Assembly: GCF_000178115.2 (NCBI RefSeq)
Contig: NC_014828.1
Location: 2,803,501 to 2,867,500, forward strand
DNA length: 64,000 nt
Direction: 5' to 3'
From: Ethanoligenens harbinense YUAN-3
GTDB lineage: Bacteria; Bacillota; Clostridia; Oscillospirales; Ethanoligenentaceae
Within the stretch, counting starts at the first letter, position 1, and every line of letters begins with the position of its first letter. Made by a program: the position numbers and the translations under genes. Positions 1-64,000 of this stretch are shown here, piece by piece. The notes beneath the pieces are model-generated. The model was given only the letters and a program-made list of their open reading frames with translations, was not told where the DNA came from and ran no database searches.

Positions 1-417
1 GTGCACATGGTCGTTCACGGTCATCACCGGAGCCAGGCCGCACGCGCCCAGGCAGGACACGGTCTCCACGGTGAAAAGCTGGTCGTCTGTCGTCGGTTTC
101 GCCTCGCTCACGCCCAGCTTGTCGCGCAGGGCGTTGAGGATGGGGATGGATTTGCGCACATGGCAGGCCGTGCCGTCGCAAACCTTGATGACGTATTTGC
201 CTTTGGCCGTGAGCGAAAAATTCTTGTAAAACGTGGCGACACTGAAAATCTCGCTTTCCGAAACGCCGGTGCGTTCGGACACGCGCGCCAGCGCATCTCC
301 GGGCAGATAGTGGCACTCTTCCTGAATCTCTTCCAATATGGCGATCAGTGCCGACGGCGAAGCATCATGGCGGTCCACGATGGCGTCCACCGCCGCGATG
401 GTCTGTTCTTTTGTCAT
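1..417 (-). CDS. nuoE: NuoE-family [2Fe-2S] thioredoxin-like subunit (C-terminus cut by window edge)
   Basis: The first 139 residues of a NuoE/HymA-type subunit; the 3' end lies beyond position 1. Four cysteines at C80, C85, C122 and C126 (Cx4C ... Cx3C) are the ligand set of the thioredoxin-fold [2Fe-2S] cluster in the 24-kDa complex I subunit and in NAD-linked [FeFe]-hydrogenases or formate dehydrogenases. The N-terminal helical part (to about residue 60) fits the family. The start ATG at 417 has GGAGG nine bases upstream. In this family the next gene is normally the NuoF-like flavoprotein, which would be outside the window. Whether the partner is a hydrogenase, formate dehydrogenase or complex I cannot be seen here. 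Confidence 0.9.
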   Translation of the reverse strand, partial: MTKEQTIAAVDAIVDRHDASPSALIAILEEIQEECHYLPGDALARVSERTGVSESEIFSVATFYKNFSLTAKGKYVIKVCDGTACHVRKSIPILNALRDKLGVSEAKPTTDDQLFTVETVSCLGACGLAPVMTVNDHVH

Positions 418-587
418 TGAACTATTCCTCCGTTCCGCTTTGCAACAGCGAGACTCTTAGATTCACAATATACAAAAAAAGTTTAGCTTTTTTCTATTTT
501 TTCTACAAGAATTGTGTAAACCCCGTCCCTGGCATTTTTTGATCTTCTCATTGTAAATATGGTATTCATAAATAGACATCTACATGC

Positions 588-628
588 AGCAGGCCCCTTC
601 CGCCGCAATGCGGTGGAAGGGGCCTGCT
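588..628. repeat. Long hairpin, possible terminator
   Basis: A 13-14 bp perfect arm (AGCAGGCCCCTTCC, 588-601) is followed after a CCGC-AATG-CGG tip by the matching arm ending at 628. It lies just past the stop of the minus-strand gene ending at 644 and upstream of nuoE. Neither side has a clear T-run, so termination is an inference from position. The AT-rich stretch 420-587 contains no gene and only weak promoter-like AT tracts. Confidence 0.55.
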
Positions 629-643
629 AGCGCCGGCTGCCGC

Positions 644-1192
644 TCAATACAGCGCCGGCTTGCAGATATATTCATGGATCTTGACGTTTAAAATCTCGCT
701 GGCGTGGGCAGGCGTGAGGATGAGCGCCGTGTCTGCGCCGCGCGCGGTGCCGCCAACGGCCACCACCGGCTCGCCATAGGGCAGCAGGCCGGCGTCCAGC
801 GCCATCACGGCCACCTCCACGCAGACTTTCGTGCCCGCGCCGAACATCCGCAGCGTGTCGGCGATGACTTCCACCGGATGGATGCCGCCGTATTTTTTGC
901 TCAGGCCGCGCTCCGCGCCGCTGAGCACATGAGAGGTGGTGAGCACACGCACGCCGGCGCGCTCCAGCGCCTCCCGCTCGGTCTGCGGCAGTTCCATCTC
1001 GCCCGGCTTGGGGTAACCAAATGCGTGGGTGACACAAACCACGCCGACGCCCTCGTGCGCGGGCAATGCACGCACCGTTTCGCCCCTGCTGGAAGCGACG
1101 ACGATATGGCCGATGCCGTGCGCGCGGGCCGCTTCCACGGCCGCTTTGGCCACCTCCACGGTGTTTTCGCGCCCGGGCTGTGCGAAAATCAT
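644..1192 (-). CDS. Pyruvate kinase alpha/beta (C-terminal) domain-like protein
   Basis: A 182-residue stand-alone protein resembling the C-terminal regulatory domain of pyruvate kinase. It opens with a GRENTVEVAKAA-type helix and includes a VVASSRGETVRAL strand-turn as in the PK alpha/beta fold. It lacks the TIM-barrel catalytic domain, so kinase activity is not expected. Such free-standing domains are common in Clostridia and their role is unknown. Start chosen at 1192: AAAGGA sits eight bases upstream of this ATG, whereas the in-frame ATGs at 1201 and 1216 lie on or before that RBS. An extended -10 promoter lies just upstream. Confidence 0.75.
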   Translation of the reverse strand: MIFAQPGRENTVEVAKAAVEAARAHGIGHIVVASSRGETVRALPAHEGVGVVCVTHAFGYPKPGEMELPQTEREALERAGVRVLTTSHVLSGAERGLSKKYGGIHPVEVIADTLRMFGAGTKVCVEVAVMALDAGLLPYGEPVVAVGGTARGADTALILTPAHASEILNVKIHEYICKPALY

Positions 1193-1242
1193 GGAAATCA
1201 TCCTTTCTCTACACATCCCATATTTACAACGTACTTTATTTT

Positions 1243-1253
1243 ATTATACCACA
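1243..1253 (-). promoter_or_regulatory. Extended -10 promoter for the PK-like gene
   Basis: On the minus strand this reads TGTGGTATAAT, a perfect -10 hexamer with the TGn extension and no convincing -35. It lies about 50 bases upstream of the start at 1192. The same string occurs upstream of sufC and of the glycosylase gene. Confidence 0.6.
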
Positions 1254-1269
1254 CGCGCAAGGCACGCCG

Positions 1270-1938
1270 TCACACCGGGCGGATCTTGAGCATATCGCCA
1301 AACAGCTCGTAGGGCACGATGAAGACCGGGATGCCGGTCACATAGGGCGCAATGGTGTAAAGCTGGAAGAAAAAGGCAAATCCCCGGGGCGTGAGGTAAT
1401 AGTTTTTCTCATCAAAATACTGAAAGACATTTTTCTGATAATCCTCGAAATATTTATCCGGGTCCCGCTGGATCTGGGCAAAGATAGCACGAAAAATGAT
1501 GTTGCGGTAGCCCGGATCGCTGAAAAACGCGTTCAGCGGCAGGCGGCGCGCGTCCCACGCCCGCCAGGTGTCGGCATGGCGGACGGTGGTGCCGTGCGCA
1601 CCGCCCGTGTATGTATATTGGTCGTAGTAAATGGAGAGCAGGCCGCCGTGGTTGAACGGCACCTCATAGGTCATGCCCGCCCCGTATGCGTGAAACGGAT
1701 AGCCGTTTTTCTGCGCCTCCCGCCAGGACTGCACCGCGTCCGCATACAATTTTCTGGATGCATAGGCATAGAACCGGCGGGCCGCATGGTCGTAAAACAC
1801 ACTGATGACCTGCCCCGCCGGGCTGCCTTTGGTCAGCACCCGCGGGTAGGCGATGTCGATCTCTACCATCATCACGCCGCGATACTGCGGCTTACCCTGT
1901 ATCTGGCGTCTTGTCACTGTAACCGGTTTCTCATTCAT
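1270..1938 (-). CDS. DUF3298/DUF4163-domain protein (RsiV-like fold)
   Basis: A 222-residue protein matching the DUF4163-DUF3298 pattern: an N-terminal VMMVEIDIAYPRV strand, the segment YTYTGGAHGTT (typical of DUF3298), and a C-terminal IPVFIVPYELF strand. The family includes the extracellular part of anti-sigma factor RsiV, but here no signal peptide or membrane segment is present, so a soluble protein is inferred. Function unknown. ATG 1938 is preceded by GGGAGG at suitable spacing; a much longer in-frame ORF exists only because it runs antisense through the radical SAM gene. It lies 154 bases downstream of that gene on the same strand and may be co-transcribed. Confidence 0.7.
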   Translation of the reverse strand: MNEKPVTVTRRQIQGKPQYRGVMMVEIDIAYPRVLTKGSPAGQVISVFYDHAARRFYAYASRKLYADAVQSWREAQKNGYPFHAYGAGMTYEVPFNHGGLLSIYYDQYTYTGGAHGTTVRHADTWRAWDARRLPLNAFFSDPGYRNIIFRAIFAQIQRDPDKYFEDYQKNVFQYFDEKNYYLTPRGFAFFFQLYTIAPYVTGIPVFIVPYELFGDMLKIRPV

Positions 1939-2092
1939 GCGCCGCGCCTCCCTGTTCCGGCCGCCGCCGTCGCGCCGCCTGCGCGGCGTCCGGGCGGCGC
2001 CCTCTGATTTGCGGCGGCCGGACCCGCCGCCATCGCATCGCACAATCCAATCTATGCGGCGGCCGGGAGAACGTGCACAAAAAACACGTATT

Positions 2093-3781
2093 TCACGCCT
2101 GCGGAGCGGCTTCCAGGCGCGCGGCCGTATACAGCCCCGTGACCGGATGACGCCGCGCGTAATCGAAACAGTAGACAACCGGGCCGCTCGTCTCCCCGGT
2201 CTGCACAAGGGCCGGCGGGTCGAACGGAAAGGCTTCGAAATGCACGCGCGCACCCTTTTTCTCCGCGTAAAGAGCGCGTGCGTGCGGCGGCGCTTCGCGC
2301 GGCAGGCACCGCGGCGGGTTGCCGGAATTGTCACTGCGGTAAAAATCGAACCGCAGCAGCGCGCACAGCGTATCGGCTTCGCCGGGGAAGCGCCCTGCGG
2401 CGAACCGCACCAGTTCCGCACAGAGCTCCGGGTAGGCCACCGGCCTGGCAAAACAGCCGCGCGCCCGCAGCGCCCCGGCAAACGCCTCATAAAACGCGAA
2501 CGGCCCTGCGAACCGGGCAATCAGATACGGCAGGGAAAGCATGAAGCGGCCGCTGTTGTAGAGCCGCTCCACGCAGAACGCCGTATCCTCCAGCCGCCCC
2601 AGCTCCGCGAAGGACAGCCACGGTGTCTGCAGCACCTGATACGGCGGTTTTTCACTGTAAAGATAACCGGGCGTGCAGTCGGCCACGGCGCGCATCTCCG
2701 AGCCCTTGAGCAGTTTCAGAAACCCCAGTTGGATACAGTGAGACGCAAGCGCGTGCAGGGTATCGAACGAGCGCGCAAACGTCATGTAATCCTCAAGCGG
2801 CAGCCCCGCGATCAGATCGGTGTGAACATGCACGTTCCGCGGCGCGCACAGGTGGGCGATGGCGGCGGCGCAGCGCGCAAGGTCGCTGGCCCGGTGCACG
2901 GCGGCCAGCGTGGGTGCGTGGAAGCTCTGGATGCCGATCTCAAGCTGGAACAGGCCGGGCGGCGCGGATGCGAACAGATCGAGCAGTTCCTCATCGAACA
3001 GGTCGGCCGCCACCTCGAAGTGGACATGCCGCGCGGCAATCGCCGGGTTTTCTTCCGCCAGTTCCAGCACCGCGCGCACGATCTCTTTGGCGCGGGACAG
3101 GCGGCAGTTGAATGTGCGATCCACAAATTTGACCTGCCTGGCCGGGGAATCCAGCACGCGCGCCAGTTCCGCGCGCACACGGTCCAGCGGGAAGAAGCGC
3201 GCACCGCCGCCCAGCGACGACAGGCAGTAGGCGCAGCGAAACGGGCACCCGCGCGACGCTTCATAATATAAGATGCGTCCCGCCGACGCGGCCAGCATCT
3301 CGTCGGTGTAGGGGGAGGGCAGGCTGCCCAAATCGGGTTCCGCCGCCGGTGGGCAGTCCCGCTCTCTGGACGCTACGCCGGGGATGTGCGTATCCAGCCC
3401 GTCGCGCAGCGCCAGCAGCAGCGCGCGGAATGCGGTCTCTCCTTCCCCGCGCACCACAAAATCCACGGCCGGGCAGGCGCGGAAGACATCCGGGTCAAGC
3501 CCCGCCTCCGGCCCGCCGAACACGATGACCGTCTCCGGCAACAGCGCGCGGACATCCGCCGCGAGGGCGCGCACCTGCTCGATGTTGAACAGATAGGTGC
3601 AGAAACCCAGCACGTCCGGGCGCGCCTCCATCAGCCCACGCAAAATGGAGCGGTCGTCCCGGTTGACGGTGTATTCCTGCACCGTGACATCGCAGACATC
3701 CGCACAGGCGGCTTTCAGGCACCACGGGGCCAGCGCCATGTGCACATACTGTGCATTGAGCGCCGCCAGCACCACGTTCAT
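2093..3781 (-). CDS. B12-binding-domain radical SAM protein (DUF4080 type)
   Basis: 562 residues. Residues 1 to about 140 form a cobalamin-binding-like Rossmann domain (FCTYLFNIEQ, VIVFGGPEAG). The radical SAM core follows with the cluster motif C179-x3-C183-x2-C186 (CPFRCAYC). The C-terminal third contains the DUF4080-type extension. Members use a [4Fe-4S] cluster and S-adenosylmethionine for radical chemistry, but the substrate of this subfamily is unknown. No canonical His ligand of the B12 domain (DxHxxG) is visible, so true cobalamin binding is uncertain. RBS GGAGGGG precedes ATG 3781. The next gene on the strand is the DUF3298 protein. Confidence 0.85.
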   Translation of the reverse strand: MNVVLAALNAQYVHMALAPWCLKAACADVCDVTVQEYTVNRDDRSILRGLMEARPDVLGFCTYLFNIEQVRALAADVRALLPETVIVFGGPEAGLDPDVFRACPAVDFVVRGEGETAFRALLLALRDGLDTHIPGVASRERDCPPAAEPDLGSLPSPYTDEMLAASAGRILYYEASRGCPFRCAYCLSSLGGGARFFPLDRVRAELARVLDSPARQVKFVDRTFNCRLSRAKEIVRAVLELAEENPAIAARHVHFEVAADLFDEELLDLFASAPPGLFQLEIGIQSFHAPTLAAVHRASDLARCAAAIAHLCAPRNVHVHTDLIAGLPLEDYMTFARSFDTLHALASHCIQLGFLKLLKGSEMRAVADCTPGYLYSEKPPYQVLQTPWLSFAELGRLEDTAFCVERLYNSGRFMLSLPYLIARFAGPFAFYEAFAGALRARGCFARPVAYPELCAELVRFAAGRFPGEADTLCALLRFDFYRSDNSGNPPRCLPREAPPHARALYAEKKGARVHFEAFPFDPPALVQTGETSGPVVYCFDYARRHPVTGLYTAARLEAAPQA

Positions 3782-3826
3782 GCCACCCCTCCTTTCATCA
3801 AATGTGCAAAAACGTGCTTTCCATAA

Positions 3827-3855
3827 TTTACATTTGTATCCGGATATGATAAAAT
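3827..3855 (+). promoter_or_regulatory. SigA-type promoter for the EAL gene
   Basis: TTTACA (3827-3832), 17-base spacer, TAAAAT (3850-3855). Predicted start near 3862, giving a ~70-base leader before the EAL gene. Confidence 0.6.
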
Positions 3856-3933
3856 GCGAGTATCCTTATGCCCCTGTGTTTTAAATGACCGCCTGTTCCG
3901 CATATCCGCGGCAAACCGGGAGGAGGGCTTTTT

Positions 3934-4698
3934 ATCAACGCACAACTGGACGAGATCCTGAAAAACAATCTTTTGCAGACGCTTTTCCAGCCGATTATTT
4001 CGCTGGCTTCCGGGGAGATTTTCGGCTATGAGGCATTGACACGCGGCCCCGAAGGCCCGCTGCGCGCGCCCCTCACCCTGTTCAGTGAAGCCAAGCGGTA
4101 TCACCGTCTGGCCGAGCTGGACAGCCTTTGCCGGGACAATATTCTCCGCCGCGCACACGAACAGAAACTGGGCGGCATGCTGTTCATCAACATCGACCCC
4201 GCCGCCGTCTTTTACCATATGGAAACGCCGTCCGGCCTGCTGCGGGCCAAAGAGGAAGGCTATACCGAAAACCGCATTGCGCTGGAGTTCACGATGACGG
4301 AGGATCTGTGCCGGTTCGCAAATTTCATCGACCTAGTGCAGGGCCTGAAGCGGAGCGGCTACCATATTGCCTGCGACAACACCGTGCCGGGCAACACCGC
4401 GTTCCTCTCGCTGCATAACCTGCATCCGGATTTCATCAAGATCGACCTCTCCAGAACCGACGACGCGGCTGCAGCCATCCAGCAGAGTGTCCACACGATC
4501 GTACAGCTCACCCACGCGCAGGTCATCGCGGTGGGCGTGCATACGGCGGAACAACTGCAAGCCCTGGCGAACAGCGGCATCCTTTATGCGCAGGGCAATT
4601 TTCTGGCCGAGCCCGCAGAGATTGGGCCCCGGCCGCGGGAAGAAGCAATCTCCCTGTTGCGGAAATTTGCGGCCCGGCCCGAAACGGCACAGCCCTGA
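3934..4698 (+). CDS. EAL-domain protein, probably catalytically inactive; unusual start codon
   Basis: 254 residues if translation begins at the ATC codon 3934. The single domain begins about residue 8 (ILKNNLLQTLFQPIISL) and has the signature E33-A34-L35. The substrate/metal residues are only partly kept. Present: the E of IALEFT and the K of FIKIDLS. Changed: canonical DDFGTG reads DNTVPG and canonical EGVET reads VGVHT. Loss of these acidic residues predicts little or no c-di-GMP phosphodiesterase activity, so a binding or partner-interaction role is inferred. AGGAGGG lies six bases before ATC 3934. The in-frame reading back to the TGA at 3886 contains no ATG, GTG or TTG before TTG 3973, which would cut the first strand and has no RBS. 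Confidence 0.8.
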   Translation: MNAQLDEILKNNLLQTLFQPIISLASGEIFGYEALTRGPEGPLRAPLTLFSEAKRYHRLAELDSLCRDNILRRAHEQKLGGMLFINIDPAAVFYHMETPSGLLRAKEEGYTENRIALEFTMTEDLCRFANFIDLVQGLKRSGYHIACDNTVPGNTAFLSLHNLHPDFIKIDLSRTDDAAAAIQQSVHTIVQLTHAQVIAVGVHTAEQLQALANSGILYAQGNFLAEPAEIGPRPREEAISLLRKFAARPETAQP

Positions 4699-4725
4699 AC
4701 AAACACCGTCGGAAATGGAAATGCA

Positions 4726-4758
4726 GTTGCACAGACGGACATACGCCGCCTGTGCAAC
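4726..4758. other. Hairpin in the EAL-apbE convergent gap
   Basis: GTTGCACAG (4726-4734) and CTGTGCAAC (4750-4758) form a perfect 9-bp stem between two convergent genes. There is no T-run, so a role in termination is only positional. The rest of 4699-4896 holds nothing recognisable. Confidence 0.4.
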
Positions 4759-4896
4759 ACCTATATGGTAATATCCAGAAGGGGACGACTGCCGCAAAAC
4801 GGCATGAAGTCCTCCCTTTTTTTTCACTGTGCGAACCGCATGCCCGCACGCCGCGCCCTCCCTTCCGCGGGAAGCGGCGGGTTATCCTGCCGGGGC

Positions 4897-5838
4897 TTAC
4901 CGCCCGTCGGTAAGAAAACGCGTGTCCCACAGGCAAAAATGCGGTTTGAGCCCGTCTGTGACGGAGATCATGCCGTCCGTGGTCACAAGGACGGCTTCCG
5001 CGCCCTGATCCTCCACCAGCCTTCTGCCCTGCTCGGGGCCGAGCAGCAGCGCGGTGAACGCCAGCGCATCGGCGTCCAGCGCGTTTTCGGCAATGACGGT
5101 CACGCTGCGCAGCCCGCTGTCCACCGGATACCCGGTCTTGGTGTCGATGACCGGGCGGCTGCCGGCGCCCGCCGTCACCACCGAGCGGTCGATGATCTCC
5201 ACCGAGCCGAACATTTTATCCGGCCTGCTGCTGCCCGGGCAATGCAGCCGCACCTCCCAGGGCTTTCCATCCGGGCGGGCACCCACCGCCACCGCGCTGC
5301 CCCCCAGATCGACGAGGGCGGAGCGCACGCCGTGCGCGCGCAGGATCTTGCGCACCTCGTCGGCGGCATATCCCTTGGCGATGGAGCCGAGGTCGATGGC
5401 CTGTCCCTCATAATTGAGCCGGATCTTGAAACTGCTCGCGCCCAGCAGCACGTCTTTGTAATTCACCAGCCGCAGGGCCTTGCCCAGCGCGCGGTTGTCC
5501 GGCACGGCGCCGGTGCACGCGGCCTCGTCCCACAGCCGCAGAACCGGCGCGACGGTGATATCCATGCAGCCGGAAGTCTGCTCGGCATATTGCAGAGCGC
5601 GCTTGACCACGAAAAACGTATCCGGGCTAACGCTCACGTCGCCGTGCCCCGCGCCGCGGTTGACGGCAGACACCTCACTGTCCGGATTGACAAACGACAT
5701 ATGCGCGTCGATGACGCGCACACGCTCCGCCGCTTCCCGCAGGGCCGCTTCCGTGCCGTCTCCTTCCACCCGGAGCGCCTGCGCCTGTTTCAGCGTGTGG
5801 ACCTGCGTATGGCTGCTCCACGATATATAAAATGCCAT
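4897..5838 (-). CDS. apbE: FAD:protein FMN transferase (ApbE family), without signal peptide
   Basis: 313 residues. ApbE enzymes attach FMN covalently to Thr or Ser of target flavoproteins using FAD and Mg2+. Family marks visible include AIDLGSIAKGYAAD, ALVDLGGSAVAVG and the C-terminal VVTAGAGSRPVIDTKTGYPVDSGLRSVTVIA (the last spanning roughly residues 218-250), including the late Asp of ALDADALAFTALLLG. No signal sequence or lipobox is present, so a cytoplasmic enzyme is inferred, unlike the secreted lipoprotein forms. The start at 5838 is preceded by AAAGGAG ten bases upstream. No Rnf/Nqr or fumarate-reductase substrate is encoded nearby. Confidence 0.88.
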   Translation of the reverse strand: MAFYISWSSHTQVHTLKQAQALRVEGDGTEAALREAAERVRVIDAHMSFVNPDSEVSAVNRGAGHGDVSVSPDTFFVVKRALQYAEQTSGCMDITVAPVLRLWDEAACTGAVPDNRALGKALRLVNYKDVLLGASSFKIRLNYEGQAIDLGSIAKGYAADEVRKILRAHGVRSALVDLGGSAVAVGARPDGKPWEVRLHCPGSSRPDKMFGSVEIIDRSVVTAGAGSRPVIDTKTGYPVDSGLRSVTVIAENALDADALAFTALLLGPEQGRRLVEDQGAEAVLVTTDGMISVTDGLKPHFCLWDTRFLTDGR

Positions 5839-5962
5839 GGGAATGGCACTCCTTTCCAGTTCTCCATGCCGGGTACGCCGCGGACTGTTCGCTTTCATTG
5901 TATCCCCGCCGGCCTCCCCGTTTGCAAACAGAGTGTGAACACTTTGTGGCCGGACGTTCCCG

Positions 5963-6916
5963 TTATCCGGCCGGGTACATGCTTTCTTTCGCCCGGATGA
6001 GCGACGTCAGCATCCCGCTGCACGGCACGTTCACCCCGTGCGTTTCGCCGTATTCCGCCACCGCGCCGTTGAGGGTGCCGATCTCGGTCTTCCGACGGGC
6101 CTCTACATCCTGCAGGGTGGACGGCCGGTGCGCACGGGTGGGTGGCAGGATTTTTTCAAAAAATACACGCTCATATGACGCGGCATCCGGCCAATAGGTC
6201 GAAAAACCCAGCGCTCGCATAACGGCGAACGTTTCCCGGATGAGTTGTTTCATCAAGACCACGGCGTCCGGGCTGTCGGCCAGCATGCCGTAATCCGCCC
6301 CCAGGATCGCGCCAAGGGCATTTAATGTACAGTTATACAGCATTTTCGCCCAGACGGACTTGCCGATCTCCGTTTCCGCCGTGCAGGGGATTCCCCCCGC
6401 CGCGACGGCTTCCGCCAGCGGGAGAACCCATGTATCGCCGCCGTACAGGCTGCCCAGACGCACGGGAGCGGAAAAGACCGTCACCTCGCTCACCGACGGC
6501 GCGGGACGGCAGAACCCGATGCTGATGGTAGCCTGCACGAACTGTTCTTTTTTAAAATACGGCAAAAACGGCCGTTCGGTGCCAAAGCCGTTCTGCAGCA
6601 ACACGATGCGGCCGCCCGGCGCCAGCAAAGACGGGCACGCCGCTAGCCGGGCCGCCACCGCAGCGGATGCCGTGGTTTTGACCGTGACCAGCACCGCGTC
6701 GTAGCCGCCCGGCGCCTGTGTGATCTCTTCATATAAGCGCAGGCGCTCCGGCGGCACGAACGCTTCGCCCAGCGCACCCGTGCGGGTGATGCCGTTTGCC
6801 GCCAAGGCCCGCCGGGTTTCCCCCCGCGCCACCAGGTCGGGCGCCTCGCCCGCGGCAAACAGCGCGCTTGCCACGCTCAGCCCCACGGCCCCGCAGCCGA
6901 TCATCAGCAGTTTCAT
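5963..6916 (-). CDS. panE: 2-dehydropantoate 2-reductase family protein (PanE/ApbA)
   Basis: 317 residues. The N-terminal Rossmann domain starts MKLLMIGCGAVG (NADPH-binding GxGxxG, G7-G12); the C-terminal helical domain contains the KMLYNCTLNALGAILG segment with the family catalytic Lys. The expected reaction is NADPH reduction of 2-dehydropantoate to pantoate for CoA synthesis. No panB, panC or coaX is adjacent, and many paralogues act on other 2-keto acids, so substrate is uncertain. AAGGG lies nine bases before ATG 6916. The upstream gene ends 33 bases away on the same strand, so the two are probably one transcript. Confidence 0.8.
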   Translation of the reverse strand: MKLLMIGCGAVGLSVASALFAAGEAPDLVARGETRRALAANGITRTGALGEAFVPPERLRLYEEITQAPGGYDAVLVTVKTTASAAVAARLAACPSLLAPGGRIVLLQNGFGTERPFLPYFKKEQFVQATISIGFCRPAPSVSEVTVFSAPVRLGSLYGGDTWVLPLAEAVAAGGIPCTAETEIGKSVWAKMLYNCTLNALGAILGADYGMLADSPDAVVLMKQLIRETFAVMRALGFSTYWPDAASYERVFFEKILPPTRAHRPSTLQDVEARRKTEIGTLNGAVAEYGETHGVNVPCSGMLTSLIRAKESMYPAG

Positions 6917-6949
6917 CTGTCCGTCATCCCTTTGTCGATTTGCTCACCA

Positions 6950-7630
6950 TCAAGGCCAAAGCCGCGGCGGTTTATTCTCGTTGGGCGGCTTTTCCGCCGG
7001 ATGCCCCGCGGACGGCGCGTTTTCCGGCGCACCGGAAGCCTCCGTGCCATCCGCCGTTTCGTCGTGCGGCTCCTGCGCACCCGGTTCCCCGCCGCCCGCG
7101 ACCATGGCGTGCAGGCGCTTCATAAAACGGTCCCACAACGAGCCGCTTTCTTCATCCGCGTCCGGAGCGTCTCCATCATACTGCAAGCCGAAATGCTCCA
7201 TCAGCGCCCGGTAATATGCATAGCGGTCGATCCGGCGGCTGCGGTCCCGCCCATAGGTCGCGGCCCGCGCCCGCACCTCCGGCCCATACAGCGCCATGCA
7301 GAGCTGCAGGGCCATGTCGTAATTGACCGGGCGGCCGCCCTGTTCCTGCACCGCCTGCTGCAGCGCCGGGGGCAGGCCGGCTGTGAACGCCTCCAGCATC
7401 CGGGGGTCGCGTTCCAGTGTCTGTGCAAAGCGGCAAAGCGCCTTGCCCATCTCGCTGATGATGACCTGGTCGGCACCCAGTTCGCCGCCCGTCTGGCCGA
7501 CGGCGGGCGGCGGCGGCAGCTCAAGTTTTGCGCGCAGCGTGGCCAGTTTCTGCGGGTCGATCGGCGTGTTGACCGGGCCCTGCACCCGTTCGGTCCGCGT
7601 CGCGTTTACCGGCGTGATCGGTCCTTCCAT
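6950..7630 (-). CDS. Hypothetical protein upstream of panE
   Basis: 226 residues, not recognised. It has a Pro-rich N-terminal stretch (ELPPPPAVGQ near residue 55), a predominantly helical middle (about 60-170; LCMALYGPEVRARAATYGRD, YAYYRALMEHFGLQY) and a low-complexity acidic/Pro-rich tail (about 180-226). No signal peptide, membrane segment or Cys/His cluster is seen. Start 7630 is chosen because AAAGGA sits nine bases upstream; the ATG at 7639 directly abuts that RBS. It is the first gene behind a perfect consensus promoter and shares a transcript with the PanE-like gene. Confidence 0.65.
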   Translation of the reverse strand: MEGPITPVNATRTERVQGPVNTPIDPQKLATLRAKLELPPPPAVGQTGGELGADQVIISEMGKALCRFAQTLERDPRMLEAFTAGLPPALQQAVQEQGGRPVNYDMALQLCMALYGPEVRARAATYGRDRSRRIDRYAYYRALMEHFGLQYDGDAPDADEESGSLWDRFMKRLHAMVAGGGEPGAQEPHDETADGTEASGAPENAPSAGHPAEKPPNENKPPRLWP

Positions 7631-7749
7631 AACCGCCATTCCTTTCGTGGCCGCCGTCCGGGCAAAACCCCGGCGCATCGTGATTTCTTCTCCTTAGCTA
7701 TATCGGCCGAAAAGGCGGAACCGTTAGGACACCGGTCCCCGGTTGTTCC

Positions 7750-7778
7750 ATTATACCGGCCTTTCCAAATGATGTCAA
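7750..7778 (-). promoter_or_regulatory. Perfect consensus SigA promoter (minus strand)
   Basis: Reading on the minus strand: TTGACA (7778-7773), 17-base spacer, TATAAT (7755-7750). Every hexamer base matches consensus. It drives the hypothetical gene at 7630 and the following panE-like gene. Confidence 0.8.
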
Positions 7779-7874
7779 ACAAGCGGCACCACGCAGGCAC
7801 CCGGCCATTTTCCCGGCAATGCGAACAACAAACGTCCGCGCATAATGCAAAATTTATGTAAAGAAATTTTCAAA

Positions 7875-7909
7875 TTTTCGTAGCGAAAACTATACTATTG
7901 TGGTATAAT
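7875..7909 (+). promoter_or_regulatory. suf operon promoter with overlapping inverted repeat
   Basis: TGTGGTATAAT ends at 7909 (-10 hexamer 7904-7909 with TGn extension). The -35 position is occupied by TTTTCG-TAG-CGAAAA (7875-7889), a perfect 6-bp inverted repeat with no -35 match, which could be an operator for an Fe-S-responsive regulator. Predicted start near 7916 leaves a leader of about 135 bases. The AT-rich stretch 7830-7890 has no gene. Confidence 0.6.
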
Positions 7910-8050
7910 ACTCATTGACCAAAACCGACGGCTCCGGCATCCTGCGCAAGTGCCTTTTTTACCGCCAAGACGCACGGCCGGCCGGATATTTTGTTTGAAC
8001 AGGATATGGCGCGCGGCGTGTACGCGCGGAAAATAGAAGGAGTGGACGAC

Positions 8051-8800
8051 ATGGCGGAAACATTACTGGAGATTCGCGGCCTGCATGTAGAGGCAAACGA
8101 CAGGGAAATCCTCAAGGGTCTGGACCTGACGGTACACAAAGGCGAGGTGCATGTGCTGCTCGGCCCGAACGGCGCGGGCAAATCCACACTGGTCAACACC
8201 ATCATGGGGCACCCGCAGTACCATGTGACCGATGGGCAGATCTTTTTCGAGGGCGAAGACATCACCGCCGCCAAAACGGACGAACGCGCAAGGCGCGGAC
8301 TGTTCCTCTCGTTCCAGAGCCCGGAGGAGATCCCCGGCGTTTCGGTCGAGAACTTTCTGCGCACCTCCTACGGCGCCATCACCAAAAAGCCGGTGAAGAT
8401 CTTTGCCTTTAAAAAGGAACTCGCCGCCACCATGGAAGAACTGAAAATGGACAAAAGCTATGCGGAGCGCGGGCTGAACGTGGGCTTCTCGGGCGGCGAA
8501 AAGAAAAAGAACGAGATCCTCCAGATGCTGATGCTCCACCCGAAACTGGCCATACTGGATGAGACGGACTCCGGCCTGGACGTGGACGCGGTGAAAATCG
8601 TATCCCAGGGCGTGGAAAAATTCAAAAACGCCGAAAACGGCCTGCTCATCATCACGCACAACACCAAGATCCTGGAATTTGTGGATGTGACGGCCGCGCA
8701 TGTGCTGGTGGACGGCCGTATCGTCCGCTCAGGCGACCGCTCGCTCATCGACGAAATCAACGCCTCCGGCTTCACCGGCTTGCAGGGCGCTGCCGTATAA
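8051..8800 (+). CDS. sufC: Fe-S cluster assembly ATPase SufC
   Basis: 249-residue ABC ATPase of the SUF machinery; two SufC bind SufB/SufD and drive the scaffold's conformational change. Walker A GPNGAGKS (residues 38-45), signature FSGGEKKKNEI, Walker B LAILDETDSGLD and the switch HN are intact. AAGGAG lies nine bases before ATG 8051; the in-frame extension upstream has no better RBS. First gene of sufC-B-D-S-U, the arrangement of Firmicutes that use SUF as the main Fe-S pathway. Confidence 0.97.
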   Translation: MAETLLEIRGLHVEANDREILKGLDLTVHKGEVHVLLGPNGAGKSTLVNTIMGHPQYHVTDGQIFFEGEDITAAKTDERARRGLFLSFQSPEEIPGVSVENFLRTSYGAITKKPVKIFAFKKELAATMEELKMDKSYAERGLNVGFSGGEKKKNEILQMLMLHPKLAILDETDSGLDVDAVKIVSQGVEKFKNAENGLLIITHNTKILEFVDVTAAHVLVDGRIVRSGDRSLIDEINASGFTGLQGAAV

Positions 8801-8828
8801 ACGCCTATTTGAGAAAGCGGGTGAACCT

Positions 8829-10235
8829 ATGTCCAAGCAGAAAAGCGATGTGGCCGATATCGACCGCAGCATGTATGACTTTCGCAACGAAGACAAAGAC
8901 AACTTCAAAGTAAAAAAGGGCCTGACGCCGGAAATCGTTGAAAAAATCTCGGCGGAAAAGCATGATCCCGCGTGGATGCGGGAATTCCGGCTCAAATCTT
9001 TGGAAATCTATAACCGGACGCCGCTCCCGAAATGGGGCCCGTCGCTGGACGAGCTGGACATAGACAACATCGTCACCTATGTCCGGCCGGACACCAAGAT
9101 GGCAGGCAACTGGAAAGAAGTGCCCGACGAGATCAAAGACACTTTCGAGCGGCTGGGCATTCCCAAAGCCGAGCGCGAGTCGCTGGCGGGTGTGGGCGCG
9201 CAGTACGACTCCGAAGTGGTCTACCACAACGTGCGCGAAGAAGTCACCCGGCAGGGCGTGGTCTACACCGACATGGAGAGCGCGCTGACCGAACACGGCG
9301 ACATCGTCCGGGAATATTTTATGAAGCTGGTGCCACCGCAGGACCACAAGTTCGTTGCGCTGCACGGCGCGGTCTGGTCGGGCGGATCGTTCGTCTATGT
9401 GCCGGAGGGTGTGGACGTATCCATCCCGCTCCAATCCTATTTCCGGTTGAACGCGCCGGGCGCGGGGCAGTTCGAGCACACGCTCATCATCGTGGAAAAG
9501 GGCGCGCGGCTGCACTTCATCGAAGGCTGCTCGGCGCCGAAATACAACGTGACCAATCTGCACGCCGGCTGTGTGGAGCTGTTTGTCAAAGAGGGCGCGC
9601 ACCTGCGCTATTCCACCATCGAAAACTGGTCGAAAAACATGATGAACCTCAACACCAAACGATGTTCGGTGGAGAAAAACGGCAGCATCGAGTGGGTTTC
9701 TGGTTCGTTCGGCTCCCATGTTTCGATGCTCTACCCCATGAGCATCCTGAAAGGCGAGGGCGCGCGCTCGGAGTTCACCGGCATCACCTTCGCGGGGCAC
9801 GGCCAGCACCTGGACACCGGCAGCAAAGTGGTGCACGCCGCGCCGCACACCTATTCCACCATTAACACCAAGTCCATTTCGAAGGACGGCGGCATCTGCG
9901 TCTACCGCGGCGGCGTGGTGGTGGGACCCAACGCGCACGGCTGCCGCTCAAGCGTATCCTGCGAATCGCTGATGCTCGACGGGATCTCCAAATCGGACAC
10001 CGTGCCCGCGATGGACATCCGCAACGACGATGTGGACATCGGACACGAGGCGCGCATCGGCCGCATCAGTGAGGAAAGCATCTTTTACCTCATGTCCCGC
10101 GGTCTGAGCGAGGAAGACGCCCGCGCCCTCATCGTGCGCGGCTTCGCCGAGCCGGTCGCCAAAGAGCTGCCGCTCGAATACGCCGTGGAGATGAACAACC
10201 TCATCAAGCTCGAAATGGAGGGCTCCATCGGGTAG
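8829..10235 (+). CDS. sufB: Fe-S cluster scaffold protein SufB
   Basis: 468 residues, the usual SufB length, with the right-handed beta-helix core and C-terminal GRISEESIFYLMSRGLSEEDA helical segment that docks on SufC. Start ATG 8829 (MSKQKSDVADIDRS) is 28 bases after sufC with a weak RBS (GCGGGTG), suggesting translational coupling. The much longer in-frame ORF from 8700 lies inside sufC and is rejected. Confidence 0.97.
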   Translation: MSKQKSDVADIDRSMYDFRNEDKDNFKVKKGLTPEIVEKISAEKHDPAWMREFRLKSLEIYNRTPLPKWGPSLDELDIDNIVTYVRPDTKMAGNWKEVPDEIKDTFERLGIPKAERESLAGVGAQYDSEVVYHNVREEVTRQGVVYTDMESALTEHGDIVREYFMKLVPPQDHKFVALHGAVWSGGSFVYVPEGVDVSIPLQSYFRLNAPGAGQFEHTLIIVEKGARLHFIEGCSAPKYNVTNLHAGCVELFVKEGAHLRYSTIENWSKNMMNLNTKRCSVEKNGSIEWVSGSFGSHVSMLYPMSILKGEGARSEFTGITFAGHGQHLDTGSKVVHAAPHTYSTINTKSISKDGGICVYRGGVVVGPNAHGCRSSVSCESLMLDGISKSDTVPAMDIRNDDVDIGHEARIGRISEESIFYLMSRGLSEEDARALIVRGFAEPVAKELPLEYAVEMNNLIKLEMEGSIG

Positions 10236-10431
10236 GCAGGCACAGCCCTCTTTCAAGTTCAGGCAAGTGCATGGTAAAACGCGAACGCACGGCCTGAACG
10301 GGCGGGTTTCCAACTTGCCGCGCGGCAGCGGTTGCGAAAGGCGGGCAGGCACAGCCCGCAAACCGAATCGCTTCATCCAAACCCGCTTTTCGCCGGCATG
10401 TCCGGCATCTCTTTTAAAAGGAGTGAACCTT
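10236..10431. repeat. Hairpin-containing spacer between sufB and sufD
   Basis: A 196-base gap inside an otherwise tight operon. It holds GCGGGC-AGGCACA-GCCCGC (10341-10359), a second GGCAGGCACAGCCC copy near 10236-10250, and CGGCCTGAACGGGCGGG (10290-10306). The last string recurs exactly, inverted, at 50411-50427 in the ureF-ureG spacer. No ORF with an RBS is seen. It looks like an intergenic repeat that has inserted in the operon. Confidence 0.55.
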
Positions 10432-11538
10432 ATGCAGGTGAATATAAAAGACATCGACCGCCTGCCAACCTCCACCTGGAGCTGGCTGGGCGTGAACGGC
10501 GAGACCCTTGAAACCGAGATCCCCGACGTGACCCCTTTTTCCGCCTTTTCCCTGCCCGAACATCTGCCGGAGGGCGTGAAAGTAAGCGAGGTGCTGAAAA
10601 GCGATATCGTGTTTCTGGAGGGCGACATCGACACCGGGGCCGGCCCGCAGGTGCGCGACTTCGTCAAGGCCAACCACAACGCGGGCGTGTTCGTCGAGGT
10701 CAAGCCCGGCGTACAGGTCGCCGAGCCGCTGGTCTTCGACTACACGCTTGACGCCACAAATCCCGTTCTGGCCGACGAGAACACTGTCATCGCCGAACCG
10801 GGCAGCAGCGTCACCGTGGTGCTGCGCTACACCTCCGCGGCGGACCTGAACGGCTTCCATGCCGGGCTAACCCGGCTGTATGCCAAAAAAGACGCGAAGA
10901 TCACGCTGGTGCAGGTGCAGGTGCTGGGCAAAAACTGCCCGCATTTTTCGGACGTGGGCGGCACGGCGTTCGAGGACGGCCGCATCGAGCTTACTCAGGC
11001 CGAACTGGGCGGCTCACGCGCCTACGCGGCGGCCAAATTCAAACTCACCGGCGACCGCAGCCATACGGACATCGGCAGCATCTATCTCGGTGACGGCGCA
11101 CGGAATATCGACATCAACTATGTTGCCGAGCACTACGGCGAAAAATCAGTCAGCGAGATCCTCTCGCGGGGCGCGATGCTGGACAAAAGCCAGAAAATCT
11201 TCCGCGGCACCATTGATTTCAAGCGCGGCGCGGCCGGCTCCAAAGGGCATGAAGAGGAATACGCCGTGCTGCTCAGCCCAAAGGTGCGCGCCCGCAGCGC
11301 CCCGCTCATCCTCTGCGATGAGGAGGACGTGGACGGACAGCATGCCGCCAGCACCGGCCGCATCGACGAAAACCGCCTGTTTTACCTCATGTCCCGCGGG
11401 CTGAGCGAGGCGGACGCAAGGCGGCTTATTGTGGAAGCGCAGTTTGCCCCTATCCTGGATCGCATCCCGGTCGCGTCCATCCGGAACGATCTGCAAAACC
11501 ATATCATAGGGAGGTTGAACGAACATGTCGGCGAATAA
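10432..11538 (+). CDS. sufD: Fe-S cluster assembly protein SufD
   Basis: 368 residues, beta-helix partner of SufB. The C-terminal RLFYLMSRGLSEADARRLIVEAQF segment parallels SufB and contacts SufC. AAAAGGAG lies eight bases before ATG 10432; the reading frame runs open into the spacer, but that part resembles nothing and lacks an RBS. Its last 14 bases overlap sufS. Confidence 0.95.
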   Translation: MQVNIKDIDRLPTSTWSWLGVNGETLETEIPDVTPFSAFSLPEHLPEGVKVSEVLKSDIVFLEGDIDTGAGPQVRDFVKANHNAGVFVEVKPGVQVAEPLVFDYTLDATNPVLADENTVIAEPGSSVTVVLRYTSAADLNGFHAGLTRLYAKKDAKITLVQVQVLGKNCPHFSDVGGTAFEDGRIELTQAELGGSRAYAAAKFKLTGDRSHTDIGSIYLGDGARNIDINYVAEHYGEKSVSEILSRGAMLDKSQKIFRGTIDFKRGAAGSKGHEEEYAVLLSPKVRARSAPLILCDEEDVDGQHAASTGRIDENRLFYLMSRGLSEADARRLIVEAQFAPILDRIPVASIRNDLQNHIIGRLNEHVGE

Positions 11539-12775
11539 ACTTGTGCAGGCCGGCGTCGATCTGTCCGACTTCCCCATCCTGCAAACAAAAACGCACGGCA
11601 AACGGCTGGTCTATCTCGACAGCGCGGCTACCGCGCAAAAACCCCTGCCGGTGCTGGATGCCGTGCGGCACTATTATGAAGAAGAAAACGCCAACCCGCA
11701 CCGCGGTAACTATGAGCTGAGCGTGCTGGCCACCGAGCGGTACGAGGAGGCGCGCGCCCTCACACGCGCGTTCATCAACGCCAAAGAGGACGCGGAGATC
11801 ATTTTCACCCGCAACACCACCGAATCCCTCAACCTCATCGCCTACAGCTACGGCATGCATTTCATCCAGGAGGGCGATGAGATTGTCCTCTCCATCGCGG
11901 AACACCACAGCAACCTCATCCCGTGGCAGCAGGTGGCAAAGGCGCGCGGCGCCACTCTCAAATACCTCTACCTGGACAAAAACGGCCGCATCACCGAGGA
12001 AGAAATCAACGAAAAGATTACCGAAAAGACCAGGCTGGTGGCTATCGTGCATGTTTCCAACGTGCTGGGCACCGTCAACCCCGTGAAGGAGATCGTTAAT
12101 AAGGCGCACAACGTGGGCGCCGTGGCCGTGGTGGACCTCGCGCAGAGCATCCCGCACTTCCCGGTGGACGTGCAGGACATCGACGCAGATTTTGCCGTGT
12201 TCTCCGGCCACAAGATGCTCTCACCCATGGGGATCGGCGTGCTGTACGGCAAGCGGGAGCTGCTTGAAAAAATGCCGCCTTTCCTTTTCGGCGGCGATAT
12301 GATAGAATATGTCTACGAACAGGAAGCGACGTTTGCCCCTCTGCCGGCCAAATTCGAGGCGGGCACCCAGAACGTGGGCGGCGCGGTGGGCCTCGCCGCG
12401 GCCATCCGTTATATCCAAAAGGTGGGGTACGACCGTATCCGCGAGATCGACAGCAAACTGGTGCACTATGCGTTCAGCCGCCTGCGCGAGCTGGATTATA
12501 TCACCATATACGGCGACGGCGGCGCCGGCAACCGCTGCGGCGTGATCTCCTTCAACATCCGGGACGCACACCCGCACGACGTTGCCTCCATCCTGGACGC
12601 CGACGGCGTGGCTATCCGCGCCGGTCACCACTGCGCCCAGCCGCTGCTGCGCTATCTCGGCATCAACGCGACCTGTCGCGCGAGTTTCTATTTTTACAAC
12701 ACGCCCGAAGACGTGGATACCTTCGTCGAGAGCGTGAAGAAAGTGCGTGGGGTTCTTGGCTATGGATCTAAATAG
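11525..12775 (+). CDS. sufS: Cysteine desulfurase SufS
   Basis: 416-residue class II PLP cysteine desulfurase that transfers persulfide sulfur from cysteine to SufU. The PLP lysine is K230 (FSGHKMLSPMG) and the persulfide cysteine is C370 in RAGHHCAQPLL. GGGAGG lies inside the end of sufD; the gene overlaps sufD by 14 bases and sufU by 14 bases, indicating coupled translation. Confidence 0.97.
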   Translation: MSANKLVQAGVDLSDFPILQTKTHGKRLVYLDSAATAQKPLPVLDAVRHYYEEENANPHRGNYELSVLATERYEEARALTRAFINAKEDAEIIFTRNTTESLNLIAYSYGMHFIQEGDEIVLSIAEHHSNLIPWQQVAKARGATLKYLYLDKNGRITEEEINEKITEKTRLVAIVHVSNVLGTVNPVKEIVNKAHNVGAVAVVDLAQSIPHFPVDVQDIDADFAVFSGHKMLSPMGIGVLYGKRELLEKMPPFLFGGDMIEYVYEQEATFAPLPAKFEAGTQNVGGAVGLAAAIRYIQKVGYDRIREIDSKLVHYAFSRLRELDYITIYGDGGAGNRCGVISFNIRDAHPHDVASILDADGVAIRAGHHCAQPLLRYLGINATCRASFYFYNTPEDVDTFVESVKKVRGVLGYGSK

Positions 12776-13196
12776 TGTATATACGGAAATCATCACCGAG
12801 CACAACGCGTCCCCTTCCCACAAGCACCACATCGAAGACCCGACCGCCGTGCTCAAGGGGCACAACCCCAGCTGCGGCGACGAGATCGAGTTGGAGCTGC
12901 GTGTGAAAGACGGCGTGATCGAGGACGCGTCGTTCACCGGCATCGGCTGCGCCATCTCGCAGGCCTCCGCCGACATCATGATCGACCTCATTCAAGGAAA
13001 AACGGTGGAGGAGGCCAAAAAACTGGCCGCCACTTTTCTTGGCATGATCAAGCAGGAGATCACCGACGACGAGCAGCTTGAAGCGCTGGATGAAGCCATC
13101 GCGCTCAAAAACATCTCCAACATGCCCGCGCGCGTCAAATGCGCGGTGCTTGGCTGGCACACGCTCGAAAACGCGGTGGAGGGCAAAAAGGACTGA
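12762..13196 (+). CDS. sufU: Zn-dependent sulfurtransferase SufU
   Basis: 144 residues. The zinc/sulfur-relay residues C38 and D40 (NPSCGDE), C63 (GIGCAISQAS) and C127 (ARVKCAVLGW) are all present, as in Gram-positive SufU, which accepts sulfur from SufS and passes it to SufBCD. ATG 12762 is preferred over an in-frame GTG at 12747 because GGGGT lies at good spacing. Last gene of the operon before a terminator. Confidence 0.95.
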   Translation: MDLNSVYTEIITEHNASPSHKHHIEDPTAVLKGHNPSCGDEIELELRVKDGVIEDASFTGIGCAISQASADIMIDLIQGKTVEEAKKLAATFLGMIKQEITDDEQLEALDEAIALKNISNMPARVKCAVLGWHTLENAVEGKKD

Positions 13197-13227
13197 CCGT
13201 ATCCCTCTTCTTTTTCGCATGGTTATC

Positions 13228-13268
13228 AACACCCGCCTGCGGCACACAGCGCCGGCGGGTGTTTTTTT
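13228..13268 (+). terminator. Intrinsic terminator of the suf operon
   Basis: AACACCCGCC (13228-13237) pairs with GGCGGGTGTT (13254-13263), followed by a seven-T run. Confidence 0.85.
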
Positions 13269-13282
13269 ATGCATCCCGCCAC

Positions 13283-13311
13283 TTGCGCCGCCGCCCGCGC
13301 GGGCGTATAAT
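13283..13311 (+). promoter_or_regulatory. SigA-like promoter for the VOC gene
   Basis: TTGCGC (13283-13288), 17-base spacer, perfect TATAAT (13306-13311); the -35 is weak. The start codon is 34 bases downstream of the -10. Confidence 0.55.
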
Positions 13312-13344
13312 AGCACCGTGTTTTGATAAAGGAGGAAATTCCCT

Positions 13345-13716
13345 ATGAATCTATCCGTTTTTCCCGGCGTGCACCACGTCTGCATGAAGGTTCGGGACAT
13401 ACAAAAAAGCGTCGATTTCTATGTGTCGCAGCTTGGGTACACCGTGCGCCTGCAGTGGGACGGCGGCGCCATGCTCAAATCGCCGGACGGCACCCATCTC
13501 GAATTTTTTCCCGTGGACGAGGAAGAAGGCTATTCGCACGTGGCCTATATCTGCAAGGATGTGGATAAGGCGTATGCGGAGCTGCTGGAAAACGGCTGCA
13601 CCAGTGTTTCCGCACCCGAAAGCCTGACCATTCCTTCCGACCCGGCCCTGCCGGTGCGCATCGCGTTCGTGCGCGACCCCGCCGGCAATAAAATCGAGCT
13701 GTTCAAGGAACTGTAA
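13345..13716 (+). CDS. VOC (glyoxalase/bleomycin-resistance superfamily) protein
   Basis: 123 residues with two beta-alpha-beta-beta-beta modules: HHVCMKVRDIQKSVDFYVSQLGY at the start and SHVAYICKDVDKAYAELLENG in the second half, ending PAGNKIELF. Metal-ligand candidates are H10/H11, E57 (HLEFF), H69 and the Glu of KIELF. Lactoylglutathione-lyase-like and other VOC functions cannot be distinguished. AAAGGAGG precedes ATG 13345. Stands alone between terminators. Confidence 0.85.
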   Translation: MNLSVFPGVHHVCMKVRDIQKSVDFYVSQLGYTVRLQWDGGAMLKSPDGTHLEFFPVDEEEGYSHVAYICKDVDKAYAELLENGCTSVSAPESLTIPSDPALPVRIAFVRDPAGNKIELFKEL

Positions 13717-13743
13717 GACCGCGATTGAACACACCGCATGCAG

Positions 13744-13775
13744 GGGCAGGAGCCTGACAACGCAGGCTCCTGCCC
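13744..13775. terminator. Perfect 13-bp hairpin after the VOC gene
   Basis: GGGCAGGAGCCTG and CAGGCTCCTGCCC flank a 6-base loop. A second short hairpin (GGGG...CCCC, about 13788-13800) follows. No T-run follows the first, so it may be a terminator or simply a structured spacer before the MFS gene. Confidence 0.45.
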
Positions 13776-13833
13776 TGTCGCGTGCCAGGGGAAAAGCCCC
13801 CCTTTGAAAGATGAAAACGGAACAGGATACGCT

Positions 13834-15057
13834 ATGGAACTTTGGAAACGAAACCTGATCGTCTGCTGGCTGGGCGAATTTACCACCAGCTGCGGCATGA
13901 GCATTGTGGTGCCGTTCATGCCGTTTTATATCGAACAGATGGGCATCAAGGACCTCAGCACGGTGTCGGTGCTCTCGGGCGCGGCGTTTTCGATCACGTT
14001 TGTCACGGCGGCGGTGATGGCACCGGTCTGGGGCACGCTGGCCGACCTGCGCGGCCGCAAGACCGTGATGATGTGCACCGGCCTGGGGCTGGCGGTCTCC
14101 AACTTTTTTTACCCGTTTCTGCACAGCATCTGGCTGCTGATGCTGATGCGGGCGCTGCAGGGCGTGGTTTCCGGCTACATCCCTTCCGCCAACGCGCTGA
14201 TGGCGCGCGTAACACCCGAGAAAAAAACCGGCTGGGCGCTGGCCACTCTCTCCACCGGCATGATGAGCGGCTCCCTGCTTGGGCCGGTCATAGGCGGCTA
14301 CCTGGACACCACCATCCATATCCGCAATACCTTTTTCGTCACAACCGCCTCGCTGTTTCTGTCTTTTCTCATCGCCGCGCTGTTTGTGAAGGAGGACGCG
14401 GGCGAGCGGCCGCTCGCCGTCGTCACCCATGCCAAACCCGGCCCTTTGCTCCCGACCATAGACGGCAAACTCCTTTTCGTCGCGCTGATGGCCACCACCT
14501 GCCTCATCAATGTCGCCAACCAGTCCATTGAGCCCATCGTTTCGCTGTTCGTGCGCCAGCTTTTCGTGCAGAGCCACACCGGCACCGGACAGATCAGCCT
14601 GTTTTCGGGCATCGTCATCTCCGCCACAGGCGTGGGCATCCTGCTTTCGGCCTCCCTCATCGGGCGCCTGGCCGACCGTACCGGCTGCATGCGGGTGCTC
14701 ATTCTCTCCCTGTTGTTCTCCGGCATCCTGTTCGTCCCGATGGCGCTCGTTCAAAACGCCTGGCAGCTGATGGCGCTGCGTTTCCTGTTCGGCATCTCGC
14801 AGGCCGGCATCATGCCCGTGGTCTCCACTCTGCTCAAAAAGACGTCGCCCGCCGACGTGTTCGGCCGCGTATTCGGCTACAATCAGGCCATGACGTATCT
14901 GGGCATGGTGCTGGGCCCGCTGCTCGGGTCGCTCATCTCCGCCCGCCTGGGGTTTTCGCATATCTTCTGGATCACTGCGGGCATTCTGTTGGGCAACCTC
15001 GCGCTGGTCGCCGCCGCCAGGCGGAAACTGCCCGCGGCCCTGTCGCCCCGTTCCTGA
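13834..15057 (+). CDS. MFS transporter (multidrug-efflux type)
   Basis: 407 residues with about 12 hydrophobic segments. MFS signatures include GTLADLRGRKTVMM between TM2 and TM3 and the mirrored RLADRTGCMRVL between TM8 and TM9; TM5 carries GSLLGPVIGGYL, the antiporter-type motif C of drug exporters. It is likely a proton-coupled exporter; substrate unknown. Start 13834 (MELWKRN) is preferred because upstream residues are hairpin-coded and non-membrane; an AGGA lies upstream. Confidence 0.85.
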   Translation: MELWKRNLIVCWLGEFTTSCGMSIVVPFMPFYIEQMGIKDLSTVSVLSGAAFSITFVTAAVMAPVWGTLADLRGRKTVMMCTGLGLAVSNFFYPFLHSIWLLMLMRALQGVVSGYIPSANALMARVTPEKKTGWALATLSTGMMSGSLLGPVIGGYLDTTIHIRNTFFVTTASLFLSFLIAALFVKEDAGERPLAVVTHAKPGPLLPTIDGKLLFVALMATTCLINVANQSIEPIVSLFVRQLFVQSHTGTGQISLFSGIVISATGVGILLSASLIGRLADRTGCMRVLILSLLFSGILFVPMALVQNAWQLMALRFLFGISQAGIMPVVSTLLKKTSPADVFGRVFGYNQAMTYLGMVLGPLLGSLISARLGFSHIFWITAGILLGNLALVAAARRKLPAALSPRS

Positions 15058-15099
15058 CACGCCGCGCCTGCCGGCGGCCCGCGAAGCCAAAACTGCCAC

Positions 15100-15129
15100 T
15101 TGCCAACCTCTAGTCCGATACGATATAAT
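15100..15129 (+). promoter_or_regulatory. SigA promoter for the PilZ gene
   Basis: TTGCCA (15100-15105), 18-base spacer, TATAAT (15124-15129); start codon about 52 bases downstream. Confidence 0.7.
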
Positions 15130-15180
15130 AAAAATATATGTTGTATTTTTTACATTTTGCCGGTTAAGGCGGGATCTGTT

Positions 15181-15795
15181 ATGCATGAATTTGACAGGTG
15201 TATCCTCATAGACGCTGCGCACACCCCGGTCTCAGAGGGCTTTGTGCGCTCTTTTGACAACGGCGTGATGGAGATTATGAGCGCGAAAGATATCGCGGGC
15301 TGGGTGCAGGCCGGGCAATCGGTCCAGGTGCATGTATATAACTCTTCTCTGGGTGAATGCGTGTATGAGGGGCGTGTACAGTCCGTCATGCTGCTGCATG
15401 TCTATCTGGACGGGCTGCAGCTGATTACCAACCGCCAGAAACGCAACAACACCCGCGTCAACACCGAGCTGCCGTACCTGATGCGGTATTATGAAGACGC
15501 GGACGGTGCACACCCGTTCGAAAAGCCGGTCCCCGTCACCATTCTGAATGTGAGCGCCGCAGGTGTCTATGTTGCCTGCAAAGAACGGTTCGACATCGGC
15601 TTACGCTTTGTGTTCACGTTCCGTGAAACGGCGCGCGATATCCGGGTGACCGCCGAGATCGTCCGGCGCGACATTTCGCCCAACGGGTTCCATTACGGCT
15701 GCCGCTTTGCCGATATTCCCGAAAAGGACGCAAACGAGATCCACCGCTGGGTTTTCACCCAGCAGATCGAGCAGCGGCGGCGTCAGTTTTTTTGA
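15181..15795 (+). CDS. PilZ-domain c-di-GMP receptor protein
   Basis: 204 residues: an N-terminal YcgR-N-like beta domain (about 1-90) and a C-terminal PilZ domain (about 90-200). The nucleotide-binding RxxxR motif is RNNTR (near residue 90), and the second motif NVSAAG matches (D/N)xSxxG, so c-di-GMP binding is expected. Proteins of this two-domain form control motility or envelope processes in response to c-di-GMP. ATG 15181 follows GGCGGGA. Own promoter and terminator make it a single-gene unit. Confidence 0.88.
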   Translation: MHEFDRCILIDAAHTPVSEGFVRSFDNGVMEIMSAKDIAGWVQAGQSVQVHVYNSSLGECVYEGRVQSVMLLHVYLDGLQLITNRQKRNNTRVNTELPYLMRYYEDADGAHPFEKPVPVTILNVSAAGVYVACKERFDIGLRFVFTFRETARDIRVTAEIVRRDISPNGFHYGCRFADIPEKDANEIHRWVFTQQIEQRRRQFF

Positions 15796-15827
15796 CAGCC
15801 GAGGCTTCCCCTTGGATACGCGCGCAG

Positions 15828-15854
15828 GCCGCCGGGTAAAACCGGCGGCTTTTT
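15828..15854 (+). terminator. Intrinsic terminator of the PilZ gene
   Basis: GCCGCCGG (15828-15835), loop GTAAAA, CCGGCGGC (15842-15849), then five Ts. Confidence 0.85.
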
Positions 15855-15882
15855 CGGTTTGGGAAGCTTTTAGGCCTGAAAA

Positions 15883-15893
15883 TGTGGTATAAT
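15883..15893 (+). promoter_or_regulatory. Extended -10 promoter for the glycosylase-polA unit
   Basis: TGTGGTATAAT (15883-15893) without a recognisable -35. The predicted start near 15900 leaves an 80-base leader to ATG 15980 and argues against the ATG at 15905. Confidence 0.6.
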
Positions 15894-15979
15894 ATGAAAA
15901 AATCATGCGGAGAGCGTATTATTGGGACCGTGCGGACACGCGCGGAGATATCCGGCAGGAAGCCGGTGCGGAGAACGGC

Positions 15980-16852
15980 ATGACACAACAAACGGCAACA
16001 ACTCAAACCTGTCCGGCCGTATCGGTCTGCGCGCCGGATTTCGATCCTGCGGCGGTGTTTGAAAACGGCCAGTGTTTCCGCTGGGAGAGGCGGCGGGACG
16101 GCACCTGGTCGGGCATCGCTCACGGCCGCAGGTTGCATCTGCGCAAGGAAGGCAACCGCCTGCTGTTCCTCGGCGCTTCCCCCGAAGAGGTGCAGACCAT
16201 CTGGCACCATTATTTCGATCTCGGGCGGGACTATGCGGCTATCCGCACCGCTTTCGCGCGGGACAAGGCCCTCGCGCGCGCGGTGGCGTTCGCCCCCGGC
16301 CTGCGCCTGCTGCGGCAGGACCCCTGGGAAGCGCTCTGCTCATTCATCCTCTCGCAGAACAACAACATTCCCCGCATCAAGGGCATCATCGACCGCTTGT
16401 GCGCCGCATTCGGCGCGCCGCTGGAAGACGGCGGCTTCGCCTTTCCGTTACCGCAAGCCCTGGCAGAACTTGACGCGGCCGACCTTGCGCCGGTGCGCTG
16501 CGGGTTCCGCGCCGGCTATGTGTTGGACGCGGCGCGGAAAGTGGCCTCCGGAGAGATTGACCTCGACGCGCTGGCCGCACTGCCGCTGGACAAAGCACGC
16601 GCCATGCTGCAGACCATTCGCGGCGTGGGGCCGAAGGTGGCCGACTGTGCGCTGCTGTTCGGCTGCGGGCGGCTGGACTGCTTCCCGGTGGACGTGTGGG
16701 TGCGCCGCATCCTAACCGCCTATTATCCGGACGGTTTCCCCGAAGCGCTGCGCCCGCTCGGCGGCATCGCACAGCAGTTCCTGTTCCACTACGAGCGCTG
16801 CCACGCCGTCCGCCGCCCTCAATCCGCTCCCGCCGGAGGAATCGACCGATGA
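15980..16852 (+). CDS. 8-oxoguanine DNA glycosylase/AP lyase (OGG1 family)
   Basis: 290 residues. The helix-hairpin-helix (LQTIRGVGPKVADC) carries the Schiff-base lysine K219, and the catalytic Asp D238 is in FPVDVWVRR; the 19-residue spacing equals that of human OGG1 K249/D268. The N-terminal OGG_N-like beta domain begins FDPAAVFENGQCFRW. It would excise 8-oxoguanine opposite cytosine and nick the abasic site. A DNA-3-methyladenine specificity is possible but less likely. Start 15980 has GGAG seven bases upstream. Its TGA overlaps the polA ATG (ATGA). Confidence 0.9.
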   Translation: MTQQTATTQTCPAVSVCAPDFDPAAVFENGQCFRWERRRDGTWSGIAHGRRLHLRKEGNRLLFLGASPEEVQTIWHHYFDLGRDYAAIRTAFARDKALARAVAFAPGLRLLRQDPWEALCSFILSQNNNIPRIKGIIDRLCAAFGAPLEDGGFAFPLPQALAELDAADLAPVRCGFRAGYVLDAARKVASGEIDLDALAALPLDKARAMLQTIRGVGPKVADCALLFGCGRLDCFPVDVWVRRILTAYYPDGFPEALRPLGGIAQQFLFHYERCHAVRRPQSAPAGGIDR

Positions 16853-19461
16853 AATTACTCGTACTCGACGGCAACAGCATCATCAACCGCGCATTTTACG
16901 GCATCCGTCTGCTTTCCACCAAAGACGGGCAGTACACCAACGCAATCGTCGGGTTTCTCAATATTCTGAACAAGGCGCGCGACGAGACTGCCCCGGATGC
17001 GGTGGCCGTGGCATTCGACCTGCCCGCCCCCACCTTTCGCCACCTGTCCTATGACGGTTATAAGGCTGGGCGAAAAAAAATGCCGGACGAGCTGGCCTCG
17101 CAACTGCCGGTGCTGAAAGACCTGCTGCGCTACATGGGGCTGCCCATCCTGGAAGCGGAAGGCTTTGAAGCGGACGACATCCTTGGCACCGAAGCGTATG
17201 CCTGCGCAAAGCGCGGCGATGCCTGTGTGCTGCTCACCGGTGACCGCGACAGCTTCCAACTGGTGGGTCCCTCCGCCACCGTGCGGCTGGCCTCCACCAA
17301 AGCCGGGCAGCCGGTGACCACCCTGTATGACGAAGCGGCTATCCGGGAGACCTACGGCGTGGAACCCCGGCAGATGATCGACGTGAAGGCCCTGATGGGC
17401 GACACTTCCGACAACATCCCCGGCGTGGCGGGCGTGGGCGAGAAAACAGCGCTCTCACTTATCCGGACCTACGGCACACTGGACGAGGTCTATGCCCATC
17501 TGGAAGACGAGAGCATCCGCCCCGCTCTGCGCGCCAAGCTGCGCGCTGGTAAAGAAAGCGCCTACATGAGCCGGAAACTGGCGAAGATCTCCACCGACGC
17601 ACCGGTGGAGACCGACCCCGGCGCGCTGGCCGGCGCCAAAGGAGACAGCCACGCGCTGGCACTGCTGATGGCCCGGTTGGAGCTGTTCAAGCTGATGGAA
17701 AAGATGGGTGTGACGGGCGGCGCGCCCGCCGAAGCGGATGCCCCCGGCCCGCAAAAAGCCACGCCCTGCACCGCTGCGGTGGACGGCAGCACCCTGCTCG
17801 CCGCACTGCGGGCGGAGGCGCCGGTGGATTTTGCCTGCCGGTACACAGACGACGGGCTCATCGACGGCATCGCGTTCACGCGGGAATACGGCGTGACCCT
17901 TGCCCGCGCGGGCGAGACCGCCGGGTTCGACGCGTTCCTTGCCGCGTTCTTTGCGGACGGCTCCATCACCAAGCGCACACACGACAGCAAGCCCGTCTAT
18001 GCCGCCGCACTGCGGCAGGGTTTTACCGTATCGGACGCGGAGCCGGACGACACCATGCTGCTCGGCTATCTGCTCAACCCGCTCGCGTCCTCCTACGCAC
18101 CCGCAAGACTCTGCGAAGAATACACCGTGTTCCCCCCCGCCACCGAAAACGTGCCGGACGGTTTTTCCGGCTGTGTGGATACCGCTCTCGCCGTGCGCGC
18201 GCTGGCGCCGGTGCTTCTGCGGAAGCTGACGGAGAACGGGCAGGAAAAGCTCTACCGGGAAGTAGAGCTGCCGCTCGCCCGCGTGCTGGCGCAGATGGAA
18301 CACGCGGGCTTTCTGGTGGACGCGGCGGGCATCGCCGCCTATGGCGAAACGCTGGGCAAAAAGCTGGCCGCCATCGAGCAGGAGATCGTGGACGCGGTGG
18401 GTTACCCGTTTAACCTCAATTCGCCCAAACAGCTCGGCGAGGCCCTGTTCGTCAAACTGGGGCTGCCGCACGGCAAAAAGACCAAGACCGGCTGGTCCAC
18501 AAGCGCCGACGTGCTGGACAAACTCCGGGGTGCGCACCCGGCCATCGACGCGCTGCTCGGCTACCGCAAGCTGAGCAAACTCAAATCCACCTACACCGAC
18601 GGCCTGCTCAAGGTCATCGCGCCGGACGGCCGCATCCATTCCAGCTTCAACCAGGTGGAGACCCGCACCGGGCGCATCAGCTCCACCGAGCCGAACCTCC
18701 AGAACATCCCGGTGCGCAGTGCGGAAGGGCGCGAACTGCGGCGCTTTTTCGTGGCCCGCCCCGGCTGGGTGCTGGTGGACGCGGACTATTCCCAGATCGA
18801 GCTTCGCATCCTCGCGCACATCGCGGACGATGCCGCCATGATCGCCGCGTTCAACAACCACGAGGATATCCACACCATCACGGCGTCGCAGGTATTCGGC
18901 ATGCCGCCCGAATACGTCACGCCTATCATGCGCTCACGCGCAAAAGCCGTCAATTTCGGCATCGTCTACGGCATCGGCGCGTTTTCGCTCTCGCAGGATA
19001 TCGGCGTGAGCGTGAAGGAAGCCGACAGCTATATCAAGGGCTACCTGCAGAAATTCTCCGGCGTGCGCGACTATATGGAGCGGGTCATTCGCGAGGCACA
19101 CGAAAAGGGCTATGTGGAGACGCTGTTCGGCAGGCGGCGGGTGCTGCCGGAATTGCTTTCCTCCAACCACAACATGCGCGCCTTCGGCGAACGCGTAGCG
19201 CGCAACACGCCCATTCAGGGCACCGCCGCCGACATCATCAAGATCGCCATGGTGCGCGTGCGCGACCGGCTTGAGCGCGAACAGATGCAGTCCGCGCTCA
19301 TCTTGCAGGTGCACGACGAACTCATTGTGGAAGCGCCGGAAGACGAAGCCGCACGCGCCGGGCAGATTCTGGAGGAAGAAATGGAAGGCGCCGCCAGCCT
19401 GCGCGTGCGGCTGGAAGCCGACGTGCACACCGGGCACACCTGGTACGACGCCAAAGGCTGA
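16849..19461 (+). CDS. polA: DNA polymerase I
   Basis: 870 residues. The N-terminal 5'-3' exonuclease domain (about 1-290; LVLDGNSIINRAFYG, TGDRDSFQLV, GDTSDNIPGVAGVGEKTA) is complete. The middle 3'-5' exonuclease-like domain (about 300-460) lacks the DxE and other metal-binding carboxylates (VDFACRYTDD where the first motif should be), so proofreading is not expected, as in Bacillus/Taq enzymes. The polymerase domain has motif A DADYSQIELRILAH, motif B RSRAKAVNFGIVYG and motif C QVHDELIVEAP. It starts within the glycosylase stop (4-base overlap), pairing base excision with gap filling. Confidence 0.97.
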   Translation: MKLLVLDGNSIINRAFYGIRLLSTKDGQYTNAIVGFLNILNKARDETAPDAVAVAFDLPAPTFRHLSYDGYKAGRKKMPDELASQLPVLKDLLRYMGLPILEAEGFEADDILGTEAYACAKRGDACVLLTGDRDSFQLVGPSATVRLASTKAGQPVTTLYDEAAIRETYGVEPRQMIDVKALMGDTSDNIPGVAGVGEKTALSLIRTYGTLDEVYAHLEDESIRPALRAKLRAGKESAYMSRKLAKISTDAPVETDPGALAGAKGDSHALALLMARLELFKLMEKMGVTGGAPAEADAPGPQKATPCTAAVDGSTLLAALRAEAPVDFACRYTDDGLIDGIAFTREYGVTLARAGETAGFDAFLAAFFADGSITKRTHDSKPVYAAALRQGFTVSDAEPDDTMLLGYLLNPLASSYAPARLCEEYTVFPPATENVPDGFSGCVDTALAVRALAPVLLRKLTENGQEKLYREVELPLARVLAQMEHAGFLVDAAGIAAYGETLGKKLAAIEQEIVDAVGYPFNLNSPKQLGEALFVKLGLPHGKKTKTGWSTSADVLDKLRGAHPAIDALLGYRKLSKLKSTYTDGLLKVIAPDGRIHSSFNQVETRTGRISSTEPNLQNIPVRSAEGRELRRFFVARPGWVLVDADYSQIELRILAHIADDAAMIAAFNNHEDIHTITASQVFGMPPEYVTPIMRSRAKAVNFGIVYGIGAFSLSQDIGVSVKEADSYIKGYLQKFSGVRDYMERVIREAHEKGYVETLFGRRRVLPELLSSNHNMRAFGERVARNTPIQGTAADIIKIAMVRVRDRLEREQMQSALILQVHDELIVEAPEDEAARAGQILEEEMEGAASLRVRLEADVHTGHTWYDAKG

Positions 19462-19492
19462 ACGATCCGCACGGACCGACTGTGTGGAACTT

Positions 19493-19646
19493 AAACCCAT
19501 CCATGAAGCGAAAACCACACATTCAGGGGTCGGCTTTATACCATTCTGCGTTGCCGTTGGTGGAATACGAAAACCATTTCTTTCACCTCCGCCCTTGCAT
19601 GAATAGACTTATCGTTTTCGCATTTCCTTATTTACGGATCGGCTTT
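19493..19646 (-). repeat. ~154-bp inverted-repeat-bounded element, copy 1
   Basis: Fills the polA-phosphatase gap. Its reverse complement aligns end to end with 59078-59231: both start (A)AGCC-ATCC-TAAATAAGG, share GCAGAATGG/ACAGAATGG and CGTATTCC inside, and end with an inverted copy of the start (CATGGATGGGTTT here). No ORF or RBS is visible. It resembles a non-autonomous mobile element (MITE-like) or a dispersed structured repeat; no transposase is in the window. Confidence 0.65.
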
Positions 19647-19662
19647 TAATCGAGGGATCATG

Positions 19663-20094
19663 ATGAAAAAGGTTCTGTTTGTCTGCACCGGCAACCTCTG
19701 CCGCAGCCCGATGGCGGAAGCCATCTTTAACCACATGCTCAAAGAACGCGGCCTGCCGCCCGCCGCAACGAGCGCGGGCATCGCGGCGCTGGAGGGAGAA
19801 AAAGCGTCCGCGCACGCCATCACCGCGCTCAAAGAAATCGGCATTGACCTGCGGCATCACCGTGCCCGCGAGCTGACGCCCGCCATCCTGAACGATAGCG
19901 ACGACGTTTATGTAATGACCCGGTCCCACTACAACTCCATTGAAAACGTGCTGCCGGAATATCTGCACAAAGCACATATCCTCGGCGGCGGCATCGACGA
20001 CCCCTACGGCCAGAACCTGCGCGTCTACCGCGCCTGCCGGGACAAAATACAGAGCGCCCTGCGCGAGATCATCGGGGGTTACCTCAAACCATGA
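19663..20094 (+). CDS. Low-molecular-weight protein tyrosine phosphatase family
   Basis: 143 residues with the phosphate loop C8-TGNLC-R14 at the N-terminus and the general-acid DPYG motif near residue 112. In arginine phosphatases (YwlE) the loop has Thr where this protein has Leu (CTGNLCR), so phosphotyrosine or phospho-sugar-type activity is more likely than phosphoarginine. Second ATG 19663 is preferred over 19660 because GAGGG is then seven bases away. It overlaps rimI by 4 bases (ATGA). Confidence 0.88.
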   Translation: MKKVLFVCTGNLCRSPMAEAIFNHMLKERGLPPAATSAGIAALEGEKASAHAITALKEIGIDLRHHRARELTPAILNDSDDVYVMTRSHYNSIENVLPEYLHKAHILGGGIDDPYGQNLRVYRACRDKIQSALREIIGGYLKP

Positions 20095-20546
20095 GCGCCG
20101 CGCCATTCGACATCCTGCCCATGGAAGAACGTCATTTAAACGCCGCGGCCGCGCTGGAGCGCATCTGCTTCGGCGACCCGTGGTCACGCGAGGCCTTTGG
20201 GGAAGAGCTGCGCAACCCGTCCGCCCGGTTTCTCGTAGCGGAGCGGGACGGCGTGCTGGCCGGCTATGCCGGCATGAGCTTTGTGCTGGACGAAGGGTAT
20301 GTCTTCAACATCGCGGTGGCGCCTGCCTTCCGGCGGCAGGGCGCGGCACGCGCCCTGCTCACCGCGCTTGACCGTTTCGCGCAGGAAAAGGGGTTGGCGT
20401 TCCTCTCGCTGGAGGTACGCGTTTCCAACACCGTCGCCATCGCGCTCTACCGTTCCTTTGGCTTCCGGATGATGGGCGTGCGCCCCGGGTTTTACGCCCA
20501 CCCGCCTGAAAACGCTTATATTATGACCAAGCCGTACCGTCCATAA
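20091..20546 (+). CDS. rimI: Ribosomal protein S18-alanine N-acetyltransferase
   Basis: 151-residue GNAT protein. The acetyl-CoA loop is AVAPAFRRQGAARALL, followed by FLSLEVRVSNTVAIALYRSFGF, a RimI hallmark (LEVR.SN..A..LY..FGF). It acetylates the N-terminal Ala of S18, though some homologues act on other substrates. Its nearness to tsaD reflects the common rimI-tsaD linkage. Translationally coupled to the phosphatase. Confidence 0.88.
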   Translation: MSAAPFDILPMEERHLNAAAALERICFGDPWSREAFGEELRNPSARFLVAERDGVLAGYAGMSFVLDEGYVFNIAVAPAFRRQGAARALLTALDRFAQEKGLAFLSLEVRVSNTVAIALYRSFGFRMMGVRPGFYAHPPENAYIMTKPYRP

Positions 20547-20588
20547 CGGCGGCGGATGCGCCCGCCGCGGCGAAAGGAGCAGATGTAT

Positions 20589-21266
20589 ATGCCGGCTGAC
20601 ACGATCCGCATCACACCCATCCCGCTCGGTTTTGTCAATGCGTTTCTCATCCGCGGCAAACAGGCCGTCCTCATCGACACCGGCAATCCCGGTTCGGCAG
20701 ACCGCATCCTGCATGCGCTGGGTGAACAGGGGCTCGCACCCCATGACCTGGCGCTTATCCTCCTCACACACGGGCACGGCGACCATGTCGGAAGCAGCCC
20801 CGTTTTGAGAGAAAAAACCGGGGCGAAGGTGGCCATCCACATACGCGACGCCGACGCCCTGCGTACCGGGCGCGGCCCCAATCTTACGGGAACCAACGCC
20901 CTTGGCCGCGTGTTTGCCGTGCTGCTGCCCCGACCCATCCGCGGGTTTGAGCCGTTCGAGCCGGACATCCTTATCGAAGGTGAACTATCCCTGCAGCCCT
21001 ACGGCATTGCGGGAAAGGTCGTGCCCACGCCGGGACATACGGCGGGCTCGATCTCGGTCGTGCTGGAAAACGGAGCCGTCTTTGCCGGGGACACCATCAT
21101 GGGGGGCATGGGCCGGAAAGGGAAACCCCGTTTTCCGCTGTTTGCCGAAGACGCCGCCCGCGCCAAGGAGAGCATCGCCTATCTTCTGGGGCAGGCACCG
21201 GAATCGGTTTACACCGGGCATGGCGGGCCGTTTTCACCAGCCGAACTGCGGGCGGTCTTCCCATGA
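20589..21266 (+). CDS. MBL-fold metallo-hydrolase
   Basis: 225 residues. Metal motif H61-x-H63-x-D65-H66 (THGHGDH), later ligands H in PTPGHTAGS and D in AGDT, and a final GHGG, giving a binuclear zinc/iron site of the glyoxalase-II-like group. Hydrolytic substrate unknown (thioester or ester). Second ATG 20589 chosen because AAAGGAG is nine bases upstream. Between rimI and tsaD, so probably in the same transcript. Confidence 0.85.
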   Translation: MPADTIRITPIPLGFVNAFLIRGKQAVLIDTGNPGSADRILHALGEQGLAPHDLALILLTHGHGDHVGSSPVLREKTGAKVAIHIRDADALRTGRGPNLTGTNALGRVFAVLLPRPIRGFEPFEPDILIEGELSLQPYGIAGKVVPTPGHTAGSISVVLENGAVFAGDTIMGGMGRKGKPRFPLFAEDAARAKESIAYLLGQAPESVYTGHGGPFSPAELRAVFP

Positions 21267-21301
21267 CCGGCTCCGATTTCCTGATATGAAGGTGAAACTG
21301 T

Positions 21302-22306
21302 TTGAATATCCTTGCATTTGAATCCTCCTGCGACGAGACCGCCGCCGCCGTGGTGCGGGACGGCCGGGAAGTGCTTTCAAGCGTCATCGCCTCGCAGGTG
21401 GAGACCCACCGGCTCTACGGCGGCGTAGTGCCGGAGATCGCCTCCCGCCAGCATGTAGAGGTCATCGCCCAGCTCTGCGCGCAGGCGCTGGAAGAAGCCG
21501 GCTGCACGCTGGATGCCATCGACGCCGTAGCCGTCACCTACGCGCCGGGGCTGATCGGCGCGCTGCTGGTGGGCGTCAATTTCGCCAAAGGGCTGGCACT
21601 GGCGCGCGGCCTGCCGCTCATCCCCGTGCACCATCTGCGTGGGCACATCGCCGCCAACTACCTGGCGCACCCGAACCTCACGCCGCCGTTTTTGTGCCTT
21701 GTGGCATCCGGCGGGCACAGCCACATCGTACAGGCGGACGACTACACCCACTTCACCGTGCTGGGACGCACGCGCGACGACGCCGCAGGCGAAGCGTTCG
21801 ACAAAGCCGCCCGCGCGCTGGGGTTCCCCTATCCGGGCGGCGTGGCCATCGACCGCGCGGCCCAGAGCGGCAACCCGGACGCCATCCGGTTCCCCCGTCC
21901 GCAGGTAAACGGGGCCCCGTACGACTATAGCTTTTCCGGTCTGAAAACCGCCGTGCTCAACTATGTGCACAATGCCGCGCAAAAAGGTGAGGCAATTTGC
22001 AAAGAAGACGTGGCGGCCTCGTTCCAGGCCGCCGTGGTGGACATGCTGGCCCACGGGTTCCTGCTCGCGGCCGCGGACACCGCCAGCACCACACTGGTGC
22101 TGGCGGGCGGCGTGGTGGCCAACACCGCACTGCGCCGGCGCATTGAGAACGACTGCGCGGCCAGCGGGCGCAGGCTTTATCTGCCGCCGCTCGCACTCTG
22201 CGGTGATAATGCCGCCATGATCGGCGCGCAGGCCTATTATGAATATCAGGCAGGCCATACCGCAGGGGCAGACCTGAATGCCTGCGCCAATATGGAAATC
22301 GGATGA
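21302..22306 (+). CDS. tsaD: tRNA N6-adenosine threonylcarbamoyltransferase TsaD
   Basis: 334 residues, ASKHA fold: N-terminal ILAFESSCDETAAAVV, metal-binding HHLRGH (VHHLRGHIAANY), the KAARALGFPYPGG segment and C-terminal LCGDNAAMIG. It transfers threonylcarbamoyl to A37 of ANN-reading tRNAs with TsaB and TsaE, which are not in this window. Start is TTG 21302 with AAGGTGA six bases upstream; no ATG is available at the domain start. Confidence 0.96.
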   Translation: MNILAFESSCDETAAAVVRDGREVLSSVIASQVETHRLYGGVVPEIASRQHVEVIAQLCAQALEEAGCTLDAIDAVAVTYAPGLIGALLVGVNFAKGLALARGLPLIPVHHLRGHIAANYLAHPNLTPPFLCLVASGGHSHIVQADDYTHFTVLGRTRDDAAGEAFDKAARALGFPYPGGVAIDRAAQSGNPDAIRFPRPQVNGAPYDYSFSGLKTAVLNYVHNAAQKGEAICKEDVAASFQAAVVDMLAHGFLLAAADTASTTLVLAGGVVANTALRRRIENDCAASGRRLYLPPLALCGDNAAMIGAQAYYEYQAGHTAGADLNACANMEIG

Positions 22307-22320
22307 ACCCGACCGCATCA

Positions 22321-22360
22321 AAACACCCGAACGGTTTTAAAAACCGTTCGGGTGTTTTTT
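22321..22360. terminator. Bidirectional terminator between tsaD and the facing gene
   Basis: An 18-bp perfect stem AAACACCCGAACGGTTTT (22321-22338) with its complement (about 22341-22357) ending in a T-run; the opposite strand ends GGGTGTTTTG. It serves both convergent genes and overlaps the stop of the minus-strand gene. Confidence 0.9.
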
Positions 22361-22800
22361 TACCAGATATTCGGCAAGGGCGGAAGTTTCTGCACGGTAC
22401 GCTGGAGAGACAGCACCGCTTGCCGCACGCGCTGGCCCTGCGCGCGAAGGAGCAGCGTGCCCGCCTCCTGCGCCAGCCACACCGGCGCGGGCTTGAGCGT
22501 GTCCATCCCCTGTTGATATCGCTGTATATACGCGGCGGCATGGTAGGCCGGTTGAAGCGCAAACGTGCCGCTTGCGCCAAACACCGTCAACCGCACGTCA
22601 TCCCCCATGAACGAAACGGCAAATTCCTGCCGATGCTGGTTCCAACCCACCGCGCGCGACTGATAGTCCACCACGCCCATGGCGGTGAGGAACACGGCCA
22701 CCATCCCGGCCAAAAAAAACCATGTAATCATTTTGACTGCCCGTGGGCGAGGCGGCGCCTGCACAATGCGTTCATCCGTCTTGAAAACCCGATGTTTCAT
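22360..22800 (-). CDS. Small single-pass membrane protein of unknown function
   Basis: 146 residues: basic cytoplasmic N-terminus (1-22), one transmembrane helix (about 23-44, MITWFFLAGMVAVFLTAMGVV) and a ~100-residue extracytoplasmic domain with no Cys. Not recognised. AGGGGA precedes ATG 22800. It lies 56 bases downstream of another small membrane protein and behind gpr on the same strand; in Bacillus this place is held by spoIIP and yqxA, so a sporulation role is possible but not shown. Confidence 0.6.
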   Translation of the reverse strand: MKHRVFKTDERIVQAPPRPRAVKMITWFFLAGMVAVFLTAMGVVDYQSRAVGWNQHRQEFAVSFMGDDVRLTVFGASGTFALQPAYHAAAYIQRYQQGMDTLKPAPVWLAQEAGTLLLRAQGQRVRQAVLSLQRTVQKLPPLPNIW

Positions 22801-22856
22801 GCGACATCCCCTGTATGATACGTCCTGCTTTGGCCGCCACGGCCGGTTTGCGGAGA

Positions 22857-23315
22857 CTATTTGCCGGATGCGACGGATTTCCCTGCCGCTCGGCTGGCGG
22901 TGGAAGATGCCGGCTGCTTCAACGTGCTGCCGGAAAAAAGTGTCTGCAATTTCTGCATCTCACGCGCGGCAACCGATCGTCCTCCCTGTGGATAGGTGAG
23001 CTGGGCGCTGAGCACGGCGGCTTTTCGTGCGGTTTGCCCCAACGAAGCGGCCGCTCCTTCATGCACGCCCGTGATGACGGTGGCGGCAAACGCCACGCCA
23101 AGCAGAATAAACACCCCGTTGCCTGAACGCTGTTTTTTCACATGCTGCGCCGGTTTTACCGTCTGTGCCGGCCTGGAGGCCGCGGGCCGTGTGCATGCCG
23201 ATCGTTCCGGCACGGTTCTTGCCGGCGCGGGCCGTGTGAAGGCGGTGGAACGCGCGCGCTCCGGCACCCGCTCCCGCTTTGCGCGCGCATCCTGATCCTT
23301 ATGCACTTTTCCCAT
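22857..23315 (-). CDS. Small membrane protein with basic Pro/Arg-rich tail
   Basis: 152 residues if started at ATG 23315. Residues 1-66 are rich in Arg, Lys, Pro and Ala; about 67-84 is a transmembrane helix (GVFILLGVAFAATVITGV); the C-terminal ~65 residues are Ala/Ser/Lys-rich, possibly disordered. The RBS is weak and an upstream ATG at 23327 is possible. Not recognised. Second gene of a gpr-led minus-strand set; it could be a degenerate remnant of SpoIIP, which normally follows gpr, but no amidase-3 signature remains. Confidence 0.5.
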   Translation of the reverse strand: MGKVHKDQDARAKRERVPERARSTAFTRPAPARTVPERSACTRPAASRPAQTVKPAQHVKKQRSGNGVFILLGVAFAATVITGVHEGAAASLGQTARKAAVLSAQLTYPQGGRSVAAREMQKLQTLFSGSTLKQPASSTASRAAGKSVASGK

Positions 23316-23462
23316 GATGATCCGCATTATTTTGCACGCCCTTTCCCTGTACGCGGGCACAGAACCCCTGCCTGCGCCTTTACATCCTCCCCTTGAGGGG
23401 ATTGTCCGTTCTCCGCACTATATGCGACCGGCGGAAACATTATGCGCACAGGAGAGAATCCG

Positions 23463-24377
23463 TCAGGCCAGCATAGCCACCATATCATCGTATGCGATGG
23501 ACGGATTGAGCGCCCGGTTGATGGCAAACCCTGTCAGGCGGGCGGCATGCTCCACGATCAGGTCGATAAACCGTGGGGTGACGAACATCGGCGTGTCATT
23601 CGGGCAGGCGCTGCGGCGGATTTTTTCACGCGCGCCTTCGTCGGCGTGAAAGCCCGCGTCCTCGATCAAATCGACCGCGAGGGTGGCGGCGTCCACCACC
23701 GTGGGGATGCCCAACGCGATTACCGGCACGCCCAGTGAATCCTTGTTGACCGCAAACCGCGCGTTCCCCACGCCGGAGCCGGGGATGATGCCGGTATCCG
23801 CAATCTGGATCGTGTTGCCCAGCCTGGCCGCGCGGCGGGAGGCCAGCGCGTCCACCGCAATCACCGCCACCGGCCTGATCTTCATCACCAGTGCCTTGAG
23901 TATCTCACCGGCCTCCACGCCGGTCTGTCCCAACACGCCGGGCGCGATGGCCGCCACACCGCGCGTGCCTTCCATACCGCTGATCTGCGAGAGCTCACCC
24001 GCCACATGCCGGGTGACCAGCACGTTTTGCACACTGCGCGGGCCGATCGCGTCCGGCGTCATTTCAGCATTGCCCAGCCCGGCCACCAGCACCTCGCCCC
24101 GCATTTCCTGCAGCATGGCGGCCAGCTCTTTGCCCACCGTTTCCACTGCTTCCAGAAAGGTTTCGCCCTCCGTATCGTCCAGCCCCGGCACCTCCACCGT
24201 CACATAGGTACCCACCGGCTTTCCGATGGCCTGTTCTCCTCGTTCATCCAGCACTTTTACCCGCGTTAGCTTGACATGCCCGGTCGTTTCCTCTGTGGAT
24301 TCCACGCCCGAAAGGTTGCCCGCGCTTTTTGCAATCTCATGCGCCTCCACGGCAAGGTCTGTCCGTACCTGCGTCAT
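23463..24377 (-). CDS. gpr: Germination protease GPR
   Basis: 304-residue aspartic-type protease (peptidase A25) that degrades small acid-soluble spore proteins during germination. Family marks are RTDLAVEA near the N-terminus (where zymogen processing occurs), VAGLGNAEMTPDAIGPRSV, and NTIQIADTGIIPGSGVGN. Proof that the organism forms endospores. Divergent from rpsT, as in Bacillus subtilis; a forespore-type promoter precedes it. Confidence 0.96.
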   Translation of the reverse strand: MTQVRTDLAVEAHEIAKSAGNLSGVESTEETTGHVKLTRVKVLDERGEQAIGKPVGTYVTVEVPGLDDTEGETFLEAVETVGKELAAMLQEMRGEVLVAGLGNAEMTPDAIGPRSVQNVLVTRHVAGELSQISGMEGTRGVAAIAPGVLGQTGVEAGEILKALVMKIRPVAVIAVDALASRRAARLGNTIQIADTGIIPGSGVGNARFAVNKDSLGVPVIALGIPTVVDAATLAVDLIEDAGFHADEGAREKIRRSACPNDTPMFVTPRFIDLIVEHAARLTGFAINRALNPSIAYDDMVAMLA

Positions 24378-24405
24378 GGCCGCACCGCCTTTTCATTTTT
24401 CAATT

Positions 24406-24433
24406 ATTCTGCCCCCACATCGCGCGGTTATGC
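24406..24433 (-). promoter_or_regulatory. SigF/SigG-like promoter of gpr
   Basis: On the minus strand: GCATA (24433-24429), 14-base spacer, GGGCAGAAT (24414-24406), close to the forespore pattern GywTA-N15-GGnrAnAHT. About 30 bases upstream of the gpr start. Matches the known forespore expression of gpr. Confidence 0.5.
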
Positions 24434-24480
24434 ACAGAACCCCCTGCCTGCACGCAAGTGGAGGGAATTTCAAAAAACTG

Positions 24481-24509
24481 TTGCAATACAGGTGCACCTA
24501 TGCTATACT
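24481..24509 (+). promoter_or_regulatory. SigA promoter of rpsT
   Basis: TTGCAA (24481-24486), 17-base spacer, TATACT (24504-24509) with TGn extension; leader of about 32 bases. Confidence 0.75.
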
Positions 24510-24547
24510 AGGTAGTACTGGTTTATATGAAAAAAGGAGGTGTGAAC

Positions 24548-24808
24548 ATGCCAAATATCAAATCCGCCAAAAAGCGCGTGAAAGTCACCGCTGTTAAAAC
24601 CCTGCGCAATAAGGCGTATAAATCCGCGCTGCGCACCTCCATCAAAAAGGCGCAGAGCGCCGTGAGCGATGGTGCTGAAAACAAAGCCGATGCTTTCAAA
24701 GCCGCCGTCGTCAAGATCGACAAAGCGGTCTCCAAGGGCATCCTGCATAAGAATACAGCCGCCCACAAAAAATCCAAGCTGGCCAAAGCATTCAATCAGG
24801 CGCAATAA
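24548..24808 (+). CDS. rpsT: 30S ribosomal protein S20
   Basis: 86-residue basic protein beginning [12 protein letters not shown], with [15 protein letters not shown] and a C-terminal [16 protein letters not shown], the S20 pattern for binding 16S rRNA. AAAGGAGGTGTGAAC precedes ATG 24548; the upstream in-frame ATG contains the RBS. Single-gene unit with its own promoter and terminator. Confidence 0.98.
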
Positions 24809-24855
24809 GCGTGCGGAAAGTTTCCACGCGGCCCTGCGCATGAGTATGCAAACAG

Positions 24856-24893
24856 ATTCCGAAAAACGTGCAGCACGTTTTTCGGAATTTTTG
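24856..24893 (+). terminator. Intrinsic terminator of rpsT
   Basis: ATTCCGAAAAACGTG (24856-24870), loop CAG, CACGTTTTTCGGAAT (24874-24888), then TTTT. Confidence 0.88.
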
Positions 24894-24919
24894 TTCCCCG
24901 TGCCATGCGGCCGCGCAAG

Positions 24920-24948
24920 TTGACTTTCTTTCAAAAATAGATTATCAT
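24920..24948 (+). promoter_or_regulatory. SigA promoter of the 50-residue membrane protein
   Basis: TTGACT (24920-24925), 17-base spacer, TATCAT (24943-24948); leader of about 65 bases. Confidence 0.65.
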
Positions 24949-25019
24949 GCTTTTATGAAAGATCGACGGGCATCCGTGCAGTCTATCCGCGGTGCCCCGG
25001 CCGGAAACGGAGGCTTGTT

Positions 25020-25172
25020 ATGAAATTCACCCATACGGTAGGCGCTTTGTTCGCCGCGGCTGCTGTGCTGTTGGCAGTGTCCGGCGGGGTTGCCTATTTC
25101 CTTTACCGCATTTCCCGCGAAAGAGCCTACAACGAGAAATGGAAAGACTATGTGGACTGCGGGCTTGCCTAA
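25020..25172 (+). CDS. 50-residue single-pass membrane protein
   Basis: Starts MKFTHTVGALFAAAAV, contains one transmembrane segment (about 8-29) and a charged C-terminal tail (RISRERAYNEKWKDYVDCGLA). CGGAGG lies eight bases before ATG 25020, and a good promoter is upstream, so it is a real though short gene. Function unknown; the single Cys is near the C-terminus. Flanked downstream by an exceptionally long hairpin. Confidence 0.7.
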   Translation: MKFTHTVGALFAAAAVLLAVSGGVAYFLYRISRERAYNEKWKDYVDCGLA

Positions 25173-25194
25173 AGCCCCGCACAGCCGATTTGCA

Positions 25195-25259
25195 TACCTG
25201 CCCCAAAAGGCCCGGGAATCCAGACGACATCTGGATTCCCGGGCCTTTTGGGGCAGGTA
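25195..25259. repeat. Perfect 30-bp inverted repeat (65-base hairpin)
   Basis: TACCTGCCCCAAAAGGCCCG... (25195-25224) pairs without mismatch with 25230-25259 across the loop CGACA. It lies between the convergent 50-residue gene and acpP. There is no T-run on either side, so it is not a standard intrinsic terminator even if it acts as one. Confidence 0.85.
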
Positions 25260-25365
25260 GTTGCCTACGGGCAAGAAAAAAAGGAGCGCGCCTTCCTCGG
25301 CACAACTCCTCCCGGTGCGGCCAGCCTGCGCTGAGAGCAGGACGGCTTTGCATACGAAAACGGAT

Positions 25366-25596
25366 TTATTTCGTCTTCTCTTCCACATAGTGGACAATAT
25401 CGCCCACTGTTTTCATGTGCTCGACATCTTCATCCGGAATTTCGATCTCAAATTCTTCTTCGAGCGACATAATCAGATCGACGACATCCAGAGAATCTGC
25501 TCCGAGGTCCTCGATGATAGAAGCCTCCAATGTAACTTTATCTTCTTCCACATCCAGTTGCTCACAAAGCGTCTCTTTCACCTTTTCAAATACCAT
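25366..25596 (-). CDS. acpP: Acyl carrier protein
   Basis: 76 residues, very acidic, with the phosphopantetheine serine S35 in [13 protein letters not shown]. Carries acyl intermediates of fatty-acid synthesis. Start 25596 ([10 protein letters not shown]) follows GGAGGGA; an upstream in-frame extension contains that RBS. Downstream of accA on the same strand but with its own promoter and a ~165-base leader. Confidence 0.97.
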
Positions 25597-25760
25597 TCGT
25601 TGTCCCTCCTTCACGTTGTGATCAACGGCCTTTTGGGTAAGAACCGTCCACCGGCGATTTTTACAGCGGCCGCCGTGCAGGCGGCAGGCGGCAACGTCGG
25701 TCTATGCACGTGCCAGAACCATTATCGGACTTCCACCGTATCAAGTCCAATCGCTCTCTT

Positions 25761-25800
25761 ATTCTACATGCGCTTGCCCCGCTTGTCAAGCGGGCAAGCG
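25761..25800 (-). promoter_or_regulatory. acpP promoter with palindrome over the -35
   Basis: Minus strand: TTGACA (25789-25784), 17-base spacer, TAGAAT (25766-25761). The palindrome CGCTTGCCC (25771-25779) / GGGCAAGCG (25792-25800), with inner arms GCTTG/CAAGC, spans the -35 and part of the spacer and could be an operator. It matches neither the FapR nor the FabT consensus. The rest of 25801-25909 carries only hairpins (25797-25811; 25845-25875) after accA. Confidence 0.6.
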
Positions 25801-25909
25801 CAGCCTGCGCTAAGGTTCAGGCAGGTTTTGCAGCGGGCATCATATACACACAGCCTGCACACCTGCATGTGTGTAGAAAAGGCATCGGGCACACCCGCGC
25901 TTTACAAAT

Positions 25910-26713
25910 TCATTCGGCAAACAAACCCACCTGACGGAATTTTTGATACCGCCGCTCCAGCATCGTTTCCTCCGGAAGACCCGCGATGCGCTCAACCGCC
26001 TGCCGGAGATACTCGTCCAGCGCCGCAGCCATCGCCTGTGGATCGGCCTGTGCGCCGCCTTCCGGCTCAGGGATGATGGTATCGGCCACGCCGAAGCGCA
26101 CCAGGTCGGGCGCCGTCATTTTGAGCAGCTCGGCGGCCTCCTGCTCGCGCGTGGCATCTTTCCAGAGGATGCTGGCGAACCCGCGCGGCGAAATGACCGA
26201 ATATACCGCATTTTCCAGCATAGCCAGCTCATCGCAGACGCCGAGCGCCAGCGCGCCGCCGCTGCCGCCCTCACCCATGATGACACTGACGATCGGCGTG
26301 CGGATGCGGAAGAGCTCCATGATGTTGCGGGCGATGGCCTCGCCCTGGCCGCGCTCCTCTGCGCCTACGCTGGGGTTGGCACCCTGGGTATCCACCAGGC
26401 AGATGACCGGCCGGTGGAACTTTTCCGCCTGCCGGATGAGGCGCAGCGCCTTGCGGTAGCCCTCCGGGCTGGGCATGGCGAAATTGGCGCGCCGGTTCTC
26501 TTCAAACGTGTGCCCTTTCACCATGCCGACCACCGTCACCGGCCGGTCGTGAAACAAGGCGACCCCGCCAAGAATAGCACCGTCGTCCCCGAAGCAGCGG
26601 TCGCCGTGCAGCTCGAAGAAATCGTCGAACAGCTGCGGGATATAGTCGTGAATAGTCGGCCGGCCTTTGCCGTGCACGATCTGGATGCGTTCCCACGCAC
26701 TGCGCTCAGCCAT
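25910..26713 (-). CDS. accA: Acetyl-CoA carboxylase carboxyltransferase subunit alpha
   Basis: 267 residues. ClpP/crotonase fold with the family segments [33 protein letters not shown] and [16 protein letters not shown]. With AccD it transfers carboxyl from carboxybiotin to acetyl-CoA. ATG 26713 has AAAGGCGG eight bases upstream, so it is preferred over GTG 26722; it overlaps accD by 8 bases. It is shorter than the E. coli subunit at the N-terminus, as usual in Clostridia. Last gene of the fab-acc operon. Confidence 0.96.
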
Positions 26714-27581
26714 GCCGCGCACCGCCTTTCGTATGCATTCGGAGAAGCCGCGCCAGTGTGGACTTCATGTCCGCACGCGTGACAATCGCGTCCGCGAAGC
26801 CGTGCTCCAACTGGAATTCGGCGGACTGGAACGCATCCGGCAGGTGCTGGTGGATGGTCCCCTCGATCACACGGCGCCCCGCAAAACCCACCAGCGCTTT
26901 CGGCTCGACGAGGATGATGTCCCCCAGCGAGGCAAAACTCGCGGTCACGCCGCCGGTGGTGGGGTCGGTCATCACCGTGATGTAGAGCAGGCCGGCGTCG
27001 CCGTGGCGTGCCACCGCCGCCGAGGTCTTGGCCATCTGCATGAGGGAAACGATGCCCTCCTGCATGCGCGCGCCGCCGGATGCCGTGAACAGCACCACCG
27101 GCAGCCTTTCCCGGGTGGCATATTCAAATGCACGGGTGATCTTTTCACCCACCACCGAGCCCATCGACGCCATCATGAACCGGCTGTCCATCACGCCGAC
27201 GACAGCCTGTTCGCCATCGATGCGGCCCTGCCCGGTCACCACCGCGTCGCGCAGGCCCGTTTTCTGGGAGAGAGTCTCCACTTTCTTCTCATAATCCGGG
27301 AAATCGATCGGGTTGAGAGAATGCATCGACGTATCGAACGCGGAAAAACTGTCTTCATCCACGGTGAGCGCCAGCCGATCGGCGGCGGAAATACGCGCGT
27401 GATACCCACATTTGGGGCAGACCTGCAGGTTTCGCGCGAATTCTTCTTCCAATGTGGCCGCCCGGCAGCGCGGGCACTGGAACCACAGGTCTTCCGGGAT
27501 GTTGACGCCGCTGCCCGCGGCATGCGGCAGTGTTACATCCGCCATGCGGCTCTTGACGTTTTTAAACAGGTCTTCGAGCAA
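26706..27581 (-). CDS. accD: Acetyl-CoA carboxylase carboxyltransferase subunit beta
   Basis: 291 residues. The N-terminal zinc ribbon (CPRC ... CPKC, about residues 36-58) is followed by the crotonase-fold body with [21 protein letters not shown]. The start is TTG 27581 with GAGGTG seven bases upstream. Ends inside the start of accA. Confidence 0.96.
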
Positions 27582-27640
27582 TTGGATTCACCTCTCGTCG
27601 GGCACACGGCCCACAATGACAGCCGGCAGACCATCGTGCG

Positions 27641-29017
27641 TCAGCGCGATGCGGCGGACTCTGCCTTTTTCTGTGTCTGCAACTGCTTGCGGTCCAGAAA
27701 GCCCACGTCCACGTTTCCGGCCAGAAAATCGGGGTCTTTCAAGATGGCAAGCTGGTAATCAATGTTCGTATCCACGCCTTCGATGAGAAATTCCGCGAGT
27801 GCCCAGCGCATTTTCCGGATGGCTTCGTCGCGCGTGGGCGCATAGGCGATCAGCTTGGCGATCATGGAATCGTAATACGGCGGGATGGCGTAGCCCTGAT
27901 ACACCGCGCTGTCGATGCGGATGCCTGGGCCGCCGGGCACATGCAGCGAAGCAATCCGCCCCGGAGACGGGCGGAAATTCTCAGCGGGGTTTTCCGCATT
28001 GATGCGGCACTCGATGGCATGCCCTTGGGGATGGATGTCTTTTTGCCTGAAAGGCAGCGGTTCGCCGCTTGCGATGAGGATCTGTTGCTTGATGAGGTCG
28101 ATGCCGGTCACCAGTTCGGTGATGGGATGCTCCACCTGAATGCGGGTGTTCATCTCCATGAAATAGAAGTTATGGTTTTTGTCTACCAAGAATTCGATGG
28201 TACCCGCGTTTTGGTAGCGGCAGGCCTTGGCGGCGCGCACGGCGGTCTCGCCCATCACGCGGCGCATTTTGTCGTCCAGAATGATGGCCGGGCTCTCCTC
28301 CAGCACTTTCTGGTGACGGCGCTGAAGCGAGCAGTCGCGCTCGCCTAGGTAGACCGTATTGCCCGCCTGGTCGGCCAGGATCTGGATCTCCACATGATGC
28401 GGGTCGATGATGTATTTTTCTAAGTAAACGCCCTCATTGCCGAACGACGCGCCGGCCTCGCCGCGGGCGGCGGCGATGGCGTCTTCCATTTCGTCGGGCG
28501 TATGCACTTCGCGGATACCGCGCCCGCCGCCGCCCGCCGTAGCTTTCACCATAACGGGGTAGCCGATCGCGTCGGCGACTTTCCGCGCGTCCTCCAGCGA
28601 CTCGATCAGCCCGTCGGAACCCGGCACCACCGGCACGCCCGCCTTCTGCATCGTTTCGCGCGCGCGAGCCTTGTCGCCCATCAGCTCGATGGAGGAGGCA
28701 TCCGGCCCGATGAAGATGACGTTGCAGCGCTTGCAGAGATAGGCAAAGCGCGCGTTTTCCGAGAGAAACCCGAAGCCCGGATGGATGGCTTGCGCGCCGG
28801 TAAGCTCGCATGCGGCGAGGATGGCACCCATGTTCAGATAACTGTCGCGGCTGGGGGCAGGCCCGATACAGACCGCCTCGTCGGCGATCTCTGCGTGCAA
28901 GGCGTTTTTGTCCGCCTGTGAATACACCGCCACCGTGCGAATGCCCAGTTCCCTGCACGCACGAATGATGCGCACGGCGATTTCGCCGCGGTTGGCAATG
29001 AGGATCTTGTTGACCAT
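27641..29017 (-). CDS. accC: Acetyl-CoA carboxylase biotin carboxylase subunit
   Basis: 458 residues: N-terminal Rossmann (KILIANRGEIAVRIIRACRELG), ATP-grasp core with glycine-rich KATAGGGGRGI, HHVEIQI and NTRIQVEHP (catalytic Glu/Arg). Carboxylates the biotin of AccB with ATP and bicarbonate. Start 29017 (MVNKIL); upstream in-frame residues are not family-like. Confidence 0.97.
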   Translation of the reverse strand: MVNKILIANRGEIAVRIIRACRELGIRTVAVYSQADKNALHAEIADEAVCIGPAPSRDSYLNMGAILAACELTGAQAIHPGFGFLSENARFAYLCKRCNVIFIGPDASSIELMGDKARARETMQKAGVPVVPGSDGLIESLEDARKVADAIGYPVMVKATAGGGGRGIREVHTPDEMEDAIAAARGEAGASFGNEGVYLEKYIIDPHHVEIQILADQAGNTVYLGERDCSLQRRHQKVLEESPAIILDDKMRRVMGETAVRAAKACRYQNAGTIEFLVDKNHNFYFMEMNTRIQVEHPITELVTGIDLIKQQILIASGEPLPFRQKDIHPQGHAIECRINAENPAENFRPSPGRIASLHVPGGPGIRIDSAVYQGYAIPPYYDSMIAKLIAYAPTRDEAIRKMRWALAEFLIEGVDTNIDYQLAILKDPDFLAGNVDVGFLDRKQLQTQKKAESAASR

Positions 29018-29067
29018 GTATCTACTGCTCCCTGTCTGTCCGGATGCGGTCACGCCCTGCAAACGGC

Positions 29068-29514
29068 TCATTTACCGGCAGGTTCGCTGACGGCGAACGA
29101 GATCTCGGCCGTTACGGCTTTTTTGCCGTCCACGCTGGCTACGGCAGTGCCAAAGCCGACCGGTCCCCGGAATTTATTGACGGTCACTTCAAGGGTAAGC
29201 GTTTCGCCGGGCAGGACGGGACGGCGCCAGCGCACCTTGTCCGCACCTGCGAACATAGCAACTTTGCCCTGGTTTTCCGGCATGGAAAGCACACACACCG
29301 CGCCCGCCTGTGCGAGCATCTCCAGTGTGAGCACGCCCGGCTGCACCGGCATGCCCGGAAAATGCCCTTTAAACCAGTATTCGTCTTCTTTGAGGTGCTT
29401 TTGGGCGACCACATGATGCCCCGGCTCCAGTTCCACGATCTCATCAATGAGCAAGAACGGGTCACGGTGCGGGATCACCGCTTTGATCGCTTCTTTATCC
29501 ATCACAACCGCCAT
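29068..29514 (-). CDS. fabZ: 3-hydroxyacyl-ACP dehydratase FabZ
   Basis: 148-residue hot-dog-fold dehydratase. Catalytic H51 in HFPGMPVQPGV and E65 in LEMLAQAGA are present. GAGG precedes ATG 29514. Sits between accB and accC, an order frequent in clostridial fab clusters. Confidence 0.96.
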   Translation of the reverse strand: MAVVMDKEAIKAVIPHRDPFLLIDEIVELEPGHHVVAQKHLKEDEYWFKGHFPGMPVQPGVLTLEMLAQAGAVCVLSMPENQGKVAMFAGADKVRWRRPVLPGETLTLEVTVNKFRGPVGFGTAVASVDGKKAVTAEISFAVSEPAGK

Positions 29515-29553
29515 GCGCCTGTTCCTCTTTTCCTGTTTGGTGCGGCCGCGGCA

Positions 29554-29997
29554 TCACACGATGCGCAGCACCGGCTGGCCGTATTCCAGGCTTTGGCCGT
29601 CGCGCACGTAGATTTCCTCCACCGTGCCATCGTATTCGCTGGTGATCTCGTTCATCAGCTTCATGGATTCCACGATGAACAGCACATCGCCTTTCTGCAC
29701 CCGCTGCCCCACTTTGACGTACGCCGGTTTTTCCGGCGACGCCGACGCGTAGAACGTGCCCACGATGGGGGACGTGACCACATTGCCGCACACATCCGCC
29801 TGCGCCGGCTGCACGTCCGCCGCCGGCTCCGCGGCCGCGGGCGCAGCCGGCACGGCCACCGGCGTCGAAACGACCTGCATCGGCTGTGCCTTTTCCACGC
29901 TGAGCTTAAAGCCTTCTGTTTCCAGCTTGAGGGTGGAAAGTCCCGATCGGTCCACCTCGTCGATGATTGCCTTGATAAAGTCGATATTCAGTTCCAT
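29554..29997 (-). CDS. accB: Biotin carboxyl carrier protein of acetyl-CoA carboxylase
   Basis: 147 residues. N-terminal region, Ala/Pro-rich linker (about 45-68), and C-terminal biotinyl domain with the biotinylated lysine K113 in ESMKLMNEI and the protruding-thumb-type SPIVGTFY. Accepts CO2 from AccC and passes it to AccAD. Confidence 0.97.
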   Translation of the reverse strand: MELNIDFIKAIIDEVDRSGLSTLKLETEGFKLSVEKAQPMQVVSTPVAVPAAPAAAEPAADVQPAQADVCGNVVTSPIVGTFYASASPEKPAYVKVGQRVQKGDVLFIVESMKLMNEITSEYDGTVEEIYVRDGQSLEYGQPVLRIV

Positions 29998-30078
29998 GAT
30001 GCTTTTTCCCTCTTTCGCCCGCGTCCGAACGCATGCCCGGCACGTTCTGCTTTTTCTTTGAACCGAACAGCCGACGGA

Positions 30079-31314
30079 TCAGCCGCGGAATTTCTTCAGG
30101 CAGACCGTTGCATTGTGCCCTCCAAAACCCATGGTGTTGGACAGGGCATAGTCGTAATCCAGCTCGCGCGCGCCTTCGGTGACATAATCGAGGTCGCAGA
30201 CCGGATCTTTCACCTTGTAGCCTACGGTGGGGGGCACCACGCCGTCCCGCAGCGAGAGTGCGGCAACGATGGCTTCCACCGCACCCGTAGCGCCGAGCAT
30301 ATGCCCGGTCATCGACTTGGTGGAGCTGACGCAGAGCTTGTCGGCATGCGCGCCGAACAGCGTGTGGATGGCTTTGGTCTCGGTGCTGTCGTTGGGCGGA
30401 GTGGAGGTGCCGTGCGCGTTGATGTAGCCGATATCGTCCGGCTGCAGGCCCGCGTCTTTCAGGGCAAACTCCATGGATTTGGCCAGCCCAAGGCCCTCCG
30501 GGTCGGGGCTGGTGATGTGGTAGGCATCATTGGTGGTGGCATAACCGACCATCTCGGCGTAGATCTTCGCGCCGCGCGCTTTGGCATGCTCCCATTCCTC
30601 CAGGATGAGCACGCCGCCGCCTTCACCCATGACGAAACCGCTGCGCTCCGCATCGAACGGGATGGAGGCGCGGTCGGGATCGGTGCTGGTGCAGAGAGCC
30701 GTCATGTTGGCAAAACCGCCCAGCGCAAACGGCGTGATGGTCGCCTCCGCACCACCGGCAACGGCCGCATCGGCATAACCGTCCCGAATCGCGTGGAACG
30801 CTTCGCCCACCGCATGGGTGCTGGAGGAACAGGCCGTCACCGTCGCGTAGTTCACGCCTTTGAACCCGGTGCGCATGGCGACATGCCCGGACGCCGCGTT
30901 GGCGATCATCATCGGGATCATCAGCGCGGAAACACGGCCCGGCCCTTTCTCCACGAATTTGGAGTGGTTGGACTCCAGCGTCTGCAGTCCGCCCACACCG
31001 CTGCCGATCATAACGCCCACGCGGAAGGGGTCGAGGTCGGCGAAATCGGTGCCGCAGTCGGCCAGCGCGATCACCGCGGCAGCCGTGGCGAAACGCGCAT
31101 AGGGGTCGAGGCGCCTTGCCTCATGTTTATCCATATAGGCTTCCGGGTCAAAATCCTTCACCTGCGCCGCAAGCGAGATTTTCTGGCCCGTCATATCCAC
31201 ATTTTCCACTTTGGCGATGCCGTGGCGCCCGGCCCTGATGTTTTCCCAAAACGTATCCACCGTGCAGCCTACGGGAGTGATGACGCCCACACCGGTGATT
31301 GCTACTCTACGCAT
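30079..31314 (-). CDS. fabF: Beta-ketoacyl-ACP synthase II
   Basis: 411 residues, thiolase fold. Catalytic triad C162 (TACSSSTHA), His of INAHGTSTPPND and His of KSMTGHMLGATG. Elongates acyl-ACP by decarboxylative condensation with malonyl-ACP. GGAGG lies before ATG 31314; upstream in-frame residues lie in the intergenic gap. Confidence 0.97.
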   Translation of the reverse strand: MRRVAITGVGVITPVGCTVDTFWENIRAGRHGIAKVENVDMTGQKISLAAQVKDFDPEAYMDKHEARRLDPYARFATAAAVIALADCGTDFADLDPFRVGVMIGSGVGGLQTLESNHSKFVEKGPGRVSALMIPMMIANAASGHVAMRTGFKGVNYATVTACSSSTHAVGEAFHAIRDGYADAAVAGGAEATITPFALGGFANMTALCTSTDPDRASIPFDAERSGFVMGEGGGVLILEEWEHAKARGAKIYAEMVGYATTNDAYHITSPDPEGLGLAKSMEFALKDAGLQPDDIGYINAHGTSTPPNDSTETKAIHTLFGAHADKLCVSSTKSMTGHMLGATGAVEAIVAALSLRDGVVPPTVGYKVKDPVCDLDYVTEGARELDYDYALSNTMGFGGHNATVCLKKFRG

Positions 31315-31404
31315 ATTCAACCTCCGCAAGTTCATTGTCCTGCCGCGCCGGGCGGCGCGGGCACAGACACTTCTATCCAAAGACCCAACAAAGGTTCCGT
31401 ATTT

Positions 31405-32148
31405 TTACATAATCATGCCGCCGTCCACCACCAGCACCTGCCCGGTGATATAGGCGGCTTCTTCAGAAACAAGAAACGCCACCGCGTTTGCCACATCCTC
31501 GCAGGTGCCGGCTCGTTTCAGCGCGATGGAAGCAAGCGCCGCTTCCCGCACCTTTTCCGGCATGGCCTCTGTCATGGGTGTGTCGATGAAGCCGGGCGCG
31601 ACGGCGTTCACGGTGATACCGCGCGCCCCCAGTTCCTTGGCGGCGGTCATGGTCATGCCCACGATACCGGCCTTGGCTGCGGAATAATTCGCCTGGCCCC
31701 GGTTGCCGTAAAGCCCCGCCACCGACGTGATGTTCACGATCGCGCCGTGCTTCGCTTTTATCATCCGCTTGCCCGCATGCCGCATCATATTGAACACGCT
31801 CTTGAGGTCGGCGGCGAGCACGGTGTCATACTGCTCCTCGCTCATCTGCACCAGCAGCGCGTCTTTGGTGATGCCGGCGTTGTTCACCAGCGCGTCGATG
31901 CCGCCGAACCGGCCGACGACCTCTCCAACCATCCGCTCGCACTGGGAAAAATCGGCCACATCGGCCACAAAGCACGCGGCTTCCACGCCGAATTCCCTGC
32001 ACTGTGCCGCGACGGCTTCTCCGCCTTTTTCCACCGAAGACTGCGCGTGACAGCCCACCGCGATGTCATAACCCTTCCGGGCCAGTTTGATGGCGATGGC
32101 CGCGCCGATCGAACGCGACGCGCCGGTCACCAGGGCGCATTTGCCCAT
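31405..32148 (-). CDS. fabG: 3-oxoacyl-ACP reductase FabG (variant glycine motif)
   Basis: 247-residue short-chain dehydrogenase: catalytic Ser (NITSVAG), YSAAK and the NNAG motif are present, and the cofactor motif reads TGASRSIG, i.e. Ser in place of the middle Gly of TGxxxGxG. The C-terminal end VLVVDGGMIM is typical of FabG. AAGGAGG precedes ATG 32148. NADPH reduction of beta-ketoacyl-ACP is expected from the operon position; the Ser variant could alter cofactor fit. Confidence 0.93.
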   Translation of the reverse strand: MGKCALVTGASRSIGAAIAIKLARKGYDIAVGCHAQSSVEKGGEAVAAQCREFGVEAACFVADVADFSQCERMVGEVVGRFGGIDALVNNAGITKDALLVQMSEEQYDTVLAADLKSVFNMMRHAGKRMIKAKHGAIVNITSVAGLYGNRGQANYSAAKAGIVGMTMTAAKELGARGITVNAVAPGFIDTPMTEAMPEKVREAALASIALKRAGTCEDVANAVAFLVSEEAAYITGQVLVVDGGMIM

Positions 32149-32220
32149 GCCGTTTCCTCCTTCTGCATCGCCGGAACGCCGGCGCTCCACGAACATCCTG
32201 TTTTCACATAAAAAGAGGGC

Positions 32221-33213
32221 CTACCATTCAAAAACGACCGCACCGCAGGTCAATCCGCCGCCAAAGCCGGCCAGCGCCACCTTGTCGCCGCGTTTAAGCC
32301 GCCCGGCCGTTTCCAGTTCCGCCAGGCAAATGGGCACCGACGCGCAGGACGTGTTGGCGTAACGGTCGATGTTCACATACATTTTTTCCATCGGCACATG
32401 CAGGCGGTCGGCCGCTGTTTCAATGATGCGCAGGTTGGCCTGATGCGGCACGATGAGGTCGAGGTCCTGCACGTCGATGCCCGCACGCGCACACGCACCG
32501 GTCACCATGTTGGGGATGGCGTGCGCCGTGAACCGGTAGACCGCCCGGCCGTCCATCTTCATGCAGTTCCCTTTGGTTTCCATATATTTCGCGTATTTGG
32601 GGTCGTCTTTCTCTGTGGAAAACGGGGTGTCCAGCGGGAGGGCGCGCGCCAGCAGCGCAGCGCCGGTCCGCCCGTCGCTGGCCATGCAGGATGCATACAG
32701 TCCCTCGCTTCTCTGCACCACGGCCGCGCCCGCGCCGTCTCCGAACAGCACGCAGGTTGAGCGGTCGGTGAAGTCCAGCGATTTGGACATATTTTCGCTG
32801 CACACGATCAGGACGTTTTTGGCCGAGCCGGTGGACAGGTAGCCCCGCGCCACGTCCAGCGAGTACACAAACCCGCTGCATGCGGCTTCCATATTCCAGC
32901 AAAACGCATTGTCCGCGCCCAGCTCATCCTGCACCGTGCAGGCGATAGTGGGGTAAAAGTAATCCGGCGTGATGGAACAACTGATGATGACGTCGATCTC
33001 TTTCGGGTCGATGCCCGCGCGCTTGACCGCCTGTTTGGCCGCCTGCACGCCCATATACCAGTTTGGCTCGCCTGTGGAGAAATGGCGCTCCCGAATGCCC
33101 GTGCGCTGCACGATCCATTCATCCGATGTATCGACGAATTGGGTCATTTCATCGTTGGTGACCACCCGCGACGGCACATACATTCCGGTTCCGGCAATAA
33201 ATACGCCCGACAT
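32221..33213 (-). CDS. fabH: Beta-ketoacyl-ACP synthase III
   Basis: 330 residues. Catalytic C112 (EAACSGFVYS), His of VPHQANLRI and Asn of YANTSCAS. It starts fatty-acid synthesis from acyl-CoA and malonyl-ACP. First gene of fabH-fabG-fabF-accB-fabZ-accC-accD-accA; AAGGGGG precedes ATG 33213. No fabK/fabI/fabL gene is present in the set. Confidence 0.97.
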   Translation of the reverse strand: MSGVFIAGTGMYVPSRVVTNDEMTQFVDTSDEWIVQRTGIRERHFSTGEPNWYMGVQAAKQAVKRAGIDPKEIDVIISCSITPDYFYPTIACTVQDELGADNAFCWNMEAACSGFVYSLDVARGYLSTGSAKNVLIVCSENMSKSLDFTDRSTCVLFGDGAGAAVVQRSEGLYASCMASDGRTGAALLARALPLDTPFSTEKDDPKYAKYMETKGNCMKMDGRAVYRFTAHAIPNMVTGACARAGIDVQDLDLIVPHQANLRIIETAADRLHVPMEKMYVNIDRYANTSCASVPICLAELETAGRLKRGDKVALAGFGGGLTCGAVVFEW

Positions 33214-33358
33214 GGCCGCACCCCCTTGCGTACTGTAGTATGTTATGTTATATTGAGTATTGATAGCTCACCCGGAAATGAATTTTTTTTAAATGCGGCA
33301 TGCATTATCTGTGATGAAGCGCCCGCCACCTGTCGGTGGGGCAATGCTCATCATTCCA

Positions 33359-33387
33359 ATATTATATGGGTTTGGCCGATTTGTCAA
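33359..33387 (-). promoter_or_regulatory. Promoter of the fabH-accA operon
   Basis: Minus strand: TTGACA (33387-33382), 17-base spacer, TAATAT (33364-33359); TATAAT also reads one frame earlier at a 15-base spacing. The leader before fabH is about 140 bases and AT-rich near 33230-33290, with TCAATA direct repeats. The -35 abuts the palindrome CAAGGCG-CAC-CGCCTTG (33385-33401). Confidence 0.65.
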
Positions 33388-33437
33388 GGCGCACCGCCTT
33401 GTCGATAGCCGCAGCCCGTTTATGGGAGCGATGCAAT

Positions 33438-34361
33438 TTGGGTAAAACAGCCTTTTTATTCTCCGGACAGGGCGCACAGTATCCCGGCATGGGCGTGGAC
33501 CTGTGCGCAAATCATCCGGTCGCCGCGCGTGTATATGAGGAAGCCTCCGAGGCGCTGGGCTTCGATGTACTGGCACTTTCGCGGGACGGCGATGGGGAAA
33601 CGCTTGCGAAGACCGCCGTTTCCCAGCCGCTCATCTTCACGCTTTCGCTCGCCGTTTTTGCGGTTTTGAAAGAAAACGGCGTAATGCCGGACGCGGGCGC
33701 CGGCTTTTCGCTGGGTGAAGTATCGGCTCTGGCCGCCTCAGGTGCGCTGGACGCGGCCACCGGGTTCGCGGTGATCGACGCGCGTGCGAAAGCCATGCAA
33801 AAAGCCGCCGAGGAGACCGGCGGAACGATGTTCGCCATTCTGGGCGCGGAAGAAAGCGCGGTGGAAAAAGCCTGCGCCGACGCACCGGGATATGTCGCCC
33901 CGGTGAACTACAACTGCCCGGGCCAGATCGTCATCGCGGGTGAAGAAGCCGGCGCCGTGGCGGCCGCGGAAACCCTGCAGGCCGCCGGTGTCAAGACCGT
34001 GCGGCTGGCGGTGAACGCGGCGTTCCATTCCCGGCTGATGGCATCCGCTTCGGAGTCCTTTTATGAAGCCATCCGGGGCTTTTCCTTCACCGCGCCCACA
34101 TTCCCGCTCTTTTCCAACGTGACGGGCGGCACACTGGAAACAGACAGTATCCCGGACTATCTTAAACGGCAGATGGTCAGCCCCGTGCGGTTCTCGGATG
34201 AGATCGCCGCGCTGGAAGCGGCAGGGTTCGACACGTTCCTGGAACTCGGTCCGGGCAAGACGCTCTGCGGCTTCATCCGCAGGGGCATTAAGGGCGCACG
34301 CACCTTCCCGCTGGACGACAGTGCAAAAATTGAAAAATGTCTGCGCGCACTTGCGGGCTGA
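33438..34361 (+). CDS. fabD: Malonyl-CoA:ACP transacylase
   Basis: 307 residues beginning GKTAFLFSGQGAQYPGMG. Active-site GFSLGE (GxSxG) and the His of AFHSRLM are present. Start is TTG 33438 with GGGAG upstream; no suitably placed ATG exists in frame. It is transcribed away from the rest of the fab operon; both promoters must lie in the 224-base gap. Confidence 0.95.
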   Translation: MGKTAFLFSGQGAQYPGMGVDLCANHPVAARVYEEASEALGFDVLALSRDGDGETLAKTAVSQPLIFTLSLAVFAVLKENGVMPDAGAGFSLGEVSALAASGALDAATGFAVIDARAKAMQKAAEETGGTMFAILGAEESAVEKACADAPGYVAPVNYNCPGQIVIAGEEAGAVAAAETLQAAGVKTVRLAVNAAFHSRLMASASESFYEAIRGFSFTAPTFPLFSNVTGGTLETDSIPDYLKRQMVSPVRFSDEIAALEAAGFDTFLELGPGKTLCGFIRRGIKGARTFPLDDSAKIEKCLRALAG

Positions 34362-34428
34362 TCTGAAATCATGCAAAGCACAGCAACGGCGGCTGCGGTT
34401 GACCTCATATCTGTATACGACATATTTG

Positions 34429-34460
34429 AAACCGTCATGACGTAATGGCGGTTTTTCTTT
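34429..34460 (+). terminator. Intrinsic terminator of fabD
   Basis: AAACCGTCAT (34429-34438), loop GACGTA, ATGGCGGTTT (34445-34454; one G-U pair), then TTCTTT. The rest of 34461-34620 carries small palindromes (GGACC-TGTTC-GGTCC near 34489-34503) and no gene. Confidence 0.75.
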
Positions 34461-34624
34461 ATCATACTGTTCACTCTGTCATCTACGGGACCTGTTCGGT
34501 CCGGTATGCCAAAGGCATTTTGCCGACCGCGGTACAGCACGGCAGACCCGCCCCCGGCAAACAGGGCATGCTACCAACGACGTATCCAGGTGGTTCCCAT
34601 TTATTGATATTGGAGGAGTTATAT

Positions 34625-35464
34625 ATGGGTCAATTTGCATACGGCCTCATCGGCCATCCACTCGGGCACAGCGTCTCCCCGGAGATCCACCGGCGCCTGT
34701 TCGCGCTTTCCGGCGTGCCGGGCACCTATGAACTGTTGGATTTTCCGCCGGAAGAACTGGAAGCCCGGCTGCCAGCTCTGCGGGCACTCGACGGTTTCAA
34801 CATCACCATTCCCTACAAGCAGACATTTCTGCCGCTGCTCGACACGGTGGACGGCCGCGCGGCGCGCTATGGTGCGGTGAATACCGTGAAATGCGCGGAA
34901 ACCGGCATGAGGGGGTTTAACACCGACGTGACCGGGTTCCTGCGCGCGCTCGCGCAGGCGGACATCCCGCTTTCCGGCCACGTGCTGCTCTGCGGCACGG
35001 GCGGCGTCTCGCACATGATGGCCTGTGAAGCGCTCGAACGCGGGTGCACCCTGACGGTGGGCGCGCGCACCTACGGCAAGGCTTCCGCTTTCGCCGACGA
35101 ACTCACCGCGCGCTACCCGGGCAGCCAGGTGGAACCTTCCGCTCTGGCCTACCTGAGCGGGAGCTTTGATCTCATCCTCAACGGCACCCCCGCCGGTATG
35201 TACCCAAACGTCAAAGAACTGCCGGTGCCACTGAACGTCGCACGGTCGTCCCGTGCGGTGTTCGATGCGATCTACAACCCTACCGAGACAACATTGCTGG
35301 CCCGCGCGCGCGCCGCGGGGGCCAAAACACAGAACGGCCTGTCCATGCTGGTGTGGCAAGCTGCCGCGGCGCAGGAGATCTGGACGGGCAAAACGTTTGC
35401 CCCCGAAGATATCGACGCGCTGTGCAGGGAGATGGCCGTCTACATAAAGGAGCATTTTGCATAA
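34625..35464 (+). CDS. aroE: Shikimate dehydrogenase
   Basis: 279 residues. N-terminal substrate domain with LIGHPLGHSVSP, catalytic Lys in NITIPYK and Asp in GFNTDVTGF; NADPH domain with GTGGVSHM in place of the common GAGGxAR. Reduces 3-dehydroshikimate to shikimate. TTGGAGGAG precedes ATG 34625. Followed three bases later by aroK. Confidence 0.95.
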   Translation: MGQFAYGLIGHPLGHSVSPEIHRRLFALSGVPGTYELLDFPPEELEARLPALRALDGFNITIPYKQTFLPLLDTVDGRAARYGAVNTVKCAETGMRGFNTDVTGFLRALAQADIPLSGHVLLCGTGGVSHMMACEALERGCTLTVGARTYGKASAFADELTARYPGSQVEPSALAYLSGSFDLILNGTPAGMYPNVKELPVPLNVARSSRAVFDAIYNPTETTLLARARAAGAKTQNGLSMLVWQAAAAQEIWTGKTFAPEDIDALCREMAVYIKEHFA

Positions 35465-35467
35465 ACG

Positions 35468-36013
35468 ATGAAAAACGTGGTGCTCTGCGGCTTCATGGGC
35501 AGCGGGAAATCGAGCGTAGGTGCGGCGCTGGCCGCCCTGACCGGCGCACGGTTCGTGGACATGGACCGCTATATCGAAAAGCAGGAAAACAAGCGCATCC
35601 CTGCCATTTTCCACGAAAAAGGTGAGGGCTATTTCCGCCAGTTGGAAAGCCTGGCTGCGGCCGCCCTTTCCAAAGAAAGCGGACAGATCATCGCCACAGG
35701 CGGCGGTGCCGTGATGCGCGCCGAAAACGTGCAGGCGTTCCGCAGCGGCGGTGTCATTGTGCTGCTGGACGTGCCGCTGCATGTGGTGCAGCGGCGCCTG
35801 CGCGGCGACCGCTCCCGTCCGCTGCTCAACACGCGCGACCGCGGGCGCGCCCTGCGCGAATTGTATTGCAAGCGCTTGCCGGTCTACCGCGCCGCCGCCG
35901 ACCTGGTGGTGGAAAACCGCGGCGCCCTGCCCGTCTCACAGATGGCAGGGCGTGTGTGGGAAGCCGTGCGGGCTCTGCCCGCCTTTCAGGAGAATGCCGG
36001 CCCCACCGGCTGA
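35468..36013 (+). CDS. aroK: Shikimate kinase
   Basis: 181 residues. Walker A GFMGSGKSSVG (8-18), shikimate-binding Asp of FVDMDRYIE, GGGAV and the lid Arg pair RSRPLL. Phosphorylates shikimate. The nearest RBS (AAGGAG, in the end of aroE) is 15 bases away, so translation is probably coupled to aroE. Confidence 0.95.
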   Translation: MKNVVLCGFMGSGKSSVGAALAALTGARFVDMDRYIEKQENKRIPAIFHEKGEGYFRQLESLAAAALSKESGQIIATGGGAVMRAENVQAFRSGGVIVLLDVPLHVVQRRLRGDRSRPLLNTRDRGRALRELYCKRLPVYRAAADLVVENRGALPVSQMAGRVWEAVRALPAFQENAGPTG

Positions 36014-36091
36014 ACCGCGCGCTTTGCAAGGCGACGCGTGCCCCTTTCAAAAGCTTTAGGGCTTTTAGATGTTAAAATCCCAAATTTTCTA

Positions 36092-36120
36092 TTGACAAGC
36101 GCTGCCATTTGGTTTAAGAT
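36092..36120 (+). promoter_or_regulatory. Promoter of the aroF leader transcript
   Basis: Perfect -35 TTGACA (36092-36097), 17-base spacer, TAAGAT (36115-36120). Predicted start near 36127, nine to ten bases before the leader-peptide RBS. Confidence 0.85.
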
Positions 36121-36152
36121 AAATGCAGTTGCAAAAAGGAGGATACAGTCTC

Positions 36153-36248
36153 ATGGCTTCCAGCAAGGCTTTTGCATTTTATGGCACATTTTTTCCGGGC
36201 TTTTACTTTAGCACCGGTAATTTGTGCTGCGAATATGCAAAACCATGA
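36153..36248 (+). CDS. Phe/Tyr-rich leader peptide of the aroF operon
   Basis: 31 residues with AAGGAGG eleven bases upstream (36136-36142). Phe at 7, 9, 13, 14, 17 and 19 and Tyr at 10, 18 and 28; residues 7-19 (FAFYGTFFPGFYF) contain eight aromatics of thirteen. There is no Trp. Its TGA lies in segment 2 of the attenuator. The peptide needs no function of its own; its codons are expected to sense charging of tRNA-Phe and tRNA-Tyr, the end products of the pathway. Confidence 0.88.
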   Translation: MASSKAFAFYGTFFPGFYFSTGNLCCEYAKP

Positions 36249-36284
36249 GATTGTATCGCTACATCTGATACGTTGAACACCTGC

Positions 36285-36316
36285 GGGGCTCATGGAAATG
36301 AGCCCCTTTTTATTTT
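36285..36316 (+). terminator. Attenuator terminator before aroF
   Basis: GGGGCTCAT (36285-36293), loop GGAA, ATGAGCCCC (36298-36306), then TTTTTATTTT. Perfect 9-bp stem located 44 bases before the aroF start. Confidence 0.9.
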
Positions 36317-36359
36317 GCGCGCAGGGGCAAGTGCAAAACCATTGTGGAGGGTTTAAAAC

Positions 36360-37370
36360 ATGATCGTGGTACTGAAAAACGGCGTAGGCAAGGAACAGCA
36401 GGACGATTTAAAACGGTTTCTGGAAGGATATGGCGTAAAAGTGAGCGTAACAGAAGGAACGCAGACCACCATCTTCGGTCTGCTGGGCGATACGTCCAAC
36501 ATTGATATCAACGCGGTGGAAGCGCAGGACGCGGTGGAGACGGTCAAGCGCGTGCAGGAGCCTTACAAAAAGGCCAACCGTAAATTTCACCCGGACAACA
36601 CCGAGGTCAAGGTGGGCGACCTGGTTATCGGCGGCAAAAAGCTGACCGTTATCGCCGGCCCGTGCTCGGTGGAATCGGAAGAACAGATCGTGGAAATTGC
36701 CCGGCGCGTCAAGGCGGCAGGCGCCACGATGCTGCGCGGCGGCGCCTTCAAGCCCCGCACCTCGCCCTACTCGTTCCAGGGCCTGCACGCCGAGGGGCTG
36801 GAACTGCTGCGCATCGCGCGCAAAGAAACCGGCCTGCCCATCGTCACCGAGATCATGAACACCGAAGACCTCGACCTCTTTGCCGATGTGGACGTCATTC
36901 AGGTAGGCGCGCGCAGCATGCAGAACTTTGAACTGCTCAAGGAACTGGGCAAAACCGACAAACCCATCCTGCTCAAACGCGGCCTGGCCAACACCTACGA
37001 GGAAATGCTCATGAGCGCCGAATACATCATGGCCGGCGGCAATGAGAACGTCATCCTCTGCGAGCGCGGCATCCGCACCTATGAGACCTTCACCCGCAAC
37101 ACGCTGGATATCTCCGCCATCCCGGTGCTCAAGCGCCTGTCTCACCTGCCGGTCATCATCGACCCGAGCCATGCGGCCGGCCTGCCGTGGATGGTGGAGC
37201 CGCTGAGCAAGGCCTCCATCGCCGCGGGCGCCGACGGTCTCATCATCGAAGTGCACAACAATCCGGCCAAAGCCCTCTCCGACGGCGCGCAGTCCCTCAC
37301 GCCCGACCAGTTCGACGGCATTATGGAACGTCTGGCGCCGCTCGCGCAGGTCGTCGACCGCACCCTGTAA
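36360..37370 (+). CDS. aroF: 3-deoxy-7-phosphoheptulonate synthase (FDL-type)
   Basis: 336 residues. An N-terminal ferredoxin-like regulatory domain (about 1-70) precedes the TIM barrel; in Thermotoga this domain gives feedback inhibition by Tyr/Phe. Barrel marks are AGPCSVES, GGAFKPRTSPYSFQG, RGLANTYEE and IDPSHAAG (metal/substrate residues). Condenses erythrose-4-P with PEP, the first aromatic-pathway step. GGAGG precedes ATG 36360. Likely controlled twice by Phe/Tyr: attenuation and allostery. Confidence 0.97.
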   Translation: MIVVLKNGVGKEQQDDLKRFLEGYGVKVSVTEGTQTTIFGLLGDTSNIDINAVEAQDAVETVKRVQEPYKKANRKFHPDNTEVKVGDLVIGGKKLTVIAGPCSVESEEQIVEIARRVKAAGATMLRGGAFKPRTSPYSFQGLHAEGLELLRIARKETGLPIVTEIMNTEDLDLFADVDVIQVGARSMQNFELLKELGKTDKPILLKRGLANTYEEMLMSAEYIMAGGNENVILCERGIRTYETFTRNTLDISAIPVLKRLSHLPVIIDPSHAAGLPWMVEPLSKASIAAGADGLIIEVHNNPAKALSDGAQSLTPDQFDGIMERLAPLAQVVDRTL

Positions 37371-37382
37371 ACGCATATTATT

Positions 37383-38240
37383 ATGGAAGAAACATTGGAT
37401 GTACCCTTTACCCGCGCGGGCGTGGCCGGCTTGGGGCTGATCGGCGGCTCGCTCGCGCTCGCGCTCCGGCAGGCGGGGCTGTCTGTGACAGGATACGACA
37501 TCGACACAGCGACCGTCCGGGCGGCAAACACGGCGGACATCGCAGCTTCCACGACGCCGGACGCGCTGTTTGACACGGATATCCTCTTTATCGCACTTTA
37601 CCCCGACGCCACCATCGACTTCGTGCGCACGCACGCGGCACGCATCAAACAGGGCGGACTGGTGGTGGACTGCTGCGGCATCAAAACGCGTGTGGTGGAA
37701 GCGCTCACAACAGTGGCGGCGGAAAACGGTTTCACATTCATCGGCGGGCATCCCATGGCGGGCAGCGAATTCGGCGGGTTTGGCGCCGCGCGCGCCGATC
37801 TGTTTGCGGGCGCGAGCTTCCTGCTCACCCCGCCCGACCCTCAAATGCCGCAGTTGGCGCCGCTGGAAACGCTGCTGCGCCGCATCGGCTGTGTGCCAAA
37901 CGTGACCGACCCCGCGCACCACGACCGCATGATTGCCTTCACCTCCCAGCTGCCCCACGCGCTGGCCTGCGCCTATGTGCTAAGCTCCTCCTGCCCGGGG
38001 CACGCAGGGTTTTCGGCGGGCAGCTACCGCGACGTGTCCCGCGTGGCGCATATCAACCCCACGCTCTGGGCGGAGCTGTTCCTCGAAAACCGGGACGCCT
38101 TCTGCGCCGAGATGGACGAGATGATCGACCACCTGCAAACCCTGCGGAACGCGGCGGCGGCAGACAATCGAAAATCGCTGGAAGACCTGCTGAAAAAGGC
38201 ACGCAAACGCAAGGAACTGGACAACCTACAGCAACGATAA
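37383..38240 (+). CDS. tyrA: Prephenate dehydrogenase
   Basis: 285 residues. N-terminal Rossmann GLGLIGGSLALAL, then GGHPMAGSEFGG (catalytic His) and the helical C-terminal domain with SQLPHALA and SAGSYRDVSRVAHINPTLW. Oxidises prephenate to 4-hydroxyphenylpyruvate for Tyr. Lacks a C-terminal ACT domain, so no built-in Tyr inhibition is visible. No clear RBS; 12 bases after aroF. Confidence 0.95.
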   Translation: MEETLDVPFTRAGVAGLGLIGGSLALALRQAGLSVTGYDIDTATVRAANTADIAASTTPDALFDTDILFIALYPDATIDFVRTHAARIKQGGLVVDCCGIKTRVVEALTTVAAENGFTFIGGHPMAGSEFGGFGAARADLFAGASFLLTPPDPQMPQLAPLETLLRRIGCVPNVTDPAHHDRMIAFTSQLPHALACAYVLSSSCPGHAGFSAGSYRDVSRVAHINPTLWAELFLENRDAFCAEMDEMIDHLQTLRNAAAADNRKSLEDLLKKARKRKELDNLQQR

Positions 38241-38344
38241 CACATGACAGCGGTGAACGGTATTGCAGTTTTGCAGGAAAGCAACGCAAATCATTTCGAC
38301 CGGGCCGTGAAGTCAAGACCAATACACAAAAGAAGGGAAAACGC

Positions 38345-39406
38345 ATGGCGGACATCATTCCGGTAAAAACCGGACGGGCGTATGACATCCACCTCGGGCG
38401 CGGCATCCTCGCGGAAACCGGCCGGCTCGCGGCGGGCGTGGCGCGCACCCGAAAGGCCGTGATCGTGACCGATACCCACGTCGGCCCGCTGTACGGCGCG
38501 CGGATAACGGCCAGCCTGGAGGCGGCGGGGTTTGAAGCGCCGCTTTATGCCTTCGAGGCGGGCGAGGCGTCTAAAAACATGCGGACTTTGCAGGCGCTTT
38601 ACCGCTTTTTCGCGCAGAGCGACCTGACACGCGCCGACCTTGTGGTGGCACTGGGCGGCGGCGTGGTGGGTGACGCGGCGGGCTTTGCCGCCGCCACCTA
38701 TATGCGCGGCGTGGATTTCATCCAGGTGCCCACCACGCTGCTGGCGCAGGTGGATTCCTCGGTGGGCGGCAAAACGGCCGTGGACCTGCCCGAAGGCAAA
38801 AACCTGGCGGGGGCGTTCTGGCAACCCCGGCTGGTCGTCTGCGATCCCGATGTGCTGGATACGCTGGACGATGAGAATTTCGCCTGCGGCATGGGCGAGG
38901 TGGCCAAGCACGCCTGCATCCGCAGCCGGGCGCTGTATGACCGGCTGCTCGCCTGCGGAGATATCCGCGCGGAACTACCGGAAATCATCGCGGAAAATGT
39001 GCGCATCAAGCGCGACGTGGTGGAACACGACGAGCGCGAAAAGGGCGAGCGGATGCTGCTGAATTTCGGGCACACGCTGGGCCACGCCATCGAAAAATGC
39101 CTGCATTACACAGGTATCAGCCACGGGGCGGCGGTGGCGGCCGGCATGCATCTCATCACCCTGCACGCGGAACAAAACGGGCTGACGCCGCCCGGCACCG
39201 CCACGCGGATCGACACGCTTCTGAAAAAATATGGCCTGCCCACCGCTTCTCCGCTTCCGCTGGAAGAAGTGGTGCATGCCGCGCTGAACGATAAAAAGCG
39301 CGCGGGCGGCAGCATCCATCTGGTGCTGCTCAAAGGCATCGGGGATGCATTCATCCACACCGTGCCGGTGGCCGATCTGCCCGCATTCTTCGGGCTGAGC
39401 GCGTAA
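38345..39406 (+). CDS. aroB: 3-dehydroquinate synthase
   Basis: 353 residues. NAD-binding GGGVVGDAAGFAA, PTTLLAQVDSSVGGKTAVD, and zinc ligands in the E of MGEVAKHA and the HTLGHAIE/SHG histidines. Cyclises DAHP to 3-dehydroquinate. AAGGG precedes ATG 38345. Last gene of the leader-aroF-tyrA-aroB unit. Confidence 0.97.
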   Translation: MADIIPVKTGRAYDIHLGRGILAETGRLAAGVARTRKAVIVTDTHVGPLYGARITASLEAAGFEAPLYAFEAGEASKNMRTLQALYRFFAQSDLTRADLVVALGGGVVGDAAGFAAATYMRGVDFIQVPTTLLAQVDSSVGGKTAVDLPEGKNLAGAFWQPRLVVCDPDVLDTLDDENFACGMGEVAKHACIRSRALYDRLLACGDIRAELPEIIAENVRIKRDVVEHDEREKGERMLLNFGHTLGHAIEKCLHYTGISHGAAVAAGMHLITLHAEQNGLTPPGTATRIDTLLKKYGLPTASPLPLEEVVHAALNDKKRAGGSIHLVLLKGIGDAFIHTVPVADLPAFFGLSA

Positions 39407-39430
39407 ACGCTTCCCATCGTTTTTACCGCA

Positions 39431-39462
39431 AAAACCGAACGGAGCAATCCGTTCGGTTTTTT
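39431..39462 (+). terminator. Intrinsic terminator after aroB
   Basis: AAAACCGAACGG (39431-39442), loop AGCAAT, CCGTTCGGTTTT (39449-39460) with TT following; six Ts in all. Confidence 0.85.
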
Positions 39463-39493
39463 GGACAGGACGCGCTGTGCGTCGCCCAAAACA

Positions 39494-39502
39494 TGGTATA
39501 AT
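39494..39502 (+). promoter_or_regulatory. Extended -10 promoter for aroA-aroC-pheA
   Basis: TGGTATAAT with no clear -35; about 80 bases before the aroA start. Confidence 0.55.
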
Positions 39503-39583
39503 AATACAGGCGCCTGCCAAAAAGCGGGCACAGTCTTGCACATTCCGGCCCCCAGCGGGCCCACGGATAGAAAGGGTTGGATC

Positions 39584-40861
39584 ATGGGAACTGTACGCAT
39601 TCGCGCGGGCAAACTGGTCGGCGGCGTTACGCCGCCGCCCTCCAAAAGCGCCGCGCACCGGGGCATCATCTGCGCCGCGTTGGCAAAAGGCGCGGGCCGC
39701 ATCACCCCGTTTGCCGAATCGGACGATATGCGCGCCACCATCGGCGCCATGCGCGCGCTGGGCGCTTCCATCCGTGCAGAGGACGGCGCGCTGCTGGTAA
39801 ACGGCACCGATACGTTCCGGAACGTATCGGGCACCATCGACTGCCTGGAATCCGGCTCCACACTGCGTTTCCTCATCCCCATCGCGGCGGTCTGCGGCGC
39901 AGACTTTACGTTTGAAGGGCACGGGCGGCTTCCCAAACGCCCCATCGGTCCCTACCTCGACTGCCTGCCCAAAGCGGGCGTGACCTGCCTCACCGAGGGC
40001 GGCCTGCCGCTTTCGATTCGCGGCGCGCTGCGGCCCGGCACATTCACGCTGCCCGGCAACATCAGTTCCCAGTTTATCACCGGCCTGCTGCTCGCCCTGC
40101 CGCTTCTGGACGGGGACAGCCGCATCCGCCTGACCACCCCGCTGGAATCGGTCGGCTACATTGACCTGACGCTCGATGTGCTGCACGCGTTCGGCATCGA
40201 GATCCGGCAGACAGCGGACGGTTACGACGTGCCCGGCAAACAGCGCTACACTCCGCGCGACTTCACGGTGGAAGGCGACTGGTCGCAGGCTGCGTTCTGG
40301 CTGGCAGCCGGCGCACTGGGCGGTTCTGTCACCGTGCGCGGCATGCGCACCGATTCCAAGCAGGGAGACAAAGCCATCGTAGACCTTCTGGAACAGTTCG
40401 GCGCACGCATCACCCGCGGGCCGGACGGTGTGACCGCTGCCGTCGCACCCCTGCACGGCATTGCAATCGACGCGGCGCAGATTCCCGACCTGGTGCCCAT
40501 CCTTGCGGCCACGGCCTGCTTTGCCTCCGGCACCACCACCATCCAAAACGCGGCGCGTCTGCGCATCAAGGAGAGCGACCGCCTGCACACCATCGCCGTG
40601 GGCCTCACCGCACTGGGCGCGCGGATCGAGGAACTGCCGGACGGGCTGGTCATCCGCGGCCCGCTGTCAAGTATCACCGAGCCGCCGGTGCTGGATGGTG
40701 CAGGCGACCACCGCATCGTGATGGCCCTTTCGGTCGCGGCCGCGCACACCGTATGCGGCGCGAAAATCAGCGGGGCGGAAGCCATCCGGAAATCGTACCC
40801 CGCCTTTTTCGCAGATTTTCACACGCTGGGAGGGAACACGGATGTCATCGACTTGGGGTAA
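39584..40861 (+). CDS. aroA: 5-enolpyruvylshikimate-3-phosphate synthase
   Basis: 425 residues. Two-lobed EPSPS with PPSKSAAHRGIICAAL at the N-terminus, LESGSTLRFLIP, SSQFITGLLLALP, LRIKESDRL and DHRIVMALSVAA. AAAGGG precedes ATG 39584. It keeps a GD/ES-type SGSTLRF loop rather than the typical LGNAGTA of E. coli (class I), so it belongs with the more divergent Gram-positive/clostridial enzymes. Overlaps aroC by 20 bases. Confidence 0.95.
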   Translation: MGTVRIRAGKLVGGVTPPPSKSAAHRGIICAALAKGAGRITPFAESDDMRATIGAMRALGASIRAEDGALLVNGTDTFRNVSGTIDCLESGSTLRFLIPIAAVCGADFTFEGHGRLPKRPIGPYLDCLPKAGVTCLTEGGLPLSIRGALRPGTFTLPGNISSQFITGLLLALPLLDGDSRIRLTTPLESVGYIDLTLDVLHAFGIEIRQTADGYDVPGKQRYTPRDFTVEGDWSQAAFWLAAGALGGSVTVRGMRTDSKQGDKAIVDLLEQFGARITRGPDGVTAAVAPLHGIAIDAAQIPDLVPILAATACFASGTTTIQNAARLRIKESDRLHTIAVGLTALGARIEELPDGLVIRGPLSSITEPPVLDGAGDHRIVMALSVAAAHTVCGAKISGAEAIRKSYPAFFADFHTLGGNTDVIDLG

Positions 40862-41939
40862 CCAACTGAAACTCTCCATTTTCGGGGAATCGCACGGCAA
40901 AGGCATCGGCGTGGTGCTGGACGGCCTGCCCGCCGGGCAGTCCATCGACCAGGACGAACTGCTGGTGCAGATGGCGCGCCGCGCGCCCGGCCGCGACGCT
41001 ACGAGCACGGCGCGGAAAGAAAGCGATTTTCCCGAGATCCTCTCCGGGCTGTATCAGAACACCACCACCGGCACGCCGTTGAGCGCGATCATCCACAACA
41101 GCGACACTCACTCCAAGGATTACGCCGACCTGAACAGCCATCCGCGCCCCGGCCATGCGGATTACACCGGAAACGTGCGCTACAGCGGGCACAACGACTA
41201 CCGCGGCGGCGGGCACTTTTCCGGCCGCCTCACCGCGCCGCTCACCTTTGCCGGCGCGGTCTGCCGCCAGATCCTTGCGCGGCGGGGCGTCTCCATCGGC
41301 GCACACCTGCTCGCAGCCGGGAATGCAACAGACACGCCGTTCGACCCCATGGGCATGCCCGACCACGTGCTGTCGGCGCTGGCGGCATCCCCTTTCCCCA
41401 CGCTGACGCGTGACGCCGAACAGGCCATGCGGCAGCAAATCGAAAACGCCAGGCTGGACGGCGACTCGGTAGGCGGCATTGTGGAGTGCATGGCTACCGG
41501 GCTGCCCATCGGCATCGGCAGCCCGATGTTCGGCGGCGTGGAAAACCGTATGGCTTCGCTGCTGTTCGGCATCCCCGCTGTCAAAGGGCTGGAATTCGGC
41601 GAGGGCTTCGGCGCGGCAGCCCTGCGCGGCAGCACCAACAACGACGCTTATGTTTATGAAGGCGTTCGTGTACGCACCGCCACCAACCATCACGGCGGCA
41701 TTCTGGGCGGCATTACCAGCGGCATGCCGCTGGTGTTCCGCGTGGCGTTCAAGCCCACGCCGTCCATCTTCAAGGAACAGCGCACAGTGGATCTCGAAGC
41801 CCACGCGGAGGTTCCGCTCACCATCCACGGGCGGCACGACCCCTGTGTGGCCGTGCGGGCCGTACCGGTGGTGGAATCGGCGGCCGCGGTTGCTTTGCTG
41901 GACCTTTTCCTGGAGGCGTATGGCTATGAATTTAGATGA
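40842..41939 (+). CDS. aroC: Chorismate synthase
   Basis: 365 residues with the FMN-dependent signatures GESHGKGIGVVLDGLPAG, YRGGGHFSGRLTA and the C-terminal RHDPCVAVRAVPVVESA. Converts EPSP to chorismate. Starts inside aroA; the last 14 bases overlap pheA. Confidence 0.97.
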   Translation: MSSTWGNQLKLSIFGESHGKGIGVVLDGLPAGQSIDQDELLVQMARRAPGRDATSTARKESDFPEILSGLYQNTTTGTPLSAIIHNSDTHSKDYADLNSHPRPGHADYTGNVRYSGHNDYRGGGHFSGRLTAPLTFAGAVCRQILARRGVSIGAHLLAAGNATDTPFDPMGMPDHVLSALAASPFPTLTRDAEQAMRQQIENARLDGDSVGGIVECMATGLPIGIGSPMFGGVENRMASLLFGIPAVKGLEFGEGFGAAALRGSTNNDAYVYEGVRVRTATNHHGGILGGITSGMPLVFRVAFKPTPSIFKEQRTVDLEAHAEVPLTIHGRHDPCVAVRAVPVVESAAAVALLDLFLEAYGYEFR

Positions 41940-43068
41940 GGCGCGCGCCCAAATCGATCAAATCGACAAAGAAATGGTCAGCCTGTTTGAGCAGCGCATG
42001 AACGCGGTTCTGAACGTGGCGCGGTATAAAAAAGAACACGGCATGGTGGTGTTCGACCCCGCGCGCGAAAGCGCCGTGCTCGACCGGGTGCGGGAATCGG
42101 TTTCCCCCGCGCTGGCAGACTATGCCGTTTCCCTCTGGGAATCGCTGATGGAACTGGCCAAATCACTGGAACGCAGCATCATCGCGTCCGATTCACCGGG
42201 TGTCCAGGCTATCAGGGATCTGGCCGCCAACGCCGGCAGCCCTATTCCCCACCCGCGCGTGGCAGTACAGGGGGTGGCCGGGGCCTATGCCCATCTGGCG
42301 GCAAAACATATGTATCCGGACGGTGACATCTCTTTTTGCGAACGTTGGGCAGACGTATTTTACGCACTGCAGGACGGTTTATGCGACTATGGTATACTGC
42401 CTGTGGAAAACTCCAGCGCCGGAGCGGTAGCGGAAGTATACGACCTGATGCGCCAGTTCAAATTCTACATCGTCAAGGCCTATCCGCTGCCGGTGAAACA
42501 TTGCCTGTTGGGCGTGCGCGGTGCAACCCTCCGCGATATCCGGCATGTCTACACCATCCCCATCGCCTATATGCAGTGCGCCGATTTTTTCAAACAGCAT
42601 CGCCATATCCAACAGGTTCCCGTTGCCAACACCGCCATAGCCGCACAACAAGTTGCCCGTCTCGGTGACAAGACCTGCGCGGCACTCTGCTCGAGGGAAT
42701 GCGCCCAGTTATACGGACTGGATGTCCTCGCGGAGCATATCCAACAGACCTCCACCAACTGCACCCGGTTTATCTCCATTTCGCGCCATCTGGAGATTCC
42801 ACCGAACGCAAATAAGATCAGTCTGCTTTTCACTCTGCCGCATGTTACCGGCTCGTTGCACCGCACACTTGCGCGCTTCGCGCACGGCGGTCTGAACCTC
42901 ACCAAAATCGAATCCCGGCCGAACCCGGACAAAAATTTCGAGTACGTGTTCTATCTCGATTTCACGGGAACACTGGCGGCACCCAGCACAGCCGAGCTGT
43001 TGGGCAACCTGTGGGACGAATTGGTCGTGTTCCATTTTCTCGGGAACTACTACGAACCCAAAGCCTGA
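41926..43068 (+). CDS. pheA: Bifunctional chorismate mutase/prephenate dehydratase (P-protein)
   Basis: 380 residues: AroQ chorismate mutase (about 1-85; ARAQIDQIDKEMVSLFEQRM), prephenate dehydratase (about 105-285; VAVQGVAGAYAHLAA, ILPVENSSAGAV, NCTRFISIS) and a C-terminal ACT domain (about 295-375; GSLHRTLARFAHGGLNLTKIESRP) with the GALV-like and ESRP motifs for Phe feedback inhibition. GGAGG lies nine bases before ATG 41926, which is preferred over 41920. Confidence 0.95.
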   Translation: MNLDEARAQIDQIDKEMVSLFEQRMNAVLNVARYKKEHGMVVFDPARESAVLDRVRESVSPALADYAVSLWESLMELAKSLERSIIASDSPGVQAIRDLAANAGSPIPHPRVAVQGVAGAYAHLAAKHMYPDGDISFCERWADVFYALQDGLCDYGILPVENSSAGAVAEVYDLMRQFKFYIVKAYPLPVKHCLLGVRGATLRDIRHVYTIPIAYMQCADFFKQHRHIQQVPVANTAIAAQQVARLGDKTCAALCSRECAQLYGLDVLAEHIQQTSTNCTRFISISRHLEIPPNANKISLLFTLPHVTGSLHRTLARFAHGGLNLTKIESRPNPDKNFEYVFYLDFTGTLAAPSTAELLGNLWDELVVFHFLGNYYEPKA

Positions 43069-43104
43069 CCGGTTCTGGGCGGCGACAGGCTGTGCCGGAC
43101 AAGC

Positions 43105-43156
43105 GATAGAACCACAAACGGCGCCCCGCACATGGGGCGCCGTTTGTGGTTCTATC
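43105..43156. repeat. Perfect 23-bp inverted repeat between pheA and eno
   Basis: GATAGAACCACAAACGGCGC... (43105-43127) pairs without mismatch with 43134-43156 across the loop GCACAT. The genes converge here. Neither side has a T-run. Same style as the 30-bp repeat at 25195. Confidence 0.85.
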
Positions 43157-43198
43157 AGGGTATGAACAACTGCCGCGCGCTCGGCGCGGCATTCAAAT

Positions 43199-44560
<1,362 letters not shown>

Positions 44561-44570
44561 TTACCCTAAT

Positions 44571-44599
44571 ACTATAGCTCTTTTTGCCTATTTCTTCAA
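44571..44599 (-). promoter_or_regulatory. SigA promoter of eno
   Basis: Minus strand: TTGAAG (44599-44594), 17-base spacer, TATAGT (44576-44571); leader of about 75 bases. Confidence 0.65.
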
Positions 44600-44720
44600 G
44601 TCTTTTTTCGCTTAAAGCGGAGAATTTTTAAAGCGCCGCCCTATGCGGCAGGCACAACCTTGAAATGGTGTAAAAATACAATAGCACAAAAGAAAACCAG
44701 TCGATTTTTTCCATGCGTTC

Positions 44721-44749
44721 TTGAAATCCGACGGCTAAATTATTATAAT
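44721..44749 (+). promoter_or_regulatory. SigA promoter of the exopolysaccharide module
   Basis: TTGAAA (44721-44726), 17-base spacer, TATAAT (44744-44749). The ~110-base leader is AT-rich; a 23-codon ORF in it (44801-44872) ends on the TTG start of the next gene but lacks an RBS. Confidence 0.7.
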
Positions 44750-44868
44750 AAGAATGCTTTCCTGTTAGAGTTTGAAGTTTTTCTTATCTCTTTCGATTGA
44801 ATGGGACTTTTCGCCCTTCTCTTTTCGGACAGGCGACAGCCGTTACTTTATGTTTTGGAGGTATTTTT

Positions 44869-45579
44869 TTGAACGAAACCAACGAGCCCACGTCGTACGA
44901 TCAGGAATTGGATCTGGGCCGCCTGCTTTTGATTCTAAAAAGAGGCTGGCTGCCAATATTGCTTGCTTCCTTTTTGGGCCTGATCGTTGCTTTTTCTCTT
45001 GCGGCTTGGGCAATCAGCCCGCTGTATGCATCCAGCACGATGCTGGTGGTAAATGCCAACAACAACCAAAACAACACCACTACCATCACCAATGACCAGT
45101 TGACAACCGCACAGGAGCTCGTCAATACGTATTCCGTGATTCTGACCAGCGACACCGTGCTTGATCAGGTGATTTCGGATCTGAACCTCAAAACGGACGC
45201 CTCTGCACTTGCAAAGAACATCTCCGTTGAAGGCGTGAACCAAACACAGGTTTTGAAAATCACGGTAAAGGACACCAACCCCCAGGTGGCCAAAAATATT
45301 GCAAACGACATCGCCCGCGTCGCGCCGAGCATAATTATCCAGACCGTTAAAGCCGGGTCGGTGGAGGTGGTTTCGGATGCAAAACTAGAATTGAAACCTG
45401 TCTTCCCGAATATTGTTCTGTTTTCCGCCATTGGTTTGCTGATCGGTTTTATCGGCGCCTATGCCACGCTGCTGGTTCGGGATCTGCTTGACCATACGTT
45501 TGATTCGGAAGAAGATGTTGAAAATCGTTTGGGCATCAGCGTCATCGGCGTGATCCCGGTCGTTCAGGTAAAAGAATAG
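44869..45579 (+). CDS. Wzz/YveK-family chain-length/BY-kinase activator protein
   Basis: 236 residues with two transmembrane helices (about 26-52 and 180-202) bracketing an extracytoplasmic domain, the Wzz topology. In Gram-positives such a protein (CapA/CpsC/YveK) recruits and activates the separate tyrosine kinase encoded next. Start is TTG 44869 with GGAGGT seven bases upstream; no ATG is available before the first helix. Lower GC and more Asn/Thr-rich than neighbours. Confidence 0.85.
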   Translation: MNETNEPTSYDQELDLGRLLLILKRGWLPILLASFLGLIVAFSLAAWAISPLYASSTMLVVNANNNQNNTTTITNDQLTTAQELVNTYSVILTSDTVLDQVISDLNLKTDASALAKNISVEGVNQTQVLKITVKDTNPQVAKNIANDIARVAPSIIIQTVKAGSVEVVSDAKLELKPVFPNIVLFSAIGLLIGFIGAYATLLVRDLLDHTFDSEEDVENRLGISVIGVIPVVQVKE

Positions 45580-45589
45580 AGGTACATAC

Positions 45590-46312
45590 ATGGCCAATAA
45601 ACATCGCGTGCTTTCACATGATGTCCTGCTGTCATCGGGCAACGTTCCTTTCCAGTTTGTGGAGTCTTACAAAACACTGCGCACCAATCTCGATTTCATT
45701 CCGATCGATGAACCCTGCAAAAAATTCCTCATCACCAGTTCCATCCCCGAAGAAGGCAAAAGCACGGTATCCATCAACCTGGCCATCACACTGGCCGAAA
45801 GCCAGAAGCGGGTGCTGCTGATCGACCTGGACCTGCGCAAACCCACCATCAAAAAGAACCTGAAGCTCAAGGATGTGCGGAGCGGAATTTCTTCCGTCCT
45901 GGCCGACCAGAAAAGCGAAGACGACTGTATCGTATATCTGAGTGACCTCAATCTGTATGTCATGACATCCGGTCCCATTCCCCCCAACCCGGCGGAGCTG
46001 ATCGGGTCGGACCGGATGCAGCACCTGATTCGCCGGCTGGAGGAAAAATTCGATTATATTCTGATCGATACCCCTCCCGTTTCCGTTGTCACGGATGCGG
46101 CTCTGGCTTCCCGGCTGGTACATGGTGTTATATTTGTGCTGCGGCAAAAATATACTACAACCGAAATTGCCCAACAGGCGCAAAACAATCTGAAAAATGT
46201 CGGCGCCCGGATCGTTGGGTGCGTATTCAATGCCTTCAACGCGCAAAAAAGCCGCAAATACGCCTACGGCCATTATAGATATAAAAGATATTACACCGAG
46301 GCATATAAATAA
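45590..46312 (+). CDS. Bacterial tyrosine kinase (CpsD/CapB family)
   Basis: 240 residues. Walker A (SIPEEGKST, K57), Walker A' LLIDLDLRKPT and Walker B YILIDTPPV, then a C-terminal tyrosine cluster with seven Tyr in the last 18 residues (YAYGHYRYKRYYTEAYK), the autophosphorylation tail of BY-kinases. Together with the preceding membrane protein it controls polysaccharide polymerisation. Eleven bases after the Wzz-like gene. Confidence 0.93.
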   Translation: MANKHRVLSHDVLLSSGNVPFQFVESYKTLRTNLDFIPIDEPCKKFLITSSIPEEGKSTVSINLAITLAESQKRVLLIDLDLRKPTIKKNLKLKDVRSGISSVLADQKSEDDCIVYLSDLNLYVMTSGPIPPNPAELIGSDRMQHLIRRLEEKFDYILIDTPPVSVVTDAALASRLVHGVIFVLRQKYTTTEIAQQAQNNLKNVGARIVGCVFNAFNAQKSRKYAYGHYRYKRYYTEAYK

Positions 46313-46391
46313 TCTGACACTCCAGCGGAACAGCCCGCGTCACAGACAGAGTGGACCTAAGTATGAAGAGGAGCAGATAAAGGAGCGCATA

Positions 46392-47075
46392 ATGGAAGGG
46401 GATATAAAGGCAGCGAGTCCCGTTGCCGACTATCTGCCCGGGGAAACCGTCGAAACAAACCATGCCCCCAAGTTCTATCTTTTGAAAAAGCGGTGCGCAG
46501 ACATCGTATTGTCCGGCGTAGGACTCGTCATTTCGGCGCCGGTCATCTTCTTGATCGCTGTCTGCATTCGGTTGACCTCCAAAGGACCTGCGTTTTTTCT
46601 CCAAACGCGCGTTGGAAAAAACGGAGCCCCGTTTACGATCTTTAAATTTCGCTCCATGGTGGATGGGGCGGACGATTTGAAGAAACATCTGAGTTCCGAA
46701 TTGTACGCATGCTACTTGGAAAAACGGAAACTGGCAAACGACCCCCGTGTGACCCCTTTCGGCCAGATATTGCGCAAAACCAGCCTGGACGAATTGCCGC
46801 AGCTGCTCAACATCCTGCGCGGGGACATGAGCCTCATCGGGCCGCGCCCCTTGCTTCCGGATGAAATCGTATCCTATGGCCCTGTTTACGCCCTGTATAC
46901 CCAATTACGGCCGGGGCTGACAGGCCTTTGGCAGATCAAAAGCCGGAGCTTCACCACCCTGCCGGAACGTGCAAAGCTGGATGCGGAATACTACCGCCGA
47001 AGAAGCACCCTGTTTGACCTGTACATCTTTTTCAAAACGTTTCGGACCGTACTTTCTGCGAAAGGCGCATGTTGA
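46392..47075 (+). CDS. Undecaprenyl-phosphate sugar phosphotransferase (initiating transferase)
   Basis: 227 residues. One N-terminal hydrophobic helix (about 35-58) and the catalytic bacterial-sugar-transferase domain: [37 protein letters not shown] (catalytic Asp-Glu), IGPRPLL and [10 protein letters not shown]. Moves a sugar-1-phosphate to undecaprenyl phosphate to begin a repeat unit. AAGGAG precedes ATG 46392. No further glycosyltransferase, flippase or polymerase follows. Confidence 0.93.
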
Positions 47076-47241
47076 ACCAACCGGCCGTACGTCGTTTGCC
47101 TGAAATACCGAACATACACCGCTCTCCGTGCAAACAGGATCGGACGAAAACCGTGTCGGTGCGATTTCCGTCCGATTTTTATCGGGGCGGAGTTCTCTTC
47201 CGCAATGTCTGCTTTCACGTTTAAAAAGAAAGGATCTTCCT

Positions 47242-48864
47242 ATGATCACGGTCTCAAATGTCAGCCTGTCCTTTCAGGATAAAAAACTGTTTGACAATGT
47301 CAATCTAAAGTTCACGCCGGGAAACTGCTACGGCGTGATCGGCGCAAACGGCGCGGGAAAAACCAGCTTTATCAAGATTCTTTCGGGCGAGCTTGTGCCC
47401 ACCGGCGGCGAGGTGATCGTCACACCCGGAGAACGTTTGGCCGTGCTCAAGCAGGACCATTTCCAGTTTGACCAATTCACCGTTCTCCAAACGGTCATCC
47501 TCGGGCACAAGCGCCTGTACGACATCATGCAGGAAAAAGACGCGCTGTATGCCAAGCCGGATTTCAGCGAGGAAGACGGCGAGAAAGCCGCCGCGCTGGA
47601 AAGCGAATTTGCGGAATTGGACGGCTGGAACGCCGAATCCGATGCGGAACGCCTGCTCACCGGTCTGGGGGTGGATGTGTCGCTGCATGGCAAACAGATG
47701 CAGGAACTGGACGGCAACGACAAAGTGAAAGTGCTGCTGGCGCAGGCACTGTTCGGTAACCCTCACATTTTGCTGCTCGATGAGCCGACCAACCATCTCG
47801 ACATCGCCGCCATCACCTGGCTGGAGTCCTTCCTGCTGGATTATCCAAACACCGTCATCGTCATCTCCCATGACCGCCATTTCCTCAACCAGGTCTGCAC
47901 CCATATGGTGGATATCGACTTCGGCAAAATGAACCTGGTGGTGGGCAACTACGATTTCTGGTACGAATCCAGCCAGTTGGCCCAGCGGCTGCTGGCCGAA
48001 CAAAACCGCAAAAAAGAAGAAAAAATCAAGGAGTTGCAGACTTTCATTGAACGGTTCAGCTCCAACGCCTCCAAGGCCAAGCAGGCGACCTCCCGCAAGA
48101 AGCTGCTGGAAAAGATCACGCTCGACGATATCCGCCCCTCCTCGCGGCGCTACCCATATGTCGGCTTCACACCCAACCGCGAAGCGGGTAAGGATATCCT
48201 TTCGGTCGAGGGCATCTGCAAAACCGTGGACGGCGTGCCTTTACTGAAAGACGTGACCTTTACGGTAAATAAGGGCGACAAGATCGTGTTTTCCTCCCAC
48301 AACGAGCTGGCCCGCACGCTGCTGTTCCAGATCCTGATGGGCGAAATCGAGCCGGACAGCGGCAGCTTCAAATGGGGCGTGACCACCTCGCAGTCCTATC
48401 TGCCGCGCGATGTGAACGCCTATTTCGAAGACCCGGAGCTCACCATCATCGACTGGCTGCGGCAATTCTCGGAAGACAAACACGAAAGTTACATTCGCGG
48501 CTTTTTGGGAAAAATGCTGTTCTCCGGCGACGATGCGCTGAAAAAAGCGCAGGTGCTCTCGGGCGGCGAAAAGATGCGCTGCATGTTTTCCAAGCTGATG
48601 CTGTCGGGCGCGAACGTGCTGCTGCTTGACGACCCGACCAACCACCTCGATCTGGAATCCATCACGGCGGTGAACAACGGCCTGAAAGCGTTCCCCGGCA
48701 CCATGCTGTTCACCTCGCATGACCTGGAGTTCATCGAGACCATCGCCAACCGCGTCATTGAGCTGACACCCGCCGGCATCTACGACAAGCAGACCTCGTT
48801 TGCCGATTTTCTGGAGAACGAAGACGCGCAGCAACGCATCGCCGCGCTGTATGCGGATGCCTGA
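47242..48864 (+). CDS. ABC-F family ATPase with one degenerate nucleotide site
   Basis: 540 residues, two ABC domains without membrane segments, joined by a charged linker (about 240-310). The first Walker A (GANGAGKT, 34-41) and second signature (LSGGEK) are intact and form one site. The second Walker A region reads FSSHNELARTLL and the first signature reads LDGND, so the other composite site is degenerate. Both Walker B/EP or DP-TNHLD motifs are present. ABC-F proteins act on the ribosomal E-site; antibiotic-resistance and translation-factor roles cannot be told apart. AAAGGA precedes ATG 47242. The upstream in-frame part lies in the gap 47076-47241, which has no other gene. Confidence 0.88.
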   Translation: MITVSNVSLSFQDKKLFDNVNLKFTPGNCYGVIGANGAGKTSFIKILSGELVPTGGEVIVTPGERLAVLKQDHFQFDQFTVLQTVILGHKRLYDIMQEKDALYAKPDFSEEDGEKAAALESEFAELDGWNAESDAERLLTGLGVDVSLHGKQMQELDGNDKVKVLLAQALFGNPHILLLDEPTNHLDIAAITWLESFLLDYPNTVIVISHDRHFLNQVCTHMVDIDFGKMNLVVGNYDFWYESSQLAQRLLAEQNRKKEEKIKELQTFIERFSSNASKAKQATSRKKLLEKITLDDIRPSSRRYPYVGFTPNREAGKDILSVEGICKTVDGVPLLKDVTFTVNKGDKIVFSSHNELARTLLFQILMGEIEPDSGSFKWGVTTSQSYLPRDVNAYFEDPELTIIDWLRQFSEDKHESYIRGFLGKMLFSGDDALKKAQVLSGGEKMRCMFSKLMLSGANVLLLDDPTNHLDLESITAVNNGLKAFPGTMLFTSHDLEFIETIANRVIELTPAGIYDKQTSFADFLENEDAQQRIAALYADA

Positions 48865-48883
48865 GTTTCCCTGCCATATCTTC

Positions 48884-48916
48884 AACGCCCCCGTGCCGGT
48901 GCACGGGGGCGTTTTT
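48884..48916 (+). terminator. Intrinsic terminator of the ABC-F gene
   Basis: AACGCCCCCGTGC (48884-48896), loop CGGT, GCACGGGGGCGTT (48901-48913), then TTT. It touches the stop of ureD on the other strand and may stop both transcripts. Confidence 0.88.
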
Positions 48917-49686
48917 CATGCTCTGCAGCCCGCCAGCGCGCCGCAGAGCCGCTCGAGCTGTTCCGCGCCGGTACCCAGCATCCGCACCAGCCTGCCGCCC
49001 CGCAGCGTGTCGGTTACGCCCGCGGAAACGGCGGGCACGTCGGCCAGCACGTTGAGCAGGCAGTCTTTGTCCGGCACATGCCCGCCAAAGAAAAACAGCG
49101 CCGCCTGATGGGTGTATCCCTCATAGTATCCCAAACCGGGCAGCGGCTGCTCATCCGGAAGCAGCACGGTGCGCTCTCGCAGCACCGGCCGCCCACTCTG
49201 CGAAACCGTAAGCGCGGCGCGGTAAGACGCGAAGCGGAACACTTCCCCGCTGCCCGCCCGACCGCAGGAGAGGATGTCCCGCCAAATGAGGCTGCCGTCG
49301 GGCCGCACGTCAATCACGGTATCGGACACATAGCGGCTGCCAGCGAACGGGAGCACCGGCGGAGGCAGCCAGCGCAGCACAGCGCCCGCTTCTACCGTGA
49401 TGCGTGTGCGCTTCTCGGCATGCCCCGTCCCCATGCGGAACAGCTTGGTATAGGACTGACCCGTGACCGTGACGCGCGAGCCCGCGCCGATGCGAAAATC
49501 CTCCGTATAGCGGTCGCCCTCGAGAATGCCCGCGGAAGCGCTCATCACCATAAGCTGGACGCCGCCGTCCGGCTCCGGAAACGGGCGCGCAATCTTATAC
49601 GGCGGGGTGAAAAAACAATCCTCCAGCACGGTGGCGCCGCCGCGCAGGCAGGTGCGCACGTGCAGCGCGCCGTCGCTCCCGTTCAT
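48916..49686 (-). CDS. ureD: Urease accessory protein UreD
   Basis: 256 residues, the UreD/UreH beta-helical scaffold that forms the nickel-delivery complex with UreF and UreG. Visible family segments: LMVMSASAGILEGDRYTEDFRIGAGSRVTVTGQSYTK-like block (about residues 45-82) and LPFAGSRY. Its ATG directly follows the ureG TGA (TGAATG), so translation is coupled. Last gene of the urease operon. Confidence 0.92.
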   Translation of the reverse strand: MNGSDGALHVRTCLRGGATVLEDCFFTPPYKIARPFPEPDGGVQLMVMSASAGILEGDRYTEDFRIGAGSRVTVTGQSYTKLFRMGTGHAEKRTRITVEAGAVLRWLPPPVLPFAGSRYVSDTVIDVRPDGSLIWRDILSCGRAGSGEVFRFASYRAALTVSQSGRPVLRERTVLLPDEQPLPGLGYYEGYTHQAALFFFGGHVPDKDCLLNVLADVPAVSAGVTDTLRGGRLVRMLGTGAEQLERLCGALAGCRA

Positions 49687-50298
49687 TCAGGCAAGCCCTT
49701 CGAGCAACGCGTTTTTGCGTATCCAGCCGATCACCTCGTCCACGCCGCTGCCGTTCACCAGATTGGTGAACAAAAACGGGCGGTTGCCGCGCATGCGTTT
49801 TGCATCTCTGGCCATCACATCCAGGCTCGCGCCCACATACGGCGCAAGGTCGGTCTTGTTGATGACGAGCAGGTCGGAACGTGTGACGCCCGGGCCGCCC
49901 TTACGGGGGATCTTATCGCCCTGCGCCACGTCGATGACATAGATGGTCGCGTCCGCCAGCTCAGGACTGAACGTAGCGGAGAGGTTGTCGCCGCCGCTCT
50001 CGATGAACACGATCTCCACATCGGGAAAATTCGCCGCCATCTGTTCCACGGCCTCCAGATTCATGGAGCAGTCTTCGCGGATGGCCGTGTGCGGGCAGCC
50101 GCCCGTCTCCACACCCACGATGCGCTCCCTGGGCAGCGCGCTGTTGCGGATGAGAAACTCCGCGTCCTCTTTGGTATAGATGTCGTTGGTGACGACGCAG
50201 ATGCTGTAATCCGGCGCCATTTTTCGTGTGAGCCGCTCGATGAGGGCCGTTTTGCCCGAGCCGACCGGCCCGCCGACACCGATGCGTACATATGCCAT
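49687..50298 (-). CDS. ureG: Urease accessory GTPase UreG
   Basis: 203 residues. P-loop [13 protein letters not shown], nickel-binding [13 protein letters not shown] (Cys-Pro-His), FIESGGDNL and [10 protein letters not shown]. Couples GTP hydrolysis to nickel insertion in UreC. AGGAGGG precedes ATG 50298. Confidence 0.97.
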
Positions 50299-50485
50299 GC
50301 CTGTGCCCTCCTGTACCTTGCTTTCTATTGTATCCATATTTCCGTGTGCTGTCTTCTGCGGTTCTACCGGAAAACACGTCCGGCTTTTTCGAACCTGAAC
50401 GCGGGCTGTGCCCGCCCGTTCAGGCCGGGTGCCTGCCATGTTCTCCAAACTCACCTGAAACCTGCAGGCAGGCTCAGCCTGCACG
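50299..50485. repeat. Hairpin-rich spacer between ureF and ureG
   Basis: Contains CCTGAACG-CGGGC-TGT-GCCCG-cc-CGTTCAGG (50394-50424) and GCAGGCT-C-AGCCTGC (50468-50482). CCCGCCCGTTCAGGCCG (50411-50427) is the exact inverse of 10290-10306 in the sufB-sufD gap. No ORF with an RBS. A minus-strand GGATACAAT near 50328 might be a -10 for ureG-ureD, but it has no clear -35. Confidence 0.6.
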
Positions 50486-51160
50486 CTAGGACATATATTG
50501 GCGGGCAGGGAGATGCTCGTGCTGGATGGCGCGCAGATCCAGCCCCGGCAGCGCCAGCCCGATCTCCTCCTCCGGCACGTCCAGCGCCAACCGGGCGGCA
50601 CAAAGCACATCGCCCAGCCGCGCATGCAGGATGCGCTGCCCATCGTGCTGGCCCAGCGGCACGAGCTTGACGCAGTTATTCACCACGGCGGACACGGCAT
50701 TGTAGGCCAGCGCCGCCACCGCGTCTTCGCGCGCGATGCCCTGCGCGCGGGCGTATAGCCCGAACGCCACCGCATACTGGCCGTATGCCTCCCCCGCCCG
50801 CACCGCCGCCGCGTACCGCTCCAGACCGCCCGCGCCCATCTGCCCGGCCAAGCGGAAAAAGCGCTGGCACATCCGTCTGGCGCCCTCTCGCACCTCACGC
50901 GGGATCCTGGACGCCGCCGCCAACGCGTCCAGCCGCAGCAGCGCGGCGAAATCGTCGATATAGTCCCACGCGCGCGCAGCCACCGCGAGGTCGTTGTATG
51001 CCGCAGAGCGCAGAAACGCGGCCAGATAGGCTTCCAGATCGGCCGGGGTGCGCAGACGCTCCTGCTGCACATAAGTCTCCAACCCGTTTGAAAGCGTGAA
51101 CGCCCCCACGGGAAAAAATGCGTCCGTGATTTGCAGCAGCTTCATAAATGAGGTGTCCAT
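50486..51160 (-). CDS. ureF: Urease accessory protein UreF
   Basis: 224-residue all-helical protein. N-terminal [24 protein letters not shown] is the family signature; C-terminal region ends [22 protein letters not shown]. Acts as GTPase-regulating partner of UreG in the UreDFG complex. It is 29 bases after ureC; no ureE gene lies between as it does in many urease operons. Confidence 0.93.
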
Positions 51161-51189
51161 CGCATTTTTCCCTTTCCGGTGCAGGCGGC

Positions 51190-52896
51190 TCAGAATAAAA
51201 AATACCGCTGCGCGAGCGGCAGCTCGGCGGCCGCCTCGCAGGTGACGACCTCCCCGTCCACCGTGACGGTGTAGGTCTCGGGGTCCACGCGGATATCGCC
51301 CATACGGTCGTTGAACCGCATATCCTTCTTCGAGACGACACGGCAGTTCCGTACCGGGCGAATGATCTTCCGCAGGCCCAGCCGCTCGGGCAAGCCGCCC
51401 TCGACGGCGGCTTGCGAGAGAAACGTGATACTCGTCCGCTCCAGCGCGCGACCGAACCCGCCGAACATATGCCGGTAAAGCACCGGCTGCGGCGTGGGGA
51501 TGGAGGCGTTGGCGTCGCCCATACGGGAGGCCGCGATGAAGCCGCCTTTGAGCACCATCTCCGGCTTGACGCCGAAAAAGGCCGGTTTCCAGAGCACCAA
51601 ATCGGCAAATTTACCCGGTTCCACCGAGCCGAGCACGTCCGCGACGCCGTGCGTGACGGCCGGGTTGATGGTATATTTGGCAATGTAGCGCTTGATGCGG
51701 TTATTGTCGCAGTGTGTGTCGCCGGGCAGACGGCCGCGCTGCTTCTTCATTTTGTCCGCCGTCTGCCACGTGCGGAGGATGACCTCACCCACACGGCCCA
51801 TGGCCTGCGAATCGGAACTCATCATGCTGAAAATGCCCAGATCGTGCAGCACGTCCTCCGCCGCGATGGTCTCGGGCCGGATGCGCGAATCGGCGAACGC
51901 CACATCCTCCGGCACGCTGCGGTCAAGGTGGTGGCAGACCATCAGCATATCAAGGTGCTCGTCCAGCGTATTGCGCGTGAACGGCATGGTGGGGTTGGTG
52001 GAGGAGGGCAGGACGTTTGGGAAAGCCGCCGCGCGGATGATGTCCGGCGCATGGCCGCCGCCCGCGCCCTCGGTGTGATAGGTGTGGATGGTGCGCCCCG
52101 CGATGGCGCGCATGGTATCTTCCACGAACCCCGCTTCGTTGAGCGTGTCGGTATGGATGGCCACCTGCACATCCAGTTCATCCGCCACGCGCAGGCAGGC
52201 GTCGATTGCGGCGGGCGTGCTGCCCCAGTCCTCATGCAGCTTGAGCCCCACCGCGCCCGCCGCAATCTGCGGGCGCAGGGTGGCCGGGTCGGCGGAGTTG
52301 CCTTTGCCCAGAAAACCGAGGTTCATAGGGAACGCTTCGGCTGCTTCCAGCATTTTGGACAGGTTCCACGCGCCCGGCGTGCAGGTGGTGGCGTTGGTAC
52401 CGTCGGCCGGGCCGGTGCCGCCGCCGAACATAGTGGTGACGCCGCTGTAGAGCGCGGTGTCGATCTGCTGGGGGCTGATGAAGTGGATGTGCGAATCCAT
52501 GCCGCCGGCCGTGACGATCAACCCTTCGCCCGCCAGCGCCTCGGTGGACGCGCCGAACGTCAGGCCGGGGGTCACACCGTCCATCACGTCGGGGTTGCCC
52601 GCCTTGCCGATGGCTGAAATGTATCCGTTTTTGATGCCGATGTCGGCCTTATAGATACCGGTAACATCGAGAATGAGCGCGTTTGTGATGATGAGATCGG
52701 GCACGTCCGTCGCGGAACAGGACTGCCCCATGCCGTCCCGCAGGGATTTGCCGCCGCCGAACTTGGCTTCATCACCATAAACGGTACAATCCTTTTCCAC
52801 CTTAGCAAAAAGGTCGGTGTCCGCCAGGCGCACAAGATCGCCCGTGGTGGGGCCGTACATGCCCGCATAGCGCGCGCGGGAGATCTCCACACTCAT
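51190..52896 (-). CDS. ureC: Urease subunit alpha
   Basis: 568 residues. Nickel-site residues: HxH in GMDSHIHF, carbamylated Lys in [10 protein letters not shown], two later His ([19 protein letters not shown]) and the Asp of [10 protein letters not shown]. The flap Cys-His is in MVCHHLD. Hydrolyses urea to ammonia and carbamate. Overlaps ureB by 4 bases (ATGA). Confidence 0.98.
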
Positions 52897-53267
52897 GCGT
52901 CCACCCCCGAAAAACCCTGCGCTTTGGCGCGGGCAAGCGCGGTGTCGCGCACCGTTTTGTCGTCCAGCGCGCCGCCGGTGAGCCCGTTCAGCCCGAAACC
53001 CTGCCGTGCGCCGCCGATGGCCACCAGCCCCACCGTTTTTTCCTCGCCCGGCTCGAACCGTACCGCCGTGCCGGAAGGAATATCCAGCCGGAAGCCGAAC
53101 GCCTGCGCGCGGTCGAACCGCAGGGCCTTGTTGACCTCGAAAAAATGATAATGCGAGCCGACCTGCACCGGCCGGTCACCCGTGTTCATCACATGCAGCG
53201 TGCGCGCGGGCCGCCCCTCGTTGAGCGTGATGTTCCCCTGCGCACAGAGGATCTCTCCCGGTTTCAT
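52893..53267 (-). CDS. ureB: Urease subunit beta
   Basis: 124 residues starting [19 protein letters not shown], with [16 protein letters not shown], the UreB pattern. Start 53267 is preferred because AGGAG lies just upstream; the long in-frame extension runs antisense-frame through ureA. Confidence 0.97.
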
Positions 53268-53278
53268 AAGCGCTCCTT

Positions 53279-53581
53279 TCAGCGGATGGGGTTGTGGACG
53301 GTGACCAGCTTGGTGCCGTCGGGAAAGGTAGCCTCGATCTGCACTTCTTCCACCATATCGGCCACGCCCTCCATCACATCGTCCGCTGTGAGGATATGCC
53401 GCCCGGCCTGCATGATCTCCGCGACCGTCATGCCGTCCCGGGCACGCTCCATCAGTTCGGCACTGATGAGCGCGACCGCCTCCGGATAATTGAGCTTGAG
53501 CCCGCGCTCTTTGCGCTCTTGGGCCAGCCGGCCCGCGAAATGCAGCAGCAGCTTTTCCGTTTCCTTGGGTTGCAGATACAT
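53279..53581 (-). CDS. ureA: Urease subunit gamma
   Basis: 100 residues, [20 protein letters not shown] ... [21 protein letters not shown] ... [20 protein letters not shown], diagnostic of UreA. GGGGGA precedes ATG 53581. First gene of ureA-B-C-F-G-D. Confidence 0.98.
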
Positions 53582-53623
53582 CGGCCATCCCCCTTGCACC
53601 TTGTTTTATCAGCAGATGATCTC

Positions 53624-53652
53624 ATTATAAAAGGAAGACCGTGCAAACGCAA
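53624..53652 (-). promoter_or_regulatory. SigA promoter of the urease operon
   Basis: Minus strand: TTGCGT (53652-53647), 17-base spacer, TATAAT (53629-53624); leader of about 37 bases to ureA. On the other strand of this gap (53653-53846) a GGATACAAT (53722-53730) could be a sporulation-sigma -10 for the LysM gene, but no spaced -35 is convincing. Confidence 0.7.
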
Positions 53653-53846
53653 CCACATCTTTCCGGCATACATGCGCAAAACGGTGGTATCGGACAAAAC
53701 CCGCGCATATAGTGGAAACGCGGATACAATTCTCCCGCATGCCCCGGCCCCGCGGCACGGCGCGCGCCGCGCGGCTGTTCGCTACGTGCCTGTTTTGCCT
53801 GAACATAGAAACAACGGGCCGTGCCCGGAGGAAAGGTGCGATTTGA

Positions 53847-55127
53847 TTGATCATTCATGTAGTCGAGCCCGGTGAAAGCCTCTATTCCATCGCCAGACGC
53901 TATGGCGTGACCTCCGAAAGCGTGATGCAGGCAAACGCCCTGCCCGAACCCGACCAGTTGGCGGTGGGGCAGGCCGTCGTGGTGCCGCAGGGGCGGCGCA
54001 TCTATACCGTGCGCCCGGGAGACTCGGTGTTTGCCATCGCGCAGCGCTACGGCGTGCCGCCCTCCTCCATCCTAGAGGAAAATCCGGACATTGAGGACGG
54101 CAGCCGCCTCTACCCGGGGCAGATCGTGGTCATTCCTCCGCCGCAGGCCCGACAGGGCACCATCGAGGTCAACGGCTATGCTTTCCCGAGCACGTCCCCG
54201 GCGCTTTTGCAGCCCATCTTCCCGCTGCTCACCTATCTGTCCCTTTTTGCCTATCGCGTACGGGCGGACGGCAGCTTGGAACCGATCGACGACGGGCCGC
54301 TCATCAACCTGTCCAGGCAAAATCGCACCGCTCCTGTGATGGTGATCGCCAACATCCGCGAGACCGGCGGTTTCAGCACCGAGATCGGACAATCGGTACT
54401 AAACGACCAGACGGTACAGAACGCGCTGGTGCAAAACATCCGCACCACCATGCGCGAAAAAAATTATTATGCGCTCAACGTCGATTTTGAGTACATCCGC
54501 CCGCAGGATCGCGAGGCCTACAACGCATTTCTCACCCGCATCACCGGCGTGATGCACAGTGAAGGATATCCCGTCTTCACGGCTGTGGCGCCCAAACTGA
54601 ACGCCGCCCAGCAGGGCCTGCTCTATGAGGCGCACGACTATCCCGCCCATGGCCGCACGGTGGACCGCGTGATCCTCATGACGTATGAATGGGGCTATCT
54701 GGCCGGACCGCCGCAGGCCGTCGCCCCCATCGACCAGGTGCGTCGCGTGGTGCAGTATGCCGTTTCGGTCATCCCGCCGCAAAAGATCCTGCTCGGCATG
54801 CCCAACTATGCCTACGACTGGACACTGCCCTACCGGCGCGGCACGCTGGCGGACACGTTTTCGAATGTGGAGGCCGTGCGGCGCGCCATCGCCAACAATG
54901 CCGCCATCCAATACGACAACACCGCACGCTCGCCGTTCTACACCTATTACGACGCGCAGCGCAGACAGCACATCGTCTGGTTCGAGGATGCGCGCAGCGT
55001 GCAGCAGAAATTCGCTCTGGTCACCGAGTTCGGGCTGGCGGGCGTCAGCTATTGGACGGTGGGACGGCCGTTCCCGGTCAACTGGTTTGTGCTGAACGAA
55101 ATGTTCAACGTACGCAAAGTGCTTTGA
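53847..55127 (+). CDS. LysM-GH18 spore-cortex-type hydrolase (SleL/YaaH-like)
   Basis: 426 residues: two LysM repeats (about 3-48 and 52-97; HVVEPGESLYSIARRYGV, YTVRPGDSVFAIAQRYGV) and a GH18 barrel (about 105-425) with the catalytic DFE in LNVDFEYI and a late WTVGRPFP strand. No signal peptide, as in SleL/YaaH, spore-associated N-acetylglucosaminidases that act on cortex fragments in germination. Start is TTG 53847 with AAAGGTG upstream; no ATG lies near the first LysM. Single-gene unit. Confidence 0.88.
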   Translation: MIIHVVEPGESLYSIARRYGVTSESVMQANALPEPDQLAVGQAVVVPQGRRIYTVRPGDSVFAIAQRYGVPPSSILEENPDIEDGSRLYPGQIVVIPPPQARQGTIEVNGYAFPSTSPALLQPIFPLLTYLSLFAYRVRADGSLEPIDDGPLINLSRQNRTAPVMVIANIRETGGFSTEIGQSVLNDQTVQNALVQNIRTTMREKNYYALNVDFEYIRPQDREAYNAFLTRITGVMHSEGYPVFTAVAPKLNAAQQGLLYEAHDYPAHGRTVDRVILMTYEWGYLAGPPQAVAPIDQVRRVVQYAVSVIPPQKILLGMPNYAYDWTLPYRRGTLADTFSNVEAVRRAIANNAAIQYDNTARSPFYTYYDAQRRQHIVWFEDARSVQQKFALVTEFGLAGVSYWTVGRPFPVNWFVLNEMFNVRKVL

Positions 55128-55145
55128 AATTTCTATGAGGGCAAA

Positions 55146-55180
55146 AACGCGCGCGGCGGAGTTTGTCCGCCGCGCGCGTT
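55146..55180 (+). terminator. Hairpin after the LysM-GH18 gene
   Basis: AACGCGCGCGGCGGA (55146-55160), loop GTTTG, perfect 15-bp complement to 55180, then GCGGTTTTTC. Probable terminator with the T-run displaced by four bases. Confidence 0.65.
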
Positions 55181-55249
55181 GCGGTTTTTCGCCGCGGCAA
55201 GCGCCGCGCGTGCCTTTTTCGCCATGCCCCGTTTTAGCGGGGCACCGGC

Positions 55250-55447
55250 CTATTTTTCGTTGTGGTTCACCCAGTCGCGCGCCCGCTTGACATTCTGCTC
55301 GGACGGCAGCGCTACATCGGTGCCCTCCTGCTCATGGTCCTTCTGGCTGATGGCACTCATGATGAACGTCCCGTTCTCCTGCTTTTTCAGGAGGGCGGGC
55401 TGATGTTTCAGATATTTCTTGCGGTCGAAAAACCCATCGATCACCAT
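55250..55447 (-). CDS. DUF3787-like small spore protein
   Basis: 65 residues, charged, no membrane segment. The C-terminal VALPSEQNVKRARDWVNHNEK matches the (V)xxPSxxxVxxAKxWVxxNxK pattern of DUF3787/CDIF630_02480-type spore surface proteins as I recall it. Start 55447 follows AGAGGTGAG; the in-frame extension passes through a terminator hairpin. Lies between the spore hydrolase and rpiB-like gene. Confidence 0.6.
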   Translation of the reverse strand: MVIDGFFDRKKYLKHQPALLKKQENGTFIMSAISQKDHEQEGTDVALPSEQNVKRARDWVNHNEK

Positions 55448-55487
55448 TTCGCTCACCTCTTTATCCAAACGCCCTGTTGCAAATGAA

Positions 55488-55517
55488 AAACCCGGGCATG
55501 CTGCCATGCCCGGGTTT
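55488..55517 (-). terminator. Intrinsic terminator of the rpiB-like gene
   Basis: AAACCCGGGCATG / CATGCCCGGGTTT 13-bp stem with a 4-base loop; on the minus strand it is followed by TTTTTCATTTG. Located 43 bases past the stop. Confidence 0.85.
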
Positions 55518-55559
55518 ATTGTGTGCTTTTTTGAAGAAAAGATGAGGCTTTCCAGATTT

Positions 55560-56033
55560 TTATTTGATTTCATCCAGCGGGCGCAGATGCCGCCGGGAAA
55601 TTTCGTCCACCTTTTTCACACGACGCTCATATTTTTCCTGCCCGGCAAAAAAATCGGTGTGCATCCAGACATCCACGATTTCCAGTGCAATGGCGGAACC
55701 AATGATCTTGCCGCCCAAGCAGAGCACATTGCTGTCGGTATGCTGGCGCGCCAGCTTGGCGCAGAACGGATCCTGACAAACCACCGCCGTCACACCCGCG
55801 ATGCGGTTGGCGATCAGTGCGCTGCCGTAACCCACGCCGTCCACAAATATGCCGCGCGCGGCTTCGCCTTTGCCCACCGCCAGTGCGGCCGGGTAGACAA
55901 AATTCGGGAGGTCGGCGGCATCCGTGCTATAGGCGCCGAAATCCAGCACCTCGTGCCCCTGCTTTTGCAAAAGCACCTTGATCTCTTCTTTGAGCGGATA
56001 TCCCGCGTGGTCGCTCGCCATGGCGATCCTCAT
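55560..56033 (-). CDS. rpiB: RpiB/LacA/LacB-family sugar-phosphate isomerase, variant active site
   Basis: 157 residues. RpiB fold: IAMASDHAGYPLKEEI with the phosphate-binding DHAG, and RQHTDSNVLCLGGKIIG. The usual CGTGIG loop reads V-D65-GVGYG, so the catalytic Cys of E. coli RpiB (C66) is replaced by Asp. It may isomerise ribose-5-phosphate with another base or act on a different sugar phosphate. AGGAGG precedes ATG 56033. Confidence 0.82.
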   Translation of the reverse strand: MRIAMASDHAGYPLKEEIKVLLQKQGHEVLDFGAYSTDAADLPNFVYPAALAVGKGEAARGIFVDGVGYGSALIANRIAGVTAVVCQDPFCAKLARQHTDSNVLCLGGKIIGSAIALEIVDVWMHTDFFAGQEKYERRVKKVDEISRRHLRPLDEIK

Positions 56034-56179
56034 AACGTGAACCTCCTGTTCGCCGTCAAAAGCTGCTTCTGTTATGACCGGATGCCTGCAATCCGGTTTG
56101 CCTGAACGGATATGCAGGCGCAAACCGGAGCCGCCTATTCAGACGGAATACTTGCCGCTTTTGCCGGCCTGTGGCTTGC

Positions 56180-58942
<2,763 letters not shown>

Positions 58943-59077
58943 GCTGCACCTCGTCACACTTTTCCAAATTTTCCAGCTGTTCTATCTTTTCACGGCGGGA
59001 CCCTTTCGGAACCTGCCGTCCGCCATGGCTGCCAGGCCGACGGCCCCGCCGCGATCAACTGCCGCATGGAGAACTTA

Positions 59078-59231
59078 GAGCCTATCCATAAATAAGGGGA
59101 TGCAAAAACAGCGAGGCGATTTTTGCAAGACAAGACGGGGGGAGGAATACTTGCCGTATTCCGACGGACGACAACACAGAATGGCGGAAAATCGTCCGCT
59201 GAATTTGCGGTTTTTATTGTATGGATGACTC
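59078..59231 (+). repeat. ~154-bp inverted-repeat-bounded element, copy 2
   Basis: Begins GAGCCTATCCATAAATAAGG and ends with the imperfect inverse (TTTATTGTATGGATGACTC). Inside is the short palindrome GGAATACTTGCCGTATTCC and ACAACACAGAATGG. It aligns over its full length with the reverse complement of 19493-19646. It accounts for most of the secA-ppk gap (58943-59333), which has no gene. Confidence 0.65.
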
Positions 59232-59333
59232 TTCATATCAACTGATTATACCATATTTTCAACGCAGTGTAATGGGATACCCGCAGAAAACCGCCCCGGA
59301 TGTGTAAAACTTGCGTAAACAGGTGCGCCTGCC

Positions 59334-61442
59334 CTACTTTTTCTTTTGGCCGCGGATGCGTGAAAGCAGCACGCCGAACAGGCCGCGCCGGGGCTTTTCC
59401 TCCTGCCGCTCGGTGGCGCGGTAGGCCTGCCGGTAGAAATACATCTGGCTGTCCAGGTCTTCTCCTTCACGCAGGACACGCGCATAGGCACCGTCCGGCT
59501 GAAGTTCCCGGGCTTTCACATTGTCGCGCAGCTGCATATCCATGATACCGATGACACGGCCCGCGAGCCGGCTGTCCAGCACAGGCATGGCGATCTCCAC
59601 CCGGCGCTCGGTGTTGCGCGTCATCCAGTCGGCGGAGGAAATATACACCCTGGCTTCGCTGCCCTCCCCGAAAATATAGATGCGCGCATGCTCCAGGAAC
59701 CGGCCGACGATGCTGCGGACCCGGATGTTGTCCGTTTCGCCGGGCACGCCGGGGCACAGACAGCAGATGCCGCGAACGACCAGATCCACCTTTACCCCGG
59801 CCTTCGACGCCTCGATCATTTTATCAATGATATCCTTGTCGGTGATGCTGTTCATCTTGGCGATGATCCGCCCCGGCAGGCCGCTTTGGGCTTTGGCGAT
59901 CTCGGCGTCCATCCGCGCGAGCACGCCCTGCTTGAGCGAGGACGGCGACACCAGCAGATGACGGTAGGCGCCGTCCAGATTGTTGATGCTGACGTTGTGG
60001 AAAAACGCCACGGCGTCTTCACCGATCTCGCGGTTGGCGGTCATGAGCGAGAGGTCCGTATAGAATTTGGCGGTGGTCTCATTGTAGTTGCCGGTGGCAA
60101 TGTTGGTGATGTATTCCACACCTCCCCGCTGCTTGCGGGTGATGAGCAGGATCTTGGCATGCACCTTGTAGTCTTCGATGCCATAGATGACCTTACAGCC
60201 GGCATCTTCCAGCAAGCGGGACCAGTTGATGTTGTTCTGTTCGTCGAAACGGGCGCGCAGCTCGATGAGCACGGTAACGTCCTTGCCGTTTTCGGCGGCG
60301 GCGCAGAGATTCTGCACGATCTGCGACTGGCGCCCGATGCGGTAGAGCGTCATCTTGATGGAGACGACCCGGGGATCTTCCGATGCCTGGCGAATGAGCT
60401 CCACCAGCGGACGCATGCTCTCAAACGGATAGGAGAGCAGAATGTCCCGCTGGAGCACCTGCGGGATCATGGGCGCCGCGCGGTCCACCCCCGCCGGCCA
60501 CTGGGGGCGCAGCGGCGAAAACATCAGTTTGCCGCGCTCCTCGGCGCCGATCTGTTCCTCCAGCACGCCGACGAACGCAAAATCCAGCGGCGCGGAGGAA
60601 AGGAAGCACTGGCTGCGCTGCAGCTCCAGTTTGGAAAGGAAAAACGCCAGCAACTCGTCATCCCCCGCCCGGTCGGTTTCCAGCCGCACCGGGGAGAGTT
60701 TGTTCCGCTTTTTGATGATCTCCTGCATATAGTTGCGGTAATCCACATCCTCGTCGAGCACGCCTTCCTCGGAGTCGATATCGGCGTTGCGGGTCACACG
60801 GAAGATCGCCTTGGCCTCCACCTCATAGACCCCGAACACCGTATCCGCAAAGCGCAGCAGAATATCCTCGGCCAGCAGGAACTTGCTGGTCTCGGGGATG
60901 AAGTACACCCGGTCGATCTCCCGTGTGAGGGGGATGATGCCGAACAGTTTGCCTGCCTTGCATTTGAGCCGCACGCCGATATAAATGACCTTGTTTTCCA
61001 GATGCGGGAACGGATGGTGCGCGTCGATAATCTGCGGGCTGAGCAGCGGGAGCATCTCTGTTTCAAAATAGGTGCGCACCACGCGCTTTTCTCCGCCGTC
61101 CAGCCCTTTATAGGAAACATGCGAAAACACGCCGATATCGCGCAATATGTCCGCATATGCTTTGTCTCTGCGGGGATACATCTGCTGCACGGCGGTATTC
61201 ACCGCGGCGATCTGCTCCTCGGGCAGCATGCCGGTTTTGGTGTCGGCATTGTTACCGCCGAGCAGGGACTGGTCAAGCAGGCTGCCCACGCGCACCATGT
61301 AAAACTCGTCGAGGTTGGAAGAAAAGATCGACAAAAAGCGCAGCCGCTCATACAGCGGCACCGATGTGTCGCACGCTTCCTCCAGGACGCGCTCATTGAA
61401 TTTGAGCCAGGAAAGTTCGCGGTTTATATACAACGCGGACAT
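59334..61442 (-). CDS. ppk1: Polyphosphate kinase 1
   Basis: 702 residues. N-terminal helical domain (INRELSWLKFNERVLEEA), SNLDEFYMVRVG head domain, and two PLD-like C-terminal domains with the autophosphorylated His in DYKVHAKILLITRK. Polymerises ATP gamma-phosphate into polyphosphate. Sixteen bases after ppx on the same strand, so synthesis and breakdown are co-transcribed. Confidence 0.97.
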   Translation of the reverse strand: MSALYINRELSWLKFNERVLEEACDTSVPLYERLRFLSIFSSNLDEFYMVRVGSLLDQSLLGGNNADTKTGMLPEEQIAAVNTAVQQMYPRRDKAYADILRDIGVFSHVSYKGLDGGEKRVVRTYFETEMLPLLSPQIIDAHHPFPHLENKVIYIGVRLKCKAGKLFGIIPLTREIDRVYFIPETSKFLLAEDILLRFADTVFGVYEVEAKAIFRVTRNADIDSEEGVLDEDVDYRNYMQEIIKKRNKLSPVRLETDRAGDDELLAFFLSKLELQRSQCFLSSAPLDFAFVGVLEEQIGAEERGKLMFSPLRPQWPAGVDRAAPMIPQVLQRDILLSYPFESMRPLVELIRQASEDPRVVSIKMTLYRIGRQSQIVQNLCAAAENGKDVTVLIELRARFDEQNNINWSRLLEDAGCKVIYGIEDYKVHAKILLITRKQRGGVEYITNIATGNYNETTAKFYTDLSLMTANREIGEDAVAFFHNVSINNLDGAYRHLLVSPSSLKQGVLARMDAEIAKAQSGLPGRIIAKMNSITDKDIIDKMIEASKAGVKVDLVVRGICCLCPGVPGETDNIRVRSIVGRFLEHARIYIFGEGSEARVYISSADWMTRNTERRVEIAMPVLDSRLAGRVIGIMDMQLRDNVKARELQPDGAYARVLREGEDLDSQMYFYRQAYRATERQEEKPRRGLFGVLLSRIRGQKKK

Positions 61443-61458
61443 TTGTTCACCTCATCGT

Positions 61459-62367
61459 TCATCTGTCATTAAGCATAACGGTCTTGAGATAGCCTTCCCT
61501 CACGCCGCTGCGGCTGAGGGATACGGTGGCGGCGCCGGCATAGCCCACCAGACGGGCGAGGGCGGCCATACCGGGCAGGATGGTGTGTATGCGGTCGGGC
61601 TCCACCCGCAGGATGCGCCGCACCCCCACCTTGTGGTGAGACAGCACCCATTTCATCAGCGCGGCGATATCCTGCGCATCGAACATATAGCCCTGCAGCG
61701 CTTCCCCCGCGCGCCCGTATACATCCTGGTGCAGCCGGGCGATTGCGCGACCCGTGCCGCCGATCAGGCAGACATGCCCGCCCACCGACTTGAGCCAGTC
61801 CACACATTCGAGCTGGTGCTCTGCAAACTCCTTGATCTTGCGCAATTCCCCGGCGCCGGGAATAATTTTTTTCACGAACCGCTTATAAAGCGAAAGGCTG
61901 CCGTACGGCAGGCTGATACAGTTGTCGATATGCCCGTCGGCAAAGCGCACGATCTCGGTGCTGCCGCCGCCCATATCCACGACCAGACCTTTCTCCACCT
62001 CCGGTGGGATATACGCGCCCGCGAAATCCAGCCGGGCCTCTTCCTCGCCGCTGATGATGTCCACATCGATCCCCACCTGCTCTTTCACGCGCCGCACCAC
62101 GTCTTCGGCGTTTTTCACGGCGCGCAGGCCGGCGGTGGCGAAACAGTTGAAACGCTCCACCCGCACGGCGACCGCCGTTTCGCGGAAGGCGCGCAGACCG
62201 TTCACCACGCGGAGGATCCCTTCTTCGCTGATCTCCCCCTTTTCCATATAGCCGATCATTCCCACCACTTCTTTGGCGCTGACGATATGCTGCAACTGCC
62301 CTTCTTTTTCGTCATAGACCTCCATGCGCATGGTATTGGAACCCAGATCCACGACCGCTCTTCTCAT
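61459..62367 (-). CDS. ppx: Exopolyphosphatase/GppA-type phosphatase
   Basis: 302 residues, ASKHA fold: VVDLGSNTMRMEVYD (phosphate 1), GLVVDMGGGSTEIV (phosphate 2). Short form without the HD domain. Cleaves polyphosphate ends or pppGpp. Start 62367 follows AAAGGA. Confidence 0.93.
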   Translation of the reverse strand: MRRAVVDLGSNTMRMEVYDEKEGQLQHIVSAKEVVGMIGYMEKGEISEEGILRVVNGLRAFRETAVAVRVERFNCFATAGLRAVKNAEDVVRRVKEQVGIDVDIISGEEEARLDFAGAYIPPEVEKGLVVDMGGGSTEIVRFADGHIDNCISLPYGSLSLYKRFVKKIIPGAGELRKIKEFAEHQLECVDWLKSVGGHVCLIGGTGRAIARLHQDVYGRAGEALQGYMFDAQDIAALMKWVLSHHKVGVRRILRVEPDRIHTILPGMAALARLVGYAGAATVSLSRSGVREGYLKTVMLNDR

Positions 62368-62446
62368 GCTTTCCTTTCGCCGTCCATTCTTCCCCTGCCG
62401 TGCACTCCGCCCGGCTTTCTTCATTTAAACATCTCTATACAAGTCT

Positions 62447-62475
62447 ATTGTAGCATGTCCTCCCCGTAGTTTCAA
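62447..62475 (-). promoter_or_regulatory. SigA promoter of ppx-ppk
   Basis: Minus strand: TTGAAA (62475-62470), 17-base spacer, TACAAT (62452-62447); leader of about 75 bases. Confidence 0.7.
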
Positions 62476-62583
62476 CGCAGGAAACAGAATGTGCATAACA
62501 TCCTGCCCGGCCGCACATGATAAACGCAGCAACCGCCGCCCGCGGGCGGCCTCACGCTCGATGCGCATCAAGGAGGTTGCCCC

Positions 62584-63288
62584 ATGGGAATCGCGTTTAT
62601 CCGTACGCTCATTCTATACGCCGTCGTCATCGCCGCCGTGCGGGTGATGGGCAAGCGGCAGATCGGGGAGCTCCAGCCGTCGGAACTGGTGGTGGCCATT
62701 CTCATATCCGACCTTGCCTCAGTGCCCATGCAGCAGACCGGCACGCCCCTCACCAGCGGAATCGTACCGATTCTAACGCTCATCTCCTGCGAAGTGGCGC
62801 TTTCCGGGCTGACGCTGCTCAGCTCCCGCCTGCGGCGCGTCGTTACCGGCCGGCCGAGCATCCTCATCCAGAACGGCCAGATCAACCAGTCGGAAATGCG
62901 GCGCCTGCGCTTTACCGTGGACGACCTGATGGAAGAACTCCGCCTTTGCGGTTATATGAACGTGACCGACGTGGCGGTTGCCGTGCTGGAAACCAACGGC
63001 AAGCTCAGCGTGTTTCCCTCCTGCGCCAAGGCGCCTGTCACAGCCGAAATGCTGCATGTGCAGTGCCCGCCGGACGGCGGCCTGCCCACCACCCTCATCT
63101 GCGACGGCAAGCTGTTTCCCGAATCGCTGCGCGCCGCCGGAAAAAACAGGGACTGGCTGGAGGCCATCCTTTCCACGCAGGGAGTAACGGTGGAAGGTGT
63201 GTTTCTGATGACGGTGGACAACCTGGATAAAACCATCATCATCAAAAAGGACGGCGGCGCGCTTTCGAGCGCACGCGCCGCCGGATAA
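62584..63288 (+). CDS. DUF421 (YetF/YrbG-type) membrane protein
   Basis: 234 residues: three N-terminal transmembrane helices (about 3-22, 30-48, 58-80) with the motif VRVMGKRQIGELQPSELVVAIL, then a cytoplasmic DUF421 domain (ILIQNGQINQSEMRRLRFTVDDLMEELR). Homologues occur in spore formers and some affect spore germinant receptors or are of unknown role. AAGGAGG precedes ATG 62584. Pairs with the DUF4363 gene 24 bases downstream, a common clostridial pair. Confidence 0.9.
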   Translation: MGIAFIRTLILYAVVIAAVRVMGKRQIGELQPSELVVAILISDLASVPMQQTGTPLTSGIVPILTLISCEVALSGLTLLSSRLRRVVTGRPSILIQNGQINQSEMRRLRFTVDDLMEELRLCGYMNVTDVAVAVLETNGKLSVFPSCAKAPVTAEMLHVQCPPDGGLPTTLICDGKLFPESLRAAGKNRDWLEAILSTQGVTVEGVFLMTVDNLDKTIIIKKDGGALSSARAAG

Positions 63289-63312
63289 AACCGCAAAGGG
63301 AGGTGGACCGCC

Positions 63313-63696
63313 GTGAACAAACTGAAGGTTGTTGCGATCATCCTGATTCTGGTCATCGCCGTGATTGCCGCCGGCCAATATTATCTGGCCGTGAGCACCC
63401 ATTCCATGGTGAACGCCGTGGAAACCGCGCAGGCCGCATACCACCGGAACGGCGATTCGCCCGATACCCAGAAAAAGATGCGGCAGTTTTTCTCCCTGTG
63501 GCAGAAAAACAGCCGCATCCTTCCCATGATGATCGACCACCGCGAAATCGATATCGTGAACACCTCGGTCGCCAAACTTCCCGCTTATCTGGAAAACAAC
63601 GAAACCTCAGAATTTGATGCCGAATGCGATATTTTGAAAATGCAACTGGCACATTTGTGGTATGTTGAAAAAATTAACTGGGAAAACATTCTTTAA
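63313..63696 (+). CDS. DUF4363 family protein
   Basis: 127 residues with one N-terminal transmembrane helix (about 5-26) and a helical extracytoplasmic domain (HSMVNAVETAQ ... LWQKNSRILPMMIDHREIDIVNTSVAKL). Family of unknown function that accompanies DUF421 proteins. GTG start 63313 with GGGAGGTGG upstream. Confidence 0.82.
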   Translation: MNKLKVVAIILILVIAVIAAGQYYLAVSTHSMVNAVETAQAAYHRNGDSPDTQKKMRQFFSLWQKNSRILPMMIDHREIDIVNTSVAKLPAYLENNETSEFDAECDILKMQLAHLWYVEKINWENIL

Positions 63697-63707
63697 ACAC
63701 AGCCTAT

Positions 63708-63737
63708 GCCGCCCGCGAAATGCGGACGGCCTTTGTT
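63708..63737 (+). terminator. Terminator of the DUF421-DUF4363 pair
   Basis: GCCGCCCGC (63708-63716), loop GAAAT, GCGGACGGC (63722-63730; one mismatch), then CTTTGTTTTG. The following bases to 63859 show no gene. Confidence 0.75.
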
Positions 63738-63859
63738 TTGTCTGCTTTGGTAAAAAGTGATCAAAAAGGAACCGATCACATTTTTCCGCGTGGGGTGTGA
63801 AGCAGGACGGCGCGCAAGACGTTTGGGGGATTCATGATGCAGACAGAACGGAAACGGGC

Positions 63860-64000
63860 CTATTGTCGGCTGTCCAACAGTCTGTTAAGTTCTTCCAAAA
63901 ATGTGTTGATATCACGAAACTGGCGGTAAACCGAAGCAAACCGCACATACGCAACTTCATCAATCTCTTTGAGTTTTTCCATTGCGAGTTCGCCCACCCG
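63860..64000 (-). CDS. nrdR: Transcriptional repressor NrdR (C-terminal fragment at window edge)
   Basis: The last 46 codons of Nrd[21 protein letters not shown] followed by [20 protein letters not shown], ending at TAG 63860-63862. This is the end of the ATP-cone domain, which senses ATP/dATP and controls ribonucleotide reductase genes. The zinc-ribbon and the start lie beyond position 64000. Confidence 0.95.

Follow-up and report, generated by a model that had tools for sequence, protein, structure and literature searches.

Nezha is a bacterial MITE of the same architectural class as the elements considered here. ERIC/IRU, RUP, Chunjie and similar bacterial MITEs also belong to this class (PMC2229807, PMC10969869), and BrickBuilt/MITEPgRS of Porphyromonas gingivalis is a MITE derived from the IS5 family, with the ISPg ends GAGACYNTTGCA (PMC4596501). 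Type II MITEs have been defined (PMC10969869), and the interior-bearing elements described below fall under that sense. Like IS5-derived type II MITEs, they are short and non-coding, carry IS5-like GAG.. ends and have only the terminal repeats in common with an insertion sequence (IS); unlike them, they have one hairpin interior that is common to many end types and genera. The Correia (NEMIS) elements of Neisseria are similar in their length (105–155 bp), the TA at their ends, their long hairpin and their intergenic location. The parts of the Correia interior string GACAAGG..CGCAG..TAC-N5-GTA..AACGC are also arranged as in the Clostridia interior, whereas the Correia ends TATAGTGGATTAA differ from the ends found here (GAGCCTATCCATAAATAAGG), which are not of the Correia type. 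REP/REPIN sequences are short palindromes characterized by the lack of a target-site duplication and by association with a RAYT (Y1) transposase; the present element differs from them in having terminal repeats and a TA duplication.

We analysed a 64-kb stretch of Ethanoligenens harbinense YUAN-3 DNA (the window), in which two intergenic copies of the element are present. Copy a (153 bp; 19494–19646, minus strand) lies between the genes for PolA and a low-molecular-weight phosphatase and has the ends AAAGCCGATCCGTAAATAAGG and AACCCATCCATG; by direct reading, its TA target-site duplication occupies 19492–19493 on the left and 19647–19648 on the right. Copy b (154 bp; 59078–59231, plus strand), which is better preserved, lies between secA and ppk, encoding SecA and polyphosphate kinase, and has the ends GAGCCTATCCATAAATAAGG and GAGTCATCCATACAATAA; it is flanked by TA on the left (59076–59077) and by TT on the right (59232–59233), indicating that half of the target duplication has been lost there. 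The boundaries of both copies were fixed from their ends and TA flanks, and their lengths, together with the absence of a transposase gene, place them within the size range of MITEs (<500 bp). The earlier note on this DNA had described the two copies as alike over about 154 bases in opposite orientation, with matching inverted ends (GAGCCTATCCATAAATAAGG-like) and the internal strings CGTATTCC and CAGAATGG, and had stated that neither encodes protein. The ends and strings are all present, and no coding sequence was found in either copy. Smith–Waterman alignment of the reverse complement of 19493–19646 with 59078–59231 extended from end to end, with a score of 112 and about two-thirds identity; in 2000 dinucleotide-preserving shuffles, the comparison that the note had proposed, the mean score was 20.4 (sd 3.3) and the maximum 46.

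When folded with DNA parameters, both strands of copy b formed a single long, imperfect hairpin (z about −3.7); its terminal inverted repeats are GAGCCTATCCATA and GAGTCATCCATA, and its whole-length palindrome score is 40. Copy a is decayed and has largely lost its pairing (z −0.5). The sequence GGAATACTTGCCG occurs exactly at 56145–56157, beside an unrelated inverted repeat (CCGGTTTGC..GCAAACCGG), and had been put forward as a possible remnant near 56144–56156. It is a bare 13-mer without a match to the covariance model R1 described below, and we estimate that about 0.3 matches of this type are expected in the window by chance. We therefore rejected it as an element copy, as it is unrecognisable as such.

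The element has a conserved hairpin interior, the outer stem of which is approximately AAATTTTTC / GGAAAATTT. Inward of this stem, CAAGG and ACGCAG face each other in an internal loop; then come an inner stem, which is variable, another loop with the sequence CGCA and, at the apex, the hairpin GGAATAC-N5-GTATTCC. We built R1 from 20 such interiors and accepted matches at E <= 0.01. In the window, R1 matched copy a at 19529–19606 (minus strand; 41.4 bits, E 5.7e-11) and copy b at 59121–59196 (plus strand; 67.1 bits, E 2.3e-19), both of which belong to its training set, and nothing else credible. No other stretch of the superfamily is as conserved as the apical hairpin, which in copy b reads GGAATAC-TTGCC-GTATTCC (59144–59162, plus strand). 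Across the class, 61 of 291 genomes contained R1 matches, about a fifth of those sampled; many had more than 10 copies each, and E values went down to 1e-21 in a genome outside the training set. In this survey of the class, at most 16 candidates per genome were scored. We searched 85,000 species genomes for GGAATACTTGC[N]GTATTCC, the string at the centre of copy b, and obtained 35 stretches, about 25 of which are the centre of elements of 150–175 bp bounded by terminal repeats. The others are mostly coding, and their number is near the 7–8 that we estimate would arise by chance.

Pairing within the interior is accompanied by changes on both sides of the stem. In a 99-member alignment, which was fitted to R1, we counted 163 two-sided cells against 42.7 ± 5.5 in shuffles and 24–46 in slid controls, with two-sided changes in 12 of the 13 pairs. 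An unfitted 20-member MAFFT alignment gave a result of the same sign (21 against 7.6 ± 2.2). Part of this signal could also come from conversion between the arms of the palindrome.

In the host genome, R1 gave 11 matches, representing three end-type families with about 10 copies. A third interior-bearing copy with the end type of copies a and b is present at 1687676–1687754 (interior E 6e-12), and an internally deleted derivative, located at about 131.3 kb, has retained its two ends (CCTATCCACAAATAAGGGGAT ... GAACAGGCTC) but not the middle. The remaining matches have two other end types, GGTCTTGTTTGTAAA and GGAACCGCTGATTG. Thus, the idea of a dispersed non-autonomous element has held up, with terminal inverted repeats, further copies and target duplications, whereas that of many copies in the genome has not, as this end type amounts to three interior-bearing copies and one deleted derivative. 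A plain blastn search of 98 relatives with copy b as the query gave no match outside its own genome because the sequences are too diverged, and a covariance model was needed. Further copies are present both in the genome and in relatives, as the note had asked, but the genome does not have the numerous copies that it had suggested.

No intact cognate (DDE_Tnp_1) transposase was found in this genome. The sole DDE_Tnp_1 match is a dead IS5-family remnant of about 812 bp (957955–958766) whose reading frames are broken; it has the ends GAAGCTGTATGCACAAG / GAACCCGTATTCACAAG and is flanked on either side by TTA. With this as the only IS5-family sequence that the genome keeps, copies a and b are orphans. 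We also found no IS bearing exact GAGCCTATCCAT ends, so that the IS5 assignment of the two copies rests on the resemblance of their ends, the TA target and their relatives.

Among these relatives, Anaerotruncus sp. G3 provides the IS5 link. Its interior-bearing MITEs match an intact 847-bp IS5-family element in both their ends and their TA target. This IS (genome G098) is present in seven intact copies that code for PF13340 and PF01609, and it does not contain the MITE interior. The proposed search for a cognate transposase therefore succeeded in Anaerotruncus but not in the genome of the window. TA was found on both flanks in eight of 11 Anaerotruncus MITEs, seven of eight MITEs of a second family (f76) and all seven copies of the 847-bp IS; the target duplications that the note had asked for are thus seen in 15 of 19 MITEs in the families of two relatives, in addition to TA/TA at copy a and TA/TT at copy b. 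For the ends AACRCTGATTAAA in another genome (G540), we saw no parent IS, just end pairs at MITE spacing. An Uhrbacteria end, GAGACCTCTGCAAAA, differs in one base from the end GAGACCTTTGCAAAA listed for ISNme1, an IS5-family element (PMC4596501).

The orthologous sites in a congener are empty. In the draft genome G001, of the same genus, both gene neighbourhoods are syntenic and neither copy is present: the polA–phosphatase gap measures 23 bp against 198 bp in the window, and the secA–ppk gap about 97 bp against about 391 bp. Both loci thus show insertion polymorphism, although the draft is 62% complete and absence could also mean loss in G001. The secA–ppk gap of the host genome contains a further stretch of about 120 bp that is also absent from G001: G+C-rich sequence of about 90–120 bp adjoins copy b at 58985–59077 and is missing from the congener.

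Taken together, these results make it highly probable that copies a and b are orphaned, decayed type II MITEs that were moved in trans by a DDE transposase of the IS5 type into TA. The element, non-coding and bounded by terminal inverted repeats, would have inserted at a TA target and then mutated, and an IS5-type enzyme would have been responsible for the movement of both copies. More tentatively, the interior may work as DNA, forming a strand-asymmetric hairpin by which propagation is aided, possibly through end pairing, through binding of the transposase or a host factor, or by keeping the cost of insertion low. This role is suggested by the retention of pairing and loop sequences together with the lack of an orientation bias relative to neighbouring genes.

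Within the class, elements with this interior carry at least 14 different terminal repeats. Among the ends seen with it are GAGCCTATCCATAAATAAGG (in the window), GAACCTGTTCCCATAG, AGGAACCTCTGAATAAAT, GGGCTTGTTTGAAAA, AACRCTGATTAAATA, GAGACCTCTGCAAAA, TTGAGAGTGGTGAAAA, GTGYCTTTAAAATG, GGGTGTGTTGATAC, AGTACTCTGTAACAC, GGGGCCATTCTGA and TGTCTTTCAAGTG. This diversity raises the question of whether the elements form one MITE lineage whose ends and interior drifted together or whether the interior is an exchangeable module, rejoined repeatedly to new IS ends as a mosaic hyperparasite. We regard the latter, a variant of the preferred explanation and not its opposite, as possible but the less probable of the two forms. 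Apart from the number of end types around one interior, the Anaerotruncus sp. G3 IS without an interior speaks for it, as does the finding that the interior of copy b is closer to other-ended elements elsewhere (identity 0.71 to L134 and 0.67 to L145) than to members of its own end type (0.61 to copy a and 0.59 to the copy at 1687676). On the other hand, interiors in the host genome mostly cluster by end type, with identities of 0.52–0.81 within and 0.37–0.57 between types, showing that ends and interior travelled together recently; recent swapping between ends was looked for there and not seen, and the co-divergence of ends and interior could be of long standing. The pattern of identities is compatible with an old lineage that changed its ends along with its transposases, and also with ends being replaced occasionally.

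It could also be argued that the interior is a host structured RNA, either cis-regulatory or a small RNA, to which the ends are incidental. The conserved hairpin, the sequence-conserved internal loops and the strong two-sided pairing changes would all be expected of such an RNA, but arm conversion in a palindrome can also yield pairing changes, and the copies are bounded by terminal repeats and TA duplications, dispersed in multiple insertions beside unrelated genes and absent from the orthologous sites of the congener. In tandem gene arrangements, with ORFs called mechanically, the element was oriented with the genes in 10 cases and against them in 11. This lack of preference speaks against a host RNA function tied to one strand and favours a role at the DNA level, and a host regulatory element was rejected on the same grounds. 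Moreover, no Rfam family reached its gathering score on the element. We therefore consider a host RNA improbable. Elsewhere in the window, an Rfam match to the 5′-ureB sRNA (52455–52743; 108.8 bits) lies on the strand opposite to a 568-aa ORF (51190–52896, minus strand), which is probably the urease alpha gene; the match may be due to conservation of the coding sequence and not to an RNA.

That the copies are ordinary REP/ERIC-like palindromic repeats or terminators appears still more improbable: they are indeed intergenic palindromes of about 150 bp, but they have terminal repeats and a TA duplication, lack the T-tract form of a terminator, conserve the sequence of asymmetric loops and have an IS5 element with matching terminal repeats in Anaerotruncus. 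Chance resemblance of two intergenic stretches, for which the modest identity of about two-thirds might speak, has a negligible probability and is refuted by the shuffles (112 against a maximum of 46).

Phage records and viral contigs gave no match to the element, and plasmid searches with the core and copy b interiors gave few or none (four records and none, respectively). Plasmids of Subdoligranulum variabile and Anaerotruncus colihominis (L215 and L216) carry elements with GGGGTTGTTTGAAAA / GGGCTTGTTTGAAAA ends and are a likely transfer route. Three species of another family of the order have kept one such MITE at a shared site and with nearly identical sequence (L106–L108; G032, G050 and G009). 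The occurrence in Patescibacteria comes from one metagenome bin only.

The resemblance to the Correia interior is suggestive only. The Correia sequence considered here matched a gonococcal record at 99.1%. In an HMM comparison with the Clostridia profile, 29 of 3000 shuffles did as well, and in pairwise comparison five of 300 (p about 0.01–0.03). An R1 search of a whole gonococcal record did not find the Correia elements. Two Neisseria gonorrhoeae records of 2.17 Mb in the plasmid collection, NZ_CP119140.1 and NZ_CP119142.1, look like chromosomes. The Correia interior is also found in Cupriavidus (blastn E 3e-6), where the terminal repeats are different (AGAGGCGCTATCAAAAT), as on the Cupriavidus metallidurans megaplasmid (L115, 1464–1577), and this element has relatives with other ends (e.g. 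AGAGCGGCTAACAAAACT) in Eleftheria and Paraburkholderia; L210–L213 and L116 also belong to this set. Thus, different ends around a common interior occur there too. The R1 matches in Cupriavidus itself (L147 and L148) were discarded, as they are apparently coding sequence and lie away from the Cupriavidus MITE.

MITEs are usually viewed as deleted ISs with arbitrary insides. Here, the interior has been kept under many unrelated ends; its pairs show compensating changes and its loops are conserved. This implies selection on the inside. Such selection would point either to a still-unknown part of the transposition reaction or to a host factor that all of these elements exploit. We found no description of a shared interior under different ends in the open-licence papers and libraries searched, which is no proof of novelty. 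The covariance model offers a handle for finding such elements systematically and for asking whether the classic Correia elements belong among them. We put forward, as a speculative reading that we hold to be rather unlikely, that the interior is a conserved selfish DNA hairpin module, carried between IS5-type and perhaps other ends in Clostridia and one Patescibacteria draft, with a diverged form in the Correia-like elements of Betaproteobacteria. If this were true, insertion sequences would have a hyperparasite that crosses phyla and to which a common factor binds.
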